Origin: Tsuneonella rigui
GTDB lineage: Bacteria > Pseudomonadota > Alphaproteobacteria > Sphingomonadales > Sphingomonadaceae
Assembly (NCBI RefSeq): GCF_003958625.1
Contig: NZ_RSEL01000013.1
Span: 248,001 to 312,000, forward strand
Length of the DNA stretch: 64,000 nucleotides
Direction: 5' to 3'
The translations under genes were made by a program, and so were the position numbers. Below are positions 1-64,000 of this stretch, piece by piece. The notes under the pieces were generated by a model. The model did not search any database, was not told the origin of the DNA, and saw only the letters and a list, made by a program, of their open reading frames with translations. Position 1 is the stretch's first letter. The number at the start of each line of letters is the position of its first letter.

Positions 1-1
1 C

Positions 2-793
2 CGCAAGGGCAATCGCGGCCTCGCCATGCGGGCGGTGGTGCCGAACGCGATCACGGCGGCAGCGATGTGCTCGGGCCTCACCGGCATCCGCTTCGCGATG
101 GCGGGCATGTGGCGCGAGGCGGTGATCGCGGTGATCCTGGCAGGCGTGCTCGACGGGATCGACGGACGCATCGCGCGCCTGCTGCGCGCGCAGTCGCGCT
201 TCGGGGCGGAGCTCGACAGCCTCGCCGATTCGCTGAGCTTCGGGACCGCGCCGGCGCTAATCCTGTTCCTGTGGTCGCTCAACGACCTCACTCGGCTTGG
301 CTGGTTCGCGGCGCTCGCGTTCGCGGTGTGCGGCGCGCTGCGACTGGCGCGCTTCAACGCGCAGATCGATGTCAAGGAGCAGCCGCACAAATCGGCCGGC
401 TTCCTCACCGGCGTGCCCGCGCCAGTCGGGGCGGGCCTCGCGTTCCTGCCGGTCTATCTGTGGCTGGCGACGGGCGAGCCGATCTTCCGCGATTCGCTGC
501 TGGTCGCGCCGTGGACCGCGCTGATCGCGTTCCTGATGATCTCCAACGTCGCGACGCTGAGCTGGACGCTCATGCGCCCGCGCCGCGACGTGCGGCTGGG
601 CGTGATCCTGGTGGTGGGGATGGTGTTCGCGGCGCTGTTGCTGGAGCCGTGGTGGACGCTGGTGGCGATCTGCCTCGGGTACCTGGCGCTGCTACCCTAT
701 GCCTGGACCCGCTATGCGCGGATCAAGCGGCAGCGCGCAGCCGTTCCGGCGCTCGCACCCGCGACGGCCGAGCGACCGACCGTGCTGCTTTGA
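2..793 (+). CDS. pssA: CDP-diacylglycerol--serine O-phosphatidyltransferase, 5' end cut by window
   Basis: Joins L-serine to CDP-diacylglycerol to make phosphatidylserine, precursor of phosphatidylethanolamine, in the inner membrane. Counting from the Met codon at 26, residues 46-68 hold the CDP-alcohol phosphatidyltransferase motif DG-x2-AR-x8-G-x3-D-x3-D with every invariant residue present. The rest is hydrophobic (about six membrane segments), ending in a basic tail. The reading frame is open to the left edge (the codons before 26 read RKGNRGLA), and family members have such residues before RAVVPNAIT, so the true start lies outside the window; 26 is only an internal Met. The 3' end overlaps a small antisense gene by 71 bases. 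CdsA, which makes its substrate, is encoded at 5530. Sure of family, fairly sure of serine specificity from the gene order pssA-rpsB typical of sphingomonads. Confidence 0.9.
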   Translation, partial: RKGNRGLAMRAVVPNAITAAAMCSGLTGIRFAMAGMWREAVIAVILAGVLDGIDGRIARLLRAQSRFGAELDSLADSLSFGTAPALILFLWSLNDLTRLGWFAALAFAVCGALRLARFNAQIDVKEQPHKSAGFLTGVPAPVGAGLAFLPVYLWLATGEPIFRDSLLVAPWTALIAFLMISNVATLSWTLMRPRRDVRLGVILVVGMVFAALLLEPWWTLVAICLGYLALLPYAWTRYARIKRQRAAVPALAPATAERPTVLL

Positions 794-998
794 CTGGAGC
801 CGCCCGCAGCGCCGGCATGCGCTGGGCGGTTTCGATATCGGCGAACTCGACCGTCACGCGGCGCACGGCGTCGATCCGCGCCAGATCGCCCCGCAGCAGC
901 CGGAACGCGTTCCGGCCGCGAACGGCAGCATCGGCGAGGGTGACTGCACTGGCCAGCGCGATGGTGGCGAACAGTGCGACAAGCAGCGTGGCGATCAT
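723..998 (-). CDS. Small single-span membrane protein, function unknown
   Basis: A 91-residue ORF read leftward. Residues 1-25 form one strongly hydrophobic segment (MIATLLVALFATIALASAV), followed by a basic stretch rich in Arg and Ala, so a small inner-membrane protein with a charged cytoplasmic tail is likely. I do not recognise a family. Its last 71 bases are antisense to the end of pssA; the remainder fills otherwise empty sequence. The start ATG at 998 has only a weak ribosome site. Upstream, between it and rpsB, lies a GTTC-N7-GTTC direct repeat (1096-1110), the LexA-box form of alphaproteobacteria, about 100 bases before the start. SOS-induced cell-division inhibitors of alphaproteobacteria are also small single-span proteins, but that link is only an inference. 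It could still be a spurious ORF. Confidence 0.5.
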   Translation of the reverse strand: MIATLLVALFATIALASAVTLADAAVRGRNAFRLLRGDLARIDAVRRVTVEFADIETAQRMPALRAAPVKAARSVARPSRVRAPERLRAAA

Positions 999-1070
999 TT
1001 CTCGAGACCCTCATTGGCCGGCACAACCGCGTGGAGCGACTGTGGACAGCTAGTGGAAAACTCCGAATCG

Positions 1071-1110
1071 GTTCTTGTTCCCGATACGAGACAATGTTCT
1101 CTGTTTGTTC
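1071..1110. promoter_or_regulatory. Possible LexA (SOS) operator cluster of GTTC repeats
   Basis: GTTC occurs at 1071, 1077, 1096 and 1107. The last two are spaced exactly as GTTC-N7-GTTC, the direct-repeat operator bound by LexA in alphaproteobacteria. The cluster sits in the divergent region between the small leftward membrane-protein gene (start 998) and rpsB (start 1333). An eight-base match of this kind is expected about once per strand in 64 kb by chance, so the call is tentative; position and clustering raise it above background. Confidence 0.35.
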
Positions 1111-1332
1111 CACCGTGTCAAACGGTTTTCGCGACCGCCCGAATCTCACGCGCGACGAATTGATGGTGGATTTCCCGCATGCACCACGCTAAGGGGCCGC
1201 CCGTTCGCCGGACATCCAGCCGGGTGCCAGCGGGCAAATCCACATGGAGAGCGCCACATACCGGTGCCGTCTTCCGCGGGATCTCCGCGGCGGTTCCTGC
1301 TCTCCAGAGGCTCAACCGGAAAGGAATTACCT
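1111..1332 (+). other. rpsB promoter/leader region without a gene
   Basis: No believable gene is seen here; the ORFs crossing it are out-of-context readings. It must contain the promoter and 5' leader of rpsB. A short GC hairpin (CCGCGG, five-base loop, CCGCGG) lies at 1274-1290, about 43 bases before the start codon, and could form part of an S2 autoregulatory leader. The ribosome site is the purine run GGAAAGGAA ending at 1326. No convincing -35/-10 pair was found. Confidence 0.5.
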
Positions 1333-2103
1333 ATGGCGGCTCCTGTCGTCACCATGCAGCAATTGATCGAGGCCGGCGCGCACTTCGGCCACCAGACCCA
1401 CCGCTGGAACCCGCGGATGAAGCCGTACATCTTCGGCGCCCGCAACGGTGTGCACATCATCGATCTGTCGCAGACCGTGCCGCTGATGGCGCGCGCGCTC
1501 GATTTCATCCAGGACACCGTGCGTTCGGGCGGCAAGGTGCTGTTCGTCGGCACCAAGCGCCAGGCGCAGGAGCCGATCGCCGAGGCCGCGCGCCGTTCGG
1601 GCCAGCACTTCGTCAACCACCGCTGGCTGGGCGGCATGCTCACCAACTGGAAGACCATCTCGGGCTCGATCAAGCGCCTCAAGAGCCTCGAAGAGCAGCT
1701 CTCGGGCGACACTTCGGGCCTGACCAAGAAGGAAGTCCTCCAGCTCACCCGTGAGCGTGACAAGCTCGAGCTGTCGCTCGGCGGCATCCGCGACATGGGC
1801 GGCATCCCAGCGGTGATGTTCGTGATCGACGCCAACAAGGAAGACCTCGCGATCAAGGAAGCCGGCGTGCTCGGCATCCCGGTCGTCGCGGTGCTCGATT
1901 CGAACGTCGACCCCAGCGGCATCGCCTTCCCGATCCCGGGCAACGACGACGCCGCGCGCGCCGTCCGCCTGTATTGCGACGCGGTGGCCGAAGCCGCCTC
2001 GACCGGCAAGGGCCGCGCGACGATCGATTCGGGCGAAGATGTCGGCGCGATGGCCGAACCGCCGGCCGAGGTCGACGCCGCTGAGGCCGCCGCCGAAGCC
2101 TGA
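1333..2103 (+). CDS. rpsB: 30S ribosomal protein S2
   Basis: Component of the small ribosomal subunit, bound late near S1 at the platform. The 256-residue product starts [19 protein letters not shown]; residues 11-19 match the S2 family signature, and the strings [16 protein letters not shown] and [11 protein letters not shown]-like ([14 protein letters not shown]) segments are typical. The start at 1333 is chosen over longer in-frame options because it is preceded by AAGGAA at the right distance and matches family length; the frame is open upstream. The C-terminus is an acidic Ala/Glu-rich tail, common in alphaproteobacteria. It is followed by tsf after 83 bases containing a terminator-like hairpin, so the two are probably cotranscribed with attenuation. 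Confidence 0.98.
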
Positions 2104-2125
2104 TCGCCTCCGCGATTACCTGTTC

Positions 2126-2166
2126 GTGCGGCGCTGGGCTTCAATCCGGCGCCGCACCGCATTTTT
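2126..2166 (+). terminator. Attenuator-like hairpin between rpsB and tsf
   Basis: GTGCGGCGC (2126-2134) pairs perfectly with GCGCCGCAC (2149-2157); four more pairs including two G-U wobbles can extend the stem inward. Five T residues follow at 2162-2166. Placed between rpsB and tsf, it would lower read-through into tsf. A terminator at the same place is known in Escherichia coli, so the architecture is plausible, though four bases separate stem and T-run. Confidence 0.55.
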
Positions 2167-2186
2167 CTGACCAGAAGGAATTATAC

Positions 2187-3113
2187 ATGGCTGCTTTCAC
2201 CGCCGCCGACGTGAAGAACCTGCGCGAGAAGACCGGCGCGGGCATGATGGACGCCAAGAAGGCGCTCGAGCAGACCAATGGCGACATCGAAGCCGCGGTC
2301 GACGCGCTGCGCGCCAAGGGCCTCGCCACCGCCGCCAAGAAGTCGAGCCGCACCGCGGCCGAGGGCCTCGTCGGCGTCGCCGTCGAAGGCACCAAGGGCG
2401 TGGCGGTCGAGGTCAACTCGGAAACCGACTTCGTCGCCAAGAACGACAAGTTCCAGGACTTCGTCCGCAAGGTGACCGAAGTCGCGCTGGCTGAAGGCTC
2501 GGCCGACGTCGAAGCGCTCAAGGGCGCGGCCTACCCGGGCGGCGGTACCGTGACCGACAAGCTGACCGACAACGTCGCGACGATCGGCGAGAACCAGCAG
2601 GTTCGCCGCCTCAAGCACGTCTCGGTAAACGAAGGCGTGGTCGTGCCCTACATGCACAACGCCGCGGCGCCGAACCTCGGCAAGATCGGCGTGCTCGTCG
2701 CGCTCGAATCGAGTGCCGACAAGGGCGCGCTCGAAGCGCTCGGCAAGCAGCTCGCGATGCACATCGCCGCTGCCTTCCCGCAGGCGCTCAACGCCGAGGG
2801 CCTCGACGCCGAAGTGATCGAGCGCGAGCGCAAGGTCGCCGCCGAGAAGGCTGCCGAAAGCGGCAAGCCCGCCGAAGTGCAGGCCAAGATGGTCGACGGT
2901 GCGATCTCGAAGTTCGCCAAGGAGAACGCGCTGCTGAGCCAGGTCTTCGTGATGGACAACAAGACTCCCATCAGCGAGGTCGTGGCCAAGGCCGGCAAGG
3001 ACGCCGGCGCGCCGATCGTGCTCAAGGACTACGTCCGCTTCCAGCTCGGCGAAGGCATCGAGAAGGAAGAAAGCGACTTCGCCGCCGAGGTTGCGGCTGC
3101 GGTCAAGGGCTGA
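2187..3113 (+). CDS. tsf: Elongation factor Ts
   Basis: Guanine-nucleotide exchange factor that recharges EF-Tu with GTP in the cytoplasm. The 308-residue product has both EF-Ts signatures: the N-terminal UBA-like block [16 protein letters not shown] (residues 12-27) and the SETDFVAKN block with the TDFV core at 80-83 that contacts EF-Tu. Length and domain order (N-domain, core with two subdomains, C-terminal module) are normal for alphaproteobacteria. The ATG at 2187 is preceded by AAGGAA with good spacing. It lies downstream of rpsB in the usual order and ends in front of a strong terminator at 3135. Confidence 0.98.
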
Positions 3114-3134
3114 GCTGAGTGTAAAATTTGAAGG

Positions 3135-3167
3135 CGGCCGTCGGAGCGATCCGGCGGCCGTTTTCGT
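3135..3167 (+). terminator. Rho-independent terminator after tsf
   Basis: CGGCCGTCGG (3135-3144) pairs with CCGGCGGCCG (3151-3160) around a six-base loop; nine Watson-Crick pairs and one U-G wobble. It is followed by TTTTCGTTT. It lies 22 bases after the tsf stop and closes the rpsB-tsf unit. Confidence 0.88.
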
Positions 3168-3184
3168 TTGGGGCGAGCCTCGAC

Positions 3185-3310
3185 AAGGAAGCACTGGCCC
3201 GGATCAAGTCCGGGCCGACGATGATTGAGAGGTCAGCCCATTCGTCTAACGTCACCCCGGGAAGCGCAGCTCTGCAAAGCAGACTTGATCCGGGGGTAGT
3301 GCTGCCTCTT
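3185..3310. repeat. Paired palindromic REP/BIME-like element, forward then inverted, one copy enlarged
   Basis: Copy one (3185-3220) reads AAGGAAGCACTGGCCCGG...CCGGGCCGACG with an 8-bp GGCCCGGA/TCCGGGCC stem. Copy two (3250-3310) is the same unit in reverse orientation, but its loop carries about 22 extra bases (3261-3282), themselves containing GCAG-CT-CTGC. Two more pairs occur at 44329-44416 and 55102-55190. It fills the 280-base gap between the tsf terminator and pyrH. Confidence 0.8.
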
Positions 3311-3395
3311 CCCGACCCGCGCCCCCTTGGCAGCGGGCGCCATGCGATCTAACGCCGCGCAGTCCCGCCCGGCCGTTACACGAGAAACCAGCTTC

Positions 3396-4130
3396 ATGGC
3401 CCTGCCACCGCTCAAGCGCATCCTTCTGAAGCTGTCGGGCGAAGTGCTGATGGGCGGGCAGCAGTTCGGGATCGATCCCGCCTTCGTCACCGAGCTCGCC
3501 AAGGAAGTGAAGGCAGCCAAGGACACCGGCCTGGAAATCTGTCTGGTCATCGGTGGCGGCAATATCTTCCGCGGAATGGCCGGTGCGGCCGCGGGCATGG
3601 ACCGCGCGCAGGCCGATTACATGGGCATGCTGGCGACCGTGATGAACGCGCTCGCGATGCAGAACGCGCTCGAGCAGATCGGGGTGCAGACCCGCGTCCA
3701 GTCGGCGGTGCAGATGGACACCGTGTGCGAGCCGGTCATTCGACGCCGCGCCGAGCGCCACCTCGAAAAGGGCCGCGTGGTGATCTTCGCCGCCGGTGTC
3801 GGCGCGCCGTACTTCACCACCGACAGCGGCGCTGCATTGCGCGCAGCCGAGATGAAGTGCGATGCGCTGTTCAAAGGCACCAGCGTCGACGGGGTGTACG
3901 ATGCCGATCCCAAGAAGAAGGCCTCGGCAAAGCGTTTCGATAGCGTGAGTTACGACCGGGTCTTGGCAGACAATCTCAAGGTGATGGACGCTTCCGCCGT
4001 GGCGCTGTGCCGCGACAACGGAATCCCGATCGTGGTCTTCTCGATCCGCGAACAGGGCAACCTCGCGCGGGTGCTGAGCGGGCAGGGCGTCCAGACAATC
4101 GTTCAATCCGAAGTTCCAGGGGAAGCCTGA
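3396..4130 (+). CDS. pyrH: UMP kinase
   Basis: Phosphorylates UMP to UDP with ATP in pyrimidine nucleotide synthesis; cytoplasmic hexamer of the amino-acid-kinase fold. The 244-residue product shows the N-terminal LKLSGE block (residues 11-16), the glycine-rich GGGNIFRG loop (53-60), and the [10 protein letters not shown] and VYDADPKK segments used for UMP and ATP binding. Length is standard. The frame is open upstream; the ATG at 3396 is chosen because [16 protein letters not shown] matches family N-termini, although the ribosome site before it is weak. The stop overlaps the frr start (ATGA), indicating translational coupling. Confidence 0.97.
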
Positions 4131-4687
4131 TGGCAAAGTACGACAAGGCCGACATCGAACGGCGCATGAAGGGCGCGGTCGAGAGCCTGAAGAGCGATCT
4201 TGGCGGCCTGCGCACGGGCCGCGCCAACACCAGCCTGCTCGATCCGGTGGTGTGCGAAGTCTATGGCGCGATGATGCCATTGAATCAGGTGGCGACCGTC
4301 TCTGCGCCCGAGCCGCGCATGCTCAGCGTGCAAGTGTGGGACAAGTCGAACCTCACCGCGGTCGAGAAGGGCATCGCCAAGGCGAACCTCGGTTTGAACC
4401 CGATGATCGACGGCCAGACCCTGCGCCTGCCGCTGCCGGACCTCACCGAGGAGCGGCGAAAGGAACTCGCCAAGCTCGCCGGCGAGTACGGCGAGAAGGC
4501 CAAGATCGCCATCCGCAACGTCCGCCGCGACGGGATGGAGAACCTGAAGGACGACGAGAAGAAGAAGGACATCTCCGAAGACGAGCGCAAGCGCTCCGAG
4601 GATGACGTCCAGAAGCTGACCGACGCCCACGTCGCCGAGACCGACACCGTGGTCGCGGCGAAGGTGAAGGAAATCCTCTCCCAGTGA
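4130..4687 (+). CDS. frr: Ribosome recycling factor
   Basis: With EF-G it splits post-termination ribosomes into subunits. The product has 185 residues, exactly the usual size, and begins [33 protein letters not shown], a diagnostic block; the LPDLTEERRKEL and NVRRD segments of the three-helix bundle are present. It starts within the pyrH stop codon (TGATG), so it is coupled to pyrH, the classic pyrH-frr order. It is followed by a structured 121-base inverted repeat before uppS. Confidence 0.98.
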   Translation: MAKYDKADIERRMKGAVESLKSDLGGLRTGRANTSLLDPVVCEVYGAMMPLNQVATVSAPEPRMLSVQVWDKSNLTAVEKGIAKANLGLNPMIDGQTLRLPLPDLTEERRKELAKLAGEYGEKAKIAIRNVRRDGMENLKDDEKKKDISEDERKRSEDDVQKLTDAHVAETDTVVAAKVKEILSQ

Positions 4688-4718
4688 GCGGCCATGCGAT
4701 TGCCGTTGCAACATTTGC

Positions 4719-4839
4719 CCCTCTCCCCTTGAGGGAGAGGGAGGAGCGCCGCCAGGCGCGGAGGGAGAGGGGTCGGCGACGTCAGTCGCCGCCAAGGCGG
4801 CGAACCCCTCTCCCAACCCTCTCCCTCAAGGGGAGAGGG
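4719..4839. repeat. Nested inverted repeat between frr and uppS
   Basis: A perfect 23-base inverted repeat forms the ends (4719-4741 and 4817-4839), and each arm is itself a hairpin (CCCTCTCCC, five-base loop, GGGAGAGGG). Inside is an 11-bp inverted repeat (4763-4773 with 4804-4814) that encloses a 7-bp hairpin CGGCGAC/GTCGCCG (4774-4791). The right edge supplies the AGGGGC purine run used as ribosome site by uppS. Probably a dispersed palindromic element. Confidence 0.85.
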
Positions 4840-4856
4840 CTTAGGGGCGAATAACT

Positions 4857-5543
4857 TTGCCTCAAGGTTCGGCAGCAGTCGCACGTCACGTCGCGATCAT
4901 CATGGACGGCAACGGACGCTGGGCGAAGGCCCGGCACCTGCCGCGCGTGGTCGGGCACCAGCGCGGGGTAGAGGCGGTGCGCAAGCTGGTCCGCAGCCTC
5001 AAGGACACCCCCATCGAGTGCTTGACGCTCTATGCGTTCAGCTCCGAAAACTGGAAGCGGCCCGAGGACGAGGTCGACGACCTGATGAACATGATGCGCA
5101 AGTTCATCAAATCGGACTTGCCCGAATTCATCGCCAACGACGTCAAGCTGCACATCCTCGGCGACTGGCGCGGGCTGGCGCCGGACATCGTCGCGCTGCT
5201 TGACGATGCGCTGGCGCAGACCGCAAAGGGCAAGCGCACGCTGGCGGTGGCGCTCAACTACGGCTCGCAGCATGAGATTGCCCGCGCGGCGACCAAGGCG
5301 GCGGCGGAGGGTGAGATCACGGCGGAGAGCATCGAGCGCCACCTCGACACCGCGCCGCTGCCGCCGCTCGATTTGCTCATCCGCACCAGCGGCGAGGTGC
5401 GACTTTCGAACTTCCTGCTGTGGCAATGCGCCTACGCCGAGATGATTTTTACCGATGTCCTGTGGCCGGATTTCACCCCTGCGCATTTGAACGATGCGCT
5501 AGAAGAGTTCGCGCGCAGGGAGAGACGATATGGCGGACGCTGA
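4857..5543 (+). CDS. uppS: Undecaprenyl diphosphate synthase (cis-prenyltransferase)
   Basis: Builds the C55 lipid carrier for peptidoglycan by adding isopentenyl-PP units to farnesyl-PP. The 228-residue product has the catalytic block HVAIIMDGNGRWA with Asp17, the SSENWKRP substrate segment, and the C-terminal LLIRTSGEVRLSNFLLWQ and FTDVLWPDF blocks. The start is a TTG at 4857: an in-frame stop lies at 4842 and no ATG/GTG occurs before the catalytic Asp, while AGGGGC at 4843-4848 gives an eight-base spacing. That ribosome site is contributed by the end of the preceding inverted repeat. It overlaps cdsA by 14 bases. Confidence 0.96.
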   Translation: MPQGSAAVARHVAIIMDGNGRWAKARHLPRVVGHQRGVEAVRKLVRSLKDTPIECLTLYAFSSENWKRPEDEVDDLMNMMRKFIKSDLPEFIANDVKLHILGDWRGLAPDIVALLDDALAQTAKGKRTLAVALNYGSQHEIARAATKAAAEGEITAESIERHLDTAPLPPLDLLIRTSGEVRLSNFLLWQCAYAEMIFTDVLWPDFTPAHLNDALEEFARRERRYGGR

Positions 5544-6252
5544 CGCGCCCGAAGCGGTGACGGGGAAACGCAGCGACCTGCCCGTGCGGCTGGCCTCGGC
5601 GGTGATCATGCTGGCGGTGGCGATCGCCGCGCTGGTGATCGGCGGGCGAGTGTTCGACACCTTCGTCGTGTTCGTCGCGCTGGCGGCGTTCGTCGAGTTC
5701 ATCCTGCTGGTGGTGAAGGCGACGGGCAACATCGCCTTTCGGCTCGCGGCGATCATCGCTGGTGCGCTGTACTTCGGCCTCGCCGGCGGTGTGCTGGCCG
5801 GCGCGGGGGATTTCCTCATCGTACTGATCGTCGGGGTCACCGTGTTCACCGATACCTTCGCCTTCTTCACCGGACGCGCGCTGGGTGGGCCGAAGGTCGC
5901 GCCCTCGATCAGCCCGAACAAGACCTGGTCCGGCCTGATCGGCGGGATGATCGGCGCGGCGCTGTGGCTGGTGCTGTGGGTGGTCGCGATCGACGGCGGG
6001 ATCGCCGGGCCGCGGTTCGAGTTGGGCCTCGCCTTGAACGGCGACAACCTCGGCACTGCGGCGCTGCTAGGGGCGGGCCTCGCGGTACTGGCGCAGGCGG
6101 GTGATTTCTTCGAAAGCTGGCTCAAGCGGCGGGCGGGGGTAAAGGACTCCTCGAAGCTCATTCCCGGTCACGGCGGGGTGTTCGACCGGATCGATGGGAT
6201 GATCCCGGTCGCCATCGCGGTCGGCGCGCTCGGGACGATCCTGGTCAACTGA
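5530..6252 (+). CDS. cdsA: Phosphatidate cytidylyltransferase (CDP-diacylglycerol synthase)
   Basis: Makes CDP-diacylglycerol from phosphatidate and CTP in the inner membrane; the product feeds PssA and PgsA, both encoded in this window. The 240-residue protein has about seven hydrophobic spans and the CDS signature S-x-x-K-R-x4-KD...HGG-x-x-DR near the C-terminus (residues 196-220). It is shorter than the E. coli enzyme, as is usual in sphingomonads. Start overlaps uppS by 14 bases and stop overlaps the dxr start (ATGA), so it lies in the middle of a coupled envelope operon. Confidence 0.95.
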   Translation: MADADAPEAVTGKRSDLPVRLASAVIMLAVAIAALVIGGRVFDTFVVFVALAAFVEFILLVVKATGNIAFRLAAIIAGALYFGLAGGVLAGAGDFLIVLIVGVTVFTDTFAFFTGRALGGPKVAPSISPNKTWSGLIGGMIGAALWLVLWVVAIDGGIAGPRFELGLALNGDNLGTAALLGAGLAVLAQAGDFFESWLKRRAGVKDSSKLIPGHGGVFDRIDGMIPVAIAVGALGTILVN

Positions 6253-7403
6253 TGCGAACGATCTCGGTCCTCGGCGCGACGGGATCGGTGGGTGCATCGA
6301 CCCTCGACCTCGTGCGCCGCAATCGCGGTGAGTGGCGGGTGGTCGCGCTGACGGCGAACTGTAACGCGGCCGAGCTGGCGACGCTTGCACGCGAGTTCGA
6401 GGCCGAGCTCGCGGTGGTGGGTGACGAAGCCTGCCTGCCGGAATTGCGCGAGGCGCTCGCCGGGAGCGGAATCGAATGCGCTGGCGGACCGCAAGCCCTG
6501 GTCGAGGCCGCGGCGCGCGGCGCGGATCTCACGGTCGCGGCGATCGTCGGCTGCGCGGGGCTTGCCCCGGTCATGGCGGCGATCGAGCAGGGCGGCACCA
6601 TCGCGCTCGCCAACAAGGAGGCGCTGGTCTCCGCCGGTGAGGTGATGACCGCGGCGGTCGCCCGGCATGGCGCCACGCTGCTCCCCGTCGACAGCGAGCA
6701 CAACGCGATCTTCCAGTGCCTCGCGGGCAACCGGATCGAGGACGTGCGGCGGATCATCCTCACCGCCAGCGGCGGGCCGTTCCGCACCTGGACCGCGGCG
6801 CAGCTCGAGACCGCGACGCCAAGCCAGGCGGTCGCGCACCCCAACTGGGACATGGGCGCCAAGATCAGCGTCGATTCCGCGACCATGATGAACAAGGGCC
6901 TCGAGTTCATCGAGGCGCATCACCTGTTCCCGGTCGGCCTCAAGCGGATCGAGATCGTGGTCCACCCGCAGAGCGTCATCCACTCGCTGGTCGAATACCG
7001 CGACGGCTCGACGCTCGCGCAGCTCGGCCCGAGCGACATGCGGGTGCCGATCGCGAGCTGCCTCGCCTGGCCGCAGCGGATGGAGACGCCGATGGCGCCG
7101 CTCGACCTGCCCAAGCTCGGCACGCTGACCTTTGAGGCGCCCGACGAGATGCGCTTTCCCGCCACCCGGCTCGCGCGCGAGGCAGCGCAGGCGGGCGGCG
7201 CGGCGCCGGCGGTGCTTAACGCGGCCAACGAAGCGGCGGTTGCGGCCTTCCTCGCCGGCAAGATTGGGTTCACCCGGATTGCGTTAACCGTCGAGCGAAC
7301 CTTGTCCCGCACACTGCCGCCCGCGCCTGCCAGCCTCGAAGACGTGCTGGCGGTCGACCGTGAAGCGCGGGTCCGCGCGGACGAATTGCTGGAGCTTGCC
7401 TGA
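6252..7403 (+). CDS. dxr: 1-deoxy-D-xylulose-5-phosphate reductoisomerase
   Basis: Second step of the MEP isoprenoid pathway: DXP plus NADPH to MEP; it supplies the isopentenyl-PP that UppS uses. The 383-residue product has the NADPH loop GATGSVG (8-14), the NKEALV block (121-126), the metal/substrate block DSEHNAIFQ (Asp147, Glu149), and NKGLEFIEAHHLF with the catalytic flexible region. The ATG lies in the cdsA stop codon. The family's C-terminal helical domain is complete. Downstream rseP starts two bases after the stop. Confidence 0.97.
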   Translation: MRTISVLGATGSVGASTLDLVRRNRGEWRVVALTANCNAAELATLAREFEAELAVVGDEACLPELREALAGSGIECAGGPQALVEAAARGADLTVAAIVGCAGLAPVMAAIEQGGTIALANKEALVSAGEVMTAAVARHGATLLPVDSEHNAIFQCLAGNRIEDVRRIILTASGGPFRTWTAAQLETATPSQAVAHPNWDMGAKISVDSATMMNKGLEFIEAHHLFPVGLKRIEIVVHPQSVIHSLVEYRDGSTLAQLGPSDMRVPIASCLAWPQRMETPMAPLDLPKLGTLTFEAPDEMRFPATRLAREAAQAGGAAPAVLNAANEAAVAAFLAGKIGFTRIALTVERTLSRTLPPAPASLEDVLAVDREARVRADELLELA

Positions 7404-7404
7404 G

Positions 7405-8547
7405 TTGATCGAAAGCCCGCCCTTCTGGCTCTACATTGCCGGCTTCCTGCTCCTGCTGGGGCCGCTGGTGACCGTGCACGAGTTCGGCCATTACCTGATG
7501 GGCCGCCTGTTTGGCGTCGGGGTGGAGGCGTTCTCGGTCGGATTCGGCAAGGAGATCGCCGGGTTCACCGACCGGCGCGGCACCCGGTGGAAGCTCTCCG
7601 CGCTCCCCCTTGGCGGCTATTGCCAGTTCAAGGGGGACATGAACCCCGCGTCGATTCCCGATGCCGACGCCATCGCCAGCATGAGCCCGGCGGAGCGCGA
7701 CGGCAGCTTCCACCACGCGGCGCTGTGGAAGCGCGCGCTGATCGTGTTCGCCGGCCCGCTGACCAACATCATCGTCGCGCTCGGCATCTTCACCGCGTTC
7801 AACCTCGCCTACGGCAAGCCGGTGCCACCCGACCCGGCGCGCGCAAACATCGTCGGCTCGCTGCTGCCCGGCTCTGCGGCCGAGAAGGCCGGCATTGCCC
7901 CCGACGATAAGGTCATCGCGATCGGCGAGACCCCGGTGGCGGACGTGATGGAGGTGGCCGAGCAGGTCATGCTCTATCCCGGCCGTAGCTCGAGCGTCAC
8001 CGTGCTGCGCGACGGGCGCGAGATCACCGTGCCGGTCACCTTCGGCTCGGCGGTCGAGCGCGACCAGTTCGGCAACGCCTCGACCGTCGGCCGCATCGGC
8101 GTGCGCTGGAAATACGTCGATCGACCGCACTTCGAGCCGGTCGGCGCGGGCGAGGCGGTCGCGATGTCGTTCCGCCAGAGCGCGACGGTGGTCGACATGA
8201 TGGTCACCGGCATCGCCCAGATCGTCAGCGGCCAGCGGTCGGTGAAAGAGCTGGGTGGCCCGCTCAAGATCGCGAAGTTTTCGGGCGAGCAATTGAGCCT
8301 CGGCGCGCAGGCGTTCATCTGGTTCGCGGCACTGATTTCGCTTAATTTGGCATTCATCAACCTGTTGCCAATTCCTGCCCTCGACGGCGGGCACCTCGCT
8401 TTCTACGCGGCCGAGGCGGTCCGCCGGAAGCCGATCGGTGCGCGCGGTCAGGAGATGGCGTTCCGTGCCGGCGTGGCGATGATCCTTGCGCTGATGCTGT
8501 TCGTCACCGTCAACGACCTGCTGTCGCTGCCGCTGTTCCGGCGGTAG
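7405..8547 (+). CDS. rseP: Site-2 intramembrane zinc metalloprotease (RseP family)
   Basis: Cuts single-span membrane proteins such as anti-sigma factors and remnant signal peptides within the inner membrane. The 380-residue protein has HEFGH (25-29) in the first span, a PDZ region around 110-200, and the second active-site block NLLPIPALDGGH with the zinc-ligand Asp at about 327, followed by two C-terminal spans. The start is taken as TTG at 7405: it matches family N-termini (IESPPFWLYIAGF) and has GGAG ten bases upstream inside dxr. Longer in-frame reading runs into dxr and is unlikely. Its place before bamA is conserved across proteobacteria. Confidence 0.94.
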   Translation: MIESPPFWLYIAGFLLLLGPLVTVHEFGHYLMGRLFGVGVEAFSVGFGKEIAGFTDRRGTRWKLSALPLGGYCQFKGDMNPASIPDADAIASMSPAERDGSFHHAALWKRALIVFAGPLTNIIVALGIFTAFNLAYGKPVPPDPARANIVGSLLPGSAAEKAGIAPDDKVIAIGETPVADVMEVAEQVMLYPGRSSSVTVLRDGREITVPVTFGSAVERDQFGNASTVGRIGVRWKYVDRPHFEPVGAGEAVAMSFRQSATVVDMMVTGIAQIVSGQRSVKELGGPLKIAKFSGEQLSLGAQAFIWFAALISLNLAFINLLPIPALDGGHLAFYAAEAVRRKPIGARGQEMAFRAGVAMILALMLFVTVNDLLSLPLFRR

Positions 8548-8717
8548 CCCGGCAGCCTCGGGGGATCGTTTCGCGGAGCACAACCGAGCTTCCGCCGCTT
8601 GATTGGGGACCGGCTATCGGGCAAGGGCGCAGCCACGCGGCGCCCTGCTCAAGATCCGGCAGGCGGCGGGCGCATCATCTGCGCAGTTTGGACATTACGG
8701 ACGGGAGTCCCACCTCA

Positions 8718-11471
8718 ATGAATGCACGCGACAACGCCGGTTCACGCACCCGGCCGGGGAAGACCAGGTTGGCCCTCACCCTGCTGTGCGGAACCGTGCT
8801 CGGCGGCATGCCCGTGGCCGCGTTCGCGCAGGACGCGGCGACGGCGCCCGCGACGACCGCGGCCGCCCCGCAGTCCGAGGTGATCCGCTCGATCGCCATC
8901 TCCGGCGCGCAGCGACTCGAACCCAACACGATCCTGTCCTACATCCGCCTGCGCCCCGGCCAGGTCTACACTCAGGCTGCGGCGGACCAGGCGCTCAAGG
9001 ACCTCTACGCGACCGAGCTGTTCTCGAGCGCGAGCATCGCCAACAACAACGGCGACGTGATCGTCACCGTGGCGGAAAACCCGGTGATCAACCGCATCGT
9101 GCTGGAGGGCAACAAGCGGATCAAGTCGGACAAGATCACGCCCGAGATCAAGCTCGCCCCGCGGCAGATCTTCACCCGCTCCAAGGTCCGCGCCGACGTC
9201 GCCCGCATCGTCGAGCTCTACAAGCGCCAGGGCCGCTTCGCCGCGACGGTCGAGCCGAAGATGGTCGAGCTGTCGCAGAACCGCGTCGACGTGGTGTTCG
9301 AGATCAACGAAGGACCCAAGTCCAAGGTCCAGCAGATCAACATCATCGGCAACGAGGCGTTCTCCGACGGCGATCTCAAGGACGAGATGATCACCAAGGA
9401 AGCGCGCATCACGCGCATCCTCAGCGGCAACACCAGCTACGACCCCGATCGCCTGGCGTTCGACCAGCAGAAGCTGCGCCAGTTCTACCTGACGCAGGGC
9501 TATGCCGATTTCCGGGTCGTGTCCGCGGTGGCCGAGCTCACGCCCGACAAGAAGGACTTCATCATCACATACGTGGTGGAGGAAGGTGAGCGGTACAAGT
9601 TCGGCAACGTCGCCGTGCAGAGCCAGATTCGCGACTTCTCCAGCGATGCGCTGACCACCCAGCTGCCGATGAAGGGCGGGGACTGGTTCAACGGCAAGCA
9701 GGTCGAGGACACGACCGAGCAGCTCACCGAGCTCGCCGGCACTTTCGGCTACGCTTTCGCCGACGTGCAGCCCGAATACCGTCGTCACCCCGAAGACAAG
9801 ACGATGGACGTGACCTTCACCCTGAAGGAAGCGCCACGCGTCTATGTCGAGCGGATCGACGTCAACGGCAACACGCTGACTCAGGACAAGGTGCTGCGGC
9901 GCGAGTTCCGCCTGGTCGAAGGCGACGCGTTCAACTCGCTGCAGGTCAAGCGCACCACCAACCGGATCAAGTCGCTCGGCTACTTCCAGGAAAACTTCGA
10001 GGTCGCGCAGAAGGACGGTACCACGCCCGACCGGATCATCCTCGAAGCCAACGTCGAAGAGCAGCCGACCGGCCAGCTCCAGCTATCGGCGGGTTTCTCC
10101 TCGATCGAGAGCTTCATCCTTGCCGCCTCGATCCAGCAGCGCAACTTCCGCGGCCGCGGCCAGACGGTCGGCCTCGGCATCAACTATTCGCGCTATTCGA
10201 AGAGCGCCAATGTCAGCTTCGCCGAACCGTACGTGTTCGATCGCAACATCTCGATGGGCGTCGATCTCTACCGGCGCGACCTGAACAGCTTCAATTACCT
10301 CAACAACGATCGCAACACGACCTTCCAGCAGACCACCACAGGCGGCCAGGTCCGCCTGGGCGTGCCGCTGACCGAGTACATGTCGCTGATCGGCAGCTAC
10401 ACGCTGAACTTCGACAACGTCGGCCTGGACGAGAGCCAGTTCTTCTCCAACCGGCTCAACCCGCCGCTGTTCACCTGCGATCCGCTGCTCGCGGGCCGCT
10501 ACCTGTGCGATGCGCTGGGCAAGCGGACCAGCTCGATCCTCGGCGTCAACGTGGTGTACGATTCGCTCGACAGCCGCCTGCGTCCGACGCGCGGCCGGTC
10601 GATCTCGGCGGGTGCCGAATTCGCCGGTCTCGGCGGCTCGGTGAAGTTCGTCCGCCTGCGCGGCAAGGCGGCGCAGTACTGGCCGGTCGGCGGCGGGTTC
10701 ATCTTCTCGCTCTCGGCCGAGGGCGGGGCGATCAAGGCGCTCGGCAACGACGGCGTCCAGCTGACCGACCGCTTCTTCCTGGGCGAGCCGCAGATCCGCG
10801 GCTTCGACATCCGCGGCGTCGGTCCGCGCGTGATCCGTCAGCGGATCATCGCCGATCCGGACAGCCCCGATCCGACCAACCCGCTGCCGCTGATCGTGAC
10901 CGACCGCAAGCAGGTGTCGGACGACGCGCTGGGCGGCAAGTACTACTACCTGGGTCGCGCAGAGCTCGAGATTCCGCTGGGCAGCGGGGCCAAGCAGTTG
11001 GGCCTGCGCCCGTCGGTGTTCCTCGATGCCGGCGCGCTGTGGGGCGTAAAGACCCCGGTGCTGCAGAACAGCCCGTTCCCGGGCGGGATCGATTTCCCGA
11101 TCCGCGACGCCTCGGGCAACGCGCTCTACACCCAGGTCAACGTCGCGACGCTGGTGACGCCGACGGGCGGCGGCACGCCGATCTGTACGCCGGGCACCAA
11201 TGCCGGCGACGTGACCACGGTGACCAACCCGATCAACCCCAATCCGCCGTCCTGCCTCGCCGGCAACCAGAACTCGCCGCTGACCAGCAATATCGGACCG
11301 TTCCGGGAGATTTTTCTGGGCGATTCGCCGCAGCCGCGCATCTCGGTCGGCATCGGGGTCAACTGGAACTCGCCGTTCGGCCCGTTCAGGATCGATTTTG
11401 CTCACGTGCTTATGAAACAACCGGGTGACGACACCAAGCGCTTCACCTTCAACGTAGGAACCCAATTCTGA
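8718..11471 (+). CDS. bamA: Outer membrane protein assembly factor BamA (Omp85)
   Basis: Core of the BAM machine that folds beta-barrels into the outer membrane. The 917-residue product has a signal peptide (cut expected after AAFA, about residue 37), five POTRA domains from about 52 to 450, and a 16-strand Omp85 barrel with the conserved IRGF motif of loop 6 at 693-696 and a C-terminal phenylalanine. ATG 8718 is chosen, with GGGAG ten bases before, over an in-frame TTG at 8688. The barrel carries two cysteine-containing insertions (about 586-600 and a low-complexity Gly/Thr/Pro/Asn loop about 812-855). The 170-base gap before it holds a 7-bp hairpin (8624-8646) without a T-run. The stop overlaps the skp start. 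Confidence 0.97.
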   Translation: MNARDNAGSRTRPGKTRLALTLLCGTVLGGMPVAAFAQDAATAPATTAAAPQSEVIRSIAISGAQRLEPNTILSYIRLRPGQVYTQAAADQALKDLYATELFSSASIANNNGDVIVTVAENPVINRIVLEGNKRIKSDKITPEIKLAPRQIFTRSKVRADVARIVELYKRQGRFAATVEPKMVELSQNRVDVVFEINEGPKSKVQQINIIGNEAFSDGDLKDEMITKEARITRILSGNTSYDPDRLAFDQQKLRQFYLTQGYADFRVVSAVAELTPDKKDFIITYVVEEGERYKFGNVAVQSQIRDFSSDALTTQLPMKGGDWFNGKQVEDTTEQLTELAGTFGYAFADVQPEYRRHPEDKTMDVTFTLKEAPRVYVERIDVNGNTLTQDKVLRREFRLVEGDAFNSLQVKRTTNRIKSLGYFQENFEVAQKDGTTPDRIILEANVEEQPTGQLQLSAGFSSIESFILAASIQQRNFRGRGQTVGLGINYSRYSKSANVSFAEPYVFDRNISMGVDLYRRDLNSFNYLNNDRNTTFQQTTTGGQVRLGVPLTEYMSLIGSYTLNFDNVGLDESQFFSNRLNPPLFTCDPLLAGRYLCDALGKRTSSILGVNVVYDSLDSRLRPTRGRSISAGAEFAGLGGSVKFVRLRGKAAQYWPVGGGFIFSLSAEGGAIKALGNDGVQLTDRFFLGEPQIRGFDIRGVGPRVIRQRIIADPDSPDPTNPLPLIVTDRKQVSDDALGGKYYYLGRAELEIPLGSGAKQLGLRPSVFLDAGALWGVKTPVLQNSPFPGGIDFPIRDASGNALYTQVNVATLVTPTGGGTPICTPGTNAGDVTTVTNPINPNPPSCLAGNQNSPLTSNIGPFREIFLGDSPQPRISVGIGVNWNSPFGPFRIDFAHVLMKQPGDDTKRFTFNVGTQF

Positions 11472-12157
11472 TGAAGATCACCATCAAGCCCCTGCTTGCG
11501 GCCGGGGTCATGCTCGCCGGCCTTTCGCCGGTGGTCGCGGCGCCTGCCGCCGCGCAGATCGTCAAGGGCATCGGCGTCGCCAGCCTGCCTGCGATCGTCG
11601 CCAACTCGAATGCGTACAAGACCGCCGAGACCCAGCGTCCGGTGACCTACAAGCCGCAGATCGACCAGGCGAACGCGCGCGGCGCGGCGATCGAGCAGCA
11701 GCTCAAGCCGATGATCGACAAGTTCAACGCCGATCGCCAGGCGAACCCGAACAATCCGGCGCTCGAGCAGCAGTACAACGCGATCCAGCAAATCCGCCAG
11801 GCGGGTCAGCAGGAAATCCAGCAGATGATCGCGCCGGTCGCGCTCAGCCGCGCCTATGTGACCGAGCAGATCACCGATCAGCTCAACACCGCGGTGCAGA
11901 ACGCCGCCAAGAAGAAGAACATCCAGCTGGTGCTCGACAGCAGCCAGGGCGATGTTCTGTTCGCGTCGGAAGCGTACAACATCAATCAGGACGTCCTGAA
12001 CGAGCTCAACACGTTGCTGCCGAACGCGCAGCTGGTGCCGCCGCAGGGCTGGCTGCCGCGCGAAATCCGCGAGCAACAGGCCGCCCAGGCCGCCGCGCAG
12101 AACGGCCAGGCGCCCGCCGCGCCGACGACCACGCCACCGGCGACCAACAGCCGCTAA
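11471..12157 (+). CDS. skp: Periplasmic OmpH/Skp-family chaperone
   Basis: Holds unfolded outer-membrane proteins in the periplasm on the way to BamA. The 228-residue protein has a signal peptide (residues 1-28, ending APAAAQ), then a short strand region and a long Gln/Ala-rich coiled-coil segment (about 60-140) that would form the tentacle, returning to [13 protein letters not shown], a typical OmpH end block. A Pro/Ala/Thr-rich C-terminal tail (after about 205) is extra. It is longer than E. coli Skp (161), as in other sphingomonads. The ATG lies in the bamA stop; fabZ follows after 22 bases. Confidence 0.9.
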
Positions 12158-12179
12158 GCGCAGAAACGGGGGCAGGGTC

Positions 12180-12653
12180 ATGAGCGAGGGCAATCCCGGC
12201 GGCGACACGCCGTACGATATCCTCAAGGTGCTCAAGGCCCTGCCGCACCGCTATCCGCTGCTGCTGGTCGATCGCGTCAAGTCGATCGAGCTGGGTGAGC
12301 GGATTCACGCGGTGAAGGCGGTCTCGTTCAACGAGCAGTTCTTTCAGGGCCACTTCCCGGGCCGTCCGATCATGCCGGGCGTGCTGCAGATCGAAGCGCT
12401 GGCGCAGGCGGCCGGCGTGCTCGGCATCGAGAGCTACGAGCTTGCCGGATCGGGCAAGCTGGTCATCTTCATGGCGATCGAGAACGCCAAGTTCCGCGCG
12501 CCCGTGGAGCCGGGCTGCCTGCTCGACCTTGAAGTCGAATTCACCCGCAAGTCGAGCCGGGTGTGCAAGTTCAAGGGCCGCGCCAGTGTCGAGGGCAACA
12601 CGACCTGCGAGGTCGAGTTCACCGCGATGATCGCCGACGCGCCGAAGGACTGA
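12180..12653 (+). CDS. fabZ: 3-hydroxyacyl-ACP dehydratase FabZ
   Basis: Dehydrates 3-hydroxyacyl-ACP in fatty-acid elongation. The 157-residue hot-dog-fold protein has the HRYP block (23-26) and the catalytic pair His58 in GHFPG and Glu72 in MPGVLQIEA. Start ATG at 12180 is preceded by a GGGGGCAGGG purine run. The family is usually 140-160 residues. It closes the bamA-skp-fabZ unit (lpxD, often between, is absent here), and is followed by a weak terminator-like hairpin. Confidence 0.97.
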
Positions 12654-12673
12654 CGCCGCGCTTGCAAAGTCCG

Positions 12674-12699
12674 GGCGACGCCGCTAACGGCGCGCCTTT
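12674..12699 (+). terminator. Probable weak terminator after fabZ
   Basis: CGCCG-CTAA-CGGCG (12679-12692) is extended by GGCG/CGCC across a bulged A, then TTT at 12697-12699. The T-run is short, so it may only pause transcription before rpmE. Confidence 0.4.
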
Positions 12700-12753
12700 C
12701 CCGAAACAGCTTGGCCGGTCGGAACCGGTCTTACGCTAACGGAGCACTATGCC

Positions 12754-12978
12754 ATGAAGGCCGATACGCATCCCGACTACCACACCATCACGGTCAAGAT
12801 GACCGATGGGACCGAATTCCAGACCCGCTCGACCTGGGGCGCCGAAGGCGACACGCTGGCGCTGGACATCGATCCGACCACGCACCCCGCCTGGACCGGC
12901 GGCAAGCAGCAGGTTTCGGAAGGCGGTCGGGTGGCCAAGTTCAACCAGCGCTTCGGCGGGCTCACGCTCAAGAAGTAA
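12754..12978 (+). CDS. rpmE: 50S ribosomal protein L31
   Basis: Large-subunit protein that bridges to the small subunit. The 74-residue product starts [19 protein letters not shown], a clear L31 N-terminus, and ends in [14 protein letters not shown]. It has no cysteines, so it is the zinc-free form, which is usual for alphaproteobacteria and not a loss peculiar to this genome. GGAG at 12741 serves the ATG. It is followed by a strong terminator at 13023 and converges with the MOSC gene. Confidence 0.95.
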
Positions 12979-12986
12979 GCGGCGTC

Positions 12987-13006
12987 ATCCCAGCGCAAGC
13001 TGGGAT
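12987..13006. repeat. Short palindrome of the GTCATCCCAGC type
   Basis: ATCCCAGC-GCAA-GCTGGGAT is a perfect 8-bp hairpin with GNRA-like loop, preceded by GTC and followed by CT. The same kind of short palindrome is widely dispersed in sphingomonad intergenic regions. Only one copy is seen in this window. Confidence 0.6.
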
Positions 13007-13022
13007 CTCGTGCATCCAAGAG

Positions 13023-13053
13023 GGGCGGTCCTGCGGGGCCGCCCTTTGCGTTT
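13023..13053 (+). terminator. Rho-independent terminator after rpmE
   Basis: GGGCGGTCC (13023-13031) pairs with GGGCCGCCC (13036-13044) through one U-G wobble, loop TGCG, then TTTGCGTTT. It lies between the convergent rpmE and MOSC genes; on the other strand no T-run follows, so it serves rpmE. Confidence 0.85.
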
Positions 13054-13056
13054 GCG

Positions 13057-13599
13057 CTATACCAGATCGAGCGGGCGGTGCGGCTCGTCGGGCAGGGTGA
13101 CGGAGATCGGATCGCCGACCGCGATTTCGCCGCCCGCCTCGACCACCGCCATCACGCCGCATTTGCGGTTGAGGGTGCCGTCGGGCCGCTTCTCGATCAT
13201 TTCCTTGAGCAGTCCCGGCTGGAAGTCGTCGATCTGGTAGCACGGGTTGCGCAGGCCGGTGACGCGCAACACCGTCGGGCCGATCGCGAGGCGGGTGTCC
13301 TCCGGCAGCCCGAGCAGGTCGATCCCGCGGGTGTCGACGTTCTCGCCTAGATCGCCGGTCGTGACCACATAGCCCTTGGCGGCCAGTTCATCGAACAACT
13401 CGGCATGGATCAGGTGCACTTGCCGCAGGTTCGGCTGATCCGGCGTTTTCTTGATCCGCGAAAGGTGCTGGACCGTCACCCCGGCGTGGGCATCTCCTTC
13501 GACCCCCAGGCCCTCAACCAGCGTGATGCGTTCGCGCGGCGTCTTGGAGAAATTATGCTCGCCGCTGCAGGCCAGACCGACGATCCGCGCTTCGCTCAT
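13057..13599 (-). CDS. MOSC-domain protein
   Basis: MOSC domains bind molybdenum cofactor or carry reactive sulfur through a conserved cysteine; the substrate here is unknown. The 180-residue protein has the GVEGDAHAG block (32-40), NLRQVHLIHAELFDEL, TGDLGENV, and LRNPCYQID with the conserved Cys120. Start ATG 13599 is preferred over ATG 13605 because GGAAAGG is eight bases before it and because it overlaps the stop of the upstream oxygenase gene (ATGA). The two are therefore coupled and cotranscribed leftward, converging on rpmE. Confidence 0.88.
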   Translation of the reverse strand: MSEARIVGLACSGEHNFSKTPRERITLVEGLGVEGDAHAGVTVQHLSRIKKTPDQPNLRQVHLIHAELFDELAAKGYVVTTGDLGENVDTRGIDLLGLPEDTRLAIGPTVLRVTGLRNPCYQIDDFQPGLLKEMIEKRPDGTLNRKCGVMAVVEAGGEIAVGDPISVTLPDEPHRPLDLV

Positions 13600-14228
13600 T
13601 GCCATGGCCTTTCCCGGTACCACTTGGTGATGACGTATTTCACGCCCTTTCGCACCCTCATTCCGTGATGCAGCGTGTTGGGGTTGGGCTGTCCGTCCGG
13701 CCGCCGGTTGTTCCACGCGAGGAGCTTGCCGGTTTCGGGCTGGATGATCTTCTTCGCCACCCCGAACCGCGTCCCGCCGCCGGCCTCGACTTCGTTGAGA
13801 TAGACCATGAAAGTCCAGGTCCGCTGGCCGGCGACGCTGCAATACCGGTCGAAGTCCGCGCCGCCGGGCTCGAAATAGTCGGTGTGCGCCTTGAACTCCT
13901 GCCCTTCGGCATAGCGTTGGCCCTGGACCGGCTCGCCGTATGCGGGATTGATCCCGTTCACGGCGAACAGTCGCGCCTCGAGATCACGGACCGCCGGGTG
14001 CGCCGGATCGAGATCGCACGTCTCGCTGGTGCGGAAATAGTGGTCGCCGTTGGCGTCGGCGATGGTGGAAGGCCGCCGGCCCGCATCGATCAGCGCGATT
14101 AGGTCGCGGCACAATTCGGGCGGGAGGAATCCCTTCAATTGGAACAGCTCGAGCTTGGCAAGCGGCGCGCGCTGCATGCGCGGCGTCGTTATGAGTTTTT
14201 CGGCCGAGGATTCGCCAGGTTGAATCAT
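13596..14228 (-). CDS. 2-oxoglutarate/Fe(II)-dependent prolyl 4-hydroxylase-like oxygenase
   Basis: A 210-residue protein of the P4H alpha-subunit type. The iron ligands are visible as His115-x-Asp117 (HTDYF) and distal His187 in LHHGMRV, and the 2-oxoglutarate Lys197 in GVKYVITKW. The N-terminal half (FLPPELCRDLIALID) is the family's lead-in. Bacterial members hydroxylate prolines or other protein/peptide side chains; the target cannot be told. The start is uncertain: ATG 14228 gives the full domain but lacks a good ribosome site; ATG 14180 is a shorter option. Coupled to the MOSC gene by an ATGA overlap. Confidence 0.88.
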   Translation of the reverse strand: MIQPGESSAEKLITTPRMQRAPLAKLELFQLKGFLPPELCRDLIALIDAGRRPSTIADANGDHYFRTSETCDLDPAHPAVRDLEARLFAVNGINPAYGEPVQGQRYAEGQEFKAHTDYFEPGGADFDRYCSVAGQRTWTFMVYLNEVEAGGGTRFGVAKKIIQPETGKLLAWNNRRPDGQPNPNTLHHGMRVRKGVKYVITKWYRERPWQ

Positions 14229-14339
14229 TTGTGCGTCAAGGTCGGAGAAACAATCTTGCGTTGAAAGGGGGGCCAGACAGTTTTCCCTTCCCAATTTCGC
14301 GGCCTTATGCAACAGGCGCTCGCCCTTGCGGGAAGCGGG

Positions 14340-14366
14340 TTGACGGCTTGCCAAGGGGGTCTAATT
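14340..14366 (+). promoter_or_regulatory. Candidate promoter of tRNA-His
   Basis: TTGACG at 14340-14345 is followed after 15 bases by CTAATT at 14361-14366. The layout resembles the tRNA-Met promoter at 41743 (TTGACC, N16, CTAAAT). Transcription would start about 25 bases before the tRNA. Confidence 0.45.
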
Positions 14367-14398
14367 GCCCGGCCTTCACGGCATGCGCAGGGCATGTG

Positions 14399-14475
14399 GC
14401 GATCGTAGCTCAGTTGGTTAGAGCGCCGGTTTGTGGTACCGGAGGTCGGGGGTTCGAGACCCCTCGATCGCCCCA
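14399..14475 (+). tRNA. tRNA-His (anticodon GTG)
   Basis: The acceptor stem GCGATCG/CGATCGC pairs perfectly, the D arm begins TAGCTCAG, the anticodon stem CCGGT/ACCGG encloses TTGTGGT with anticodon GTG, and the T arm has TTCGAGA. G at 14398 can pair with the discriminator C (14472), giving the extra G-1 typical of tRNA-His, and CCA is encoded at 14473-14475. It stands alone between the leftward oxygenase gene and the dehydrogenase gene. Confidence 0.97.
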
Positions 14476-14510
14476 TTTTCCCTGTCTCTGCCGCCACTTA
14501 GGGGCGCGCG

Positions 14511-15572
14511 ATGACGGCTTTCTGGACTCAGGCGGATTACGACGACCACGAGCTGGTCGAGGTCGTGCACGACCAGGCTTCGGGCCTGACCGCGATCATT
14601 TCGCTGCACTCCACGCACCTCGGTCCAGGGGCAGGCGGCACGCGCTTTTGGCACTACGCCGATCCCGCCGACGCAATGCGCGATGCGCTGCGCCTAAGTC
14701 GCGGAATGTCATACAAAAATGCCATGGCCGGCCTGCCCATGGGCGGCGGCAAGGCAGTCATTCTCGCCTCCAAGGACCGGCGCAAGACGCCTGAAATGCT
14801 CGCGGCATTCGGCGATGCTGTCCAGGCCCTCGGCGGCCGCTACGTGACCGCGGAAGACGTGGGCATCTCCGAAGCCGACATGGTCGAAGTCTCGCGCCAC
14901 ACCAAGTTCGTCTCCGGCCTCCCGGTCGGTGAGGGCGAGGCAGGCGGCGATCCCGGCCCGTTCACCGCGATGGGCATCTACCACGGCATCAAGGCGGCGG
15001 TGGAGCACAAGCTCGGCAAGTCCTCGCTACAAGGCGTCCGCGTTGCGCTGCAGGGCACGGGCAGCGTCGGTGGAGGAGTCGCCCGCCTCCTCGCAAAGGA
15101 TGGCGCGCGGCTGGTGGTCGCCGATGTCGATGGCGCGCGCGCCCAGGCGCTCGCCAACGAAGTCGGCGGCGAAGCGGTCAGCCCCGAACAGATCATGTCG
15201 GTCGCGTGCGACGTGTTCAGCCCCAACGCGCTCGGCGCGATCCTTGACGAGGAAGGGATCGCGCGGCTCGATTGCGCGATTGTGGCGGGCGGCGCGAACA
15301 ACCAGCTTGCCCGGCCAGAGCATGGTCAGAGCCTCGCCGAGCGCGGCATTCTCTATGCGCCCGACTACGTGATCAACGCAGGCGGCATCATCTCGGTCGC
15401 TCTGGAGTACCTCGCGCGCACGGAAGGGCAGGCCTGCGACATCAACGAGGTGCGCAAGCGCCTCAAGCAGATCCCCGATCGCCTGCGGACGATCTGGGAA
15501 GAGAGCGACCGCACCGGCGTGTCGTCGGACAAGGTCGCCGACCGCATGGCGCAGAAGCTGATCGGCCGGTAA
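14511..15572 (+). CDS. Leucine/valine/glutamate-type amino-acid dehydrogenase
   Basis: NAD-dependent oxidative deamination of an amino acid, most likely leucine or valine. The 353-residue product has the N-terminal dimerisation/substrate domain with GPGAGGTRF, Lys69 in SYKNA and catalytic Lys81 in GLPMGGGKAV, then the NAD-binding Rossmann loop QGTGSVGGG (181-189). Length fits leucine dehydrogenases (about 350-370) rather than hexameric glutamate dehydrogenases (about 450). It begins 35 bases after tRNA-His and ends 75 bases before ccmC. Substrate choice is inferred from size and similarity only. Confidence 0.88.
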   Translation: MTAFWTQADYDDHELVEVVHDQASGLTAIISLHSTHLGPGAGGTRFWHYADPADAMRDALRLSRGMSYKNAMAGLPMGGGKAVILASKDRRKTPEMLAAFGDAVQALGGRYVTAEDVGISEADMVEVSRHTKFVSGLPVGEGEAGGDPGPFTAMGIYHGIKAAVEHKLGKSSLQGVRVALQGTGSVGGGVARLLAKDGARLVVADVDGARAQALANEVGGEAVSPEQIMSVACDVFSPNALGAILDEEGIARLDCAIVAGGANNQLARPEHGQSLAERGILYAPDYVINAGGIISVALEYLARTEGQACDINEVRKRLKQIPDRLRTIWEESDRTGVSSDKVADRMAQKLIGR

Positions 15573-15647
15573 GCTTTCCGGCACCGGCGCGCTCGGCCAC
15601 TTGCCGCGTCTGGCGCGTCCTGCCAAAGCGGCGGCGACGGTCTTTCG

Positions 15648-16403
15648 ATGCACGGCTTCGCCAATCCCAAGCGCTTCCTGAGCTTCGCGCGGCCGCTGAC
15701 GCCGTGGCTGCTCGCGCTCGGCTTGGCGCTGGCGGGCGGCGCGCTGTTCTGGGGGCTGACGCGAGTGCCTGCCGAGCGGCTGCAAGGCGAAACGGTCCGC
15801 ATTCTGTTCCTTCATGTGCCCGCCGCGTGGTTGGGCATGGCCGGTTGGATGACCATCGCCGGAGCGAGCCTCGCCGAGATCGTTTGGCGCCACCCGCTCG
15901 CGGCGATCGCGGGCCGCGCCGCGGCGGTGCCGGGCGCATTCTTCACTGCGCTGTGCCTCGTCACCGGCTCGCTATGGGGCCGGCCTGCCTGGGGTACCTG
16001 GTGGGAATGGGACGGCCGCCTGACCAGCATGCTGGTGCTGCTGTTCCTCTACCTCGGCTACATCGCGCTGAGCCAGGCGACCGCGCGCGAAGGAGCCTCC
16101 AGCCGCATCCCCGCGATCTTCGGCCTCTTCGGCGTGATCAACGTGCCGGTGATCCATTTCTCGGTCACGTGGTGGTACTCGATCCACCAGCCGCCCAGCT
16201 TCTCGCTCGGCAAATCGGCGATGGCCACCGCGTTCCAGGTTCCGCTGCTCGCGTCGACGATGGGTTTCACCTGCCTGTTCGCGGCGGTCGTGTTGATGCG
16301 GATGCGCGCGCTGCTCGCCGAGACGCAGGCCGAAGCCCGCCTGCGCCGCCGCGCGCGCGAGGCGGACGGCGACGCGGGCCAATTGAGAGAGGCTGGCGCC
16401 TGA
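15648..16403 (+). CDS. ccmC: Heme exporter/handling protein CcmC
   Basis: Inner-membrane protein of cytochrome c maturation System I that loads heme onto CcmE. The 251-residue product has six spans, the tryptophan-rich motif WGTWWEWD (WWEWD at 118-122) on a periplasmic loop, and flanking His56 and His170 that would hold heme. The charged C-terminal tail is slightly long. The stop overlaps the ccmD start (TGATG). It is the first gene of the ccmCDEFGHI run; ccmA and ccmB, the ABC part, are not in the window. Confidence 0.95.
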   Translation: MHGFANPKRFLSFARPLTPWLLALGLALAGGALFWGLTRVPAERLQGETVRILFLHVPAAWLGMAGWMTIAGASLAEIVWRHPLAAIAGRAAAVPGAFFTALCLVTGSLWGRPAWGTWWEWDGRLTSMLVLLFLYLGYIALSQATAREGASSRIPAIFGLFGVINVPVIHFSVTWWYSIHQPPSFSLGKSAMATAFQVPLLASTMGFTCLFAAVVLMRMRALLAETQAEARLRRRAREADGDAGQLREAGA

Positions 16404-16540
16404 TGCGCGAAACGCTCGATCCATGGCCGTTCGTGATCGCCGCTTATGCGATTGGCGTGATCGGCACGCTCGTGCTGGTTGGCTGGAGCTGGCTGGCAAT
16501 GCGCCGCGCGGAACGCCGCCGCGACGGAGCCGGCCGATGA
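16403..16540 (+). CDS. ccmD: CcmD, small heme-export subunit
   Basis: A 45-residue protein with one membrane span (about 10-32) and a strongly basic tail (RRAERRR), the family's simple plan. In System I it holds CcmE to the CcmABC complex for release of holo-CcmE. Identification rests on size, topology and position between ccmC and ccmE. Its ATG overlaps the ccmC stop and its stop overlaps the ccmE start. Confidence 0.88.
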   Translation: MRETLDPWPFVIAAYAIGVIGTLVLVGWSWLAMRRAERRRDGAGR

Positions 16541-17007
16541 GCGAGCGCGGGGGCCTCCAACCGAAGCATCAGCGGTTGGCGCTGGTGGTTGCAGCAGTCG
16601 TAGCGCTGGTCGCGGCGGCGATCATCGCGACCTGGGCGCTGCGGAGCCAGGCGAGCTACTTCTACGTGCCCAGCGAGATCGTGAAAGATCACCCGGCCCC
16701 GGGCCGCGCGGTGCGGCTGGGCGGGATGGTCGAGAAGGGATCGATCCTCACCCGTCCCGACGGAGTGACGATCGACTTCGTGGTGGGCGATGGCACCGCG
16801 CGGGTGCCGGTCCGCTATTCCGGCATTGTGCCGGACCTGTTCGTCGAGGGATCGGGCGTGGTGGCCGAGGGGCGGATGCAGGCCAACGGCACGTTCATCG
16901 CCGACAAACTCCTCGCCAAGCACGACGAGAACTACGTCCCGCGAGAGTTGAAAGAGATGACCGCCGCGCAGAAGAAGCTGGTTGTCGAGGAGACCACCGC
17001 GAAGTGA
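16537..17007 (+). CDS. ccmE: Periplasmic heme chaperone CcmE
   Basis: Binds heme covalently and hands it to CcmF. The 156-residue protein has an N-terminal membrane anchor (about 13-34), an OB-fold domain with VRLGGMVEKGS and the heme-binding LAKHDENYVP block: His129 is the covalent ligand and Tyr133 the axial ligand. Overlaps ccmD and ccmF by four bases on each side. Confidence 0.96.
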   Translation: MSERGGLQPKHQRLALVVAAVVALVAAAIIATWALRSQASYFYVPSEIVKDHPAPGRAVRLGGMVEKGSILTRPDGVTIDFVVGDGTARVPVRYSGIVPDLFVEGSGVVAEGRMQANGTFIADKLLAKHDENYVPRELKEMTAAQKKLVVEETTAK

Positions 17008-18962
17008 TCGCCGAGCTCGGCCTCGCCGCGCTGTGGCTGGCTGCCGCACTTGCCGCGCTGCAGCTCGTCGCGGGGTTCCTGGCGGTCCGCCAGAACGCGC
17101 CGGTGGGCGAGGGTGAACTCGCGCTGCTCGTGCGGCCTGCAGCGGTGGTGCAGGGGGTTCTCTGTGCATTTGCATTCGCGATGCTGATCTGGCTGTTCGC
17201 CCGCACCGACCTGTCGGTGAAGCTGGTCGCGATGAACTCGCACTCGATGAAGCCGCTGGTGTTCAAGATCGCCGGCGCCTGGGGCAACCACGAAGGCTCG
17301 ATGCTGCTTTGGGTCACGGTCATGTCCGCCGCAGGCGCGCTGATCGCGCTGATTGAGCGGCGGCTGCCCGAACGCACAATGCAGGCGACGCTGGCGGCGC
17401 AGGGCTTCGTCGCGCTGGGGTTCTACGCCTTCCTGTTGTTCAGCTCGAACCCGTTCGAACGGCTGCCGGTCCCGGCGCTGGAGGGCAACGGGCTCAACCC
17501 GCTGCTGCAGGACATCGGCTTGGCGTTCCACCCGCCGACGCTTTACCTGGGCTATGTCGGCCTCTCGGTTGCCTTCAGCTTTGCCGTGGGCGCATTGCTG
17601 ACCCGCAGCGTCACGCCCGACTTCGCCCGCGCGATGCGGCCGTGGGTGCTGGGGGCGTGGATCTTCCTCACCGTCGGCATCACCGCCGGGTCGTACTGGG
17701 CCTACTACGAGCTCGGCTGGGGCGGCTGGTGGTTCTGGGATCCGGTCGAGAACGCGTCGCTGATGCCGTGGCTGGCGGCGACAGCGCTGCTCCACTCGGC
17801 GAGCGTGCTGGCGGCGCGCGATGCGCTGCGGGCGTGGACGATCATGCTCGGCGTGGTCGCTTTTTCGATGAGCATGGTCGGCACGTTCCTCGTCCGCTCG
17901 GGTATCCTCACCAGCGTCCACGCCTTCGCGGTCGATCCGGAGCGCGGCGCGTTCATCCTGATCCTGCTCGCGATCTACATCGGCGGCGCGCTGGCGGTGT
18001 TCGGCTTACGCGCGAGCACGATATCCGAAGGCGAGCGGTTCGCGCTGGTGAGCCGCGAGGGCGCGCTGGTGGTGAATAACGTGCTGCTGTCGGCGATCCT
18101 CGGAGTCGTGCTGCTTGGGACGCTCTATCCCTTGCTGACTGAAGCGATGGGCGTGCGGGTGTCGGTTGGGCCGCCGTACTTCGACCCGGCCTCGGCGATC
18201 TTCGCGCTGCCGATGCTGCTGGTGATGGCCGCGGGGCCGCTGCTGCGCTGGCGGCGTGATCGGCTGCAGAGGGTCGGATCGCCCTTATTACTGGCCGGGC
18301 TCGTCGCGCTCGCCGGGCTGGTGGTCGCGTCCGCCTGGGCGAGCCCCGGTTTGCTGCCGCTGCTCGGCCTTGCGCTCGGTGCTGGACTGGCGGTCGCGAG
18401 CCTGCTGCCGCTGCGGGGCCGCAACCTGCGGCGACTGCCGCTCGCCACCCTCGGCATGGTCGTCGCCCACTTCGGCATCGCGGTGGCGCTGATCGGTATG
18501 GCGAGCGACAGTGCCTTCAGCGAGGAGCGGCTGGCCGCGCTCAAGGTCGGCGACACCGCTGCGGTCGGTCCGTGGAAGGTCACGCTGCAAGCGGTCTCGC
18601 CCGTCGCGGGTCCCAACTGGAACGCCCTCGAAGGCGTCATGGCGGCAAGTTATGCCGGCGGAGAGCCGGTGCTCCTCACCCCGCAGGCGCGCACCTTCTG
18701 GGCGCCGCCGCAGGAAACGACGGAGAGCGCGCTCGACACGCGCTGGAACGGCCAACTCTACGCGGTGCTCGGCAAGGCGGCGGACGGCGAGCGGTGGCAG
18801 GTGCGGCTGTGGTGGAAGCCGTTCGTCACGCTGATCTGGTTCGGCGGATTGCTGATCGCGCTCGGCGGCGTGCTGGCCTTGCTCGGCCGGGTCGCGGGCG
18901 ATCTCAAGCGGCGGGCGATCCGGCGCAAGGGCGCAGCGCGGCGCGCGGAGGTTGCGGCGTGA
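17004..18962 (+). CDS. ccmF: Cytochrome c heme lyase subunit CcmF
   Basis: Inner-membrane protein that accepts heme from CcmE and attaches it to apocytochrome with CcmH/CcmI. The 652-residue product has about 15 spans, the tryptophan motif GGWWFWDPVEN (WWFWDPVEN at 242-250), and the preceding SMKPLVFKIAGAWGNHEGS block. The start is GTG at 17004, overlapping the ccmE stop (GTGA); the frame is open upstream but runs through ccmE. Length is normal. Confidence 0.96.
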   Translation: MIAELGLAALWLAAALAALQLVAGFLAVRQNAPVGEGELALLVRPAAVVQGVLCAFAFAMLIWLFARTDLSVKLVAMNSHSMKPLVFKIAGAWGNHEGSMLLWVTVMSAAGALIALIERRLPERTMQATLAAQGFVALGFYAFLLFSSNPFERLPVPALEGNGLNPLLQDIGLAFHPPTLYLGYVGLSVAFSFAVGALLTRSVTPDFARAMRPWVLGAWIFLTVGITAGSYWAYYELGWGGWWFWDPVENASLMPWLAATALLHSASVLAARDALRAWTIMLGVVAFSMSMVGTFLVRSGILTSVHAFAVDPERGAFILILLAIYIGGALAVFGLRASTISEGERFALVSREGALVVNNVLLSAILGVVLLGTLYPLLTEAMGVRVSVGPPYFDPASAIFALPMLLVMAAGPLLRWRRDRLQRVGSPLLLAGLVALAGLVVASAWASPGLLPLLGLALGAGLAVASLLPLRGRNLRRLPLATLGMVVAHFGIAVALIGMASDSAFSEERLAALKVGDTAAVGPWKVTLQAVSPVAGPNWNALEGVMAASYAGGEPVLLTPQARTFWAPPQETTESALDTRWNGQLYAVLGKAADGERWQVRLWWKPFVTLIWFGGLLIALGGVLALLGRVAGDLKRRAIRRKGAARRAEVAA

Positions 18963-19489
18963 AGGCCTGGCGCTTCTTCTTGCCGCTGGCGATCTTCCTC
19001 GCCTTTCTTGGCGTGGCGGCGTGGCAGCTGACCCAGCCGAAGGACGAGTTCGTCCACTCGGCCTTCATCGGCAAGCCGATGCCGCAGTTCGCCATGCGCG
19101 CCGCAGCGGCCGACCGGCCGGGACTGGCACTGGCGGACCTGAAGGATGGCAAGCCCAAGCTGCTCAACATCTGGGCGAGCTGGTGCGTCCCCTGTGCAGC
19201 CGAAGCGCCGCAGCTCGCCGCGCTCAAGGCGCAGGGCGCGCCGATTGTCGGCGTGGCGATCCGCGACCGGCCGGAAGATGTCGCCGCGTTCCTGTCGCGC
19301 TACGGAAATCCGTTCGATCGGATCGGGGCGGACGACCTGTCGCAGCTCCAGCTCGCGATCGGCAGCTCGGGCGTGCCGGAGACGTTCGTGGTCGATGGCA
19401 ACGGCGTGATCCGCTACCAGCACATCGGCGATATCCGGGCGAGCCAGGTGCCGATGATCCTCGAAAAGCTGCGCGAGGCCGGTCAATGA
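18959..19489 (+). CDS. ccmG: Thiol:disulfide interchange protein CcmG/DsbE
   Basis: Membrane-anchored periplasmic thioredoxin-like protein that reduces the CxxCH cysteines of apocytochromes. The 176-residue product has an N-terminal anchor (about 4-22), and the active site WCVPC (Cys76, Cys79) within NIWASWCVPCAAEAP, plus the GVPETFVVDGNG cis-Pro block. Start is GTG 18959 in the ccmF stop (GTGA). Stop overlaps the ccmH ATG. Confidence 0.95.
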   Translation: MKAWRFFLPLAIFLAFLGVAAWQLTQPKDEFVHSAFIGKPMPQFAMRAAAADRPGLALADLKDGKPKLLNIWASWCVPCAAEAPQLAALKAQGAPIVGVAIRDRPEDVAAFLSRYGNPFDRIGADDLSQLQLAIGSSGVPETFVVDGNGVIRYQHIGDIRASQVPMILEKLREAGQ

Positions 19490-19902
19490 AGCGCTTGATC
19501 GTCCTGTTCCTGGCCCTTGTAACACTGTGTGTAACACTGCCTGTGACAGCGCAGGACACCATGCCGCCGGCGCCCTACGCCTATCGCCAGCTTGATGACC
19601 CCGCGCTGGAGGCACGCGCGCAGGGGCTGATGGAAACGCTCCGGTGCCTGAAGTGCCAGAGCCAGTCGATCGCCGACAGCGACGCGCCGATGGCGGGCGA
19701 CATGCGCCATCAGGTCCGCACCCGAATCGCCGCGGGCGAGGACCCCGAACATATCCGCCAGTGGATGATGGATCGCTATGGCGACTACGTCAGCTATGCC
19801 CCGCAAGTGAGCCGCACAACCTGGCCGCTGTTTGCGGGGCCGCTGATCCTGCTCGCGATCGCGGCGCTGCTGATGTGGCGCCGGTTCGGGAGGCGCGGGT
19901 GA
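19486..19902 (+). CDS. ccmH: Cytochrome c maturation protein CcmH (CcmL type)
   Basis: Apocytochrome thiol-handling subunit of the heme ligation complex. The 138-residue protein has a signal peptide (about 1-22), the LRCLKCQ active site (Cys54, Cys57) followed by QSIADSDAPMA, and one C-terminal span (about 113-132). It is the short form without a TPR part; the TPR protein is the separate next gene. Overlaps neighbours by four bases. Confidence 0.94.
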   Translation: MKRLIVLFLALVTLCVTLPVTAQDTMPPAPYAYRQLDDPALEARAQGLMETLRCLKCQSQSIADSDAPMAGDMRHQVRTRIAAGEDPEHIRQWMMDRYGDYVSYAPQVSRTTWPLFAGPLILLAIAALLMWRRFGRRG

Positions 19903-20528
19903 GCTTCGTACCGATCATCCTGGTCGCGCTGGCGGCGTTCGCGATCGCGGTGGTGGCCTTGCGGCTGCCGCGCGCTGGCTGGACGCTGTTCGCCGCCGCG
20001 CTGCTGTTCGGGCTTGCCGGGTATGCGCTGCAGGGATCGCCCGGGCAGGCGGGCTCGCCCAAGGCCGGCGAGGCACAGGCGGCCGAACAAGGCGTGGCCC
20101 TGGTCGAGGCGCGGCGCGAGCTGTTCGGTCCCGAGCCGCCATCGCCCTTCGTCACGGTGTCTGACGGGTTCGCCCGGCGCGGCCAGTTCGCCGACGCAGC
20201 GGGCATCCTGCGCGCCTCACTCGACAAGCAGCCGAACGATCCCGAAGCCTGGCTAGCGCTTGCCAACGCGCTGGTCGAGAACGCGGACGGCCAATTGACC
20301 CCGGCGGCGATGTACGCCTTCAGCCGCGCCGAGCGCGCGCAACCCGATAATCCCGGCCCAGGTTTCTTCCTCGGGGTGGCGCTGATCAACTCCGGCCAGC
20401 CCGCGCAAGCGCGCCAGTTGTGGGGCGACATGCTTGCCCGCGCACCCGCCGACGCGCCGTGGCGGGCGGGGCTCAAGGAACGGCTCGACCGGCTCGACGT
20501 TCTCATCGCGCAAATGGGGACTCAGTGA
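19899..20528 (+). CDS. ccmI: CcmI-like TPR protein of the heme ligation complex
   Basis: In System I CcmI chaperones apocytochrome c to CcmF/CcmH. The 209-residue product has two N-terminal spans (about 3-20 and 25-43), then TPR-like helices ([25 protein letters not shown] and [18 protein letters not shown]). It is shorter than typical CcmI (about 400), keeping only the periplasmic TPR region. Start is GTG 19899 overlapping the ccmH stop. It ends the operon, 76 bases before kup. Confidence 0.85.
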
Positions 20529-20604
20529 CCATTCGCACTCCGCGTTGCGGGGGGCTGGACGCGGTGCTAATCGCCGCGCCCTTCATGACACCGATTCCAG
20601 GGCT

Positions 20605-22515
20605 ATGAGCGCGGCAACTCCGCACGGCCAGGCCGGCTCCAAGTCGCCCTCGGCCAAGGTCAAGCTGGCGGTCGGGGCGATCGGCATCGTCTTCGGCGAC
20701 ATCGGCACCAGCCCGATCTACGCCTTCCGCGAAACTTTCGTCGGCCCGCATCCCCTGACGCTCGATACGCTGCACCTGATGGGCGTCGTCAGCCTCATTT
20801 TCTGGGCGATGACGATCATCGTCTCGCTGCAGTACGTCACCGTGCTGATGCGAGCCGATAACCGGGGGCAGGGCGGTACGCTCGCGCTGGTCGCGCTGAT
20901 CTCGCAGAAGCTCGGCGGCACCAACCGCGGCTGGATCGCGGTGATGCTCGGGGTGTTCGCCACTTCGCTGTTCTACGGCGACAGCATGATAACGCCCGCG
21001 GTGTCGGTGCTGTCGGCGGTCGAGGGCCTGACCACGGTCGAAGCCGGACTGAGCGAGTTCGTCATCCCGATCGCGCTCGCACTGCTGATCGCACTGTTCC
21101 TGCTGCAGAAGCGCGGCACTGCGACGATCGGCAAGCTCTTCTCGCCGATCATGCTGGTCTATTTCGCGACCCTGGCGGTGCTGGGGGTGATCCACATCCT
21201 CGAATTCCCCGGCGTGCTGGCGGCGCTCAACCCGTGGTACGCGGTCCAGTTCTTCATGACCGACAAGCTCCTCGGCTTCCTGGCGCTGGGCTCGGTGGTG
21301 CTGGCGGTGACGGGCGCGGAGGCGCTTTATACCGACATGGGCCACTTCGGGCGCGGGCCGCTGCGCTTGAGCTGGTTCGGCTTCGCGATGCCGTGCCTGC
21401 TGCTCAATTACTTTGGCCAAGCGGCGATGATCATGAACCTCGAGGCCGCAGCTGCCGCGGAGGCGATCAAGAATCCGTTCTTCGTGATGGCCAGCGAGAG
21501 CTTCCGCCTGCCGCTGGTGCTGCTGGCGACCGCCGCGACCTTCATTGCCAGCCAGGCGGTGATCTCGGGCGCGTTCTCGGTCACTCAGCAGGCGATCCAG
21601 TTGGGCTTCGTGCCGCGCCTGTCGATCCTCCACACCAGCGAAACCGAGCACGGGCAGATCTACATTCCGTTCGTCAACTGGGTGCTGATGATCGCGGTGA
21701 TCCTGCTGGTGCTGACCTTCCGCAACTCGTCCAACCTCGCGAGCGCCTATGGCATCGCGGTGACCGGCGCGATGTTGATCGACACCTGCTTGATGGCTGT
21801 GCTGTTCGTTGCGGTGTGGCGTTGGAAGCTGTGGATGGCGCTCCCCGTGGCGGGCGTGTTCTTCCTGGTCGACGGGGCGTTCTTCGGCGCCAACCTGCCG
21901 AAGGTACCCGATGGCGGCTGGTTCCCGCTGCTCGTCGGTGCGTTTGCCTTCACGCTGCTCACCACTTGGGCGCGTGGGCGCAAGCTGATGCGCGACCGTA
22001 TGAGTGAGGTCGCGCTGCCGATCGCCATATTCGCCAAGAGCGCCAAGAATTCCGCCACTCGCGTGCCCGGCACCGCGATCTTCATGGCGTCCAACACCGG
22101 CGGGGTGCCAAGCGCGCTGCTGCACAACATCAAGCACAACAAGGTCCTGCACGAGCGGGTGGTGATCCTGACCATCGAGATTGCGGACGTGCCGTATGTC
22201 GATCCGCTCGAGCGGTTCGAGATCCACTCGGTGAGCGAGGGGCTCTACCGCATGGTGCTGCACTTCGGCTTCATGGAGGAGACCGATGTGCCCGCCGCGC
22301 TCAAGGCAAACTCCGCCTGTGGCGGCATGTTCGACATGATGCACACCAGCTTCTTCCTCAGCCGGCAGACGCTGATCGCGTCGAAGCGGCCGGGGATGGC
22401 GATTTGGCGCGAGAAGCTGTTCGCATGGATGCTGCGCAATTCGGCGACGGCGATGGAATTTTTCCGGCTGCCCACCAACCGTGTGGTCGAGCTCGGCAGC
22501 CAACTGGAGATTTAA
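20605..22515 (+). CDS. kup: Low-affinity potassium transporter Kup
   Basis: Inner-membrane K+/H+ symporter of the KUP/HAK/KT family. The 636-residue product has 12 spans, the N-terminal [15 protein letters not shown] block (27-41), [15 protein letters not shown], the [11 protein letters not shown] segment, and a cytoplasmic C-terminal domain of about 150 residues. The ATG at 20605 gives the family length; a longer in-frame reading extends over the end of ccmI and is rejected. It converges with yciB with ten bases between the stops. Confidence 0.95.
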
Positions 22516-22525
22516 TCGCCAGTCT

Positions 22526-23182
22526 CTAATCGGTTGGCGGCTGCTCTTTGAGCGGCTCATCCTTGTCCTCGAAACTCAGACCATGCCGCAGCAGCATCGG
22601 GACCTGGGTGAAGGTGAACAGGAAGCTCAGGGGCATGAACACCCACAGCTTCGCCCACAGCCAGGTCTCGAACCCGCCGTTCTCCGCATTGTAGAAGTGC
22701 CGGAGCGCTTCGTTGAGTGCGGCGAGGAACAGGAAGAACAGGCCCCAGTTGCGCGACAGCTTGAGCCAGCCGTCGCGGTCCACGCCCTCGAACGCGGCGC
22801 CCAGCAGCACTTCCAGCAAGGCGGTCCCCCGGGCACAGCCGATCAGCAACGAGATCGCGAACAGCAGGTAGATGACGGTCGGCTTGACCTGCACCCAGAA
22901 GGGATCGCCGAGGAAGATCGTCAATCCGCCGAACCCAACGATCAGCGCGGTCGACAGCCACAGCATCGGCGACACGCGCCCGAATTTGATCCGGCTGAAC
23001 GCCAGCGCGGCGATCGCGGCGACGATGAACGCGGCGGTCCCGCGAATGATCGCGGCGATGGTGCCGGCCATGTCCTGTCCGCTCGGTTCGGATAGCTTGA
23101 ACACCGCGAGGAATACGACCAGCGGCCCGTAATCGACCGCGACGTTCAGCCAGCCGGACGGCTTGCGCTTGTCTTCCGCCAT
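22526..23182 (-). CDS. yciB: Inner membrane septation protein YciB/IspZ family
   Basis: Multi-span inner-membrane protein linked to cell-envelope width and septation in other bacteria. The 218-residue product has five or six spans, the N-terminal DYGPLVVFLAVF block, the PTVIYLLFA segment, and WGLFFLFLAALNEALR, all typical. Its ATG overlaps the ftsY stop by one base (TGATG on the minus strand), so it is the last gene of the leftward unit dapF-mtaB-ftsY-yciB. The name ispZ, seen in older annotations, does not imply isoprenoid function. Confidence 0.92.
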   Translation of the reverse strand: MAEDKRKPSGWLNVAVDYGPLVVFLAVFKLSEPSGQDMAGTIAAIIRGTAAFIVAAIAALAFSRIKFGRVSPMLWLSTALIVGFGGLTIFLGDPFWVQVKPTVIYLLFAISLLIGCARGTALLEVLLGAAFEGVDRDGWLKLSRNWGLFFLFLAALNEALRHFYNAENGGFETWLWAKLWVFMPLSFLFTFTQVPMLLRHGLSFEDKDEPLKEQPPTD

Positions 23183-24105
23183 CAGGCCACTCCCGCGATC
23201 ACGCGCGCGACCAGGTCGGGATCGAACGGACGCAAGTCATCGATCTTCTCGCCCACGCCGATCGCGTGGATCGGCAGGCCGAACTGTTCGGCCGCTGCGA
23301 CCAGAACACCGCCGCGCGCGGTGCCGTCGAGCTTGGTCATCACCAGTCCGGTTACCCCGGCCACTTCGCGGAAGATCTCGATCTGCGACAGCGCGTTCTG
23401 TCCGTTGGTCGCATCGAGCACTAGGATCACGTCGTGTGGCGCCTCGGGGTTGAGCCGGCCGAGCACGCGGCGGATCTTGGCGAGCTCGTCCATCAGCTCG
23501 CGCTTGTTCTGCAGCCGGCCGGCGGTGTCGACGATCAGGGCATCGGTGCCGACCGCCGTCGCCTGCTTGACCGCGTCGAACACGATCGAGGCCGGGTCGC
23601 CGCCTTCCGGCCCGCTGACGATCGGCACGCCGACCCGCTCGGCCCAGGTGGCGAGCTGGCCGATCGCGGCGGCGCGGAAGGTGTCGCCGGCGGCGAGCAT
23701 GACTGCGTAGTCATCTTCCTGCAGCCAGTGCGCCAGTTTGGCGATTGTCGTGGTCTTGCCACTGCCATTGACGCCGATCACCAGGATCACCTGCGGACGC
23801 GGGAAGGCGACGATCTCGAGCGGCTTGGCCACCGGGCGCAGGATCGCGGCGATTTCCTCGGCGACCGCTTCCTTCAGCTCGGTTTCAGTGATGCCGAGGC
23901 CGAAGCGTTTCTCGGCCAACCGGTCGCGGATACGGCGCGCGGCGGCGGGGCCGAGGTCGGAAACGATCAGCGCATCCTCGACATCGTCGAGCGTCGCGTC
24001 GTCGAGCTTGGCGGTTCCGACCACGCCGGTGAGGTTCTGGCTGAGCCGTTCGGAGGTCTTGCGGAAGCCTCCGAACACGCGCTCGGTCCAGCTGGGTTCG
24101 CTCAT
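23182..24105 (-). CDS. ftsY: Signal recognition particle receptor FtsY
   Basis: SRP receptor GTPase that docks ribosomes at the SecYEG translocon. The 307-residue protein has a short N-terminal region without the long acidic A-domain of E. coli, an N-domain helical bundle, then the G domain: G1 GVNGSGKTTT (111-120), DTFRAAA (141-147), G3 DTAGR (193-197), TKLDGTARGG with the G4 TKLD. The short N-terminus is normal in alphaproteobacteria. Start overlaps the mtaB stop by four bases. Confidence 0.96.
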   Translation of the reverse strand: MSEPSWTERVFGGFRKTSERLSQNLTGVVGTAKLDDATLDDVEDALIVSDLGPAAARRIRDRLAEKRFGLGITETELKEAVAEEIAAILRPVAKPLEIVAFPRPQVILVIGVNGSGKTTTIAKLAHWLQEDDYAVMLAAGDTFRAAAIGQLATWAERVGVPIVSGPEGGDPASIVFDAVKQATAVGTDALIVDTAGRLQNKRELMDELAKIRRVLGRLNPEAPHDVILVLDATNGQNALSQIEIFREVAGVTGLVMTKLDGTARGGVLVAAAEQFGLPIHAIGVGEKIDDLRPFDPDLVARVIAGVA

Positions 24106-25274
24106 GCGAGCAGGCCTTCTTCGATGCGAGTGGGGGTTATGGTGACGATCTCGCCGCGCTGCACAGTGGCGGGAACGCGAACGCGCGCGAAGTTTTTCGC
24201 GTGGCCGGTTCCGTCCGCTTCGGCCAGCACCGAAAGCTGCTGGCCGAGTTGCGCCTGAAGCCAGGTGTGTCGGACCTCGGCGACTGCCTGTCGCACTTCG
24301 CGGGCACGCCGCTTGATCGTCGCGGGATCGAGTTGCGGCATGCGCGCGGCGGGCGTGCCGGGGCGCGGCGAGTAGGGGAAGACGTGGCCGTGGACCACGC
24401 GGAGCTCACGGACGATCGACAGGTTGGCCGCGTGATGCTCCTCGCTCTCGGTCGGGAAGCCGGCGATGAGGTCTGCTCCGATCGCAATCTCCGGCCGGCG
24501 CGTGCGCAGGCGCTCGACCAGCGCGACGGCATCGCCGCGCAAATGGCGGCGTTTCATGCGCTTGAGGATCAGGTCGTGGCCGTGCTGCAACGACAGATGG
24601 ATATGCGGCATGACGCGCGGCTCGCTGGCGATCAGGTCCTCGAGCAGCGGATCGATCTCGATCCCGTCGAGCGAGGAGAGCCGCAGGCGTGGAAGCGCAG
24701 GGAAGGCGTCGAGGATCGCACGCACCAATGCGCCGAGGCGGGGGGCATCGGGCAAGTGCTGACCCCAGCTTGTGAGGTCAACGCCGGACAGCACCAGTTC
24801 GCTCGCGCCGCGCGAGAGGTCGCGTTCGACATCGCGCAATACCTGGCCGACCCGCAGCGAACGGCTTGGCCCGCGCCCCTGCGGGATCACGCAGAAGGTG
24901 CAGACGTGATCGCAGCCGTTCTGCACCGCCACGAACGCGCGGGTGTGACGCTCGGTCGTCGTGCCTGTCTCGCCGGAGACATTCCACGCGCGCGCATCGA
25001 GCTTGGCCGCATTGGCGATCAGGCCGTCGACTTCCGCCATCGAGGCGATGCTCTCGCGCTCGATCTCCGCCGCGCAGCCGGTGACGAGCAGGCGAGCGTC
25101 GGGGTGCGCCCGGCGGGCGCGGCGGATCGCCTGGCGCGTCTGGCGCACAGCTTCTGACGTCACCGCGCACGAGTTGATCACCACCGTGTCGGGCTCGCCC
25201 GCGAGCAGCCCGCGCATGCGCTCGCCCTCGGCGAGGTTCATCCGGCAGCCGAGCGAAATCACCTCCGCGCTCAT
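24102..25274 (-). CDS. mtaB: tRNA t6A37 methylthiotransferase MtaB
   Basis: Radical-SAM enzyme that adds a methylthio group to t6A37 of tRNAs reading ANN codons. The 390-residue product has three N-terminal cluster cysteines (Cys10, Cys36, Cys67), the radical-SAM triad C-x3-C-x2-C (Cys121, Cys125, Cys128 in GCDHVCTFCVIPQGRG), and a C-terminal TRAM-like part. The start at 25274 overlaps the dapF stop; the long upstream in-frame reading inside dapF is a shadow. MiaB has similar motifs, but length and dapF-mtaB-ftsY order fit MtaB. Confidence 0.93.
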   Translation of the reverse strand: MSAEVISLGCRMNLAEGERMRGLLAGEPDTVVINSCAVTSEAVRQTRQAIRRARRAHPDARLLVTGCAAEIERESIASMAEVDGLIANAAKLDARAWNVSGETGTTTERHTRAFVAVQNGCDHVCTFCVIPQGRGPSRSLRVGQVLRDVERDLSRGASELVLSGVDLTSWGQHLPDAPRLGALVRAILDAFPALPRLRLSSLDGIEIDPLLEDLIASEPRVMPHIHLSLQHGHDLILKRMKRRHLRGDAVALVERLRTRRPEIAIGADLIAGFPTESEEHHAANLSIVRELRVVHGHVFPYSPRPGTPAARMPQLDPATIKRRAREVRQAVAEVRHTWLQAQLGQQLSVLAEADGTGHAKNFARVRVPATVQRGEIVTITPTRIEEGLLA

Positions 25275-26083
25275 ACGAAGTCGCCCCAATCGAAGCTGCC
25301 GCGGAAGCTTTCGGCCGCTGGGCCGGTCATCATGATCCGCCCATCGTCGCCCCACTCGATGTCGAGCGTGCCGCCGGGCAGGGTGACTTGCGCCTGACGC
25401 TCCGCCAGCAGTCCGCGCCGGATCGCCGCCACGGTGGTCGCACAGGCGCCAGTGCCGCAGGCGCGGGTCAGGCCGGCGCCGCGCTCCCACACCTTGAGTG
25501 TGATCGACGCCGGGCCGGTCACTTGCGCGACATTGACGTTGACCCGCTCGGGGAACAGCGCGTCGTGCTCGATCTCCGGGCCGAGCCGATCGAGCGGGAC
25601 CGCTTCGAGATCGGGGACGAAGAACACCGCGTGCGGGTTGCCGACATTGACCGCCACCGGGTTTGCGAGACCCTCCCACGCGACCGGCATGGCCGCCGTA
25701 TCGACCGCGTAGGCGAGCGGGATGGCGTCCCACTCGAACCGGGGCTCACCCATGTCGATCCGCGCGCCGCGCCCCGTGGGCTCGACCGTGATCTCGCCGC
25801 CCGCGGTTTCGACCCGCGCCGCGCGGCCGTGGAGGAGGGCAACCGCGCGGCTGGCGTTGCCGCACGCCTCCACCTCGCCCCCATCCGGATTGAAGATCCG
25901 CATGCGGAAGTCGGCCTGGTCGGACGGTTCGAGGATGATCAGCTGGTCGCAGCCGATCCCGGTGCGCCGGTCGGCGAGCGCAGCGGCCATCGCCGCTCCG
26001 AGCGGCGGCAGCGCTTCGACGCGCGCGTCCAGCACAACGAAGTCGTTGCCGAGGCCGTGCATCTTGATGAAGGGGACCCGCAT
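25271..26083 (-). CDS. dapF: Diaminopimelate epimerase
   Basis: Interconverts LL- and meso-diaminopimelate for peptidoglycan and lysine. The 270-residue protein has the two catalytic cysteines in the expected blocks: Cys74 in EACGNASR and Cys209 in TRACGTGACATT. The N-terminus MRVPFIKMHGLGNDFVVLD is characteristic. First gene of the leftward unit dapF-mtaB-ftsY-yciB, each joined by short overlaps. Confidence 0.97.
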   Translation of the reverse strand: MRVPFIKMHGLGNDFVVLDARVEALPPLGAAMAAALADRRTGIGCDQLIILEPSDQADFRMRIFNPDGGEVEACGNASRAVALLHGRAARVETAGGEITVEPTGRGARIDMGEPRFEWDAIPLAYAVDTAAMPVAWEGLANPVAVNVGNPHAVFFVPDLEAVPLDRLGPEIEHDALFPERVNVNVAQVTGPASITLKVWERGAGLTRACGTGACATTVAAIRRGLLAERQAQVTLPGGTLDIEWGDDGRIMMTGPAAESFRGSFDWGDFV

Positions 26084-26132
26084 CGCGCGCGGGCTCTATG
26101 CGGGGGCGGCGCGCGCGTCCAGTGGCGAGGGG

Positions 26133-27797
26133 TCAGCCCGCCTTGCGCTGGTCGTCGGCGGGCTCGCCCGTCGGCGTCGGTTCCGGGTTCTTGGCCAACA
26201 GGCCCGCAGCGGCGAGCCGCGTGCGCACCGCTTCGGCGTTCTCCGGCCGGCCGTAGAAATAGCCCTGGCCCTTGAGCTCGCCCATTCTCTGGAGTTTGGT
26301 GAGGATGGTCGGATCCTCGATCCCTTCGGCGGTCATCGGCAGTTCGAGGCCGTCGCCGAGCTGGATGATCGCCTGAACCAGCTTGTCTGCGTCCTCGCCG
26401 TCCTTCAGCTCGGAGACAAAGCTGCGGTCGATCTTGAGCCGGTCGAACGGCAGCGAGCGCAGCTGCGCAAGGCTGGAGAAGCCGGTCCCGAAGTCGTCGA
26501 GGCTGATCGTCACGCCCTGGTTCTTGAGGCTGGTGATGATCGAGCGGACCACTCCGATATTCTCGTGCAGACAGCTCTCGGTGATCTCGATGTCGAGCCG
26601 GGGGGGCGGGAAGTTGTGCCGCACCAGCATCTTGATGATCTTCTGCGAGAACCACGGATCGCGCAGCTGGATCGGTGAGATGTTGATCGAAAGCGATAGG
26701 CGCGGATCCCACTCCTTGGCGTCTTCCAGCGCGACCTCGATCAGGCTTTCGCTCAGATCCGCAATCAAGCCGATGTCCTCGGCCACGGGGATGAACACTT
26801 CGGGGCTGACCATCCCGAGCGTCGGCGATTGCCACCGCGCCAGCATCTCGAAGCCGGTGAGCTCGCCCGTGGCGAGATCGATCTGCTGCTCGTAGTACGG
26901 AATGAACTCGCCGCGCGGGATGCCGCGGCGAATGCCGGTCTCGAGCTCGCTGCGGAAGCGCAGCTCGGCCTCCATCGGCTCCTCGAACCAGAAGTAGCGG
27001 TTCTTGCCCTGCTTTTTCGCGTGGTACATCGCGATGTCGGCGCGATGAATCAGCATCTGCGCGTCGGCGGGCTCGCTCGGAGTACCGGGCACCTCGAGAT
27101 CGGCCGACATGCCGACCGAGACCGTGACTTCGATGGACAGGCCGTTGAAATCGGCCGGCTGCGCGACGCGGTCGATCAGCAGACTGGCGAACTGGTCGAT
27201 ACGGTCGGGAGTGCGCGGGTCGAACGGGACCACGCAGGCGAACTCGTCGCCGCCGAGACGCGAGAGCAGCGCATCCTTGGGCAGCAGCGCGCGAATGCGC
27301 TCGGCGGTCAGCCGCAACAGCGCGTCCCCGGCGAGGTGCCCATTGAGATCGTTGACCAGCTTGAAATTGTCGAGGTCGACCATGACGAACGCGACCGAGC
27401 GATCGGATGCATGGGCTTCGGCCAGCAGGGCATCTGTCGCGGGCCCGATGCTGCGGCGGTTGAGCGCCCCGGTAAGCGGATCGATTTCGGCGAGTTGGCG
27501 CGCGAGCTCTTCGGCCTTGCGCCGCTCGGCGATCTCGCTCGTGAGCTCGGCGTAACGGCGCCACCCGAAAATCACGAGCGCGATGTTGAGCAACAGCGCA
27601 TTGACCAGGATCGGATCGGGCGCGGTGCCGGCGCCCATCCACGACCGCACGACCTGCGGCAGGACCAGTCCGCCGGTGCCGACGAACAGCAGAATGGCGG
27701 CGATCGCAATTCCAAGCGCCACGAGATCGCGCTCGGCGCGGCCCATCTTGGGCTCCCGCGCGGCTGACTTACCCGCTTTGACTTTGTTGCGGAGCAA
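26133..27797 (-). CDS. GGDEF-EAL cyclic-di-GMP turnover protein, membrane-bound
   Basis: Predicted dual c-di-GMP synthase/phosphodiesterase. The 554-residue protein has two N-terminal spans (about 26-46 and 64-79), a short coiled linker, a GGDEF domain with intact RLGGDEF (GGDEF at 182-186), and an EAL domain. The signature Glu is in the variant EML (317-319), while the other catalytic segments are intact: INIS (371-374), ITES, DDFGTG (434-439), KIDRSF (455-460) and AEGIE (490-494). No RxxD inhibitory site is seen five residues before GGDEF. Both activities could be real. There is no recognised sensor domain. It is read leftward, alone, divergent from the EVE gene. Confidence 0.93.
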   Translation of the reverse strand: MLRNKVKAGKSAAREPKMGRAERDLVALGIAIAAILLFVGTGGLVLPQVVRSWMGAGTAPDPILVNALLLNIALVIFGWRRYAELTSEIAERRKAEELARQLAEIDPLTGALNRRSIGPATDALLAEAHASDRSVAFVMVDLDNFKLVNDLNGHLAGDALLRLTAERIRALLPKDALLSRLGGDEFACVVPFDPRTPDRIDQFASLLIDRVAQPADFNGLSIEVTVSVGMSADLEVPGTPSEPADAQMLIHRADIAMYHAKKQGKNRYFWFEEPMEAELRFRSELETGIRRGIPRGEFIPYYEQQIDLATGELTGFEMLARWQSPTLGMVSPEVFIPVAEDIGLIADLSESLIEVALEDAKEWDPRLSLSINISPIQLRDPWFSQKIIKMLVRHNFPPPRLDIEITESCLHENIGVVRSIITSLKNQGVTISLDDFGTGFSSLAQLRSLPFDRLKIDRSFVSELKDGEDADKLVQAIIQLGDGLELPMTAEGIEDPTILTKLQRMGELKGQGYFYGRPENAEAVRTRLAAAGLLAKNPEPTPTGEPADDQRKAG

Positions 27798-27895
27798 CCA
27801 GACCCCCTGACGTTGCGAACGCGGACCTATCGCCTATGGGGCTGAAAATTAGGTTAAGGTCGGCTTGCGGTCGGCCCGTAAGGCAAGGAAAAGAC

Positions 27896-28309
27896 ATGGC
27901 GCGGCGATACTGGCTGATGAAATCGGAGCCTGACGTCTACGGCTGGGACGATCTTGTCGCCGAAGGGGAAGGCACGTGGGATGGCGTGCGCAACTACCGC
28001 GCACGCAACAACCTCGCCGCGATGAAGGTGGGTGACCGGGCATTCTTCTACCATTCGAACATCGGCAAAGAGGTGGTCGGAGTGGTCGAGATCAGCGTCG
28101 CCGGCTTTCCTGATCCGAGCGACGACACGGGCAAGTGGACGTCAGTGAAGGTCAAACCGGTCGAGAAGCTGGCCAAGCCGGTCACCCTCGCCGCCATCAA
28201 AGCCGATCCCGCGTTCGCCGAATGCGAACTCATCCGCCAATCGCGGCTCTCGGTGTGCGAATTCACTCCGGCGGAGTGGAAGCGCGTTCTGACGCTCGGC
28301 GCGGCATAA
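27896..28309 (+). CDS. EVE-domain (PUA-like fold) protein
   Basis: EVE domains recognise modified bases in DNA or RNA; the physiological role of the stand-alone form is not established. The 137-residue protein starts MARRYWLMKSEPDVYGWDDL and has the family's GVRNYRARNNL and FYHSN segments. The ATG at 27896 is preferred to an upstream in-frame ATG (27836) because AAGGAAA stands seven bases before it and because family proteins begin at this point. It is followed directly by the CsbD promoter. Confidence 0.92.
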   Translation: MARRYWLMKSEPDVYGWDDLVAEGEGTWDGVRNYRARNNLAAMKVGDRAFFYHSNIGKEVVGVVEISVAGFPDPSDDTGKWTSVKVKPVEKLAKPVTLAAIKADPAFAECELIRQSRLSVCEFTPAEWKRVLTLGAA

Positions 28310-28313
28310 CTGC

Positions 28314-28339
28314 GGAACGCCGCAAACTTACATGGGTTT
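28314..28339 (+). promoter_or_regulatory. EcfG-type general stress promoter of the CsbD gene
   Basis: GGAAC at 28314-28318 is followed after 16 bases by GGTT (28335-28338), close to the alphaproteobacterial EcfG consensus GGAAC-N16/17-CGTT. It lies 55 bases before the CsbD start codon and just after the EVE stop. CsbD proteins are common targets of general stress sigma factors, which supports the reading. Confidence 0.65.
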
Positions 28340-28392
28340 AGTTCTGCGAGACGGCGGCATTGGGTCGCTGCCTGAATAATCGGAGAACTCCC

Positions 28393-28563
28393 ATGGGTGA
28401 ACTCAAGGACAAGGCGAAGGGCATCGGCAACGAGATCGCGGGCAACGCGAAGCAGATGTCGGATGATCCGGATACCCGCGCGGAAGGCGCCGCTCAGGAA
28501 ACCAAAGGCGAGGCGCAGAACCTCAAAGGCGAAGTGAAGGGCGCGTTCGGCAACAAGATCTGA
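28393..28563 (+). CDS. CsbD-family stress-response protein
   Basis: A 56-residue hydrophilic protein (MGELKDKAKGIGNEIAGNAKQ...) with the CsbD repeat pattern of amphipathic Lys/Glu/Ala helices; such proteins accumulate in general stress, molecular role unknown. The ATG at 28393 has GGAG seven bases before; a longer in-frame reading from 28360 is less likely. It is bracketed by an EcfG-type promoter motif and a strong terminator, so it is a monocistronic stress gene. Confidence 0.88.
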   Translation: MGELKDKAKGIGNEIAGNAKQMSDDPDTRAEGAAQETKGEAQNLKGEVKGAFGNKI

Positions 28564-28586
28564 GCCCACGCGGCGAGCAAAAACGA

Positions 28587-28620
28587 AAGGGCCGTCCGGC
28601 AGCGGGCGGCCCTTTTTCTG
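28587..28620 (+). terminator. Rho-independent terminator after the CsbD gene
   Basis: AAGGGCCGTCCG (28587-28598) pairs with CGGGCGGCCCTT (28603-28614) with a single U-G wobble, loop GCAG, and a run of five T (28613-28617) follows. It is the strongest hairpin of its kind in the window. Confidence 0.92.
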
Positions 28621-28726
28621 TGGACAAGGCGCGCGCCTGGTCAACGAACAGCCTTAATGTCCCGCGGCGCGACAGGGGCGGAAATCCGGGGAGCGCGATG
28701 GTTTCCGGGCCGTTAAGAACTTCGCC

Positions 28727-28918
28727 ATGCGACGCTCCCTTGTCCTCACCGATGAAGCCGCCCGCCACCCCTTCCGGGCGTCCCTCCCGCCGCATGTCTG
28801 CCATGCCAACGTGCCGGTCGCGACGCGCCCATCCTGGGTGATCACGCGCGACGATGTGCAGGGCTTTGTGGGCGCCTACTTCGCCTGTCTCGCGGCCGTG
28901 GCGGTCTTCATCGTCTAG
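28727..28918 (+). CDS. Possible small tail-anchored protein, unknown
   Basis: A 63-residue ORF in otherwise empty sequence between the CsbD terminator and the leftward transporter gene, whose stop it overlaps by four bases. Its last 17-20 residues are hydrophobic (GFVGAYFACLAAVAVFIV), as in tail-anchored proteins; the first 40 residues are without recognisable motif. No ribosome site is evident before the ATG. It may be real or chance. The stretch 28621-28726 before it holds nothing I recognise. Confidence 0.35.
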   Translation: MRRSLVLTDEAARHPFRASLPPHVCHANVPVATRPSWVITRDDVQGFVGAYFACLAAVAVFIV

Positions 28919-30219
28919 ACGGCAGCGGCGCGTTCCGCCTTTAGCAGCATCAGTCCGAGCCAGGCCGAAACCAGGCACATCGCCGCGCTCAGCAGAAGGT
29001 GATGGACGATGTCGAGCCCCACGGCCGATAGCCCAGTCGCCAGCAGCGACCCGATCACCATCGCCCCCGAATTGACGATATTATTCGCCGCGATCGTGCG
29101 CGCAGTCTGCGTCTTCGGCACGAACGTGGTCAGGAAAGCGTAGAGCGGGACCACGAACATACCGCCCGCGATGGCGATCCCGAGCAGGCACAGCAGCAGC
29201 GGGATTGCCATCGGGTGGACCACGAACTCTCGCACGTCGAGCAAGCCGGTCGCGTCCGGCGTCCACGCGCGGCAGACGAGGTAGAAGCCGAGCACGAACA
29301 GTCCCATCGCGATCACCGAGCCGGGAGAGTAGCGCGCCGACACAGTCCCCTTCAGCAACGCATTGACCGAAACCGATCCGATCGCGACCCCGATCGAGAA
29401 AATCACCAGGAACAGGCTGGCGACTTCCTTGCTCGCGGTGAGCACGTTCTTGGCGAGCGGCGGGAACTGGATGAACAGCACCGCGCCGATGGTCCAGAAG
29501 AAGCTGATCGCCATGATCGCAAGGAATACGCGCCGATCGTGACTGGTGTTGCGCACCAGCGCTATCGAGCTGCGGACGAAGTGAAAATCGAGCGGTTCGA
29601 GCTCACCCTGCGCGGGCGCCTCTGGCACTTGCCGCGCGACGAAGTAGCCGATGACGGCGGTGATCACGACGCCGGCCGCCGCCGCCTCGACCGGGATCCA
29701 GCCGGCGAGAATCGTGCCGAACAGGATTGCGATGTAAGTCCCCGCCTCGACCAGTCCGGTGCCGGCAAGCACCTCGTGCTCCTCCAGATGCTGCGGCAGG
29801 ATCGCGTACTTGATCGGCCCGAAGAAGGTGGAGTGCACGCCCATCGCGAACAGCGCGAGCATCAGCAGCGGGATCGCCAGCGTGTGCACGCCGATCCCCT
29901 TCCACGCGAGGACGAGGCCGATCGCGCCGACGCTCATAATGCCGATCTCGCACGCCTTGACGATGCGGATGATGCGCGCCTTGTCACGCATGTCGGCGAG
30001 CTGGCCCGCGAGGGCGGAGAACAGGAAGAACGGCAGGATGAACACAGCCGAAGCGACCGCACTGAACATCCCTTCGGCTTCCTCGGAACGGTACACTTCA
30101 TAGACCACGAACAGCACCATTGCGGTCTTGTAGAGGTTGTCGTTGAAGGCATTGAGCAGCTGGGTGACGAACAGCGGCAGGAAGCGCCGGCGGCGCAGCA
30201 TGTGCGTGGAAACGGTCAT
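28915..30219 (-). CDS. MFS transporter, LplT-like (lysophospholipid transport)
   Basis: A 434-residue major-facilitator protein with 12 spans. The N-terminus FLPLFVTQLLNAFNDNLYKTA is the characteristic start of the LplT family, which flips lysophospholipids to the cytoplasmic leaflet for reacylation; HSTFFGPIKYAILPQHL and GTGLVEAGTYIAILFGT blocks also fit. In many alphaproteobacteria this module precedes acyltransferase and ligase parts in one long protein; here it stands alone. Substrate is inferred. It is divergent from pgsA, separated by 254 bases that hold only a GC hairpin (30360-30380). Confidence 0.82.
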   Translation of the reverse strand: MTVSTHMLRRRRFLPLFVTQLLNAFNDNLYKTAMVLFVVYEVYRSEEAEGMFSAVASAVFILPFFLFSALAGQLADMRDKARIIRIVKACEIGIMSVGAIGLVLAWKGIGVHTLAIPLLMLALFAMGVHSTFFGPIKYAILPQHLEEHEVLAGTGLVEAGTYIAILFGTILAGWIPVEAAAAGVVITAVIGYFVARQVPEAPAQGELEPLDFHFVRSSIALVRNTSHDRRVFLAIMAISFFWTIGAVLFIQFPPLAKNVLTASKEVASLFLVIFSIGVAIGSVSVNALLKGTVSARYSPGSVIAMGLFVLGFYLVCRAWTPDATGLLDVREFVVHPMAIPLLLCLLGIAIAGGMFVVPLYAFLTTFVPKTQTARTIAANNIVNSGAMVIGSLLATGLSAVGLDIVHHLLLSAAMCLVSAWLGLMLLKAERAAAV

Positions 30220-30473
30220 CGGCGGCGGTCGGCCCTGGTCGCAGGTGTCACACTGACCGGGGGTGTTTTTTGAAATTCCGCACGCGGACTTTTACCTCGG
30301 TGAACTGGCGAATTGAGGTGTCTCGGTTGTAACCTTCGGCCCGGCTCGGAAATCGATCGCCCGCCGACCCGGGCGGCGGGTGCTGCGAAAGAATGGCACG
30401 TGCGCATCGCGCCGTCCTTGCCGGAAATGGTCCGAGTAGGAAATTCGTTTTTGCACCGCTAAGGACTGCAGCA

Positions 30474-31079
30474 ATGATGTCGTTGCCCAACCTGCTGACG
30501 ATGAGCCGCATCTTCGCGGTGCCGCTGCTGGCGTTCCTGCTGTGGTGGCCGGACTGGCGCTTCGGCTACGGCGTCGGCTTCGTGCTCTACTGCGTGATCG
30601 GGTTCACCGATTATCTCGACGGATACCTGGCGCGCGCGCAGGGCACCGTGAGCAAGCTCGGCGTGTTCCTCGATCCGATCGCGGACAAGATCATGGTCGC
30701 CGCCGTGATCCTGGTGCTCGCGGCGCAGGGCTACATGCGCGGGCCCTATGTGGGCGACCTGCACGTGATTGCCGGGTTGATTATCTTGGTGCGTGAGATC
30801 GCCGTCTCCGGCTTGCGGGAGTTCCTTGGCCCGCTCAAAGTTTCGATTCCGGTGTCCAAGCTCGCCAAGTGGAAGACCACTTTCCAGCTCATGAGCCTTG
30901 GCGCGTTGATCCTCGGTGGAGCGGTACATGGGCCGCCGTGCGTGATCCGCGGCGATTGCGGTCCGCTCGCCGACCAGTGGATTCACCTCGTCGGTCTCGC
31001 CAGCTTGTGGGCGGCCGCGGTGCTGACGCTGGTGACCGGGTGGGATTACCTGCGGGTCGGCCTCAAGCACATGGATTGA
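30474..31079 (+). CDS. pgsA: CDP-diacylglycerol--glycerol-3-phosphate 3-phosphatidyltransferase
   Basis: Makes phosphatidylglycerophosphate, committed step to phosphatidylglycerol and cardiolipin. The 201-residue membrane protein carries the complete CDP-alcohol phosphatidyltransferase motif at 49-71 (DGYLAR...G...D...D). The N-terminus SLPNLLTMSRIFAVPLL is typical of PgsA. ATG 30474 is favoured over ATG 30477 because AAGGA lies eight bases before it. Followed after 65 bases by a histidine phosphatase gene on the same strand. Confidence 0.95.
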   Translation: MMSLPNLLTMSRIFAVPLLAFLLWWPDWRFGYGVGFVLYCVIGFTDYLDGYLARAQGTVSKLGVFLDPIADKIMVAAVILVLAAQGYMRGPYVGDLHVIAGLIILVREIAVSGLREFLGPLKVSIPVSKLAKWKTTFQLMSLGALILGGAVHGPPCVIRGDCGPLADQWIHLVGLASLWAAAVLTLVTGWDYLRVGLKHMD

Positions 31080-31144
31080 CGCAGGCCGCCGGAACCCATC
31101 GGCGCGGCTGATCGCTGTCCTCGCGAAACGACGAGGAAAGCTGC

Positions 31145-31939
31145 GTGCCGCCGACAACTCCTTCCGACAAGCCGACGATGAACTGGCCTGCGCAGCTCAT
31201 CATCGTGCGCCATGGTCAGAGCGCGGGTAACGTTGCGCGCGATGCGGCGCACGAGGCGGAGCTCGACCGGATTGCGCTGACCAATCGCGATGCGGACGTG
31301 CCGCTGAGTGATCTCGGGCGCGAGCAGGCACAGGCGCTCGGCGCGTGGTTCGCCGAGTTGCCCGCGAGCGAACGTCCGCAAGTCCTGCTCGCCTCGCCAT
31401 ACCTGCGCGCTTTTCAGACCGCCGAGCATTTCCGCGCCGCGGGCGGCGCTTGCGACGCGGACGAGCCGATCTGCTTCGACGAGCGCCTGCGCGAAAAGGA
31501 GTTCGGCATTCTCGACGGCCTCACCACCTCGGGTGTCGCCAACGTGTTTCCCGATCAGGCGGAGTTCCGGCGATTGCTTGGAAAGTTCTACCACCGGCCG
31601 CCCGGCGGCGAGAGCTGGTGCGACGTGATCCTGCGGCTGCGCTCGGTGCTCGATACGATCTCGCTCCATCATCGCGGGCAGCGGGTGATGATCTTCACCC
31701 ACCAAGTGGTGGTACTGTGTCTGCGCTACATCATCGAGACGCTCGACGAAGCGGCGATCCTGGCGATCGACCGCGAAGGCGACGTCGCAAATTGCGCGAT
31801 CACCGAATACCGCTTCAATCCAGCGGCGGGAACGGGCGGCAAGCTGGCGCTGGCGCGCTACAACGTCACCGCGCCAATGAAGCAGCAGGCGACCCCGGTC
31901 ACCAGCGCGCCCGACCAGATCGCGGGCGCGCGCGGCTGA
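31145..31939 (+). CDS. Histidine phosphatase superfamily protein
   Basis: Member of the phosphoglycerate-mutase-like branch; catalytic His23 is in the VRHGQSAGN block, and a second active-site His lies in MIFTHQVVV; ELREKEFGILDG-like (LREKEFGILDGL) is the acid-base region. Substrate unknown; sugar phosphates or small phosphorylated metabolites are usual. The start is GTG 31145 with AGGAAAG just before it; ATG 31178 is an alternative that would still keep the domain. The stop overlaps the ATG of the NAD(P)HX dehydratase gene, so the two are coupled. Confidence 0.85.
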   Translation: MPPTTPSDKPTMNWPAQLIIVRHGQSAGNVARDAAHEAELDRIALTNRDADVPLSDLGREQAQALGAWFAELPASERPQVLLASPYLRAFQTAEHFRAAGGACDADEPICFDERLREKEFGILDGLTTSGVANVFPDQAEFRRLLGKFYHRPPGGESWCDVILRLRSVLDTISLHHRGQRVMIFTHQVVVLCLRYIIETLDEAAILAIDREGDVANCAITEYRFNPAAGTGGKLALARYNVTAPMKQQATPVTSAPDQIAGARG

Positions 31940-32910
31940 TGGAGCGGCTCGATCGCGCCTGGCTGCAGGCACACCCGCTGCCGCGGCTCGACGAAGGCGG
32001 TGACAAGCACGCCCGCGGGGTGGTGATGATCGTGGGCGGCGCGGCATTCGTCCCCGGCGCGCTCCGGCTGACCGGTGAAGCGGCATTGCGCGCGGGCGCG
32101 GGCAAGCTGCGCTTGGCGACGGTGCGGGAGGCGGCAACGCCGCTTGGGGTGCTGGTCCCCGAGGCGTCGATGACCGCTCTGCCATCGGACGACGAGGGGG
32201 AGCTTGCGGCAAGCGCCGCAGAGCAAATCGTCGCGAAGCTCGATCGTTGCGATACGCTGGTTCTCGGCCCCGGAATGTCGGCGACGGACCAGACCGAGCG
32301 GCTGGTCGCGGACGTTTTGAAATCAGCTCCGGCCAGCCTGACACTGGTTCTCGATGCCGGCGCGCTCAGCGTGGCGGGCGCGTTGAAGGACGCGATCGCG
32401 CGGCATGGCCGTACCGTCATGACGCCGCATCACGGAGAGATGAGTGCGCTGACCGGCCTCGAGGTCGAGGACATCGCCGCCGATCCCGAGGCGGTCGCCG
32501 AACGCGCCGCGCGCGAATTCAATGCTGCGATCGCACTCAAGGGCGAGCAGACCGTGGTCGCCTCTCCCGATGGCCCACCGGCGCGGTTCGAAGGCGGCAA
32601 CATCGGCCTCGCCACCAGCGGTTCGGGCGATGTTCTCGCCGGCCTCGTCGGAGGATTCGCGGCGCGCGGTGCCGAGCCGATGGTCGCAGCGGCGTGGGGC
32701 GTATTCGTCCATGGCACCGCCGGCGAACGAGCGGCCGGGGCGTTTGCGACGGTTGGCTATCTGGCGCGCGACCTTCTCCCGACGGTGCCCGGGATCGTCG
32801 CGGGAATTCAGCGCTTAGCGCCGGCGGCTTCGACCGCGGGTCAAGGGGTCGGGCTTGGCGGGAGGCTTCCAACCAGCCGGGGGAGCGACTCGCTGCTGGT
32901 CAGTTCCTAG
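31939..32910 (+). CDS. nnrD: ADP/ATP-dependent NAD(P)H-hydrate dehydratase
   Basis: Repairs hydrated, inactive NAD(P)HX. The 323-residue ribokinase-like protein has the HARGVVMIVGGAAFVPGALRLTGEAALRAGAGK-type N-terminal block (split: GDKHARGVVMIVGG and LRAGAGKLRLA), MTPHHGEMSALTG, and the nucleotide-binding NIGLATSGSGDVLAG. The epimerase half (NnrE), often fused, is absent. The C-terminus after about residue 292 (RLAPAASTAGQ...) is not conserved-looking and overlaps the antisense UVR-motif gene by 96 bases. Starts in the stop of the phosphatase gene. Confidence 0.9.
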   Translation: MERLDRAWLQAHPLPRLDEGGDKHARGVVMIVGGAAFVPGALRLTGEAALRAGAGKLRLATVREAATPLGVLVPEASMTALPSDDEGELAASAAEQIVAKLDRCDTLVLGPGMSATDQTERLVADVLKSAPASLTLVLDAGALSVAGALKDAIARHGRTVMTPHHGEMSALTGLEVEDIAADPEAVAERAAREFNAAIALKGEQTVVASPDGPPARFEGGNIGLATSGSGDVLAGLVGGFAARGAEPMVAAAWGVFVHGTAGERAAGAFATVGYLARDLLPTVPGIVAGIQRLAPAASTAGQGVGLGGRLPTSRGSDSLLVSS

Positions 32911-33090
32911 CCCCATCGCGCCGGGCGCTTGCCGGATGATGCCCGCGGCATGAGCCTGCTCGGCATCGGTCACGCTCGCGCCGCCGCTCATCAGGGTGAT
33001 CTGATCGCGTAATCGCTGCGCCTCTTCGAAGTCCAGCGCCTGGGCTGCAGCAGCCATCTTCGCGCGGAGGGTTTCGAGAGTGTCGGTCAC
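32815..33090 (-). CDS. UvrB/UvrC (UVR) motif-containing small protein
   Basis: A 91-residue protein. Residues 5-36 (LETLRAKMAAAAQALDFEEAQRLRDQI) match the helical UVR motif used for UvrB-UvrC contact, here in a stand-alone protein of unknown partner. The C-terminal half has GAMGLGTDQQRVAPPAGWKPPAKPDPLTRG, a Pro-rich end seen in sphingomonad relatives. It runs antisense to the last 96 bases of nnrD. It is in the same direction as oxyR and rnd but separated from oxyR by 42 bases, so it may be read with them. Confidence 0.82.
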   Translation of the reverse strand: MTDTLETLRAKMAAAAQALDFEEAQRLRDQITLMSGGASVTDAEQAHAAGIIRQAPGAMGLGTDQQRVAPPAGWKPPAKPDPLTRGRSRRR

Positions 33091-33132
33091 GCTTGGCCAA
33101 CGAACGGGTGGGAGTTGCGCTCCCGCGTTGAT

Positions 33133-34029
33133 TCAACCGGCGCGCAGTTCTTCCGCCAGCAACTTGAATTCCTCGCCGCGCGGCGAGTTCTTGCGCCAGA
33201 TCAGCGCGATCTCGCGATTGGCGGCGTTGCCTTTCAGCGGGCGGGCGACGACTTCGGTCTCGTGCAGGATACCGGCATCGATCGCCATTTCGGGCAGCAT
33301 CGTCACGCCGAGGCCGTTGTCGACCATTTGCACCAGGGTGTGGAGCGAGGTGCCGATCATCGTCGCGCTCGCGCGCATCTCCGGGCGGTTGCAGGCAGCC
33401 AGCGCGTGGTCGCGCAGGCAGTGGCCGTCCTCGAGCAGCAGCAGGCGCCCTTCGTCGATCATCGACGGCGGAATTTCGTTCGGCGGATCGCGCGGATCGT
33501 CCTTCGGGAAGGCCACGAAAATGCGATCGTCGGCGATGTGCGCGCTCTCGATCTCGCCGGTGGCGTAGGGGAGGGCGAGCAGCACACAGTCGGCGCGGCC
33601 GTGATTGAGGCTTTCGAGCGCGTCGCCGGTGGTCTCCTCACGCAGGAACAGCTTGAGGGCGGGGCGCTCGCGCCGCAGGCGCGGGAGGATGCGCGGCAGC
33701 AGGAATGGTGCGATGGTTGGGATCACGCTCATCCGCAGCTCGCCCGACAGCGGCTTGCCGCTCGCCTGGACGAGGTCGCTGAGCTCCTCCGCTTCGCGCA
33801 ACAGGCGGTGTGCCTTGGCGACCACCTGCTCGCCGAGCGGGGTGAAGCGGACCACCCGCCGGCTGCGTTCCACCAGCGTTACGCCGAGCAGCGATTCCAG
33901 CTCGCGGATACCCGCCGAAAGCGTCGATTGAGAAACAAAGCTGGCGTCGGCCGCGCGGCCGAAATGGCCATGCTCGTGCAGCGCGACGAGGTACTGGAGC
34001 TGCTTGATGGTGGGGAGGTAAGTGCTCAC
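33133..34029 (-). CDS. oxyR: Hydrogen-peroxide-sensing LysR-type regulator OxyR
   Basis: The 298-residue protein has the N-terminal winged HTH (IKQLQYLVALHEHGHFGRAADASFVSQSTLSAGIRELE) and a substrate domain with the redox pair Cys204 and Cys213 spaced C-x8-C exactly as the Cys199/Cys208 pair of E. coli OxyR. It should therefore form the disulfide that switches on peroxide defence. Start is GTG 34029, which overlaps the stop of rnd (GTGA); an in-frame extension upstream lies inside rnd and is a shadow. No katG or ahpC lies nearby in the window. Confidence 0.93.
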   Translation of the reverse strand: MSTYLPTIKQLQYLVALHEHGHFGRAADASFVSQSTLSAGIRELESLLGVTLVERSRRVVRFTPLGEQVVAKAHRLLREAEELSDLVQASGKPLSGELRMSVIPTIAPFLLPRILPRLRRERPALKLFLREETTGDALESLNHGRADCVLLALPYATGEIESAHIADDRIFVAFPKDDPRDPPNEIPPSMIDEGRLLLLEDGHCLRDHALAACNRPEMRASATMIGTSLHTLVQMVDNGLGVTMLPEMAIDAGILHETEVVARPLKGNAANREIALIWRKNSPRGEEFKLLAEELRAG

Positions 34030-35234
34030 TCCGCCGCCAGTTGCGCCACTGCGGGTTCTGGCGCGGGCTCGTGCTCGATGCGCGTCATCTTGAGTCGCCC
34101 GCTCTCCACCCCGAAGCCGAGGCGGCCCTCGACCAGCTCGAGCGCGTCCTTGCCGAACACCTCGTAGCGCCAGCCCTTGAGCACCGGCAGGTCCCGCACC
34201 CCGGCGGCGAGCGCTTCCATCTCGTCGCTGCGGGTCAGCAGCCGCGCGGCGACGTCGATCTCGCGGCTGCGAATCTTGAGCAGCAGCTTGAGGAGGTCCG
34301 CGACCAGCACGCCTTCCTTGCCCAGCGGCGCGCCGCGCTTGGGCTTGTCGGGCATCTCGTCGGCAGACAGCGGCTCGGCCTTTTCGAGCACCTTCATCAG
34401 CCGCTTGCCGATGTCGTTGTCCTTCCACGCGGCGGACAGCCCGCGCACCTTGACGAGGTCGCCCTGGCTCTTGGGCGGATGGCTGGCGAGATCGGCCAGC
34501 GTCTCGTCGCGCATGATCCGGCCGCGCGGGATGTTCTTGTGCTGCGCTTCCTGCTCACGCCACGCGGCAAGGCCCTTTAAACGCCCCAGCACAGCGGCGT
34601 TACGGCTGGGCGGCCGGATGCGCTCCCACGCTGCTTCGGCGTCGTTGGCGTAGTTCGCCGGATCGGCGAGCTTGTCCATCTCGGCGTCGAGCCACGAGCC
34701 GCGGCCGGTTTTGATCAGCTTCTTGAGAATCTTGGGGAAGATCACCGCGAGGTGCGTGACGTCGCCGATCGCGTATTCGATCTGCCGGTCGGTCAGCGGG
34801 CGCCGGCTCCAGTCGGTGAAGCGCGCGCCCTTATCGACCGTGAAGCCGAGCCAGCTTTCGACCAGGTTGGCGTAACCGATCTGCTCCGACTGACTCACCG
34901 CCATCATCGCGATCTGCGTATCGAAGATCGGGTGGGGGGTCTTGCCGGTGAGGTTGTAGACGATCTCCACGTCCTGGCCGCCGGCGTGGAAGACCTTCAG
35001 CACGTCCTCGTTCTCGCACAGGAGGTCCAGCAGCGGTGCAAGGTCGATGCCGGGCGCTAGCGGGTCGATTGCAGCGGCTTCGTTGCTGTCGGCGATCTGC
35101 ACCAGGCACAGCTCCGGCCAGTAGGTGTTCTCGCGCATGAATTCGGTGTCGACCGTGACGAAATCGGCTTTCGCGAGGCGGCTGCACAAGTCGGCGAGCG
35201 CGTCGGTCGTGGTAATCAGATCATGTATTTTCAT
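34026..35234 (-). CDS. rnd: Ribonuclease D
   Basis: 3'-5' exoribonuclease for tRNA 3' maturation. The 402-residue protein has the DEDD-y exonuclease site (DTE at 29-31, HAGGQDVEI, and YAIGDVTHL with Tyr and Asp), then HRDC helical domains. Start at the ATG 35234 (MKIHDLITTTDAL) fits the family better than the in-frame ATG 35252. It leads a coupled rnd-oxyR pair, an arrangement that puts peroxide sensing downstream of RNA maturation without obvious reason. Divergent from aspS. Confidence 0.95.
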   Translation of the reverse strand: MKIHDLITTTDALADLCSRLAKADFVTVDTEFMRENTYWPELCLVQIADSNEAAAIDPLAPGIDLAPLLDLLCENEDVLKVFHAGGQDVEIVYNLTGKTPHPIFDTQIAMMAVSQSEQIGYANLVESWLGFTVDKGARFTDWSRRPLTDRQIEYAIGDVTHLAVIFPKILKKLIKTGRGSWLDAEMDKLADPANYANDAEAAWERIRPPSRNAAVLGRLKGLAAWREQEAQHKNIPRGRIMRDETLADLASHPPKSQGDLVKVRGLSAAWKDNDIGKRLMKVLEKAEPLSADEMPDKPKRGAPLGKEGVLVADLLKLLLKIRSREIDVAARLLTRSDEMEALAAGVRDLPVLKGWRYEVFGKDALELVEGRLGFGVESGRLKMTRIEHEPAPEPAVAQLAAE

Positions 35235-35286
35235 CGGTACTTTTCTTAGCATCGGGCGGAGTACCGCCCCCGGGACCGCCGGATGC

Positions 35287-35315
35287 TTGACAAAGCACCC
35301 CCGTTCCCCTGTTAG
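35287..35315 (+). promoter_or_regulatory. Candidate housekeeping promoter of aspS
   Basis: A perfect -35 TTGACA (35287-35292), 17-base spacer, and TGTTAG (35310-35315) as a weak -10 element. It points toward aspS, whose start codon is 75 bases further. In alphaproteobacteria the -35 is usually the better conserved half. Confidence 0.5.
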
Positions 35316-35389
35316 CGCGCGCGATTTCCGCCTAGGGAAGCGCGCGCCGCGCCCCTAGCGCCTTACCCGTCTAATTGGAAAGACTTAAG

Positions 35390-37210
35390 ATGCACGCCTA
35401 TCGTTCCCACAGCTGCGGCGCTTTGACCGCGAACGAAGTGGGCCAGGACGTCCGCCTGTCGGGCTGGGTGCACAACAAGCGCGATCATGGCGGCGTGCTG
35501 TTCGTCGACCTCCGCGACCACTACGGCATCACCCAGATCGTCGCCGACAGCGACAGCCCGGCGCTGCCGGTGCTGGAGAAGCTGCGGCTGGAATCGGTCG
35601 TGACGATCGATGGCACGGTCAAGGCGCGCACCGACGTGGCGGTGAACCCGAACCTACCGACCGGGCAGATCGAGGTGTTCGCCAAGGCGGTCACCGTACA
35701 ATCGACCGCGAGCGATCTGCCGCTGATCGTCAACTCGGCGGAAGATTATCCGGAAGAGACGCGCCTCAAGTACCGCTTCGTCGACCTGCGGCGCGAGCGG
35801 GTGCACAAGAACATCATGCTGCGCTCGGGCGTCATCGCCTCGCTGCGGCGGCGGATGATCGACCAGGGCTTCACCGAGTTCCAGACCCCGATCCTCGGCG
35901 CATCGAGCCCCGAAGGCGCGCGCGACTATCTCGTGCCGAGCCGCCTCCACCCGGGCCGCTTCTATGCGCTTCCGCAGGCGCCGCAGATGTTCAAGCAGCT
36001 GCTGATGGTCGCCGGCTTCGACCGCTACTTCCAGATCGCGCCGTGCTTCCGCGACGAGGACCTGCGCGCCGACCGCAGCCCCGAATTCTACCAGCTCGAC
36101 TTCGAGATGAGCTTCGTCACTCAGGAAGACGTGTTCCAGGCGATCGAGCCGGTGCTCGCCGGCGTGTTCGAGGAGTTCGCGAACGGCAAGGCGGTGACCC
36201 CGGCGGGCAGCTTCCCGCGCATTCCGTACCGCGAGGCGATGCTTAAGTACGGCACCGACAAGCCCGACCTGCGCAACCCGCTGATCATCTCCGACGTCTC
36301 GCAGCACTTCACTCAGAGCGGCTTCGGCCTGTTCGAGAAGATCGTCGGCACCGGCGGCGTGGTCCGCGCGATTCCGGCGCCGGCGACGCACGAGAAGAGC
36401 CGCAAGTTCTTCGACGACATGAACGACTGGGCGCGCCGCGAAGGTTTCGCCGGCCTCGGCTACGTCACCCGCAAAGGCGGCGAGTTCGGCGGGCCGATCG
36501 CCAAGAACCACGGCACCGAAGGCATGGACGCGCTCTACGCCGAGCTGGGGCTGGGCGAGAACGACGGCCTGTTCTTCGCCGCCGGCAAGGAGAAGGACGC
36601 CGCCAAGCTCGCCGGCGCCGCGCGCACCCGCGTCGGCGAAGTGCTGGAACTGATCCCGCAGGACCGGTTCGATTTCTGCTGGATCGTCGACTTCCCGATG
36701 TTCGAGTACGACGAGGACGCCAAGAAGGTCGACTTCAGCCACAACCCGTTCTCGATGCCGCAGGGCGAGCTCGAGGCATTGGAGAGCAAGGACCCGCTCG
36801 ATATCCTTGCCTGGCAGTACGACATCGTCTGCAACGGCTACGAGCTCTCGTCGGGCGCGATCCGGAACCACCGACCGGACATCATGTACAAGGCGTTCGA
36901 GGTCGCCGGCTACAGCCGCGAAGATGTCGACACCAACTTCTCGGGCATGATCGAGGCGTTCAAGCTCGGCGCCCCGCCGCACGGCGGTTCCGCCCCCGGC
37001 ATCGACCGCATCGTCATGTTGCTCGCCGACGAGCCCAACATCCGCGAGGTCATCGCCTTCCCACTCAACCAGCGCGCGCAGGATCTGATGATGGGCGCGC
37101 CGAGCGAAGTGTCGGCGCGGCAGCTCCGCGACGTGCACATCCGGCTGATGGAACAGCCCAAGGCGGCGGTGCCCAATCCGGATGCGCTGGTCGATCCCAA
37201 GGCCGGATGA
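35390..37210 (+). CDS. aspS: Aspartyl-tRNA synthetase, probably non-discriminating
   Basis: Class II synthetase. The 606-residue product has the N-terminal OB anticodon domain ([21 protein letters not shown]), motif 2 ([18 protein letters not shown]), the bacterial GAD insertion, and motif 3 ([19 protein letters not shown]). His33 sits where Pseudomonas aeruginosa AspRS has His31, a residue tied to charging tRNA-Asn as well as tRNA-Asp; this would fit use of GatCAB. ATG 35390 is chosen since GGAAAG is seven bases before; a TTG at 35375 is in frame. A weak hairpin (37226-37240) follows the stop. Confidence 0.96.
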
Positions 37211-37297
37211 GCGGCGTTTGACCCGCGCCTGTTAAAGGCGTAAATTTCCGTCGCGCGCGGCGTTTATCGCAGTGTGCGCTGGAAGGGGTCGAGGCGG

Positions 37298-37876
37298 ATG
37301 AGGAACGGAATTCCGCGCCTGCTGGGCGTGAGTGGAGCCGCGTTGGCGCTGCTGGCGCTCGCGGTACCGGCGCACGCGCAGTTTGGCGGTTTGCTCAACA
37401 ACATCGGCCGATCGTCGTCGGAGCCGACTCAGAACGGCTGCCCCAAAGGCAAGAAGCGGAGCGTGGGTTCGCAGATCTTCGGGTCGATCGCGGGTACGGT
37501 CGCCGGCAATGCGGCATCGCGGGCGGGGGTGAGCGGATGGGTGCCGATCTCCGGCCTGACCGACCAGCTCACCGCCGCGATCGCTTGCAAGCTCGATCCC
37601 GAGGAGCAGAAGCAGGCGGCCCAAGCCACTCTCGACGCCACGCGCGGCGAGGGCGAGGCCGCGGAGGTTGCGGTGGGCTCGTCGGCAGCGTGGACCTCGG
37701 GTACGCGCGCCGATGTTTCCGGAACCTCGACCGTGGTCGCACGCAACGACAGCGACGTTGCGGGTCTCCAGTGCATCACCGTATCCGACGTGATTATCGT
37801 GTCCGGCGAGGAAACCCGCGCCGACAAGCGCATGTGCCGCAAGCCGCCCGCCGCGCGCTACGCGCTAGTCGCGTGA
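37298..37876 (+). CDS. Exported cysteine-containing protein, function unknown
   Basis: A 192-residue protein with a clear signal peptide (cleavage expected after VPAHAQ, about residue 29). The mature part has four cysteines (in NGCPKG, IACKLD, LQCITV, RMCRKP), a Gly/Ala-rich middle (GSIAGTVAGNAASRAG) reminiscent of the glycine-zipper of surface-antigen lipoproteins, and a C-terminal segment VAGLQCITVSDVIIVSGEETRADKRMCRK. I do not recognise the family with certainty. The ATG 37298 follows GAGGCGG. Its stop overlaps the start of the next gene (GTGA), so the two exported proteins are translationally coupled. Confidence 0.75.
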   Translation: MRNGIPRLLGVSGAALALLALAVPAHAQFGGLLNNIGRSSSEPTQNGCPKGKKRSVGSQIFGSIAGTVAGNAASRAGVSGWVPISGLTDQLTAAIACKLDPEEQKQAAQATLDATRGEGEAAEVAVGSSAAWTSGTRADVSGTSTVVARNDSDVAGLQCITVSDVIIVSGEETRADKRMCRKPPAARYALVA

Positions 37877-38574
37877 GAGCCTTCGCGCGCTGCGCGGTAG
37901 CGCTCGGGGCATTCGCGCTGCTTACCGGAGCAGCCGATCCTGACAATCCGACGTGCCCTTCCGCACCCGACTTCGGGCCGTCGGCCGCAATGACGCTGAC
38001 GCCTACGGACAGAAACGGCATCCGTGTGCTCATCGCCGAGGGCAAGATCGACACCGGCCTACCTGCGCGTTTGCGGGCAGCGATCGAGAAGGACGACCGG
38101 ATCGAGGAGATTTGGCTTCGTTCGGGTGGCGGCGATGCCGCGGCGGGCAACGCTGCGGGCAAGGTCATTCGCTCGTTTCCCGGCCTGATGACCCGCATAC
38201 CTTCGGGGTGGGCGTGTTTTTCCGCGTGTAACTTCGTCTTCATGGGCGGCGACCGACGTGTGGTCGAGCCGGGAGGCGTGTTCATGGTGCACATGTTCAC
38301 GCACACCAACCAGCGCGACGTGATCCAGGAGACCATCGCCGAAGGCACCAACGCGACCGCCGGCCTGATCGGCGAGATCGAGCAGTCGAGTGCGCTGCTC
38401 GCGAGCGACGACAACGATTTCCTCATCCGCATGGGGGTTAGCCGCAAGCTCCTGACCGACGTCATGTATCGCCAGCAGGCGGTGAAGTCGGCCGAGAACC
38501 CCAGCACGCGCTACTGCCTCACGCAGGACGAGGTGCGCCGCTACAACGTGATGAACGTCGAAGGCGCGCTCTAG
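37873..38574 (+). CDS. ClpP/crotonase-like predicted periplasmic protein (COG3904 type)
   Basis: A 233-residue protein with a hydrophobic signal-like N-terminus, then a ClpP-like fold pattern: [22 protein letters not shown] corresponds to the oxyanion strand-turn, [30 protein letters not shown] carries Ser in CFSAC where ClpP has its nucleophile. Whether it is an active protease is not known for the family. Start is GTG 37873, overlapping the stop of the previous exported-protein gene. An earlier in-frame reading inside that gene is a shadow. It ends 97 bases before acpP. Confidence 0.75.
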
Positions 38575-38671
38575 GCTGACATCAGCCTGCGCGGGCGGGC
38601 ACTTGCCAGCCGTAACCGCGTTCATTAGGGCGACAGCTAATTCGAAACCCCAACTCAAGAGGGAAACACTC

Positions 38672-38908
38672 ATGAGCGATACCGCTGAACGCGTGCAGAA
38701 GATCGTCGTCGAACACCTTGGCGTCGAGGCCGACAAGGTCACCCAGGACGCGAGCTTCATCGACGACCTGGGCGCGGACAGCCTCGATATCGTCGAGCTG
38801 GTGATGGCCTTCGAGGAAGAGTTCGGCGTGGAAATCCCCGACGACGCGGCCGAGAAGATCACCACCGTCGGCGACGCGACCAAGTACATCGAAGAGCACA
38901 AGGGCTGA
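38672..38908 (+). CDS. acpP: Acyl carrier protein
   Basis: Carries growing acyl chains on 4'-phosphopantetheine in fatty-acid synthesis. The 78-residue acidic protein has the DSL attachment block: Ser37 in [20 protein letters not shown]. The start at 38672 is preceded by GAGGG; the upstream in-frame reading is not ACP-like. It is followed by fabF after 100 bases containing an imperfect hairpin. Confidence 0.98.
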
Positions 38909-38956
38909 TAGCCCATCCCGCCGTGCTCACCTGACGGCCAGTCGGCGGGGCTTACG

Positions 38957-38989
38957 ACAGGCTCGACCCTTCGCGGGGTTCGGGCCTGT
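38957..38989. repeat. Imperfect hairpin between acpP and fabF
   Basis: ACAGGC (38957-38962) pairs with GCCTGT (38984-38989), and the inner bases CGACCC and GGGTTCG extend it imperfectly. There is no T-run. It may stabilise the abundant acpP message or act as a partial attenuator, or be a degenerate dispersed palindrome. Confidence 0.5.
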
Positions 38990-39008
38990 TGCATTTACGG
39001 AGACTGAT

Positions 39009-40268
39009 ATGCGCCGAGTGGTCGTAACCGGACTGGGCCTCGTCACCCCGCTGGGCGGCGATGTCGAAACGACGTGGAAGAACCTGATTGCGGGCAAGAG
39101 CGGCATCGCGCCGATCACCCGCTTCGACGTCTCCGACCAGAAGGCCAAGATCGCCGGCGAGGTGAAGCCGAAGGACCATGAGTACGGCTTCGACCCCGAC
39201 AAGCGCGTGGACTTCAAAGTCCAGCGCCAGGTCGATCCGTTTATCGTCTACGCGATCGACGCGGCGGGCCAGGCGCTCGAAGACGCGGGCCTCGACAACA
39301 TGACCGACGAAGAGAAGGAGCGCGCGGGCGTTTCGATCGGTTCGGGCATCGGCGGGCTGCCGGGGATCGAGAGCGAATCGCTGGTGCTGGCGGAGAAGGG
39401 CCCGGGCCGCGTGTCCCCTCACTTCGTGCACGGACGGCTGATCAACCTCACCAGCGGGCAGGTGTCGATCAAGTATGGCCTGATGGGCCCCAATCACTCG
39501 GTGGTGACCGCCTGCTCGACCGGCGCGCACTCGATCGGTGATGCGGCGCGCATGATCAAGGACGACGATGCGGACGTGATGCTCGCAGGCGGCGCGGAAT
39601 CGACCATCAACCCCCTCGGCCTCGCCGGCTTCGCGCAGGCCAAGGCGCTCAACATGAGCATGAACGACCGGCCCGAGCAGGCGAGCCGCCCCTACGACAA
39701 GGGCCGCGACGGGTTCGTGATGGGTGAGGGCGCAGGCGTGATGGTGCTCGAGGAGTACGAGCACGCCAAGGCGCGCGGCGCGAAGATCTACGCCGAGGTC
39801 GTCGGCTACGGCCTGTCGGGCGATGCCTACCACGTCACCGCGCCGCACCCCGAGGGGCGCGGTGCCGAACTGGCGATGAAGATGGCGCTTAAGAAGGCGC
39901 ACATGGGCCCGGGCGATATCGATTATGTCAACGCGCACGGCACCAGCACGATGGCCGACACGATCGAGCTCGCCGCGGTCAAGCGCGTGCTGGGCGACGA
40001 CCTGTCGGGCGCCTCGATGTCGAGCACCAAGAGTGCGATCGGCCACTTGCTCGGCGGTGCCGGCGCGGTCGAGGGCATCTTCTGCGTCCTGGCGATCCGC
40101 GACCAGGTGGTGCCGCCGACGCTCAACCTCGACGATCCCGACGAGGGTACCGAGGGCGTCGACCTCGTGCCGCACAAGGCCAAGCACCGCGAAGTGAACG
40201 CCGCGCTCAGCAACAGCTTCGGCTTCGGCGGCACCAACGCGAGCGTGATCTTCAAAAAGGTCGACTGA
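39009..40268 (+). CDS. fabF: 3-oxoacyl-ACP synthase II
   Basis: Condensing enzyme that elongates acyl-ACP. The 419-residue protein has the catalytic triad Cys169 (VTACSTGAHS), His310 (NAHGTST) and His346 (SAIGHLLGGAG). Length and blocks are standard for FabF rather than FabB. It lies in the acpP-fabF-mltG order widely conserved among proteobacteria; mltG starts one base after the fabF stop. Confidence 0.97.
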   Translation: MRRVVVTGLGLVTPLGGDVETTWKNLIAGKSGIAPITRFDVSDQKAKIAGEVKPKDHEYGFDPDKRVDFKVQRQVDPFIVYAIDAAGQALEDAGLDNMTDEEKERAGVSIGSGIGGLPGIESESLVLAEKGPGRVSPHFVHGRLINLTSGQVSIKYGLMGPNHSVVTACSTGAHSIGDAARMIKDDDADVMLAGGAESTINPLGLAGFAQAKALNMSMNDRPEQASRPYDKGRDGFVMGEGAGVMVLEEYEHAKARGAKIYAEVVGYGLSGDAYHVTAPHPEGRGAELAMKMALKKAHMGPGDIDYVNAHGTSTMADTIELAAVKRVLGDDLSGASMSSTKSAIGHLLGGAGAVEGIFCVLAIRDQVVPPTLNLDDPDEGTEGVDLVPHKAKHREVNAALSNSFGFGGTNASVIFKKVD

Positions 40269-40269
40269 C

Positions 40270-41232
40270 ATGCGCAAGGCCGCGCTGGCGCTTCTCGCGG
40301 TCGCCGCGCTGGCTTTCGCTTGGTTCGCATGGGGCTGGTACGGCGGTGGGCCGATCGAGAAGGACACCGCATTCACCGTGCCCGACGGCGCGACGCTGAC
40401 CTCGGTCGCTGGCAAGCTCGAAAAGGAGGGTCTGGTCGGATCGAGGAACAGCTTCCTGCTCCGCGCCAAGATCCTCGGCAGCGGCGACCCCGTGCAACGC
40501 GGCGAGTTCGCGATCCCGGCTGGCGCCAGCGCCGCGACGATCCTCGGCACGCTGCAGCATGGCCAGGTCATCCGCCGCTTCGTTACCGTGCCCGAGGGGC
40601 TGCCGTCGATCAGCGTCTACGAAAAGCTGATGGCGGAACCGCTCCTCACCGGGCCGATTCCGGTGCCCGAGGAAGGCTCGGTCCTCCCCGATACTTACGA
40701 CTTCGAGCGCGGCGAGAGCCGGGTGAAGGTTCTCGCCCGCATGCAGGCGGCGATGACCAAGTACCTCGCGGAAGCGTGGTCGAAGCGGAAGAGCGGCATA
40801 GCGGTCACGACGCCGCAGCAGGCGGTGACCCTCGCCTCGATTGTCGAGAAGGAAACCGGGGTCGCGAGCGAGCGGCGGATGGTCGCAGGCCTCTATTCGA
40901 ACCGGGTCAAGCAGGGGATGCCGCTGCAGGCTGACCCGACGATCATCTACCCGATCACCAAGGGCAAGCCGCTCGGCCGCCGCATCCGACAGAGCGAGAT
41001 CGCCGCGGTCAACGGCTACAACACCTACACCATGAGCGGCATGCCGGTGGGGCCCATTACCAACCCGGGGCGGCAGAGCATTGCCGCGGTCCTCAATCCC
41101 GCCGCCACCAACGCGCTGTACATGGTCGCGAACGGGAAGGGCGGGCACGTGTTCGCGAGCACACTCGCCGAGCACAACGCGAACGTGCAGCGCTGGTTCG
41201 CCATCCGGCGCGCGCGCGGGGAGCTCGAGTGA
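40270..41232 (+). CDS. mltG: Endolytic peptidoglycan transglycosylase MltG
   Basis: Cuts nascent glycan strands in the periplasm and ends their growth. The 320-residue protein has one N-terminal span (about 3-22), a LysM-like subdomain, and the YceG catalytic domain with the ASIVEKET block (189-196) holding the catalytic glutamate, followed by NRVKQGMPLQADPTIIYP. Directly behind fabF. The RNA ligase gene starts four bases after its stop. Confidence 0.95.
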   Translation: MRKAALALLAVAALAFAWFAWGWYGGGPIEKDTAFTVPDGATLTSVAGKLEKEGLVGSRNSFLLRAKILGSGDPVQRGEFAIPAGASAATILGTLQHGQVIRRFVTVPEGLPSISVYEKLMAEPLLTGPIPVPEEGSVLPDTYDFERGESRVKVLARMQAAMTKYLAEAWSKRKSGIAVTTPQQAVTLASIVEKETGVASERRMVAGLYSNRVKQGMPLQADPTIIYPITKGKPLGRRIRQSEIAAVNGYNTYTMSGMPVGPITNPGRQSIAAVLNPAATNALYMVANGKGGHVFASTLAEHNANVQRWFAIRRARGELE

Positions 41233-41236
41233 GTTC

Positions 41237-41746
41237 GTGCGCGATCTCGCGCCGCTGATCGTCACCGCCGAACTGCCCGAGGCGCTGCAATCGCGCGCCG
41301 ATCAACTGCGCCGCGAGCATTTCCCGCCCGAGCGCAATTACCTCAATGCGCACGTCACGCTCTTTCATGCGGTTCCAGCGCCTTACGAGGACGAGTTGAA
41401 AGACGTTCTCGCGGCAGAGGCGCGCGCCAAGCCGGTGCCGGCGCGGCTCGAAGGCGTGATGTCGCTCGGCGGGGGCGCCGCGCTCAAGCTGTCCAGCCCG
41501 GCCATGCTCGAACTCCGAGAGCGCATCGCCGATCGCTTCCACGGCCTGCTCACCGTACAGGACCAGCAGGCGCCGCGCCTTCACGTGACCGTGCAGAACA
41601 AGGTCTCAAGCACGAAAGCCAAGGCACTTCAGGCGCACCTTGCAGCGGCGATCGAGCCGCGCGATTTCGCCTTCGCGGGCCTTGCGCTGCACCGCTATCG
41701 CGGCGGGCCGTGGGAGCTCGTGAAACGGTGGTCATTCCGCGGTTGA
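41237..41746 (+). CDS. 2'-5' RNA ligase/phosphoesterase family protein
   Basis: A 169-residue 2H-phosphoesterase with the two H-x-T motifs that define the family: HVT at 39-41 and HVT at 116-118. The bacterial ThpR-type enzyme hydrolyses 2',3'-cyclic phosphates; the in vivo role is unclear. The start is taken as GTG 41237, right after the mltG stop; no better start exists. Its stop codon is covered by the -35 element of the following tRNA-Met promoter. Confidence 0.88.
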   Translation: MRDLAPLIVTAELPEALQSRADQLRREHFPPERNYLNAHVTLFHAVPAPYEDELKDVLAAEARAKPVPARLEGVMSLGGGAALKLSSPAMLELRERIADRFHGLLTVQDQQAPRLHVTVQNKVSSTKAKALQAHLAAAIEPRDFAFAGLALHRYRGGPWELVKRWSFRG

Positions 41747-41770
41747 CCGCATGGGGCACCGCCCCTAAAT
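41743..41770 (+). promoter_or_regulatory. Candidate promoter of tRNA-Met
   Basis: TTGACC (41743-41748), 16-base spacer, CTAAAT (41765-41770). Transcription would begin about 30 bases before the tRNA. The -35 element includes the TGA stop codon of the upstream gene. Confidence 0.55.
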
Positions 41771-41808
41771 GCGCCGCCTGTCCGGGCCACCGCCCGGCCT
41801 GCCCCTGG

Positions 41809-41885
41809 GGCGGAGTAGCTCAGCTGGTTAGAGCAGCGGAATCATAATCCGCGTGTCGGGGGTTCAAGTCCCTCCTCCGCTACCA
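41809..41885 (+). tRNA. tRNA-Met, elongator (anticodon CAT)
   Basis: Acceptor GGCGGAG pairs with CTCCGCT (one G-U), the D arm begins TAGCTCAG, the anticodon stem GCGGA/TCCGC encloses ATCATAA with anticodon CAT, the T arm has TTCAAGT, and ACCA ends the gene. It lacks the GGG/CCC anticodon stem and the mismatched first pair of initiator tRNA. A tRNA-Ile with lysidine-modified CAT cannot be fully excluded by eye. Confidence 0.9.
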
Positions 41886-41903
41886 TTCCCGAATCCAAGC
41901 GCC

Positions 41904-43193
41904 TCAATCGATCGGCCGCTCGCCGACGATCGACAAGCCGTAGCCCTCCAGCGCCGCGAGCGCGTGATGGGTGTTGGTCAGCAGGACCATCTCGCGGATC
42001 CCGAGTTCGGCGAGGATCTGCGCGCCGCCGCCGTAGTCACGCTGGACGGGCGTCTCGTCTCCGTCATCCGTCTTCGGCTCGCCGCCGGCCGCCTGCATGG
42101 CGCGGCTGACATAATCGGGGCTGGGCCGGTTGAGCAGCACGAGCACGCCTGAGCCCTCCTCGCCGATGATCTCCATCGCCCGGCGGACCAGCGAATCGCG
42201 CTCGCCCGTCTCGCCGAACACGTCGGGGAAGACCGACAGCATGTGCATGCGCACCAGCGTGGGCTTGGCCGGATCGATCGCGCCTTTGACCAGCGCCATC
42301 GTCTCCTCGCCGGTCGCCCGGTTGTGGAACGCGATCGCGGTCCACGCGCCGCCCCACCGGCTGGTGAAGGCCCGCTGTCCGCGCCGCTCGATCATGTGAT
42401 CGTGTTCGCGGCGATAGGAAATAAGATCGCGGATCGTGCCGATCTTGAGGTCGTGCTGGCGGGCGAAACGGACGAGGTCGTCCATCCGGCTCATCGAGCC
42501 GTCGTCGTTCATGATCTCGCAGATCACGCCCGAAGCATTGAGGCCCGCGAGGCGCGAGATATCGACCGCCGCTTCGGTATGACCCGCGCGCACCAGTACG
42601 CCTCCGTCGCGCGCGACCAGCGGGAAGACATGCCCGGGCGTGACGATGTCGTCCGAGCCCTTCGCGGCGTCGATCGCCACCGCGATGGTGCGCGCACGGT
42701 CGGCGGCGGAAATGCCGGTGGTCACACCCTCGCGTGCCTCGATCGAAGTGGTGAAGGCGGTCGAGTGGCGCGTGCGATTGCGCGCACTCATCGGACCGAG
42801 CCCAAGCTGGTCGACGCGCTGCTTGGCAAGCGCCAGGCAGATCAGCCCGCGGCCATGCGTGGCCATGAAGTTGATCGCCTGCGGCGTCGCCATTTGCGCC
42901 GGGATGACGAGGTCGCCCTCGTTCTCGCGGTCCTCGTCATCGACCAGAATGAACATGCGCCCGTTGCGTGCTTCCTCGATGATCGCTTCGATCCCGACGA
43001 TCACCGGCCGCTCGTCGTTGTCGCTCAGGAAGCGGTCGAGCTTGTCGAGGGTATCGGCGGTCGGGTTCCAGCTCGGCTTGGTGCAATCGCGCAGCGAGTT
43101 GGCGTGGAGGCCGGCCGCGCGCGCGAGCGCCGTGCGCGACATGCCACCTTGTTCGACGAGTGCGCGGACGCGCGTGATCACTGATGTATCCAT
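41904..43193 (-). CDS. ribB: HTH-RibB fusion: DHBP synthase with degenerate RibA-like domain
   Basis: Makes 3,4-dihydroxy-2-butanone 4-phosphate from ribulose 5-phosphate for riboflavin. The 429-residue protein has three parts: residues 1-60 an HTH of Xre-like pattern (SRTALARAAGLHANSLRDC at 19-37); 66-270 RibB with the DDEDRENEGDLV acidic site (85-96), ATHGRG, STAFTTSIEAREGVTTGISAADRA and GHVFPLVARDGGVLVRAGHTEAAVD; 275-429 a RibA-like fold in which the zinc-cysteine segment is replaced by HMLSVFPDVFGETGERD with no cysteine, so GTP cyclohydrolase II activity is unlikely. The start ATG 43193 matches the HTH; an in-frame extension to 43337 is not supported. It could regulate its own promoter. 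Confidence 0.9.
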   Translation of the reverse strand: MDTSVITRVRALVEQGGMSRTALARAAGLHANSLRDCTKPSWNPTADTLDKLDRFLSDNDERPVIVGIEAIIEEARNGRMFILVDDEDRENEGDLVIPAQMATPQAINFMATHGRGLICLALAKQRVDQLGLGPMSARNRTRHSTAFTTSIEAREGVTTGISAADRARTIAVAIDAAKGSDDIVTPGHVFPLVARDGGVLVRAGHTEAAVDISRLAGLNASGVICEIMNDDGSMSRMDDLVRFARQHDLKIGTIRDLISYRREHDHMIERRGQRAFTSRWGGAWTAIAFHNRATGEETMALVKGAIDPAKPTLVRMHMLSVFPDVFGETGERDSLVRRAMEIIGEEGSGVLVLLNRPSPDYVSRAMQAAGGEPKTDDGDETPVQRDYGGGAQILAELGIREMVLLTNTHHALAALEGYGLSIVGERPID

Positions 43194-43226
43194 GGCGACT
43201 CGATTAGCACATCGGGCCGCACATCC

Positions 43227-43247
43227 AAACATTGAAATGTGATGTTT
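43227..43247. promoter_or_regulatory. Inverted repeat, candidate operator for ribB or cysD
   Basis: AAACAT (43227-43232) and ATGTTT (43242-43247) form a perfect inverted repeat with a nine-base centre, and ACAT/ATGT recur inside. It lies 34 bases upstream of the HTH-RibB start codon and 150 bases before cysD, in an AT-richer patch of a GC-rich region. It is a good candidate for binding a dimeric HTH protein, possibly RibB itself. No FMN riboswitch pattern is seen. Confidence 0.4.
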
Positions 43248-43399
43248 CTGCAGATCAGTGTGGGGAAGTGCTGCTTCGCGGGGTCGAAGAAAGCTTGGAA
43301 AGCAGCATGCCGCATCGCTCGCTACATGCCCGTCCACAACAGGTTTGCGCGCCCGATAGGCATCGTGGATACCGTCCCGGTGCAGTTTGAGAGACGATT

Positions 43400-44299
43400 T
43401 TGACCCTGACTCACCTCCAGCGCCTCGAGGCCGAGGCCATCCACATTATGCGCGAAGTGGTTGCTGAAGCGGAGCGCCCGGTCATGCTCTATTCGGTCGG
43501 CAAGGACAGCGCGGTGATGCTGCACCTGGCGCGCAAGGCGTTCTATCCTGCGCCCCCGCCATTCCCGCTGCTCCACGTCGACACCACCTGGAAGTTCAAG
43601 GACATGTACGCGCTGCGTGACCGCATGGCGCGCGATTCCGGGATGGAGCTGCTGGTGTGGCAGAACCCCGAAGCCAAGGCGCGCGGGATCAACCCCTTCG
43701 ACCACGGCCCGCTACACACCGACATGTGGAAGACCGAAGGGCTGAAGCAGGCGCTCGACCACTACGTCTTCGACGCGGCCTTCGGCGGCGCGCGGCGCGA
43801 CGAAGAGAAGTCTCGTGCAAAGGAAAGAGTATTCTCTTTCCGCACCGCCAGCCACGGGTGGGACCCCAAGAACCAGCGGCCCGAGCTGTGGAACCTCTAC
43901 AACGCGCGCAAGGCCAAGGGCGAGAGCATCCGGGTGTTCCCGATCTCGAACTGGACCGAGCTCGACGTGTGGCAATACATCCAGCTCGAAGGAATCGACA
44001 TCGTCCCGCTCTACCTCGCCGCTCCGCGCCCGACCGTGGAGCGCGACGGGCTGCTGCTGATGGTGGACGACGAGCGCTTCCCATTGCGCGAGGGCGAGAC
44101 GCCGGTGATGCGCTCGGTCCGCTTCCGAACCCTCGGTTGTTATCCGCTGACCGGCGCGGTCGAGAGCGAAGCCGCAACCTTGAGCGAGGTGATCCAGGAG
44201 ACGCTGCTCACCACCACCTCCGAACGCCAGGGCCGCGCGATCGACAAGGACGCCGGCGGTGCGGGGATGGAAGTGAAGAAGCAGCAGGGGTACTTTTGA
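43400..44299 (+). CDS. cysD: Sulfate adenylyltransferase small subunit
   Basis: With CysN it makes adenosine 5'-phosphosulfate from sulfate and ATP. The 299-residue PP-loop ATPase has the N-terminal [18 protein letters not shown] and SVGKDS nucleotide loop (32-37), and the [15 protein letters not shown] end block. The start is TTG 43400 (TTG ACC CTG ACT), which matches family N-termini; no ATG or GTG is suitable. The region 43194-43399 upstream, shared with ribB, holds an inverted repeat. A REP pair separates it from cysNC. Confidence 0.95.
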
Positions 44300-44306
44300 C
44301 GTGCCA

Positions 44307-44325
44307 CGGAATGCGAAGCGTTCCG
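44307..44325. repeat. Hairpin after cysD
   Basis: CGGAATGC-GAA-GCGTTCCG, an 8-bp stem with one U-G wobble and three-base loop, 8 bases after the cysD stop. No T-run follows; it may protect the upstream message end. Confidence 0.55.
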
Positions 44326-44328
44326 CAA

Positions 44329-44416
44329 CGTCAACCCCGGGCTTGACCCGGGGTCGTGCTGCCTTCGAACTCGACGGAAACAAAAAGCCTGGCCCCGGAT
44401 CAAGTCCGGGGCGACG
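44329..44416. repeat. Paired palindromic REP/BIME-like element inside the cysD-cysNC operon
   Basis: Copy one (44329-44365) is the inverted form CGTCAACCCCGGG...CCCGGGGTCGTGCTGCC, copy two (44385-44416) the forward form GCCTGGCCCCGG...CCGGGGCGACG. Same family as 3185-3310 and 55102-55190. It occupies most of the 129-base gap between cysD and cysNC and ends 13 bases before the cysNC start. Confidence 0.8.
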
Positions 44417-44428
44417 AGAGTGGGTGCG

Positions 44429-46342
44429 ATGAATTCCGAGCCGATCTACCAGACCGACGCGCTGATCGCCGAGGATATCGAGGCCTACCTCGCGCAGCAC
44501 CAGCACAAGACGATGCTGCGCTTCATCACCTGCGGCAGTGTCGACGACGGCAAGTCCACCCTGATCGGGCGGCTGCTCTACGACAGCAAGATGATCTTCG
44601 AAGATCAGCTTGCCGCGCTGGAAAGCGACAGCAAGCGCGTCGGCACGCAAGGGCAGGAGATCGATTTCGCGCTGCTGGTCGACGGCCTCGCCGCAGAGCG
44701 CGAGCAGGGCATCACGATCGACGTCGCCTACCGCTTTTTCTCGACCGAGAAACGCAAGTTCATCGTCGCCGACTGCCCGGGGCACGAGCAGTACACCCGC
44801 AACATGGTCACCGGCGCGAGCACCGCCGACCTGGCGGTGATCCTGGTCGATGCGCGCAAGGGCGTGCTGGTTCAGACCCGGCGGCACAGCTACCTGTGCC
44901 ACCTGCTCGGTATCAAGAACGTAGTGCTGGCGGTGAACAAGATGGACCTCGTCGGGTATGACCGGGCCACCTACGACACGATCGTCGCCGACTATGCCGC
45001 GTTCGCCCGGAGCATCGGCATCGAGAGCTTCACCGCGATCCCGATCTCAGGCTTCAAGGGCGACAACATCACTGCTGCGCCCTCCGCGAGTACGCCGTGG
45101 TACGACGGGCCCAGCCTGGTCGAGCACCTCGAAAGCGTCGAGGTGCTGAGCGGCGTCGATGCCGGCAAGCCGTTCCGCATGCCGGTGCAATGGGTCAACC
45201 GGCCCAACCTCGACTTCCGCGGTTTCGCCGGCCAGATCGCGACCGGCAGCGTGAAGTCGGGCGACGCGGTACGCGTGCTGCCTTCGGGCAAGACCACTAC
45301 CATCGCCCGCATTGTGACGCTCGACGGCGACCTAAACGAGGCGGTCGCCGGCCAGTCGGTCACGCTCACCTTCGCCGACGAGATAGACTGCAGCCGCGGC
45401 GACGTGATCGCGGTCGCGGACGATCCGCCGCAGGTCGCCGACCAGTTCGAAAGCACGCTGGTGTGGATGGCCGACGAGGCGCTGATCCCGGGCCGCGGCT
45501 ACTGGCTCAAGCTCGCCACCCAGACCGTCTCGGCGACCATCGCCGAGCCCAAGTACGAGATCGACGTCAACAGCCTCGAACATCTCGCGGCCAAGACGCT
45601 GGAATTGAACCAGATTGGGGTTGCCGAGCTGACGACCGACAAGCCGGTGGTGTTCGAGCCTTACGCCGACAACCGCACGCTCGGCGGCTTCATCCTGATC
45701 GACAAGATCACCAACGCGACGGTGGCAGCGGGCATGCTGCACTTCAGCCTACGCCGCAGCCAGAACGTGCACTGGCAGCCGACCGACGTATCCCGCCAGC
45801 ACCACGCCGCGCTCAAGAACCAGGCGCCGCGGGTGCTGTGGTTCACCGGCCTCAGCGGGTCGGGCAAGTCGACCATCGCCAACGAGGTCGAAAAGCGCCT
45901 CGCGCTGATGAACCGGCACACCTTCCTGCTCGACGGCGACAACGTCCGCCACGGGCTCAACAAGGACCTGGGCTTCACCGAGGCCGACCGGATCGAGAAC
46001 ATCCGCCGGGTGGGCGAAGTCGCGCGGCTGATGGCCGACGCGGGTCTCATCGTCCTCACCGCGTTCATCAGCCCCTTCCGCGCCGAGCGGGACATGGTGC
46101 GTGCGATGCTGCCCGAGGGCGAGTTCGTGGAGATCTTCGTCGACACCCCGCTCGAGGTGGCCGAAGCACGCGATGTGAAAGGGCTCTACAAGAAGGCTAG
46201 AAGCGGGGAGCTCAAGAACTTCACCGGCATCGACAGTCCCTACGAACCGCCAGAGCGGCCCGACATCGTCGTCAACACCGTCGAGATGACGCCGGAGCAG
46301 GCGGCGCAGCACATAATCGACAAGCTGTTGCCGCTGAAATGA
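44429..46342 (+). CDS. cysNC: Sulfate adenylyltransferase large subunit fused to APS kinase
   Basis: Bifunctional CysN-CysC: GTP-driven APS formation with CysD, then phosphorylation to PAPS. In the 637-residue protein the EF-Tu-like GTPase has GSVDDGKST (36-44), DCPGHEQY and NKMD; the APS kinase domain begins near 460 with GLSGSGKST (about 475-483) and has [15 protein letters not shown] and [25 protein letters not shown] 44429 is chosen over GTG 44420. Coupled to cysQ by an ATGA overlap; read downstream of cysD across the REP element. Confidence 0.96.
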
Positions 46343-47076
46343 ACGACCACGAACTCGCCGCGCATCTCGCCGAGGAGGCGGGGCGTATCCTGCTTCAGGT
46401 GCGCGACAGTCGCAAGCATCATGGCAAGGAGCTCGGCCGCACGGGCGATGCCGAAGCCAACGCCCTGTTGGTCGCCGCATTGCGCGAGCTCCGGGCTCAC
46501 GATGGCCTGCTGTCGGAAGAGGAGAAGGACAGTCCGGCCCGCCTGGGCAAAGAGCGCACATGGATCGTCGATCCCCTCGACGGCACGCGCGAATACGGCG
46601 AGGAGCGGAGCGACTGGGCGGTGCACGTCGCGCTGTCGGTCGCGGGCTATCCAGCGGTTGGTGCGGTGGCGCTGCCCGCGCTCGGGCTGGTGCTGCGCAC
46701 CGATCGGCCGCAGGCTCTAGCCCCCGTCCGCTCGCCGCCGCGCATGGTCGTCAGCCGCACCCGGCCCGCGCGCGAGGCTCAACTGGTTGCAGAAGCAGTA
46801 GGCGCAGAACTCGTCCCGATGGGCAGCGCCGGGGCCAAGGCGATGGCCGTGGTGCGCGGCGAGGCCGAAATCTACCTGCACACCGGCGGGCAATACGAAT
46901 GGGATAGCTGCGCACCCGCCGCGGTCGCGCTCGCGCATGGCCTTCACGTCAGCAGGGTCGATGGCTCGCCGCTCGAATACAACCAGCCCAATCCCTACAT
47001 GGCGGACCTGCTGATCTGCCGGCAGGAATGGGCGGAGCGCGTGCTCGGTCTCGTCGCGTCGATCAGCGCGGCCTGA
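46339..47076 (+). CDS. cysQ: 3'(2'),5'-bisphosphate nucleotidase CysQ
   Basis: Removes the by-product PAP (and can hydrolyse PAPS) in sulfate assimilation. The 245-residue inositol-monophosphatase-fold protein has the metal-binding Glu of SEEEKDS, the [10 protein letters not shown] block with DPLDGT, and the second Asp in [12 protein letters not shown]. Overlaps cysNC by four bases (ATGA). Its stop abuts the stop of the leftward yeiH gene. Confidence 0.92.
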
Positions 47077-48174
47077 TCAGACCAGGACCAGCACGAACCC
47101 CAGCGCAGCCGCGAAGCTGGCGAGGGTGGCGGCGATGACCGGTACGGTGGAGCGCCAGCCCATCTGCATCAGCAGGTCCATCCGGCTGCGCATCGCGGTT
47201 GCGGTGACCGCCAACAGCAACAGCCCCTTCGAAGCGGTAAGCGCGCCCGCGGTTAACTGCGCGGGCATGACCGTGAGCGAATTGAGCGTCACCACCCCCA
47301 GGAATGCGACAATGAACCACGGCGGCGCGAGACGGCGGAACCACGGGCGACCCGTACCGCCGCCGCTGCCGATCCACACGCTGACCAGCGCCACCAGCGG
47401 CGCGAGCAGCGCGACCCGCGAGAGTTTCACGACTGTCGCATAACTGCCTGCGCTGTCAGAGAACGCATAACCGCCGCCGATCGCCTGCGCGACGTCGTGA
47501 ATGGAGGCGCCGATCAGGAACCCCGCCTGCCGGTCGTCCAACCCCAACAGCGCGGCGAGCGGCGGATAGAGCGACATCGCCAACGCACTTGCGAGCGATA
47601 CTCCGACCAGGGTGAGCGCGAACTGCGCCTGGCTGAGCCGCTCCTTGCCGATCACGCCGTACAGCGCGAGCGCCGCACTCGCACCGCAGATCGCCGTCGC
47701 GCCGCCGGCGAGGATGCCGGCGTAGCGGGACTGCCCCGCCACGCGCGCTCCGGCGATTCCGGCGACAAACGTCACGGCCATGACGACCACCAGCGCTCCG
47801 AACGGCGCCGCGCCGAGCGAACCGATCTGGCCAAACGTCACCTGCAGCCCGAGCAGCACGATACCCCAGCGCAGGAAGGTCCGCGAGGCGAAGTCGAGTC
47901 CGCTATGCGTGGTCGGCTCGCGCGCCACGAAATTGAGCGACAGCCCGACCAGCAGGCCGAGCAGGATGATCGGGAAGCCGTAATGCTCAGCCAGCCAGGC
48001 CGCTGCCGCTGCCGCCACGGCGCAGGCTATCAGCCCCGGGAACAGCGTGTGCGCGGGCGCGGGAGTCGTAACCGCCTGCGCTTCCTGGTCGGCCAGGTAC
48101 ATCTCGCCGAACAGGTCGCCGCCATAGGGCAGGGTGTCCCAGTCGATCGGCGAGGAGGCGTTCTTCGCAGTCAT
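47077..48174 (-). CDS. YeiH-family putative sulfate/anion exporter
   Basis: The 365-residue protein has about ten spans after a hydrophilic N-terminal tail of about 45 residues. The blocks GGATAICGASAALAL and GASIHDVAQAIGGGYAFS are typical of the YeiH/UPF0324 family, often annotated as sulfate exporters. The transported anion has not been firmly established for the family. It converges on cysQ without any spacer: the two stop codons together read TGATCA. Position beside sulfate activation genes supports a role in sulfur oxyanion balance. Confidence 0.85.
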   Translation of the reverse strand: MTAKNASSPIDWDTLPYGGDLFGEMYLADQEAQAVTTPAPAHTLFPGLIACAVAAAAAAWLAEHYGFPIILLGLLVGLSLNFVAREPTTHSGLDFASRTFLRWGIVLLGLQVTFGQIGSLGAAPFGALVVVMAVTFVAGIAGARVAGQSRYAGILAGGATAICGASAALALYGVIGKERLSQAQFALTLVGVSLASALAMSLYPPLAALLGLDDRQAGFLIGASIHDVAQAIGGGYAFSDSAGSYATVVKLSRVALLAPLVALVSVWIGSGGGTGRPWFRRLAPPWFIVAFLGVVTLNSLTVMPAQLTAGALTASKGLLLLAVTATAMRSRMDLLMQMGWRSTVPVIAATLASFAAALGFVLVLV

Positions 48175-48239
48175 CGTCGCTTTCCCTTCCCGCGCCGGCC
48201 ATTACCGTGCATGCGAACGAGGGGCGAGCGCAAGGAACG

Positions 48240-49709
48240 ATGGCGGCTATCGACAGCTCAGAGTTCGATGTCGCGGTGATCGGCGGCGGGGTGAACGGCG
48301 CCGGGATCGCGCGCGATCTGTCGGGCCGCGGTGTACGCGTGCTGCTGCTCGAGGCGGGCGATCTCGCGAGCGGGACCTCCTCGGCGTCCAGCAAGCTGAT
48401 CCACGGCGGCTTGCGCTATCTCGAGCACTACGAGTTCGGCCTGGTGCGCGAGGCGCTCGGCGAGCGCGAGCGGCTGTGGGCCATCGCGCCGCACATCATT
48501 TGGCCGATGCGGTTCGTGTTGCCCTATGTCAGCGGCCTGCGCCCGCGCTGGCTGCTGCGGCTGGGCTTGTTCCTCTACGACCACATCGGCGCGCGGCGAA
48601 AGCTGCCCGCGACCGAGACCATCCGGCTCGGCCAGCACCCATCGGGCGCGCCGCTTAAGCCCGAATTTACCCACGGTTTCGTCTATTCGGATTGCTGGGT
48701 CGACGATGCACGGCTGGTGGTGCTCAACGCGCGCGACGCGGCCGATCGCGGGGCCGAGGTGCGCACGCGGTGTCCAGTCGAGCGGATCGAGCGCGCGGCA
48801 AGCGGTTGGCGGATCGCGACGCCGCAGGGCGAGTACAATGCCCGCGCCATCGTCAATGCGGCCGGTCCTGCCGTGCTCAAGGTGCTCGGCACGGCGCACG
48901 AGGATAGCGACAGCGGCATCCGCCTGGTGCGCGGCTCGCACATCGTGGTGCCGAAGCTATTCGACCACCCCTATCCTTACTTCTTTCAGCTTCCCGATGG
49001 GCGCATCTTCTTCGCGATCCCGTACGAGCGCGACTTTACCCTGATCGGCACCACGGACCGCGACCATCCGCACGGCGCGTCGATCGAAGCGAGCGCGGAG
49101 GAGATCGAATACCTTTGCGAGGGGGCAAGCCGCTTTTTCCGCCAGCCGGTGCGGCCTGAGGACGTGGTGTGGTCCTACGCAGGCGTGCGGCCGCTGGTCG
49201 CCGATGGCTCGGGCAAGCCCGAGGCGGCGACGCGCGGCTATCGATTCGAGCTATCGGACGAGAGCGAAGGCGCGCCGATCCTCAGCGTTTTCGGCGGCAA
49301 GATCACTACTTATCGGCACCTCGCTGAGGAGGCGGTCGAACTCCTCGCCACTCGGTTGCCGGAGCTCGGCGGTCCGGGGTGGACCGCGAGTGCGCCGCTG
49401 CCGGGCGGGGATTTCCCGCTCGACGGCCAGCCAGCGCTGGTCGCAGAGCTGATGGCACGACATCCATTCCTTCGCCCCGAATGGGCTGACCGCTTGGTCA
49501 AGGCCTACGGCACGCTGGCGGCCGAGATCGTGGGCGGCGAGCATCTCGGTCACGGCCTGACCGCCGGTGAAGTCCGCCATCTGATCCAGCGCGAATGGGC
49601 CGTTACCACCGACGACATCCTGTGGCGGCGGACCAAGCTGGGCTTGCGTTTCTCGGCCGATCAGCGACAGGCGCTGGAACACTTTCTCGCGCAGGAGCAG
49701 CCCGTTTGA
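48240..49709 (+). CDS. glpD: Aerobic glycerol-3-phosphate dehydrogenase
   Basis: FAD enzyme of the inner membrane that oxidises glycerol 3-phosphate to DHAP and feeds electrons to ubiquinone. The 489-residue product has the N-terminal FAD loop VIGGGVNGAGIARDLS, the SSKLIHGGLRYLE signature, GTTDRDH, and a C-terminal DAO domain (VFGGKITTYR, then helical tail). Start: ATG 48240 with AAGGA close before it; a GTG at 48207 is possible. It shares a 65-base divergent promoter region with yeiH and is coupled to the flavin reductase gene (TTGA overlap). Confidence 0.95.
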   Translation: MAAIDSSEFDVAVIGGGVNGAGIARDLSGRGVRVLLLEAGDLASGTSSASSKLIHGGLRYLEHYEFGLVREALGERERLWAIAPHIIWPMRFVLPYVSGLRPRWLLRLGLFLYDHIGARRKLPATETIRLGQHPSGAPLKPEFTHGFVYSDCWVDDARLVVLNARDAADRGAEVRTRCPVERIERAASGWRIATPQGEYNARAIVNAAGPAVLKVLGTAHEDSDSGIRLVRGSHIVVPKLFDHPYPYFFQLPDGRIFFAIPYERDFTLIGTTDRDHPHGASIEASAEEIEYLCEGASRFFRQPVRPEDVVWSYAGVRPLVADGSGKPEAATRGYRFELSDESEGAPILSVFGGKITTYRHLAEEAVELLATRLPELGGPGWTASAPLPGGDFPLDGQPALVAELMARHPFLRPEWADRLVKAYGTLAAEIVGGEHLGHGLTAGEVRHLIQREWAVTTDDILWRRTKLGLRFSADQRQALEHFLAQEQPV

Positions 49710-50278
49710 CCCCCCGCATCGTCGCCATCGGCGGCACGGTTTCGCCCGGCAGCGCGACCGAACTCGCGCTCAAGGCAGCGATTGCTTCCGCCGAGGCCGA
49801 GGGCGCGGCGGTGACGCTGTTCGACGGGAGCTACCTCGCTGGTCTGCCGCATTATCGGGGACCCGGGCACACGCTCGAGCATGGCGCGGAGATGGTCGAG
49901 GCGGTGCGCAATGCGGACGGACTGTTGATCTCCGCGCCCGGGTATCACGGCACGGTGTCGGGCTTGGTCAAGAACGCGCTCGATTATCTGGAAGACCTCG
50001 CGAACGACGCCCGGCCATATCTCGACGGGCGTGCGGTAGGCCTGATTGCGACGGCCTATGGCGACCAGGCGACGGTCAACACGATGCAGACGCTGCGCAC
50101 GGTGGTGCACGCCTTGCGCGGCTGGCCGACCCCTCTCGGCGCGACGATCCGGGTCGGGCCGGACATGTTCGCGCATGACGGGGAGCGGCTCGACGAACGC
50201 TCGCGCGGGCAGCTGGAATTGGTCGCTAAGCAGGTTGTCGACGGGGCGCGCAGCCTCGCCTCGCTCGGCGGAGACTAA
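49706..50278 (+). CDS. NADPH-dependent FMN reductase-like flavoprotein
   Basis: A 190-residue flavodoxin-like protein. The FMN phosphate loop is GGTVSPGSATE near the N-terminus and SAPGYHGTVSGLVKNALDYLEDL is the family's hallmark block. Substrate (FMN, quinone, azo or chromate) cannot be told. The start is TTG 49706 in the glpD stop (TTGA), supported by AGGAG eight bases before. Its stop overlaps the stop of the convergent DUF6285 gene by four bases. Confidence 0.88.
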   Translation: MTPRIVAIGGTVSPGSATELALKAAIASAEAEGAAVTLFDGSYLAGLPHYRGPGHTLEHGAEMVEAVRNADGLLISAPGYHGTVSGLVKNALDYLEDLANDARPYLDGRAVGLIATAYGDQATVNTMQTLRTVVHALRGWPTPLGATIRVGPDMFAHDGERLDERSRGQLELVAKQVVDGARSLASLGGD

Positions 50279-50631
50279 GCGCCCTCGCGCCAGGCTTTGA
50301 ACGCGGGGTAGGCGGGCTGGTCGATCTCCAGCTTGGCCACCGTCGTCAGGATCAGATGCTCGACGAGTTGCGGAGCTTCGACCGCGATCGACCCTTTACG
50401 GATGGCCGACGCTAGGGCGGCGTTGAGCGTCGTCAGGTCGCCGTCCTGATCGAGCAATTCCCGCAGGCGCGCGTGCTCGGCCTCGGCTAACGCCGGCCCC
50501 GTCTCGAGCTGCCGCTGCGCGATGCCGAGCGCGTTGGCGACCACTTTTTGCGGGAAGCCGGCGGCTACGCCCGCGTCGAGCGCGCGGCGAGCTTCGGCGA
50601 TGAGGAGAGAGGGGGCGGGTCTATCGAACAT
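50275..50631 (-). CDS. DUF6285 protein, LvaB-like partner of an acyl-CoA kinase
   Basis: A 118-residue mainly helical protein (PSLLIAEARRALDAGVAAGFPQKVVANALGIAQRQL, then TLNAALASAIRKGS). This family is found next to ACAD10/11-type phosphotransferases; in Pseudomonas putida LvaB, a small protein of this kind, is needed with kinase LvaA to phosphorylate 4-hydroxyvaleryl-CoA. The start overlaps the end of the kinase gene by 11 bases, so the two are coupled here too. Assignment to the LvaB role is inferred from size and context. Confidence 0.75.
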   Translation of the reverse strand: MFDRPAPSLLIAEARRALDAGVAAGFPQKVVANALGIAQRQLETGPALAEAEHARLRELLDQDGDLTTLNAALASAIRKGSIAVEAPQLVEHLILTTVAKLEIDQPAYPAFKAWREGA

Positions 50632-51637
50632 TCCACGCCTCGTGGTCCGGCGCGAGCAAGCGCATAAGGTCGAATTCGGTCTCCGACGCGCGGCGGGCGA
50701 TGACCCCGGCCTCGATCGAGCGGCTGCTCTCGACGAAGGCTTCTGCCACCCCGGCGCACATGACGCCCCAGTTCATCGTCTGGAACACCTCCCACGCGTG
50801 GAGCTCGGCGCGGTCAACCGGCGCGCCGCCGGCACTCTCGTAACCGGCAAGCAGATCCTCGCGCGTGCCGAACCCGCCGACCGGCAGCTCAGGCCGCTGG
50901 AAGCGCCAGCTCGTCACGCACAGCCACGCGAGGTCGTAGACCGGCGGGCCGACATGGGCGAGCTCCCAGTCGAGCACCGCGCGGATGCCGTCGGGCCCGA
51001 CCATCACGTTGCCGTTACGAAAGTCGCCGTGGAGGAGGACGCGGGTTCGCTCCTCGGGCAGGTTGTCCTTGAGCCATCGTAGCGCGAGTTCGAACACCGG
51101 GCGGTCGTGACCGGTCGCGCGGTGGCGCTCCTCCAGCGCGGCCAGTTCTTCCCGCGCGCCGATGCGGCGCAGGCCGAGGTCTTCGTATCCGCTCGCGCCG
51201 TGGAGCCGGGCGAGGATTTCACCGCAGTGCCTGGCCATACCGGCGCGTGCCTCGGCCAGTTCAGGCAGCTTGAGCACGCGGCCGCCGACCGTTTCGCCGA
51301 CGATCCGCGCCATCGCGTAACCGTCGCCTGCGGGCGATCCCGGCGGGAGCTCGAACGCGACCGAGGGGACCGGCACGCCAACGCTGTCCGCCAGCCGGAC
51401 CAGCGCCGCTTCGGCGGCGACGCTCGGTAGGCCCTGCGAAGAAAAGCGACGTCCGGCATGTTGCCGGCGGAGCACGAGCGGGGTCGCAGCGCCGTCTTCA
51501 CCAACGAGGTCGAACGCCCACATTTCCTTGCTCGCGCCGCCCGACAACAGACGCAGGCCGTCGACCGCCGCGGCGGCAAGGCCGGCTTCGCGGGCGGCGT
51601 CGCGGAGGGCGTTCGCCAGTTCTTCGGTATCTCCCAT
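50621..51637 (-). CDS. ACAD10/11-type phosphotransferase, LvaA-like acyl-CoA kinase
   Basis: A 338-residue aminoglycoside-phosphotransferase-fold kinase with catalytic HGDFRNGN and the metal block VLDWELAHVGPPVYDLAW. Members related to the N-terminus of human ACAD10/ACAD11 and to P. putida LvaA phosphorylate the 4-hydroxy group of acyl-CoAs. The start ATG 51637 follows the family length; the longer in-frame reading is antisense to kynU. It is read leftward with the DUF6285 gene, divergent from kynU by 56 bases; an ACAD gene lies beyond kynU. Confidence 0.85.
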   Translation of the reverse strand: MGDTEELANALRDAAREAGLAAAAVDGLRLLSGGASKEMWAFDLVGEDGAATPLVLRRQHAGRRFSSQGLPSVAAEAALVRLADSVGVPVPSVAFELPPGSPAGDGYAMARIVGETVGGRVLKLPELAEARAGMARHCGEILARLHGASGYEDLGLRRIGAREELAALEERHRATGHDRPVFELALRWLKDNLPEERTRVLLHGDFRNGNVMVGPDGIRAVLDWELAHVGPPVYDLAWLCVTSWRFQRPELPVGGFGTREDLLAGYESAGGAPVDRAELHAWEVFQTMNWGVMCAGVAEAFVESSRSIEAGVIARRASETEFDLMRLLAPDHEAWNVR

Positions 51638-51693
51638 CGCCCGGCACCGTGCGCGATTTGCGCTGGGCTGGCAAACGCTTCTATGCCCCGGTG

Positions 51694-52917
51694 ATGACGC
51701 CCCAAGAGCTCGACGCCGCCGATGCGCTGGCCCATTTCCGCGATCGTTTCGCGCTGCCGGAAGGGTTGATCTATCTCGACGGTAACTCTCTGGGAGCATT
51801 GCCAAAAGCGGCCGAGGCGCGGGTGCTGGAGACGGTCCGGAGCGAGTGGGGTGGGGGGTTGATCACCTCGTGGAACAAGGCGGACTGGGTCGGGATGCCG
51901 CAGCGGATCGGGGACAAGATCGGGCGGCTGATCGGGGCGCGGCCGGGCGAAGTGGTCGCGTGCGATTCGACTTCGATCAATGTTTTCAAGGCGTTGACGG
52001 CGGCGATCGCCTTGCAGCCGGGCCGGAACGTGATCCTGTCGGAGAGCGGCAACTTCCCGACCGACATCTACATCATGCAGGGAATCGAGGCGCTGACCGG
52101 CCGCGAAGTCCGCGCACAAATGGTTCAACCTGACGAGGTCGAGGGCGCGATCGACGATAGCGTCGCGGCCGTAATGCTGACTCAGGTGCACTACAAGACC
52201 GGCAAGATGCGCGACATGGCGCGGGTCACCGAGTTGGCGCAAGACCATGGCGCGCTGATGATCTGGGACCTCAGCCATAGTGCGGGAGCGATCCCGGTCG
52301 ACTTGGCTGCCGCCAATGCCGATTTCGCGGTCGGGTGCGGGTACAAGTATTTGAACGGCGGACCGGGGGCTCCGGGCTTCCTGTATGTCGCCGAGCGGCA
52401 TCAGAATGCGGTCACCCCGGCGTTGACCGGGTGGTTCGGCCATGCTGCGCCGTTTGCTTTCGAGGATTGTTACGAGCCGGCTCCGGGGATTGCGCGGTTC
52501 CTCATCGGCACGCCCCCGGTGCTGGGGATGGCGGCGCTGGAGGTGGGGGTCGACCTGTTTCTCGAGGCCGACATGGCGGCGGTACGGGCCAAGTCGATCT
52601 CGCTATCGCAGCTTTTCAGCGAGCGGATGGCGCCGCTCGCCGAGCGGTGGGGCTTCGCGCTCGCCAGCCCGGCCGATCCGACCGAGCGGGGGAGCCAGGT
52701 CTCGTATCGCCACCCCGAGGGGTACGCGATCATGCAGGCGCTGATCGCGCGGGGAGTGATCGGCGATTTCCGCGCGCCCGATATCCTGCGCTTCGGGTTC
52801 ACCCCGCTCTACACCACCCACGCCGAGGTCGCCGCCGCGGCCGGCCACATCGATGCCGTCATGGCGGCGCGCGAATGGGACCGGCCGGAATACAAAGTGC
52901 GCAGCGCCGTCACTTGA
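51694..52917 (+). CDS. kynU: Kynureninase
   Basis: PLP enzyme that splits kynurenine or 3-hydroxykynurenine to anthranilates and alanine. The 407-residue fold-type-I protein has IYLDGNSLGALP, the cofactor Asp in MIWDLSHSAGA (Asp192), and the PLP lysine Lys218 in CGYKYLNGGPGAPGF. ATG 51694 is preferred to GTG 51649. No other kynurenine-pathway gene is seen in the window, so it stands alone between the kinase genes and the acyl-CoA dehydrogenase. Confidence 0.93.
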   Translation: MTPQELDAADALAHFRDRFALPEGLIYLDGNSLGALPKAAEARVLETVRSEWGGGLITSWNKADWVGMPQRIGDKIGRLIGARPGEVVACDSTSINVFKALTAAIALQPGRNVILSESGNFPTDIYIMQGIEALTGREVRAQMVQPDEVEGAIDDSVAAVMLTQVHYKTGKMRDMARVTELAQDHGALMIWDLSHSAGAIPVDLAAANADFAVGCGYKYLNGGPGAPGFLYVAERHQNAVTPALTGWFGHAAPFAFEDCYEPAPGIARFLIGTPPVLGMAALEVGVDLFLEADMAAVRAKSISLSQLFSERMAPLAERWGFALASPADPTERGSQVSYRHPEGYAIMQALIARGVIGDFRAPDILRFGFTPLYTTHAEVAAAAGHIDAVMAAREWDRPEYKVRSAVT

Positions 52918-52981
52918 CGCTTGCGTAAACCCGTCCGCCCGATAGGTTTCCTCTCAGGACGGATAACTGGGAGAGACGGCG

Positions 52982-54268
52982 ATGGACTTTGCGATTCCGC
53001 AGGAGCTGGAAGACTACTACGCCGAGCTCATCGCCTTCATCGAGGCGGAGATCGAACCGCTGGTCGCCGCCGACGACAACATCCGCTTCTTCGACCACCG
53101 CCGCGAGGATGCGCGCACCGATTGGGAGCGCGAGGGGCTGCCCAACCACGAGTGGGAGCAACTGCTCGGCAAGGCCCGCCGCGCGGCGGATGCGGCCGGC
53201 CACTGGCGCTTCTCGGCGCCCAAGAAGTACGGCGGCAAGGACGGCTCCAACCTGTGGATGGCGGTGATCCGCGAACGCTTCGCGCGGCGCGGGCTGGGCC
53301 TCCACAACGACCTCCAGAACGAGCACTCGATCGTCGGCAACTTCCCGTTCGTGGCGATGTTCGAAACCTTCGGCACCGAGGAGCAGAAGGACGAATTCAT
53401 CCTTGGCGGGTTCGAGGGCAAGCGCCGGGTCGCCTTCGGGCTGACCGAGCCGCACCACGGCTCCGACGCCACCTGGATGGAAACCAAGGCCGTCCGCGAA
53501 ACCCGCGACGGGGTCCCCGGCTGGCGCATCGACGGCGAGAAGATGTGGATCACTGGAATGCACGTCGCCACCCACTGCGCGACCTTCTGCCGCACCAGCG
53601 GCGAGCCGGGCGATGCGCGCGGGATCACCTGCCTGCTCGTTCCCAACCCCACCGAGGGGCTGAAGATCGAGGAGTGGATGTGGACCTTCAACATGCCCAC
53701 CGATCACCCACGCCTCAGCTTCACCAACGTGTGGGTGCCCGAGCGCGCGATGCTGGGGCAGGAGGGCCGCGGCCTCGCGCTGGCGCAGAGCTTCGTCCAC
53801 CAGAACCGCATCCGCCAGGCCGCGAGCAGCCTCGGCGCCGCGCTCCACTGCATCGACGAGAGCGTGAAGTATGCGAGGGCGCGCAAGCCATTCGGCGAGG
53901 AGCTGGCGCGCAACCAGGCGATCCAGTTCCCGCTGGTTGAATTGAAGACGCAGTGCGAGATGTTGCGCCTGCTGATCTACAAGACCGCGTGGGAGATGGA
54001 CAACATGCCGCACGAGGAGATCGAGAAGACGATCTCCGACAAGGTCAGCATGTGCAATTACTGGGCGAACCGGCTGGTGTGCGAGGCGGCCGACCGGGCG
54101 ATGCAGGTGCACGGCGGCATCGGCTATTCGCGGCACAAGCCGTTCGAGCACATCTTCCGCCACCACCGCCGCTACCGCATCACCGAAGGCGCGGAAGAGA
54201 TCCAGATGCGCAAGGTGGGCGCGTACCTGTTCGGCTACCTGGGCCCCAACCGGGGCAAGTTCGGATGA
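52982..54268 (+). CDS. Acyl-CoA dehydrogenase, ACAD11/LvaC-like
   Basis: A 428-residue FAD acyl-CoA dehydrogenase: N-terminal helical domain, middle segment with FGLTEPHHGSDATWMETKA and the WITGMHVATH FAD strand, and a C-terminal domain with AMQVHGGIGYSRHKPFEHIFRHHRRYRITEGAEEIQ. Start ATG has GGGAGAG before it. With the kinase and DUF6285 protein it could complete conversion of a 4-hydroxyacyl-CoA to an enoyl-CoA, as LvaC does; a plain fatty acyl-CoA dehydrogenase is the alternative. The stop overlaps the next gene's ATG. Confidence 0.88.
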   Translation: MDFAIPQELEDYYAELIAFIEAEIEPLVAADDNIRFFDHRREDARTDWEREGLPNHEWEQLLGKARRAADAAGHWRFSAPKKYGGKDGSNLWMAVIRERFARRGLGLHNDLQNEHSIVGNFPFVAMFETFGTEEQKDEFILGGFEGKRRVAFGLTEPHHGSDATWMETKAVRETRDGVPGWRIDGEKMWITGMHVATHCATFCRTSGEPGDARGITCLLVPNPTEGLKIEEWMWTFNMPTDHPRLSFTNVWVPERAMLGQEGRGLALAQSFVHQNRIRQAASSLGAALHCIDESVKYARARKPFGEELARNQAIQFPLVELKTQCEMLRLLIYKTAWEMDNMPHEEIEKTISDKVSMCNYWANRLVCEAADRAMQVHGGIGYSRHKPFEHIFRHHRRYRITEGAEEIQMRKVGAYLFGYLGPNRGKFG

Positions 54269-55095
54269 AGCACACCTTCTGGCACCTGGCCGGCCACGGC
54301 GGGGTCAAGCTGTTCGCGCAAGGCTGGCTGCCCGAGGGCGAACCGCGCGACGTGATCGTTATCGCGCACGGTTATGCCGAGCACGGCGGGCGCTACGGCA
54401 ACCTTGTAGAACGACTGGTGCCGCAAGGATACGCGATCTACGCCATCGATCACCGCGGCCACGGCCAGTCCGGCGGCAAGCGCGCGCTGGTCGACCGGAT
54501 GGACTGGGTGATCGAGGACTTCCACAAGTTCGTCGCCGAAGTGCGCGCGCGGCATGGTGGGCAGAAGATAAAGCTGCTCGGCCACTCGATGGGCGGCAAC
54601 GTCGCCTTCGGCTATGCCTTGCGCTGGCCGGACGACCTCTCGGGCCTGATCCTCTCCGGCCCGCTGATCGGCGGCAGCGCACCGGCGGCGCAGCGGCTGG
54701 CGGTCAAGCTGCTTTCCGCCATCGCGCCCACGCTAGGTACCGTCGACTTGCCTCCGGGGGCCGTGAGCCGCGATCCGCAAGTGGTCGACGATTATCTCAA
54801 CGATATCCTTGTCACCATCGGCAAAGTCCCCGCCCGCACCGCGCACGAACTGTTCGCTCCGCTGCCGGGCTACCTCAAGCGCGCGCCGGAGATGAAGGTG
54901 CCGGTCCTGATCCAGCACGGCGAGGCCGACGCGCTCGTCCCGCTCGCCGGCGCCCGCCCGACGATCGACGCCATCGGCGCGAGCGACAAGACCGTGATCA
55001 TCTACCCCGGTCTGTTCCACGAGATCTACAACGAGCCGGAGAAGGACGCGGTGATCGGCGACCTGGCGCGGTGGCTTGAGGCGCACCCGGCCTAG
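54265..55095 (+). CDS. Alpha/beta hydrolase, monoacylglycerol lipase-like
   Basis: The 276-residue serine hydrolase has the oxyanion block IAHGYAEHGGRY, the nucleophile Ser108 in LGHSMGGN, Asp222 in HGEADALVP and His252 in GLFHEIYNE, a complete triad. The pattern fits monoacylglycerol lipase/lysophospholipase L2-type enzymes that release fatty acids from partial glycerides. Cytoplasmic (no signal peptide). It is coupled to the acyl-CoA dehydrogenase gene (ATGA), consistent with lipid use. Confidence 0.87.
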   Translation: MKHTFWHLAGHGGVKLFAQGWLPEGEPRDVIVIAHGYAEHGGRYGNLVERLVPQGYAIYAIDHRGHGQSGGKRALVDRMDWVIEDFHKFVAEVRARHGGQKIKLLGHSMGGNVAFGYALRWPDDLSGLILSGPLIGGSAPAAQRLAVKLLSAIAPTLGTVDLPPGAVSRDPQVVDDYLNDILVTIGKVPARTAHELFAPLPGYLKRAPEMKVPVLIQHGEADALVPLAGARPTIDAIGASDKTVIIYPGLFHEIYNEPEKDAVIGDLARWLEAHPA

Positions 55096-55101
55096 CTCAT
55101 C

Positions 55102-55190
55102 CGTCGGCCCGGGCTTGACCCGGGCCAGTGCTTCTTTCTCAGCGCTCCGGCCAGAAGGAAGCACCACCCCGGGTCAAGCCCGGGGCGACG
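55102..55190. repeat. Paired palindromic REP/BIME-like element, 89-base inverted repeat
   Basis: Copy one (55102-55138, inverted form) CGTCGGCCCGGG...GCCAGTGCTTC, copy two (55154-55190, forward form) GAAGGAAGCACC...CCGGGGCGACG. The two halves form one long imperfect palindrome around a 15-base centre. Same family as the elements at 3185 and 44329. It starts seven bases after the hydrolase stop. Confidence 0.82.
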
Positions 55191-55203
55191 GTTAAACGGG
55201 CGT

Positions 55204-55235
55204 CGTGTCGCGGTTTCTCCGAGCTTCGCGACACG
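55204..55235. repeat. Perfect 9-bp inverted repeat
   Basis: CGTGTCGCG (55204-55212) pairs with CGCGACACG (55227-55235), 14-base loop, in the gap between the REP pair and the broken ligase gene. No T-run on either side. Unknown role. Confidence 0.6.
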
Positions 55236-55260
55236 CATAGATGCGCGCCAAAATGGTCCG

Positions 55261-56659
55261 TCAATCCCGGCCAAGCTCGGTGCTTCTAGCGCGCTCACGC
55301 AGGACGTTGCGGTCGATCTTGCCCATGGCGTTGCGCGGCAGCTCGTCCAGCAGCACCCAACTGATCTTTTCAGCGACGAGCAGCGGCACCTTCATCGCAT
55401 CGGTGAACGCCGCTTCGCTGAACGCGCCGCCCGCGACGACCGCGATCCAGCAGCGCTCCCACCCGTCCTCGTCCTGCACCGAGAATGCCGCGGCTTCGAC
55501 CACGCCCGGGGCCCGCTCCGCGGCCGCTTCGACCCACGCCGGCAGGACCTTCTGCCCGCGCAGGTTCAAGAGGTCGTCGGCCCGGCCTTCGAGAGTGAGG
55601 AGGCCATCCGGGTCGAGCCGGCCGATGTCTCCCGAAATGAACCAGCCATCCTGGAATGCCTCCGACTTCCCGCGCAGGTATCCCTTGGCCACCCGGTCGC
55701 TACGGATTCGCACGTGGCCCAGCTCTCCCGAGGCCACGGGAACGCCATGCTCGTCGACGATTTGTACGGTCACGCCGGGTAAGACATACCCCGCCGCGGC
55801 GGACGATCGCTCGATCAGCGCCGGCGAGGCAATCGCCACCGCCCCGCATTCCGAGGCCCCGTACACGCTGCGAAAATCGTGCGTGAGCACGGCTTGAGTT
55901 CGGGCGAGCAGCTTGCGGGGAACCGGCCCGCCGCCGGTCACGGCCCGCAGGGGCTGCGGCGGATGATCGTCTGCCAGTCCCCTCGATGAACTGCCCAAGC
56001 TGGCCCGGCGTCATCGCGATCAGCCCGGGCTTCATCGCCAACACCTGATCGGCATGGTGCAGCGGGTCAGCGACCATCATGACGGCATTGCCAATCGCCC
56101 AGCACCCGAGAGTGAGGACAAAGCCCAGGATTGTGTGTGTCCCCGTCGCCATGAACCAGGGGCCCGGCGGCGTGCCGTATGCAATGGGGACGTTGCGGAT
56201 GCTGGCCTCGATCATTTGCCAGCTCAATGCGATGCGCTTCTCCTCGCCGGTCGTGCCCGATGACAGGAGAATTCGGCCGAGCTCATCCGGCGGGATGGCC
56301 CGTGAAGTCAACTCCGGTACGGGGCCCGAGAGCATGGCGGCGACCTGCTGCTGGTCGACCAGGACCGCGGGATTCTCCTCAGCCCGTTGCGACACACGCA
56401 GCGGGCATTCGCGATCGACCCCCGGCGATGACGGAAACCCGAGCCGGGCGAGGGCGAGCATCACCACCCAGTTGAGGTAGAAATCCTCGATCGCCACCGA
56501 GACGGGGCGATCGGGCCCGCCATCGAGCGATTGCAGGAAGCCCGCGGTGCGGGTCACATCGGCATCGAGCCTGGCAAAGCTGATCGGACCCGATGGAAGG
56601 ACGATCGCCGGGGCATCCGGCCGCAGGTGCGCGTGGTGGCGGACGTAGACGTCGAACAT
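55261..56659 (-). pseudogene. Acyl-CoA/AMP-dependent ligase interrupted by a +1 frameshift
   Basis: Two overlapping leftward frames together make one adenylate-forming enzyme of about 465 residues. The first (from 56659) has the P-loop LLSSGTTGEEKR and runs well to GQLGQFIEG; the second (ending 55261) has YGASECGA, GWFISGDIGRLDPDGLLTLEGRADDLLNLRG and the catalytic-lysine end LPRNAMGKIDRNVL. Removing one base from the run of four C at 55979-55982 (GGGG on the coding strand) restores a continuous frame. All motifs are intact, so the break is recent or a sequence error. The substrate is unknown. It lies beyond acs in the same direction, 70 bases apart. Confidence 0.75.
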
Positions 56660-56729
56660 CGCTTCCCCCTTGCGAGGTATTCTCTGCCCAATCTCCGTGC
56701 GCGTAAATGCGCCCGCGCGCGCTGCGTGA

Positions 56730-58682
<1,953 letters not shown>

Positions 58683-58716
58683 GTGGCTCTCCCAGGCTTT
58701 GGGTCAGCCTAGCGGC

Positions 58717-60240
58717 TCAGCCAGCGAGTGTGAACGCGTTGCGTTCTCCGTCATTCGAAAGCGCCACTTGGCGGCCGAGCGGATCGTCTGCTTCCATCGC
58801 CGCGAGCGTAGCCGGATCGTCGCTCCGGGCGATGAACCGGCGGCCGTCGGACAGGCGGCCGATGGCGACCGCATAGGTCGGGCCCCCGCGGCCGTGGACG
58901 ACGGTGTAAGTTTCGATCGTGCCGCTGCCTTCAACGAGGTCAGCGAGTTCGGGCGGGGCGGGGCGGTGCTGGACGGCCTCGCTCCAGCCGGCGAATTGCG
59001 CGGGTGCGGTCGAAAGGACCAGCGCGGCGTACTTGCTCTGGAAGCCGCCATTCGCGCCGACGAGGCCGAAGGCGCCGGGCCGTTCGCGCAGGCGTTCGAC
59101 GGTGCTGGCGATGGCGTGGCTGGAATAGCCGTTGCCCGCACCGCCGAAGTAGGGAAGCCCTCCGGTCACGGTCAGCCCGCGCGGGTCGTCCTGGCTGAGG
59201 CCGAGGTGGTCGATGGCGGTCGAGTACACCGCGATCGGGAAGCACGAGTAGAAGTCGAGCACCTCGACCTCGCCGATACTCTTGCCCGCCGCGCCCAGCG
59301 CCGCGCCCAGCGCCGCGTCGAGTGCGGCTTCGGCGGCGGGGTATGCGCCCAGGTCGGCGCGTTCAAGGATGTCGGGCTCGGCGGACGCCGATGCGCCGTG
59401 GATGTAGACCCAGCGGTCCTCCGGGATACCGGCCTCGCGCGCCGCGGCGGCGGACATTACCAGCATCGCGGCGCCCATGTTGACCTGATCGCGGGCGACC
59501 ACCTTCAGCGGGAAGGGGTCGGCGATCATCCGGTTTTTCGGCGTGATCGTGGCGATGGCTCCGGCCGAGAGCGGCTCGCCCGCCGCGCTGGAGTAGGGGT
59601 TCTGCGCCGCCACCGCGCTGAACGGGGCGAACAGCTCGCCCATCGCCGCGCGGTAGTCCTCGCGGCTCATGCCGAGGCGCGCGCGGCGGGCGTTCTCCAG
59701 CAACGCGTAGGCGATCGGCGCGCTGACGATGCCGTGGACGATGCCCTGCTTGGTGAGCATTCGTGCCGAGCCGCGATCCTCGATCTCGCCCTCGTCGTGC
59801 TCGGCCCAGTCGCGGGCCTCTCCCTGCGATGACAGGTGGCGGGCGTTCGAGATCGCTTCCGCACCGAACACCATGCCTGCCGCGATCTCGCCGCGCGCCA
59901 CCCGCTCGGCCATTTCCACCAGCGCGGTAACCGGCGACTGGCCGCCGACCGCTTCGAGGATCGCCTGCTTGGGCTTCAGGCCCGCTCGCCGCGCGACTGC
60001 GAGCGGAAACTTGTCCGGCTTGCCGAACGGGGAGGGCGCCGCGCCGGAATCCTCGAACGTGCGGATTGCGGAGACCACCTCGATCGAAGGCTTCAGGTCG
60101 CGTGCCGCGCCGGCATCCGCGATCGCCCGCTCGGCCGCCCAGGCCGCGAGATCGGCAGCAGAGCGGCCCTGCCACTCCGCCTCGCCGATCCGCTCGACGA
60201 CCTGGCCGACGCCGACAATGACCGGCGTTGACGGGTTCAT
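58717..60240 (-). CDS. Thiolase-like protein (TLP1 type) lacking the nucleophilic cysteine
   Basis: A 507-residue thiolase-fold protein with an extra C-terminal domain (after about 430: GSGTIETYTVVHGRGG...), as in the thiolase-like type 1 group often annotated acetyl-CoA acetyltransferase. Where true thiolases carry the acyl-accepting cysteine this protein reads VGGQSPVT (98-105), and the second catalytic Cys block reads GANGGFQSKYA. The GNGYSSHA region takes the place of the GHP loop. So classic thiolysis is doubtful; CoA-ester hydrolysis or transfer has been suggested for relatives. Its start overlaps the stop of the FadB-like gene by one base. Confidence 0.82.
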   Translation of the reverse strand: MNPSTPVIVGVGQVVERIGEAEWQGRSAADLAAWAAERAIADAGAARDLKPSIEVVSAIRTFEDSGAAPSPFGKPDKFPLAVARRAGLKPKQAILEAVGGQSPVTALVEMAERVARGEIAAGMVFGAEAISNARHLSSQGEARDWAEHDEGEIEDRGSARMLTKQGIVHGIVSAPIAYALLENARRARLGMSREDYRAAMGELFAPFSAVAAQNPYSSAAGEPLSAGAIATITPKNRMIADPFPLKVVARDQVNMGAAMLVMSAAAAREAGIPEDRWVYIHGASASAEPDILERADLGAYPAAEAALDAALGAALGAAGKSIGEVEVLDFYSCFPIAVYSTAIDHLGLSQDDPRGLTVTGGLPYFGGAGNGYSSHAIASTVERLRERPGAFGLVGANGGFQSKYAALVLSTAPAQFAGWSEAVQHRPAPPELADLVEGSGTIETYTVVHGRGGPTYAVAIGRLSDGRRFIARSDDPATLAAMEADDPLGRQVALSNDGERNAFTLAG

Positions 60241-62279
60241 CAGCGGTTGAACTTCTCGCCCGCGTCGGCCTTGCGGCGCAGCAAGTCGCTCACCGGAAGG
60301 TCATGCTTTTCAAGGCCTTCGACCACGGTCTTGAGACCGATCGTGTCGGCCCAGAACATCGGCCCGCCGGTGTAGAGCGGCCAGCCGTAGCCGTTGATCC
60401 ACACCACATCGATGTCGCTCGCGCGCTGGGCCATCTTCTCGTCGAGGATTTTCGCGCCCTCGTTGACCATCGGATAGAGCAGCCGCTCGCGAATCTCGTC
60501 CTTCGAGATTTCGCGTTGCGGCTTGCCTTCCTTGGCGGCGAAATCGGCGATGATCTGCTTGGTCTCGTCCGACGGGGTTCGGTTGCGCGCCTCGTCGTAG
60601 TCGTAATAGCCCTTGCCGGCCTTCTGGCCGAAGCGGCCCCTGGCACACAGCGCGTCGCGGATCGTCTCGATCCGGCTCGGATCGCGATGCCAGCCGATGT
60701 CGGTGCCGGCGAGGTCGCCCATCTGGAACGGGCCCATCGGGAAACCGAATTCGAGCAGGACATCGTCGATGTCCCAATAGTTCGCGCCTTCCATGATCAG
60801 CGCATTGGCCTGCTGCTGGCGAGGGCTGAGCATACGGTTGCCGATAAAGCCCGGACACACGCCCGAAACAGCGGCAACCTTGCCGATGGTCTTGGCGAGC
60901 TTCATGCAGGTTGCCAGCACATCGTCGCGCGTTTCCTTCCCGCGCACGATCTCAAGCAATTTCATCACGTTGGCGGGTGAAAAGAAGTGTAGTCCGAGGA
61001 CGTAACCGGGCCGCTTGGTCGCGGTCGCGATCTCGTCGATGTTGAGATAGCTGGTGTTCGATGCCAGGATTGCGCCCTGCTTCACCACTTCATCGAGCTT
61101 GGCGAAGACCTGCTTCTTGACGTCCATGTTCTCGTACACCGCCTCGATCACGAGGTCGCAGTCCGCGAGTTCATCGTAGTTCAGCGTCGGCGAAAGCAGG
61201 CCCATCGCCTTCTCGACCGCCTCGTCGGTCATGCGGCCGCGCTTGGCGGTGTTCTCGTAATTGCGGCGCATAGTCTTGGTGCCGCGGTCGAGCGCGTCCT
61301 GCTGCATCTCCAGGATCGTCACCGCGATTCCGGCGCTCAGGAAATTCATCGCGATGCCGCCGCCCATCGTGCCCGCACCGATGATGCCGACCTTGTTAAT
61401 CGGAATCAGCGGGGTGTCGGCGGGCACGTCGTCGATCTTGTTCGCGGCGCGCTCGGCGAAGAAGTAGTGGCGCATCGCTGCCGACTGGGTGCCGGTCATG
61501 AGCTTCATGAACAGCTCGCGCTCCTTCTTCACGCCCTCGGCGTAAGGGAGCTCGCCAGCCGCCTTGACCGCCTCGATCGCGGCGTTGGGCGCGTCGAAGC
61601 CGCGAATCTTGCGCGCCTGGCTGCGGCGGAAGTCGTCGAAGATCGCCGGATTGCGCACCCCATCCTCGTTCTTCGTGCCTTCCGAAGCGCGCGGTACCGG
61701 CTGGTCGATCTTGCTCCGCGCGAAAGCGACCGCATCGGCTTCGAGGTTGTCTTCGCTGACGATCGCATCGACGAGGCCGATGCTTTCCGCCTTCTTCGCC
61801 GAGATCGGGTCGCCGCCGACAACCAGCGGCAGTGCCGCTTCGGCGCCGACCAGCCGCGGCATGCGTTGCGTACCAGCGGCTCCAGGAATGAGGCCGAGCT
61901 TGACCTCGGGCAGTCCGAGCTTCGCGCTCGGCACCGCCACCCGGTAGTGGCAGGCCAGCGCGACCTCGCATCCGCCGCCGAGCGCGGTGCCGTGGATTGC
62001 GGCGACCACCGGCTTGTCGCTCGCTTCCATCGCGTCGAGCGTTTCGGGCAAGCTGGGACCTTGCGGGGGCTTGCCGAACTCGGTGATGTCCGCGCCGGCG
62101 AAGAACGTGCGCCCGTCGCAGCGGATGACGATCGCCTTCACCGCGTCGTCGGCCAGCCCAGCGGCGATCTCGCGCTGGAGGCCGGCGCGCACCGCCTGGC
62201 CGAGCGCGTTGACCGGCGGGTTGTTCGAAACGACGACAAGCACTTCGCCGTCGCGGTGGGACGAAATCGGATCGGTCAT
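60240..62279 (-). CDS. Bifunctional enoyl-CoA hydratase/3-hydroxyacyl-CoA dehydrogenase
   Basis: Beta-oxidation enzyme of the FadB/FadN/peroxisomal multifunctional type. The 679-residue protein has an N-terminal crotonase domain ([18 protein letters not shown] and [21 protein letters not shown], both catalytic glutamates present), then an NAD domain from about 300 ([21 protein letters not shown]) and two C-terminal HAD helical modules ([22 protein letters not shown]). Shorter than E. coli FadB (729) and closer to the peroxisomal type. Together with the thiolase-like gene it forms a coupled leftward pair. Confidence 0.93.
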
Positions 62280-62289
62280 TGGTGGCTCC

Positions 62290-63528
62290 TCAGGCGCGGC
62301 TGTCGGCGAGCGCCGAATAGATCAGGGTCTTCAATTGGCGGCGGATGGGATAGGCGCTCGACGGATAGACCTGCGTCATGAACACCATCGTGATGCCTTC
62401 GAGCGGATCGACGAAGAACGCGGTCGAGTAGGCGCCGCCCCAGTAGAATTCGCCCTTGCTCGCCGGCATCAGCGTCTTGGCCGGGTCGATGATGCAGGCG
62501 AAGCCGAGGCCGAAGCCGACGCCCGCGTTCTGGCTTTCCGAGAACAATGACTGGCTGAGCTGGGTCAGGTCCTGGTTGCCCGGCAGGTGGTTGGCAGTCA
62601 TCAGGTCGAGCGTCTTGGGGCTGACGATGCGCACCCCGTCCAATTCGCCGCGGCCGACCAGCATGGCGGTGAACTTCTCGTAGTCGCCGATCGTGCCGAC
62701 CAGGCCGCCGCCGCCGCTGTCGAACTTGCCCGGGCGGTGGAGGTTGCTGGTCTTGCCGGCGTCAATCATCTTCGCCGGCTTGCCGGGGATGTACTGGTAG
62801 GCGTCGACCAGCCGGTCCTGCTGGCCCTCGGCGACCCCGAAACGGGTGTCGGTCATGCCGAGGGGCTGGAAGATGTGCTGCTCGAAATAGTCGCCCAGCC
62901 GCATCCCGCTAATCCGCTCCACGGCCACGCCCAGCACGTCGGTCGAGACCGAGTAGTTCCACCGTTCGCCCGGATTGAACTCGAGCGGCAATTTGGCGAG
63001 GCGCGCGATGTACTCGTCGCTTTCGAGGTGCGCGCGGGCCATGTCGAGGTTGCTCTCGCGGTAGGCCGCATCGACATTGCTGCGCTGCTGCAAACCGTAA
63101 CTGAGGCCCGACATGTGCGTCAGCAGGTCGACGAAGCGCATCGGCCCCGCCGGCTTTCCGGGATAGAACGGCACCTGCGGGCTGCCGCCGCCGGCGAAGA
63201 TCTGCAGGTTGGCGAACTCGGGGAAGACCTTGGTCACCGGCTCTTCCAGCGCGACCTTGCACTGTTCGACCAGCTGCATGAACGCGATCGAGGTGATCGG
63301 CTTGGTCATGCTGGCGATGCGGAACAGGGCATCTTCGCGCAAAGGTTCGCGCCCTTCGCCCATCGTGCCCATCTGCGTGCGGTAAACGGGCTGCCCATCG
63401 CGCGCGACGACCAGCTGCATCATCGGCAGGCGGCCGCTGTCGAGGTAGGCGGTCTTGAGGAACGGGGCGATCCGGTCGAGGCGTTCCTGGTCGAAACCGA
63501 GGGCCGCCGAGGCAGTCGTGTCCAGCAT
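62290..63528 (-). CDS. Beta-lactamase-fold serine hydrolase (class C/esterase type)
   Basis: The 412-residue cytoplasmic-looking protein (no signal peptide) has the S-x-x-K motif SMTK at 73-76, the Tyr-Ser pair NYSVSTD (Tyr192), and [13 protein letters not shown] near the C-terminus in place of KTG. Such proteins are mostly esterases rather than antibiotic resistance enzymes. ATG 63528 has GGGAGAG just before it; a longer reading to 63573 lacks support. It ends 10 bases before the FadB-like start, in the same direction, so it may lead that unit. Confidence 0.87.
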
Positions 63529-63568
63529 GATTCTCTCCCGCGAGGCGCATGGAGCGCGTCTTGCCCAA

Positions 63569-63668
63569 GCCATACCCAGCTTTCGGGCGAGGGCAAATAC
63601 TCTCCGCCGCCGCCCGCCATACCTGCATTAGGAAAGCACGCTTGCGAAGGGCGCGCGATTGGCCATAC
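63569..63668. repeat. Three GCCATAC direct repeats in a divergent promoter region
   Basis: GCCATAC occurs at 63569, 63616 and 63662, spaced 47 and 46 bases, all within the 174-base gap between the leftward serine hydrolase and the rightward ligase. Regular spacing of about four and a half helical turns could reflect a regulator's half-sites. No known motif is recognised. Confidence 0.4.
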
Positions 63669-63702
63669 ACTCGCGCTCAAAGAGAACACGTAAGGGATCG
63701 AG

Positions 63703-64000
63703 ATGCCTGAAACCAACCTGGCCGAGGTGCTCGGCTGGACTCCGCCCGCCGGCTGGCCCGCTGCGACTCGCGACGAGATCAAGGCCCGTCTGACCGCGCC
63801 CGGCGAACGCTTCGAGATGGAGACGGTCGACATCCGTGGGATACCGACACGGACGTGGAAGAACGCGCCTGAAAACTTGCGTGCGCTGATGGCTTTGGCT
63901 CGCACGTACGGCGACCGCGAATTCGTCATATACGAGGATGAGCGCATCACGTTTTCCGCCTTCCACCGCGCGGTCGCCAAGCTGGCGCAGGTGCTGCAGG
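63703..64000 (+). CDS. AMP-dependent acyl-CoA synthetase, 3' end cut by window
   Basis: Only the first 99 codons are present. The visible N-terminus (MPETNLAEVLGWTPP..., then IRGIPTRTWKNAPENLRALMALARTYGDREFVIYEDERITF) is typical of long-chain fatty-acid or medium-chain acyl-CoA ligases: a lead helix and the first strand block before the nucleotide site. AAGGGA stands seven bases before the ATG. The catalytic motifs lie beyond the right edge, so substrate is open. Fits the acyl-CoA theme of the right third of the window. Confidence 0.85.
   Translation, partial: MPETNLAEVLGWTPPAGWPAATRDEIKARLTAPGERFEMETVDIRGIPTRTWKNAPENLRALMALARTYGDREFVIYEDERITFSAFHRAVAKLAQVLQ

Follow-up and report, generated by a model that had tools for sequence, protein, structure and literature searches.

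Introduction

SulA is a short-lived SOS division inhibitor that is cytoplasmic and targets FtsZ. Small membrane proteins that stop septation form a recurring theme beside it. In Caulobacter crescentus, the 29-aa SOS-induced inner-membrane protein SidA acts on FtsW (PMC4211646). SosA of Staphylococcus aureus is likewise SOS-induced, has 77 aa with one N-terminal span, and requires its C-terminus for turnover (PMC6851548), while YneA of Bacillus subtilis, which has a periplasmic LysM domain, binds FtsW (PMC13396833). The LexA motif of Caulobacter is GTTCN7GTTC (PMC12700426). With regard to protein removal, ssrA tags commonly end in LAA, and a title cited in the same source states that FtsH degrades an ssrA-tagged inner-membrane protein (PMC9382460).

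For the sphingomonads, a literature search run mostly on titles and abstract beginnings, with subscription papers mostly outside its range, returned neither a described SOS division inhibitor nor a report of the gene presented below. In Sphingopyxis granuli, lexA, recA, radA, dinG and imuAB-dnaE2 are upregulated in anoxia, and no such small gene appears among the selected genes in the main-text part of that study (PMC6472365). We analyzed a 64,000-nucleotide stretch of the Tsuneonella rigui genome (hereafter the window; NZ_RSEL01000013.1, positions 248,001 to 312,000) and propose, with a probability of roughly 0.58, that its ORF at 723-998 on the minus strand is a LexA-repressed SOS gene whose product is a division inhibitor working like SidA and SosA, but oriented N-out/C-in and bearing an ssrA-like degron. 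The gene is a single, strongly conserved candidate SOS division inhibitor for sphingomonads, and it would add a topology to those already represented among small membrane proteins of this type.

A small gene behind a LexA-type promoter

The ORF (723-998, minus strand; stop at 723-725) encodes 91 aa with an N-terminal membrane helix, as predicted, and a basic tail, and it diverges from rpsB (ribosomal protein S2, PF00318; 1333-2103, plus strand, ATG at 1333), which confirms the arrangement described in an earlier note on this DNA. Upstream of the ORF, the box GAAC-N7-GAAC occupies 1096-1110 of the minus strand (GTTCTCTGTTTGTTC on the plus strand), and two further GAAC half-sites lie downstream of it at 1077-1080 and 1071-1074; the note had located the box and both extra copies, as GTTC on the plus strand, correctly. 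A -35 element, TTGACA, is found at 1116-1121 and a presumed -10 element, AACATT, at 1093-1098, where it overlaps the second half-site of the box. With its 17-nt spacer, TTGACA-N17-AACATT on the minus strand thus makes up a sigma-70-like promoter that overlaps the box, while a stricter consensus promoter scanner reported no promoter at this place.

The same motif, GTTCN7GTTC, precedes lexA, recA, uvrA, uvrD, mmcB, radA-like and RNR genes in the T. rigui genome, as identified by scanning 20 neighboring ORFs. Using a matrix built from 75 orthologous boxes, with the site of T. rigui itself left out, we ranked the 71 genomic sites, and the site upstream of the small ORF came first (score 30.9; next 27.4). 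The boxes of lexA, recA and uvrA rank 14th, 15th and 23rd, and the matrix therefore also captures features that are special to the promoter of the small ORF. LexA-type SOS regulation of the small ORF is strongly supported by these sequence comparisons and by the conservation of the box described below, which bear out the earlier reading of a putative LexA box in front of a small membrane protein gene.

The encoded protein and its proposed action

All 10 same-genus genomes searched contain a match to the ORF, at E 1.5e-5 or better. More widely, 75 of the 76 exact boxes found upstream of rpsB in the sphingomonad family are followed by an ORF of 69-111 residues with one span, whose start codon is 55-174 nt away from where the box begins. 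The median dN/dS is 0.24, with all 22 pairs below 1 (equal-length pairs of 72-99% identity), and by this measure the ORF is evolving as a protein under purifying selection. Conservation of the ORF, on which the earlier note had staked its reading, is thus found within the genus, behind the boxes and in the substitution pattern.

The family ORFs were called without using the C-terminus, and 70 of the 75 end in Ala-Ala (50 in AAA, 11 in VAA), compared with 3 of the 48 long ORFs of the window; the other five family ORFs lack this ending. In the set of 97 copies taken from named contigs, with L044 and L045 added, the ending is present in 93 of 99. Lysine and arginine are absent before the span and average 2.5 in the 15 residues after it, and in 74 of 75 ORFs the part after the span holds more of them. 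Their absence ahead of the span is partly favored by our choice of start codon, which tends toward a short N-terminus. The net charge of the tail is positive, again in 74 of 75. From this charge distribution, an N-out/C-in topology is predicted.

AlphaFold2, run with 64 sequences, gave one helix (residues 2-45) followed by a less confident tail, with a mean pLDDT of 82.5 and a pTM of 0.47. Foldseek returned no match at E<=10, which is expected for a protein consisting of one helix with a loose tail, and a PDB sequence search gave nothing better than E 0.5. None of the 64 family members matched Pfam at E<=0.01. A single NCBIfam match of one member to FecD (E 0.0054) was taken as a chance match between hydrophobic sequences. 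Scanning a collection of 84,980 genomes with the T. rigui protein itself gave 593 pattern matches, none of which was confirmed as a relative, as the protein evolves too fast to be followed by that route.

The promoter, the box, the ORF, the selection on it and the Ala-Ala ending are observed, and they can be joined into a scheme in which we infer LexA occupancy, topology in the cell, the divisome target and proteolysis. LexA on the box, which covers the spacer and the -10 of the sigma-70-type promoter, would repress the ORF, and LexA cleavage upon DNA damage would switch it on. The product would then be inserted with its N-terminus outside and its basic tail in the cytoplasm, as predicted from charge. 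Its membrane helix may bind a late division protein of the FtsW/FtsI/FtsN complex and hold septum synthesis, as SidA, YneA and SosA suggest. The C-terminal Ala-Ala, by analogy with ssrA tags, would expose the protein to a cytoplasmic AAA+ protease (ClpXP or FtsH), whose quick removal of it would let division resume. By the same analogies, a division-inhibitor function is likely, and the small protein is a good candidate for a brake on cell division during DNA repair.

The resemblance to the described inhibitors is partial in each case. Like SidA, the protein is a small inner-membrane protein, as predicted, of an alphaproteobacterium whose LexA regulon has GTTCN7GTTC boxes (PMC4211646, PMC12700426), but SidA has 29 residues, whereas the protein here has 91, carries a basic tail and ends in Ala-Ala, a comparison made by description. 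With SosA it shares small size and a single N-terminal span, it is probably SOS-controlled as well, and its conserved C-terminus may direct turnover as that of SosA does; however, the C-terminus of SosA is predicted outside the cell, where it is a proposed CtpA substrate (PMC6851548), whereas the tail here is predicted inside. YneA and ChiZ are also SOS- or DNA-damage-induced single-span division inhibitors, yet they have LysM domains, and Pfam detects none in the small ORF (own protein and 64 members). A C-terminal part outside the cytoplasm, as in SosA and YneA, is the opposite of what charge predicts for 74 of the 75 family ORFs. SulA has no match in the T. rigui genome at E<=1, and PF03846 is not found in the small ORF. 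As for the ending, it resembles the organism's own tmRNA tag, ANDNEALALAA, which ends in ALAA and hence also in -AA, but it differs from a tag in being encoded in the genome and in being mostly AAA or VAA. It is thus a putative degron, and apparently a built-in removal tag.

Peptides of the TisB/DinQ kind typically have an antisense-RNA antitoxin. The small protein could be LexA-controlled and still be no division inhibitor, acting instead as an SOS peptide of this kind that lowers the membrane potential or slows growth. A lone hydrophobic helix expressed from a LexA-type promoter would suit such a role, and DinQ and TisB of E. coli are SOS-controlled membrane peptides (PMC3567139, PMC8145889); the length of 69-111 residues, the long basic tail and the conserved Ala-Ala end fit it poorly, and we consider this reading unlikely.

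The antisense overlap with pssA

The 3' end of the small ORF overlaps by 71 nt a convergent pssA-like gene for a CDP-alcohol phosphatidyltransferase (PF01066, PF08009; 26-793, plus strand), whose start at 26 is uncertain as the open frame runs to the edge of the window. The final stretch of the small ORF, at 723-734 on the minus strand, encodes Ala-Ala-Ala and the stop and lies antisense to pssA codons. The same tail-to-tail overlap in the same phase was found in 82 of 90 loci; one has another phase, one abuts, and in six pssA was not recognized. Even among 16 loci found away from rpsB, pssA adjoins the gene in 14 and rpsB was seen in only one, which makes pssA the constant partner in place of rpsB. 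The earlier placement beside rpsB holds for the divergent neighbor at this locus, but the constant neighbor across genomes is pssA.

The overlap by itself could have produced the Ala-Ala ending. Since the end lies within pssA, the idea that the ending is free of other constraint was ruled out, and the copies away from rpsB were rejected as an overlap-free control because 14 of 16 are still beside pssA. Two observations bear on this point. Over Ala-Ala-stop, the arginine codons of pssA are CGG in 78 cases, AGG in 46 and others in 13 (CGG plus AGG, 124 of 137), as against 831 CGG plus AGG codons among 2327 arginine codons elsewhere in pssA (AGG 111, 5%); since the genomes counted are related to one another, the cases are not independent. 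Where the PssA residues have changed (VTPP, AMQP, VMRR, VTRR and AMRR; L373, L384, L385, L374, L090 and L112), the antisense strand still reads Ala-Ala-stop, with TGA, TAG or TAA as the stop. Because of the codon skew and the retention of the ending where PssA changes, we doubt that the overlap alone is its source, and the simplest reading of these sequences is that the antisense frame is under selection. The C-terminal signal would thus be maintained through an antisense overlap with a gene of phospholipid synthesis.

Such a constant arrangement raises the question of whether the main role lies at pssA itself, with SOS-induced antisense transcription into its 3' end, or the protein acting on PssA, lowering phospholipid synthesis after damage. 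The same-phase overlap in 82 of 90 loci and the persistence of pssA in 14 of 16 loci away from rpsB speak for such a role, but the substitution pattern (dN/dS 0.24) points to selection on the encoded protein, and the Ala-Ala ending persists at loci with differing PssA residues, which makes such a role improbable. A combined form, in which the small SOS protein and pssA are one device, the degron antisense in pssA dictating the PssA C-terminus (YxR[VI][KR]RQR-like) and SOS transcription into pssA lowering phospholipid synthesis as septation halts, is quite doubtful as well. If it were true, one promoter would let DNA damage brake the growth of septum and membrane alike.

At the 3' end of pssA (690-793 of the window), a PssA end motif, Y-A/G-R/K-V/I-K/R-R/Q, is common in the sphingomonad family. 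It was present in none of the seven readable PssA ends from other families (22 loci, 15 of them unrecognized by the motif used), and it is also missing in G074 and G083, the two genomes that gave no SOS promoter. The motif may be imposed by the antisense ORF.

Conservation of the promoter at rpsB and elsewhere

Returning to the proposed division inhibitor under LexA control, its promoter was followed through 101 genomes of the sphingomonad family, namely the first listed of each of 96 genera (T. rigui included) and 5 extra, out of 149. The box was scored within 700 bp upstream of rpsB, and two loci cut by contig ends were kept in the denominator. It is present in 76 of 101 genomes, compared with 1 for the reverse orientation and 3 for the control CTTGN7CTTG, so that the conservation in relatives, whose absence the earlier note had named as refuting its reading, is indeed found. 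Before this survey, all 17 loci inspected (own included; 17 of 30 returned) had been found to carry the box. Outside the family, it was seen in 0 of 22 rpsB loci from other families of the order and in 1 of 28 from other families of the class (28 of 37 such matches), the latter without TTGAC and without a membrane ORF.

Other promoter elements are conserved to various degrees. Of 75 family loci, 65 have TTGAC no more than 16 nt upstream of the box and the other 10 lack it at the expected position; at the -10, AACATT is present in 20 and AACATA in 19. A further GAAC stands 5-36 nt beyond the box in 54 of the 75 loci (T. rigui counted) against 12.1 expected from shuffling; the other orientation gave 11 of 75 and a control stretch 5 of 61. 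The extra GTTC copies are therefore not noise but match a conserved third half-site. Together, these sequences look like a damage (SOS)-type switch kept across most of the sphingomonad family.

A stringent form of the promoter pattern, searched in the 84,980-genome collection, returned 116 stretches. In 94 there is a small membrane ORF whose last two residues are Ala or Val, and rpsB lies no farther than 900 nt away in 85 of them and was not seen in 9; the remainder comprises 5 with rpsB and an ORF that was not called automatically, and 17 others. Ten ORFs scanned behind non-sphingomonad matches to this pattern gave two dnaE-like, one RNR and one radA-like gene, and six with no match.

The exact box is missing in 25 of the 101 rpsB loci. 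Four of these (L063, L085, L129 and L131) still have, close to rpsB, a weakened form of the promoter and an ORF that ends in Ala-Ala. The other 21 genomes were used for a blind test, in which the promoter geometry alone was searched and one fixed ORF caller applied. This gave 26 matches in 19 of the 21 genomes, with a small membrane ORF behind 17 and an Ala-Ala-ending one behind 14, across 14 genomes, while the corresponding frequencies at 4000 random positions were 4.8% and 0.475%. LexA is present in all 21, as it is in G063, where the gene is present. Applied to 42 genomes from other families of the order, the search gave 28 matches, of which 4 had a small membrane ORF and none an Ala-Ala-ending one; behind 9 of the 28 are uvrA- (4), lexA- (3) and ssb-like (2) ORFs, called by eye without a family search.

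In total, 95 of 101 family genomes have a membrane ORF downstream of either the exact box or an SOS promoter close to consensus (the exact box in 75, a weakened promoter in the vicinity of rpsB in 4, blind matches ending in Ala-Ala in 14 and blind matches with another ending in 2, L380 and L386), and an Ala-Ala-ending copy in 88. No convincing copy was found in six (L116, L375, L377, L390, G074 and G083): L116 has the box, but only a 52-aa hydrophobic ORF, and the promoter-geometry search gave no match in G074 and G083.

These surveys also bear on whether the box controls rpsB and not the small ORF, as its position 5' of rpsB in 76 of 101 genomes might suggest; the -35 and -10 elements point away from rpsB, and 13 of 14 blind matches have the small ORF in a 3-kb locus where rpsB was not recognized, making such control very improbable. 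The bare motif is at chance level, as the earlier note had rightly estimated, with 2 occurrences in the window against a shuffle mean of 1.73, and 71 sites in the 2.86-Mb genome against 71 for the reversed control pattern. A chance motif beside a spurious ORF is nevertheless rejected as extremely improbable, given box and ORF conservation beyond controls, the composite TTGACN6GAACN7GAAC (one occurrence in the window, 0 in 100 shuffles), the dN/dS of 0.24 and the success of the blind search.

Further features of the leader and related loci

Several single loci deserve mention. In L129, two tandem small membrane ORFs lie 5' of rpsB, ending in SEAA and PEAA, and the second has its own near-consensus SOS promoter, a possible duplication. 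The copy in L390 (G064) has 35 aa behind the promoter, with the helix kept and the basic tail and Ala-Ala lost. In L398, L402 and L418, from other alphaproteobacterial families, an SOS-type promoter is followed by possible hydrophobic ORFs of 30, 33 and 44 residues, a size near that of SidA. Within the T. rigui genome, high-scoring LexA-type boxes (L020, L019, L316 and L025) lie beside radical-SAM, pyridoxamine-oxidase-like, glyoxalase-like and GFA-domain genes, which are possible further SOS genes or chance.

The 5' leader of the small ORF contains an inverted repeat, CACAGTCGC-TCCAC-GCGGTTGTG, upstream of the ATG (1022-1044, minus strand). In part of the relatives a similar hairpin, its arms altered, lies some 20-25 nt ahead of the start codon, and the stem score is above the mean of own shuffles in 47 of 68 leaders, the hairpin being judged from single-sequence folds and this simple score. 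An RNA consensus fold of the leader, made on a gap-rich alignment, gave no structure, and Rfam over positions 1-6000 of the window gave nothing above gathering scores, with three chance-level matches below. A DnaA-box-like TTNTCCACA on the sense strand is enriched in the leader (1022-1059 of the window), where it occurs in 28 of 75 loci compared with 1 of 75 in a control region, and it may be part of the leader hairpin.
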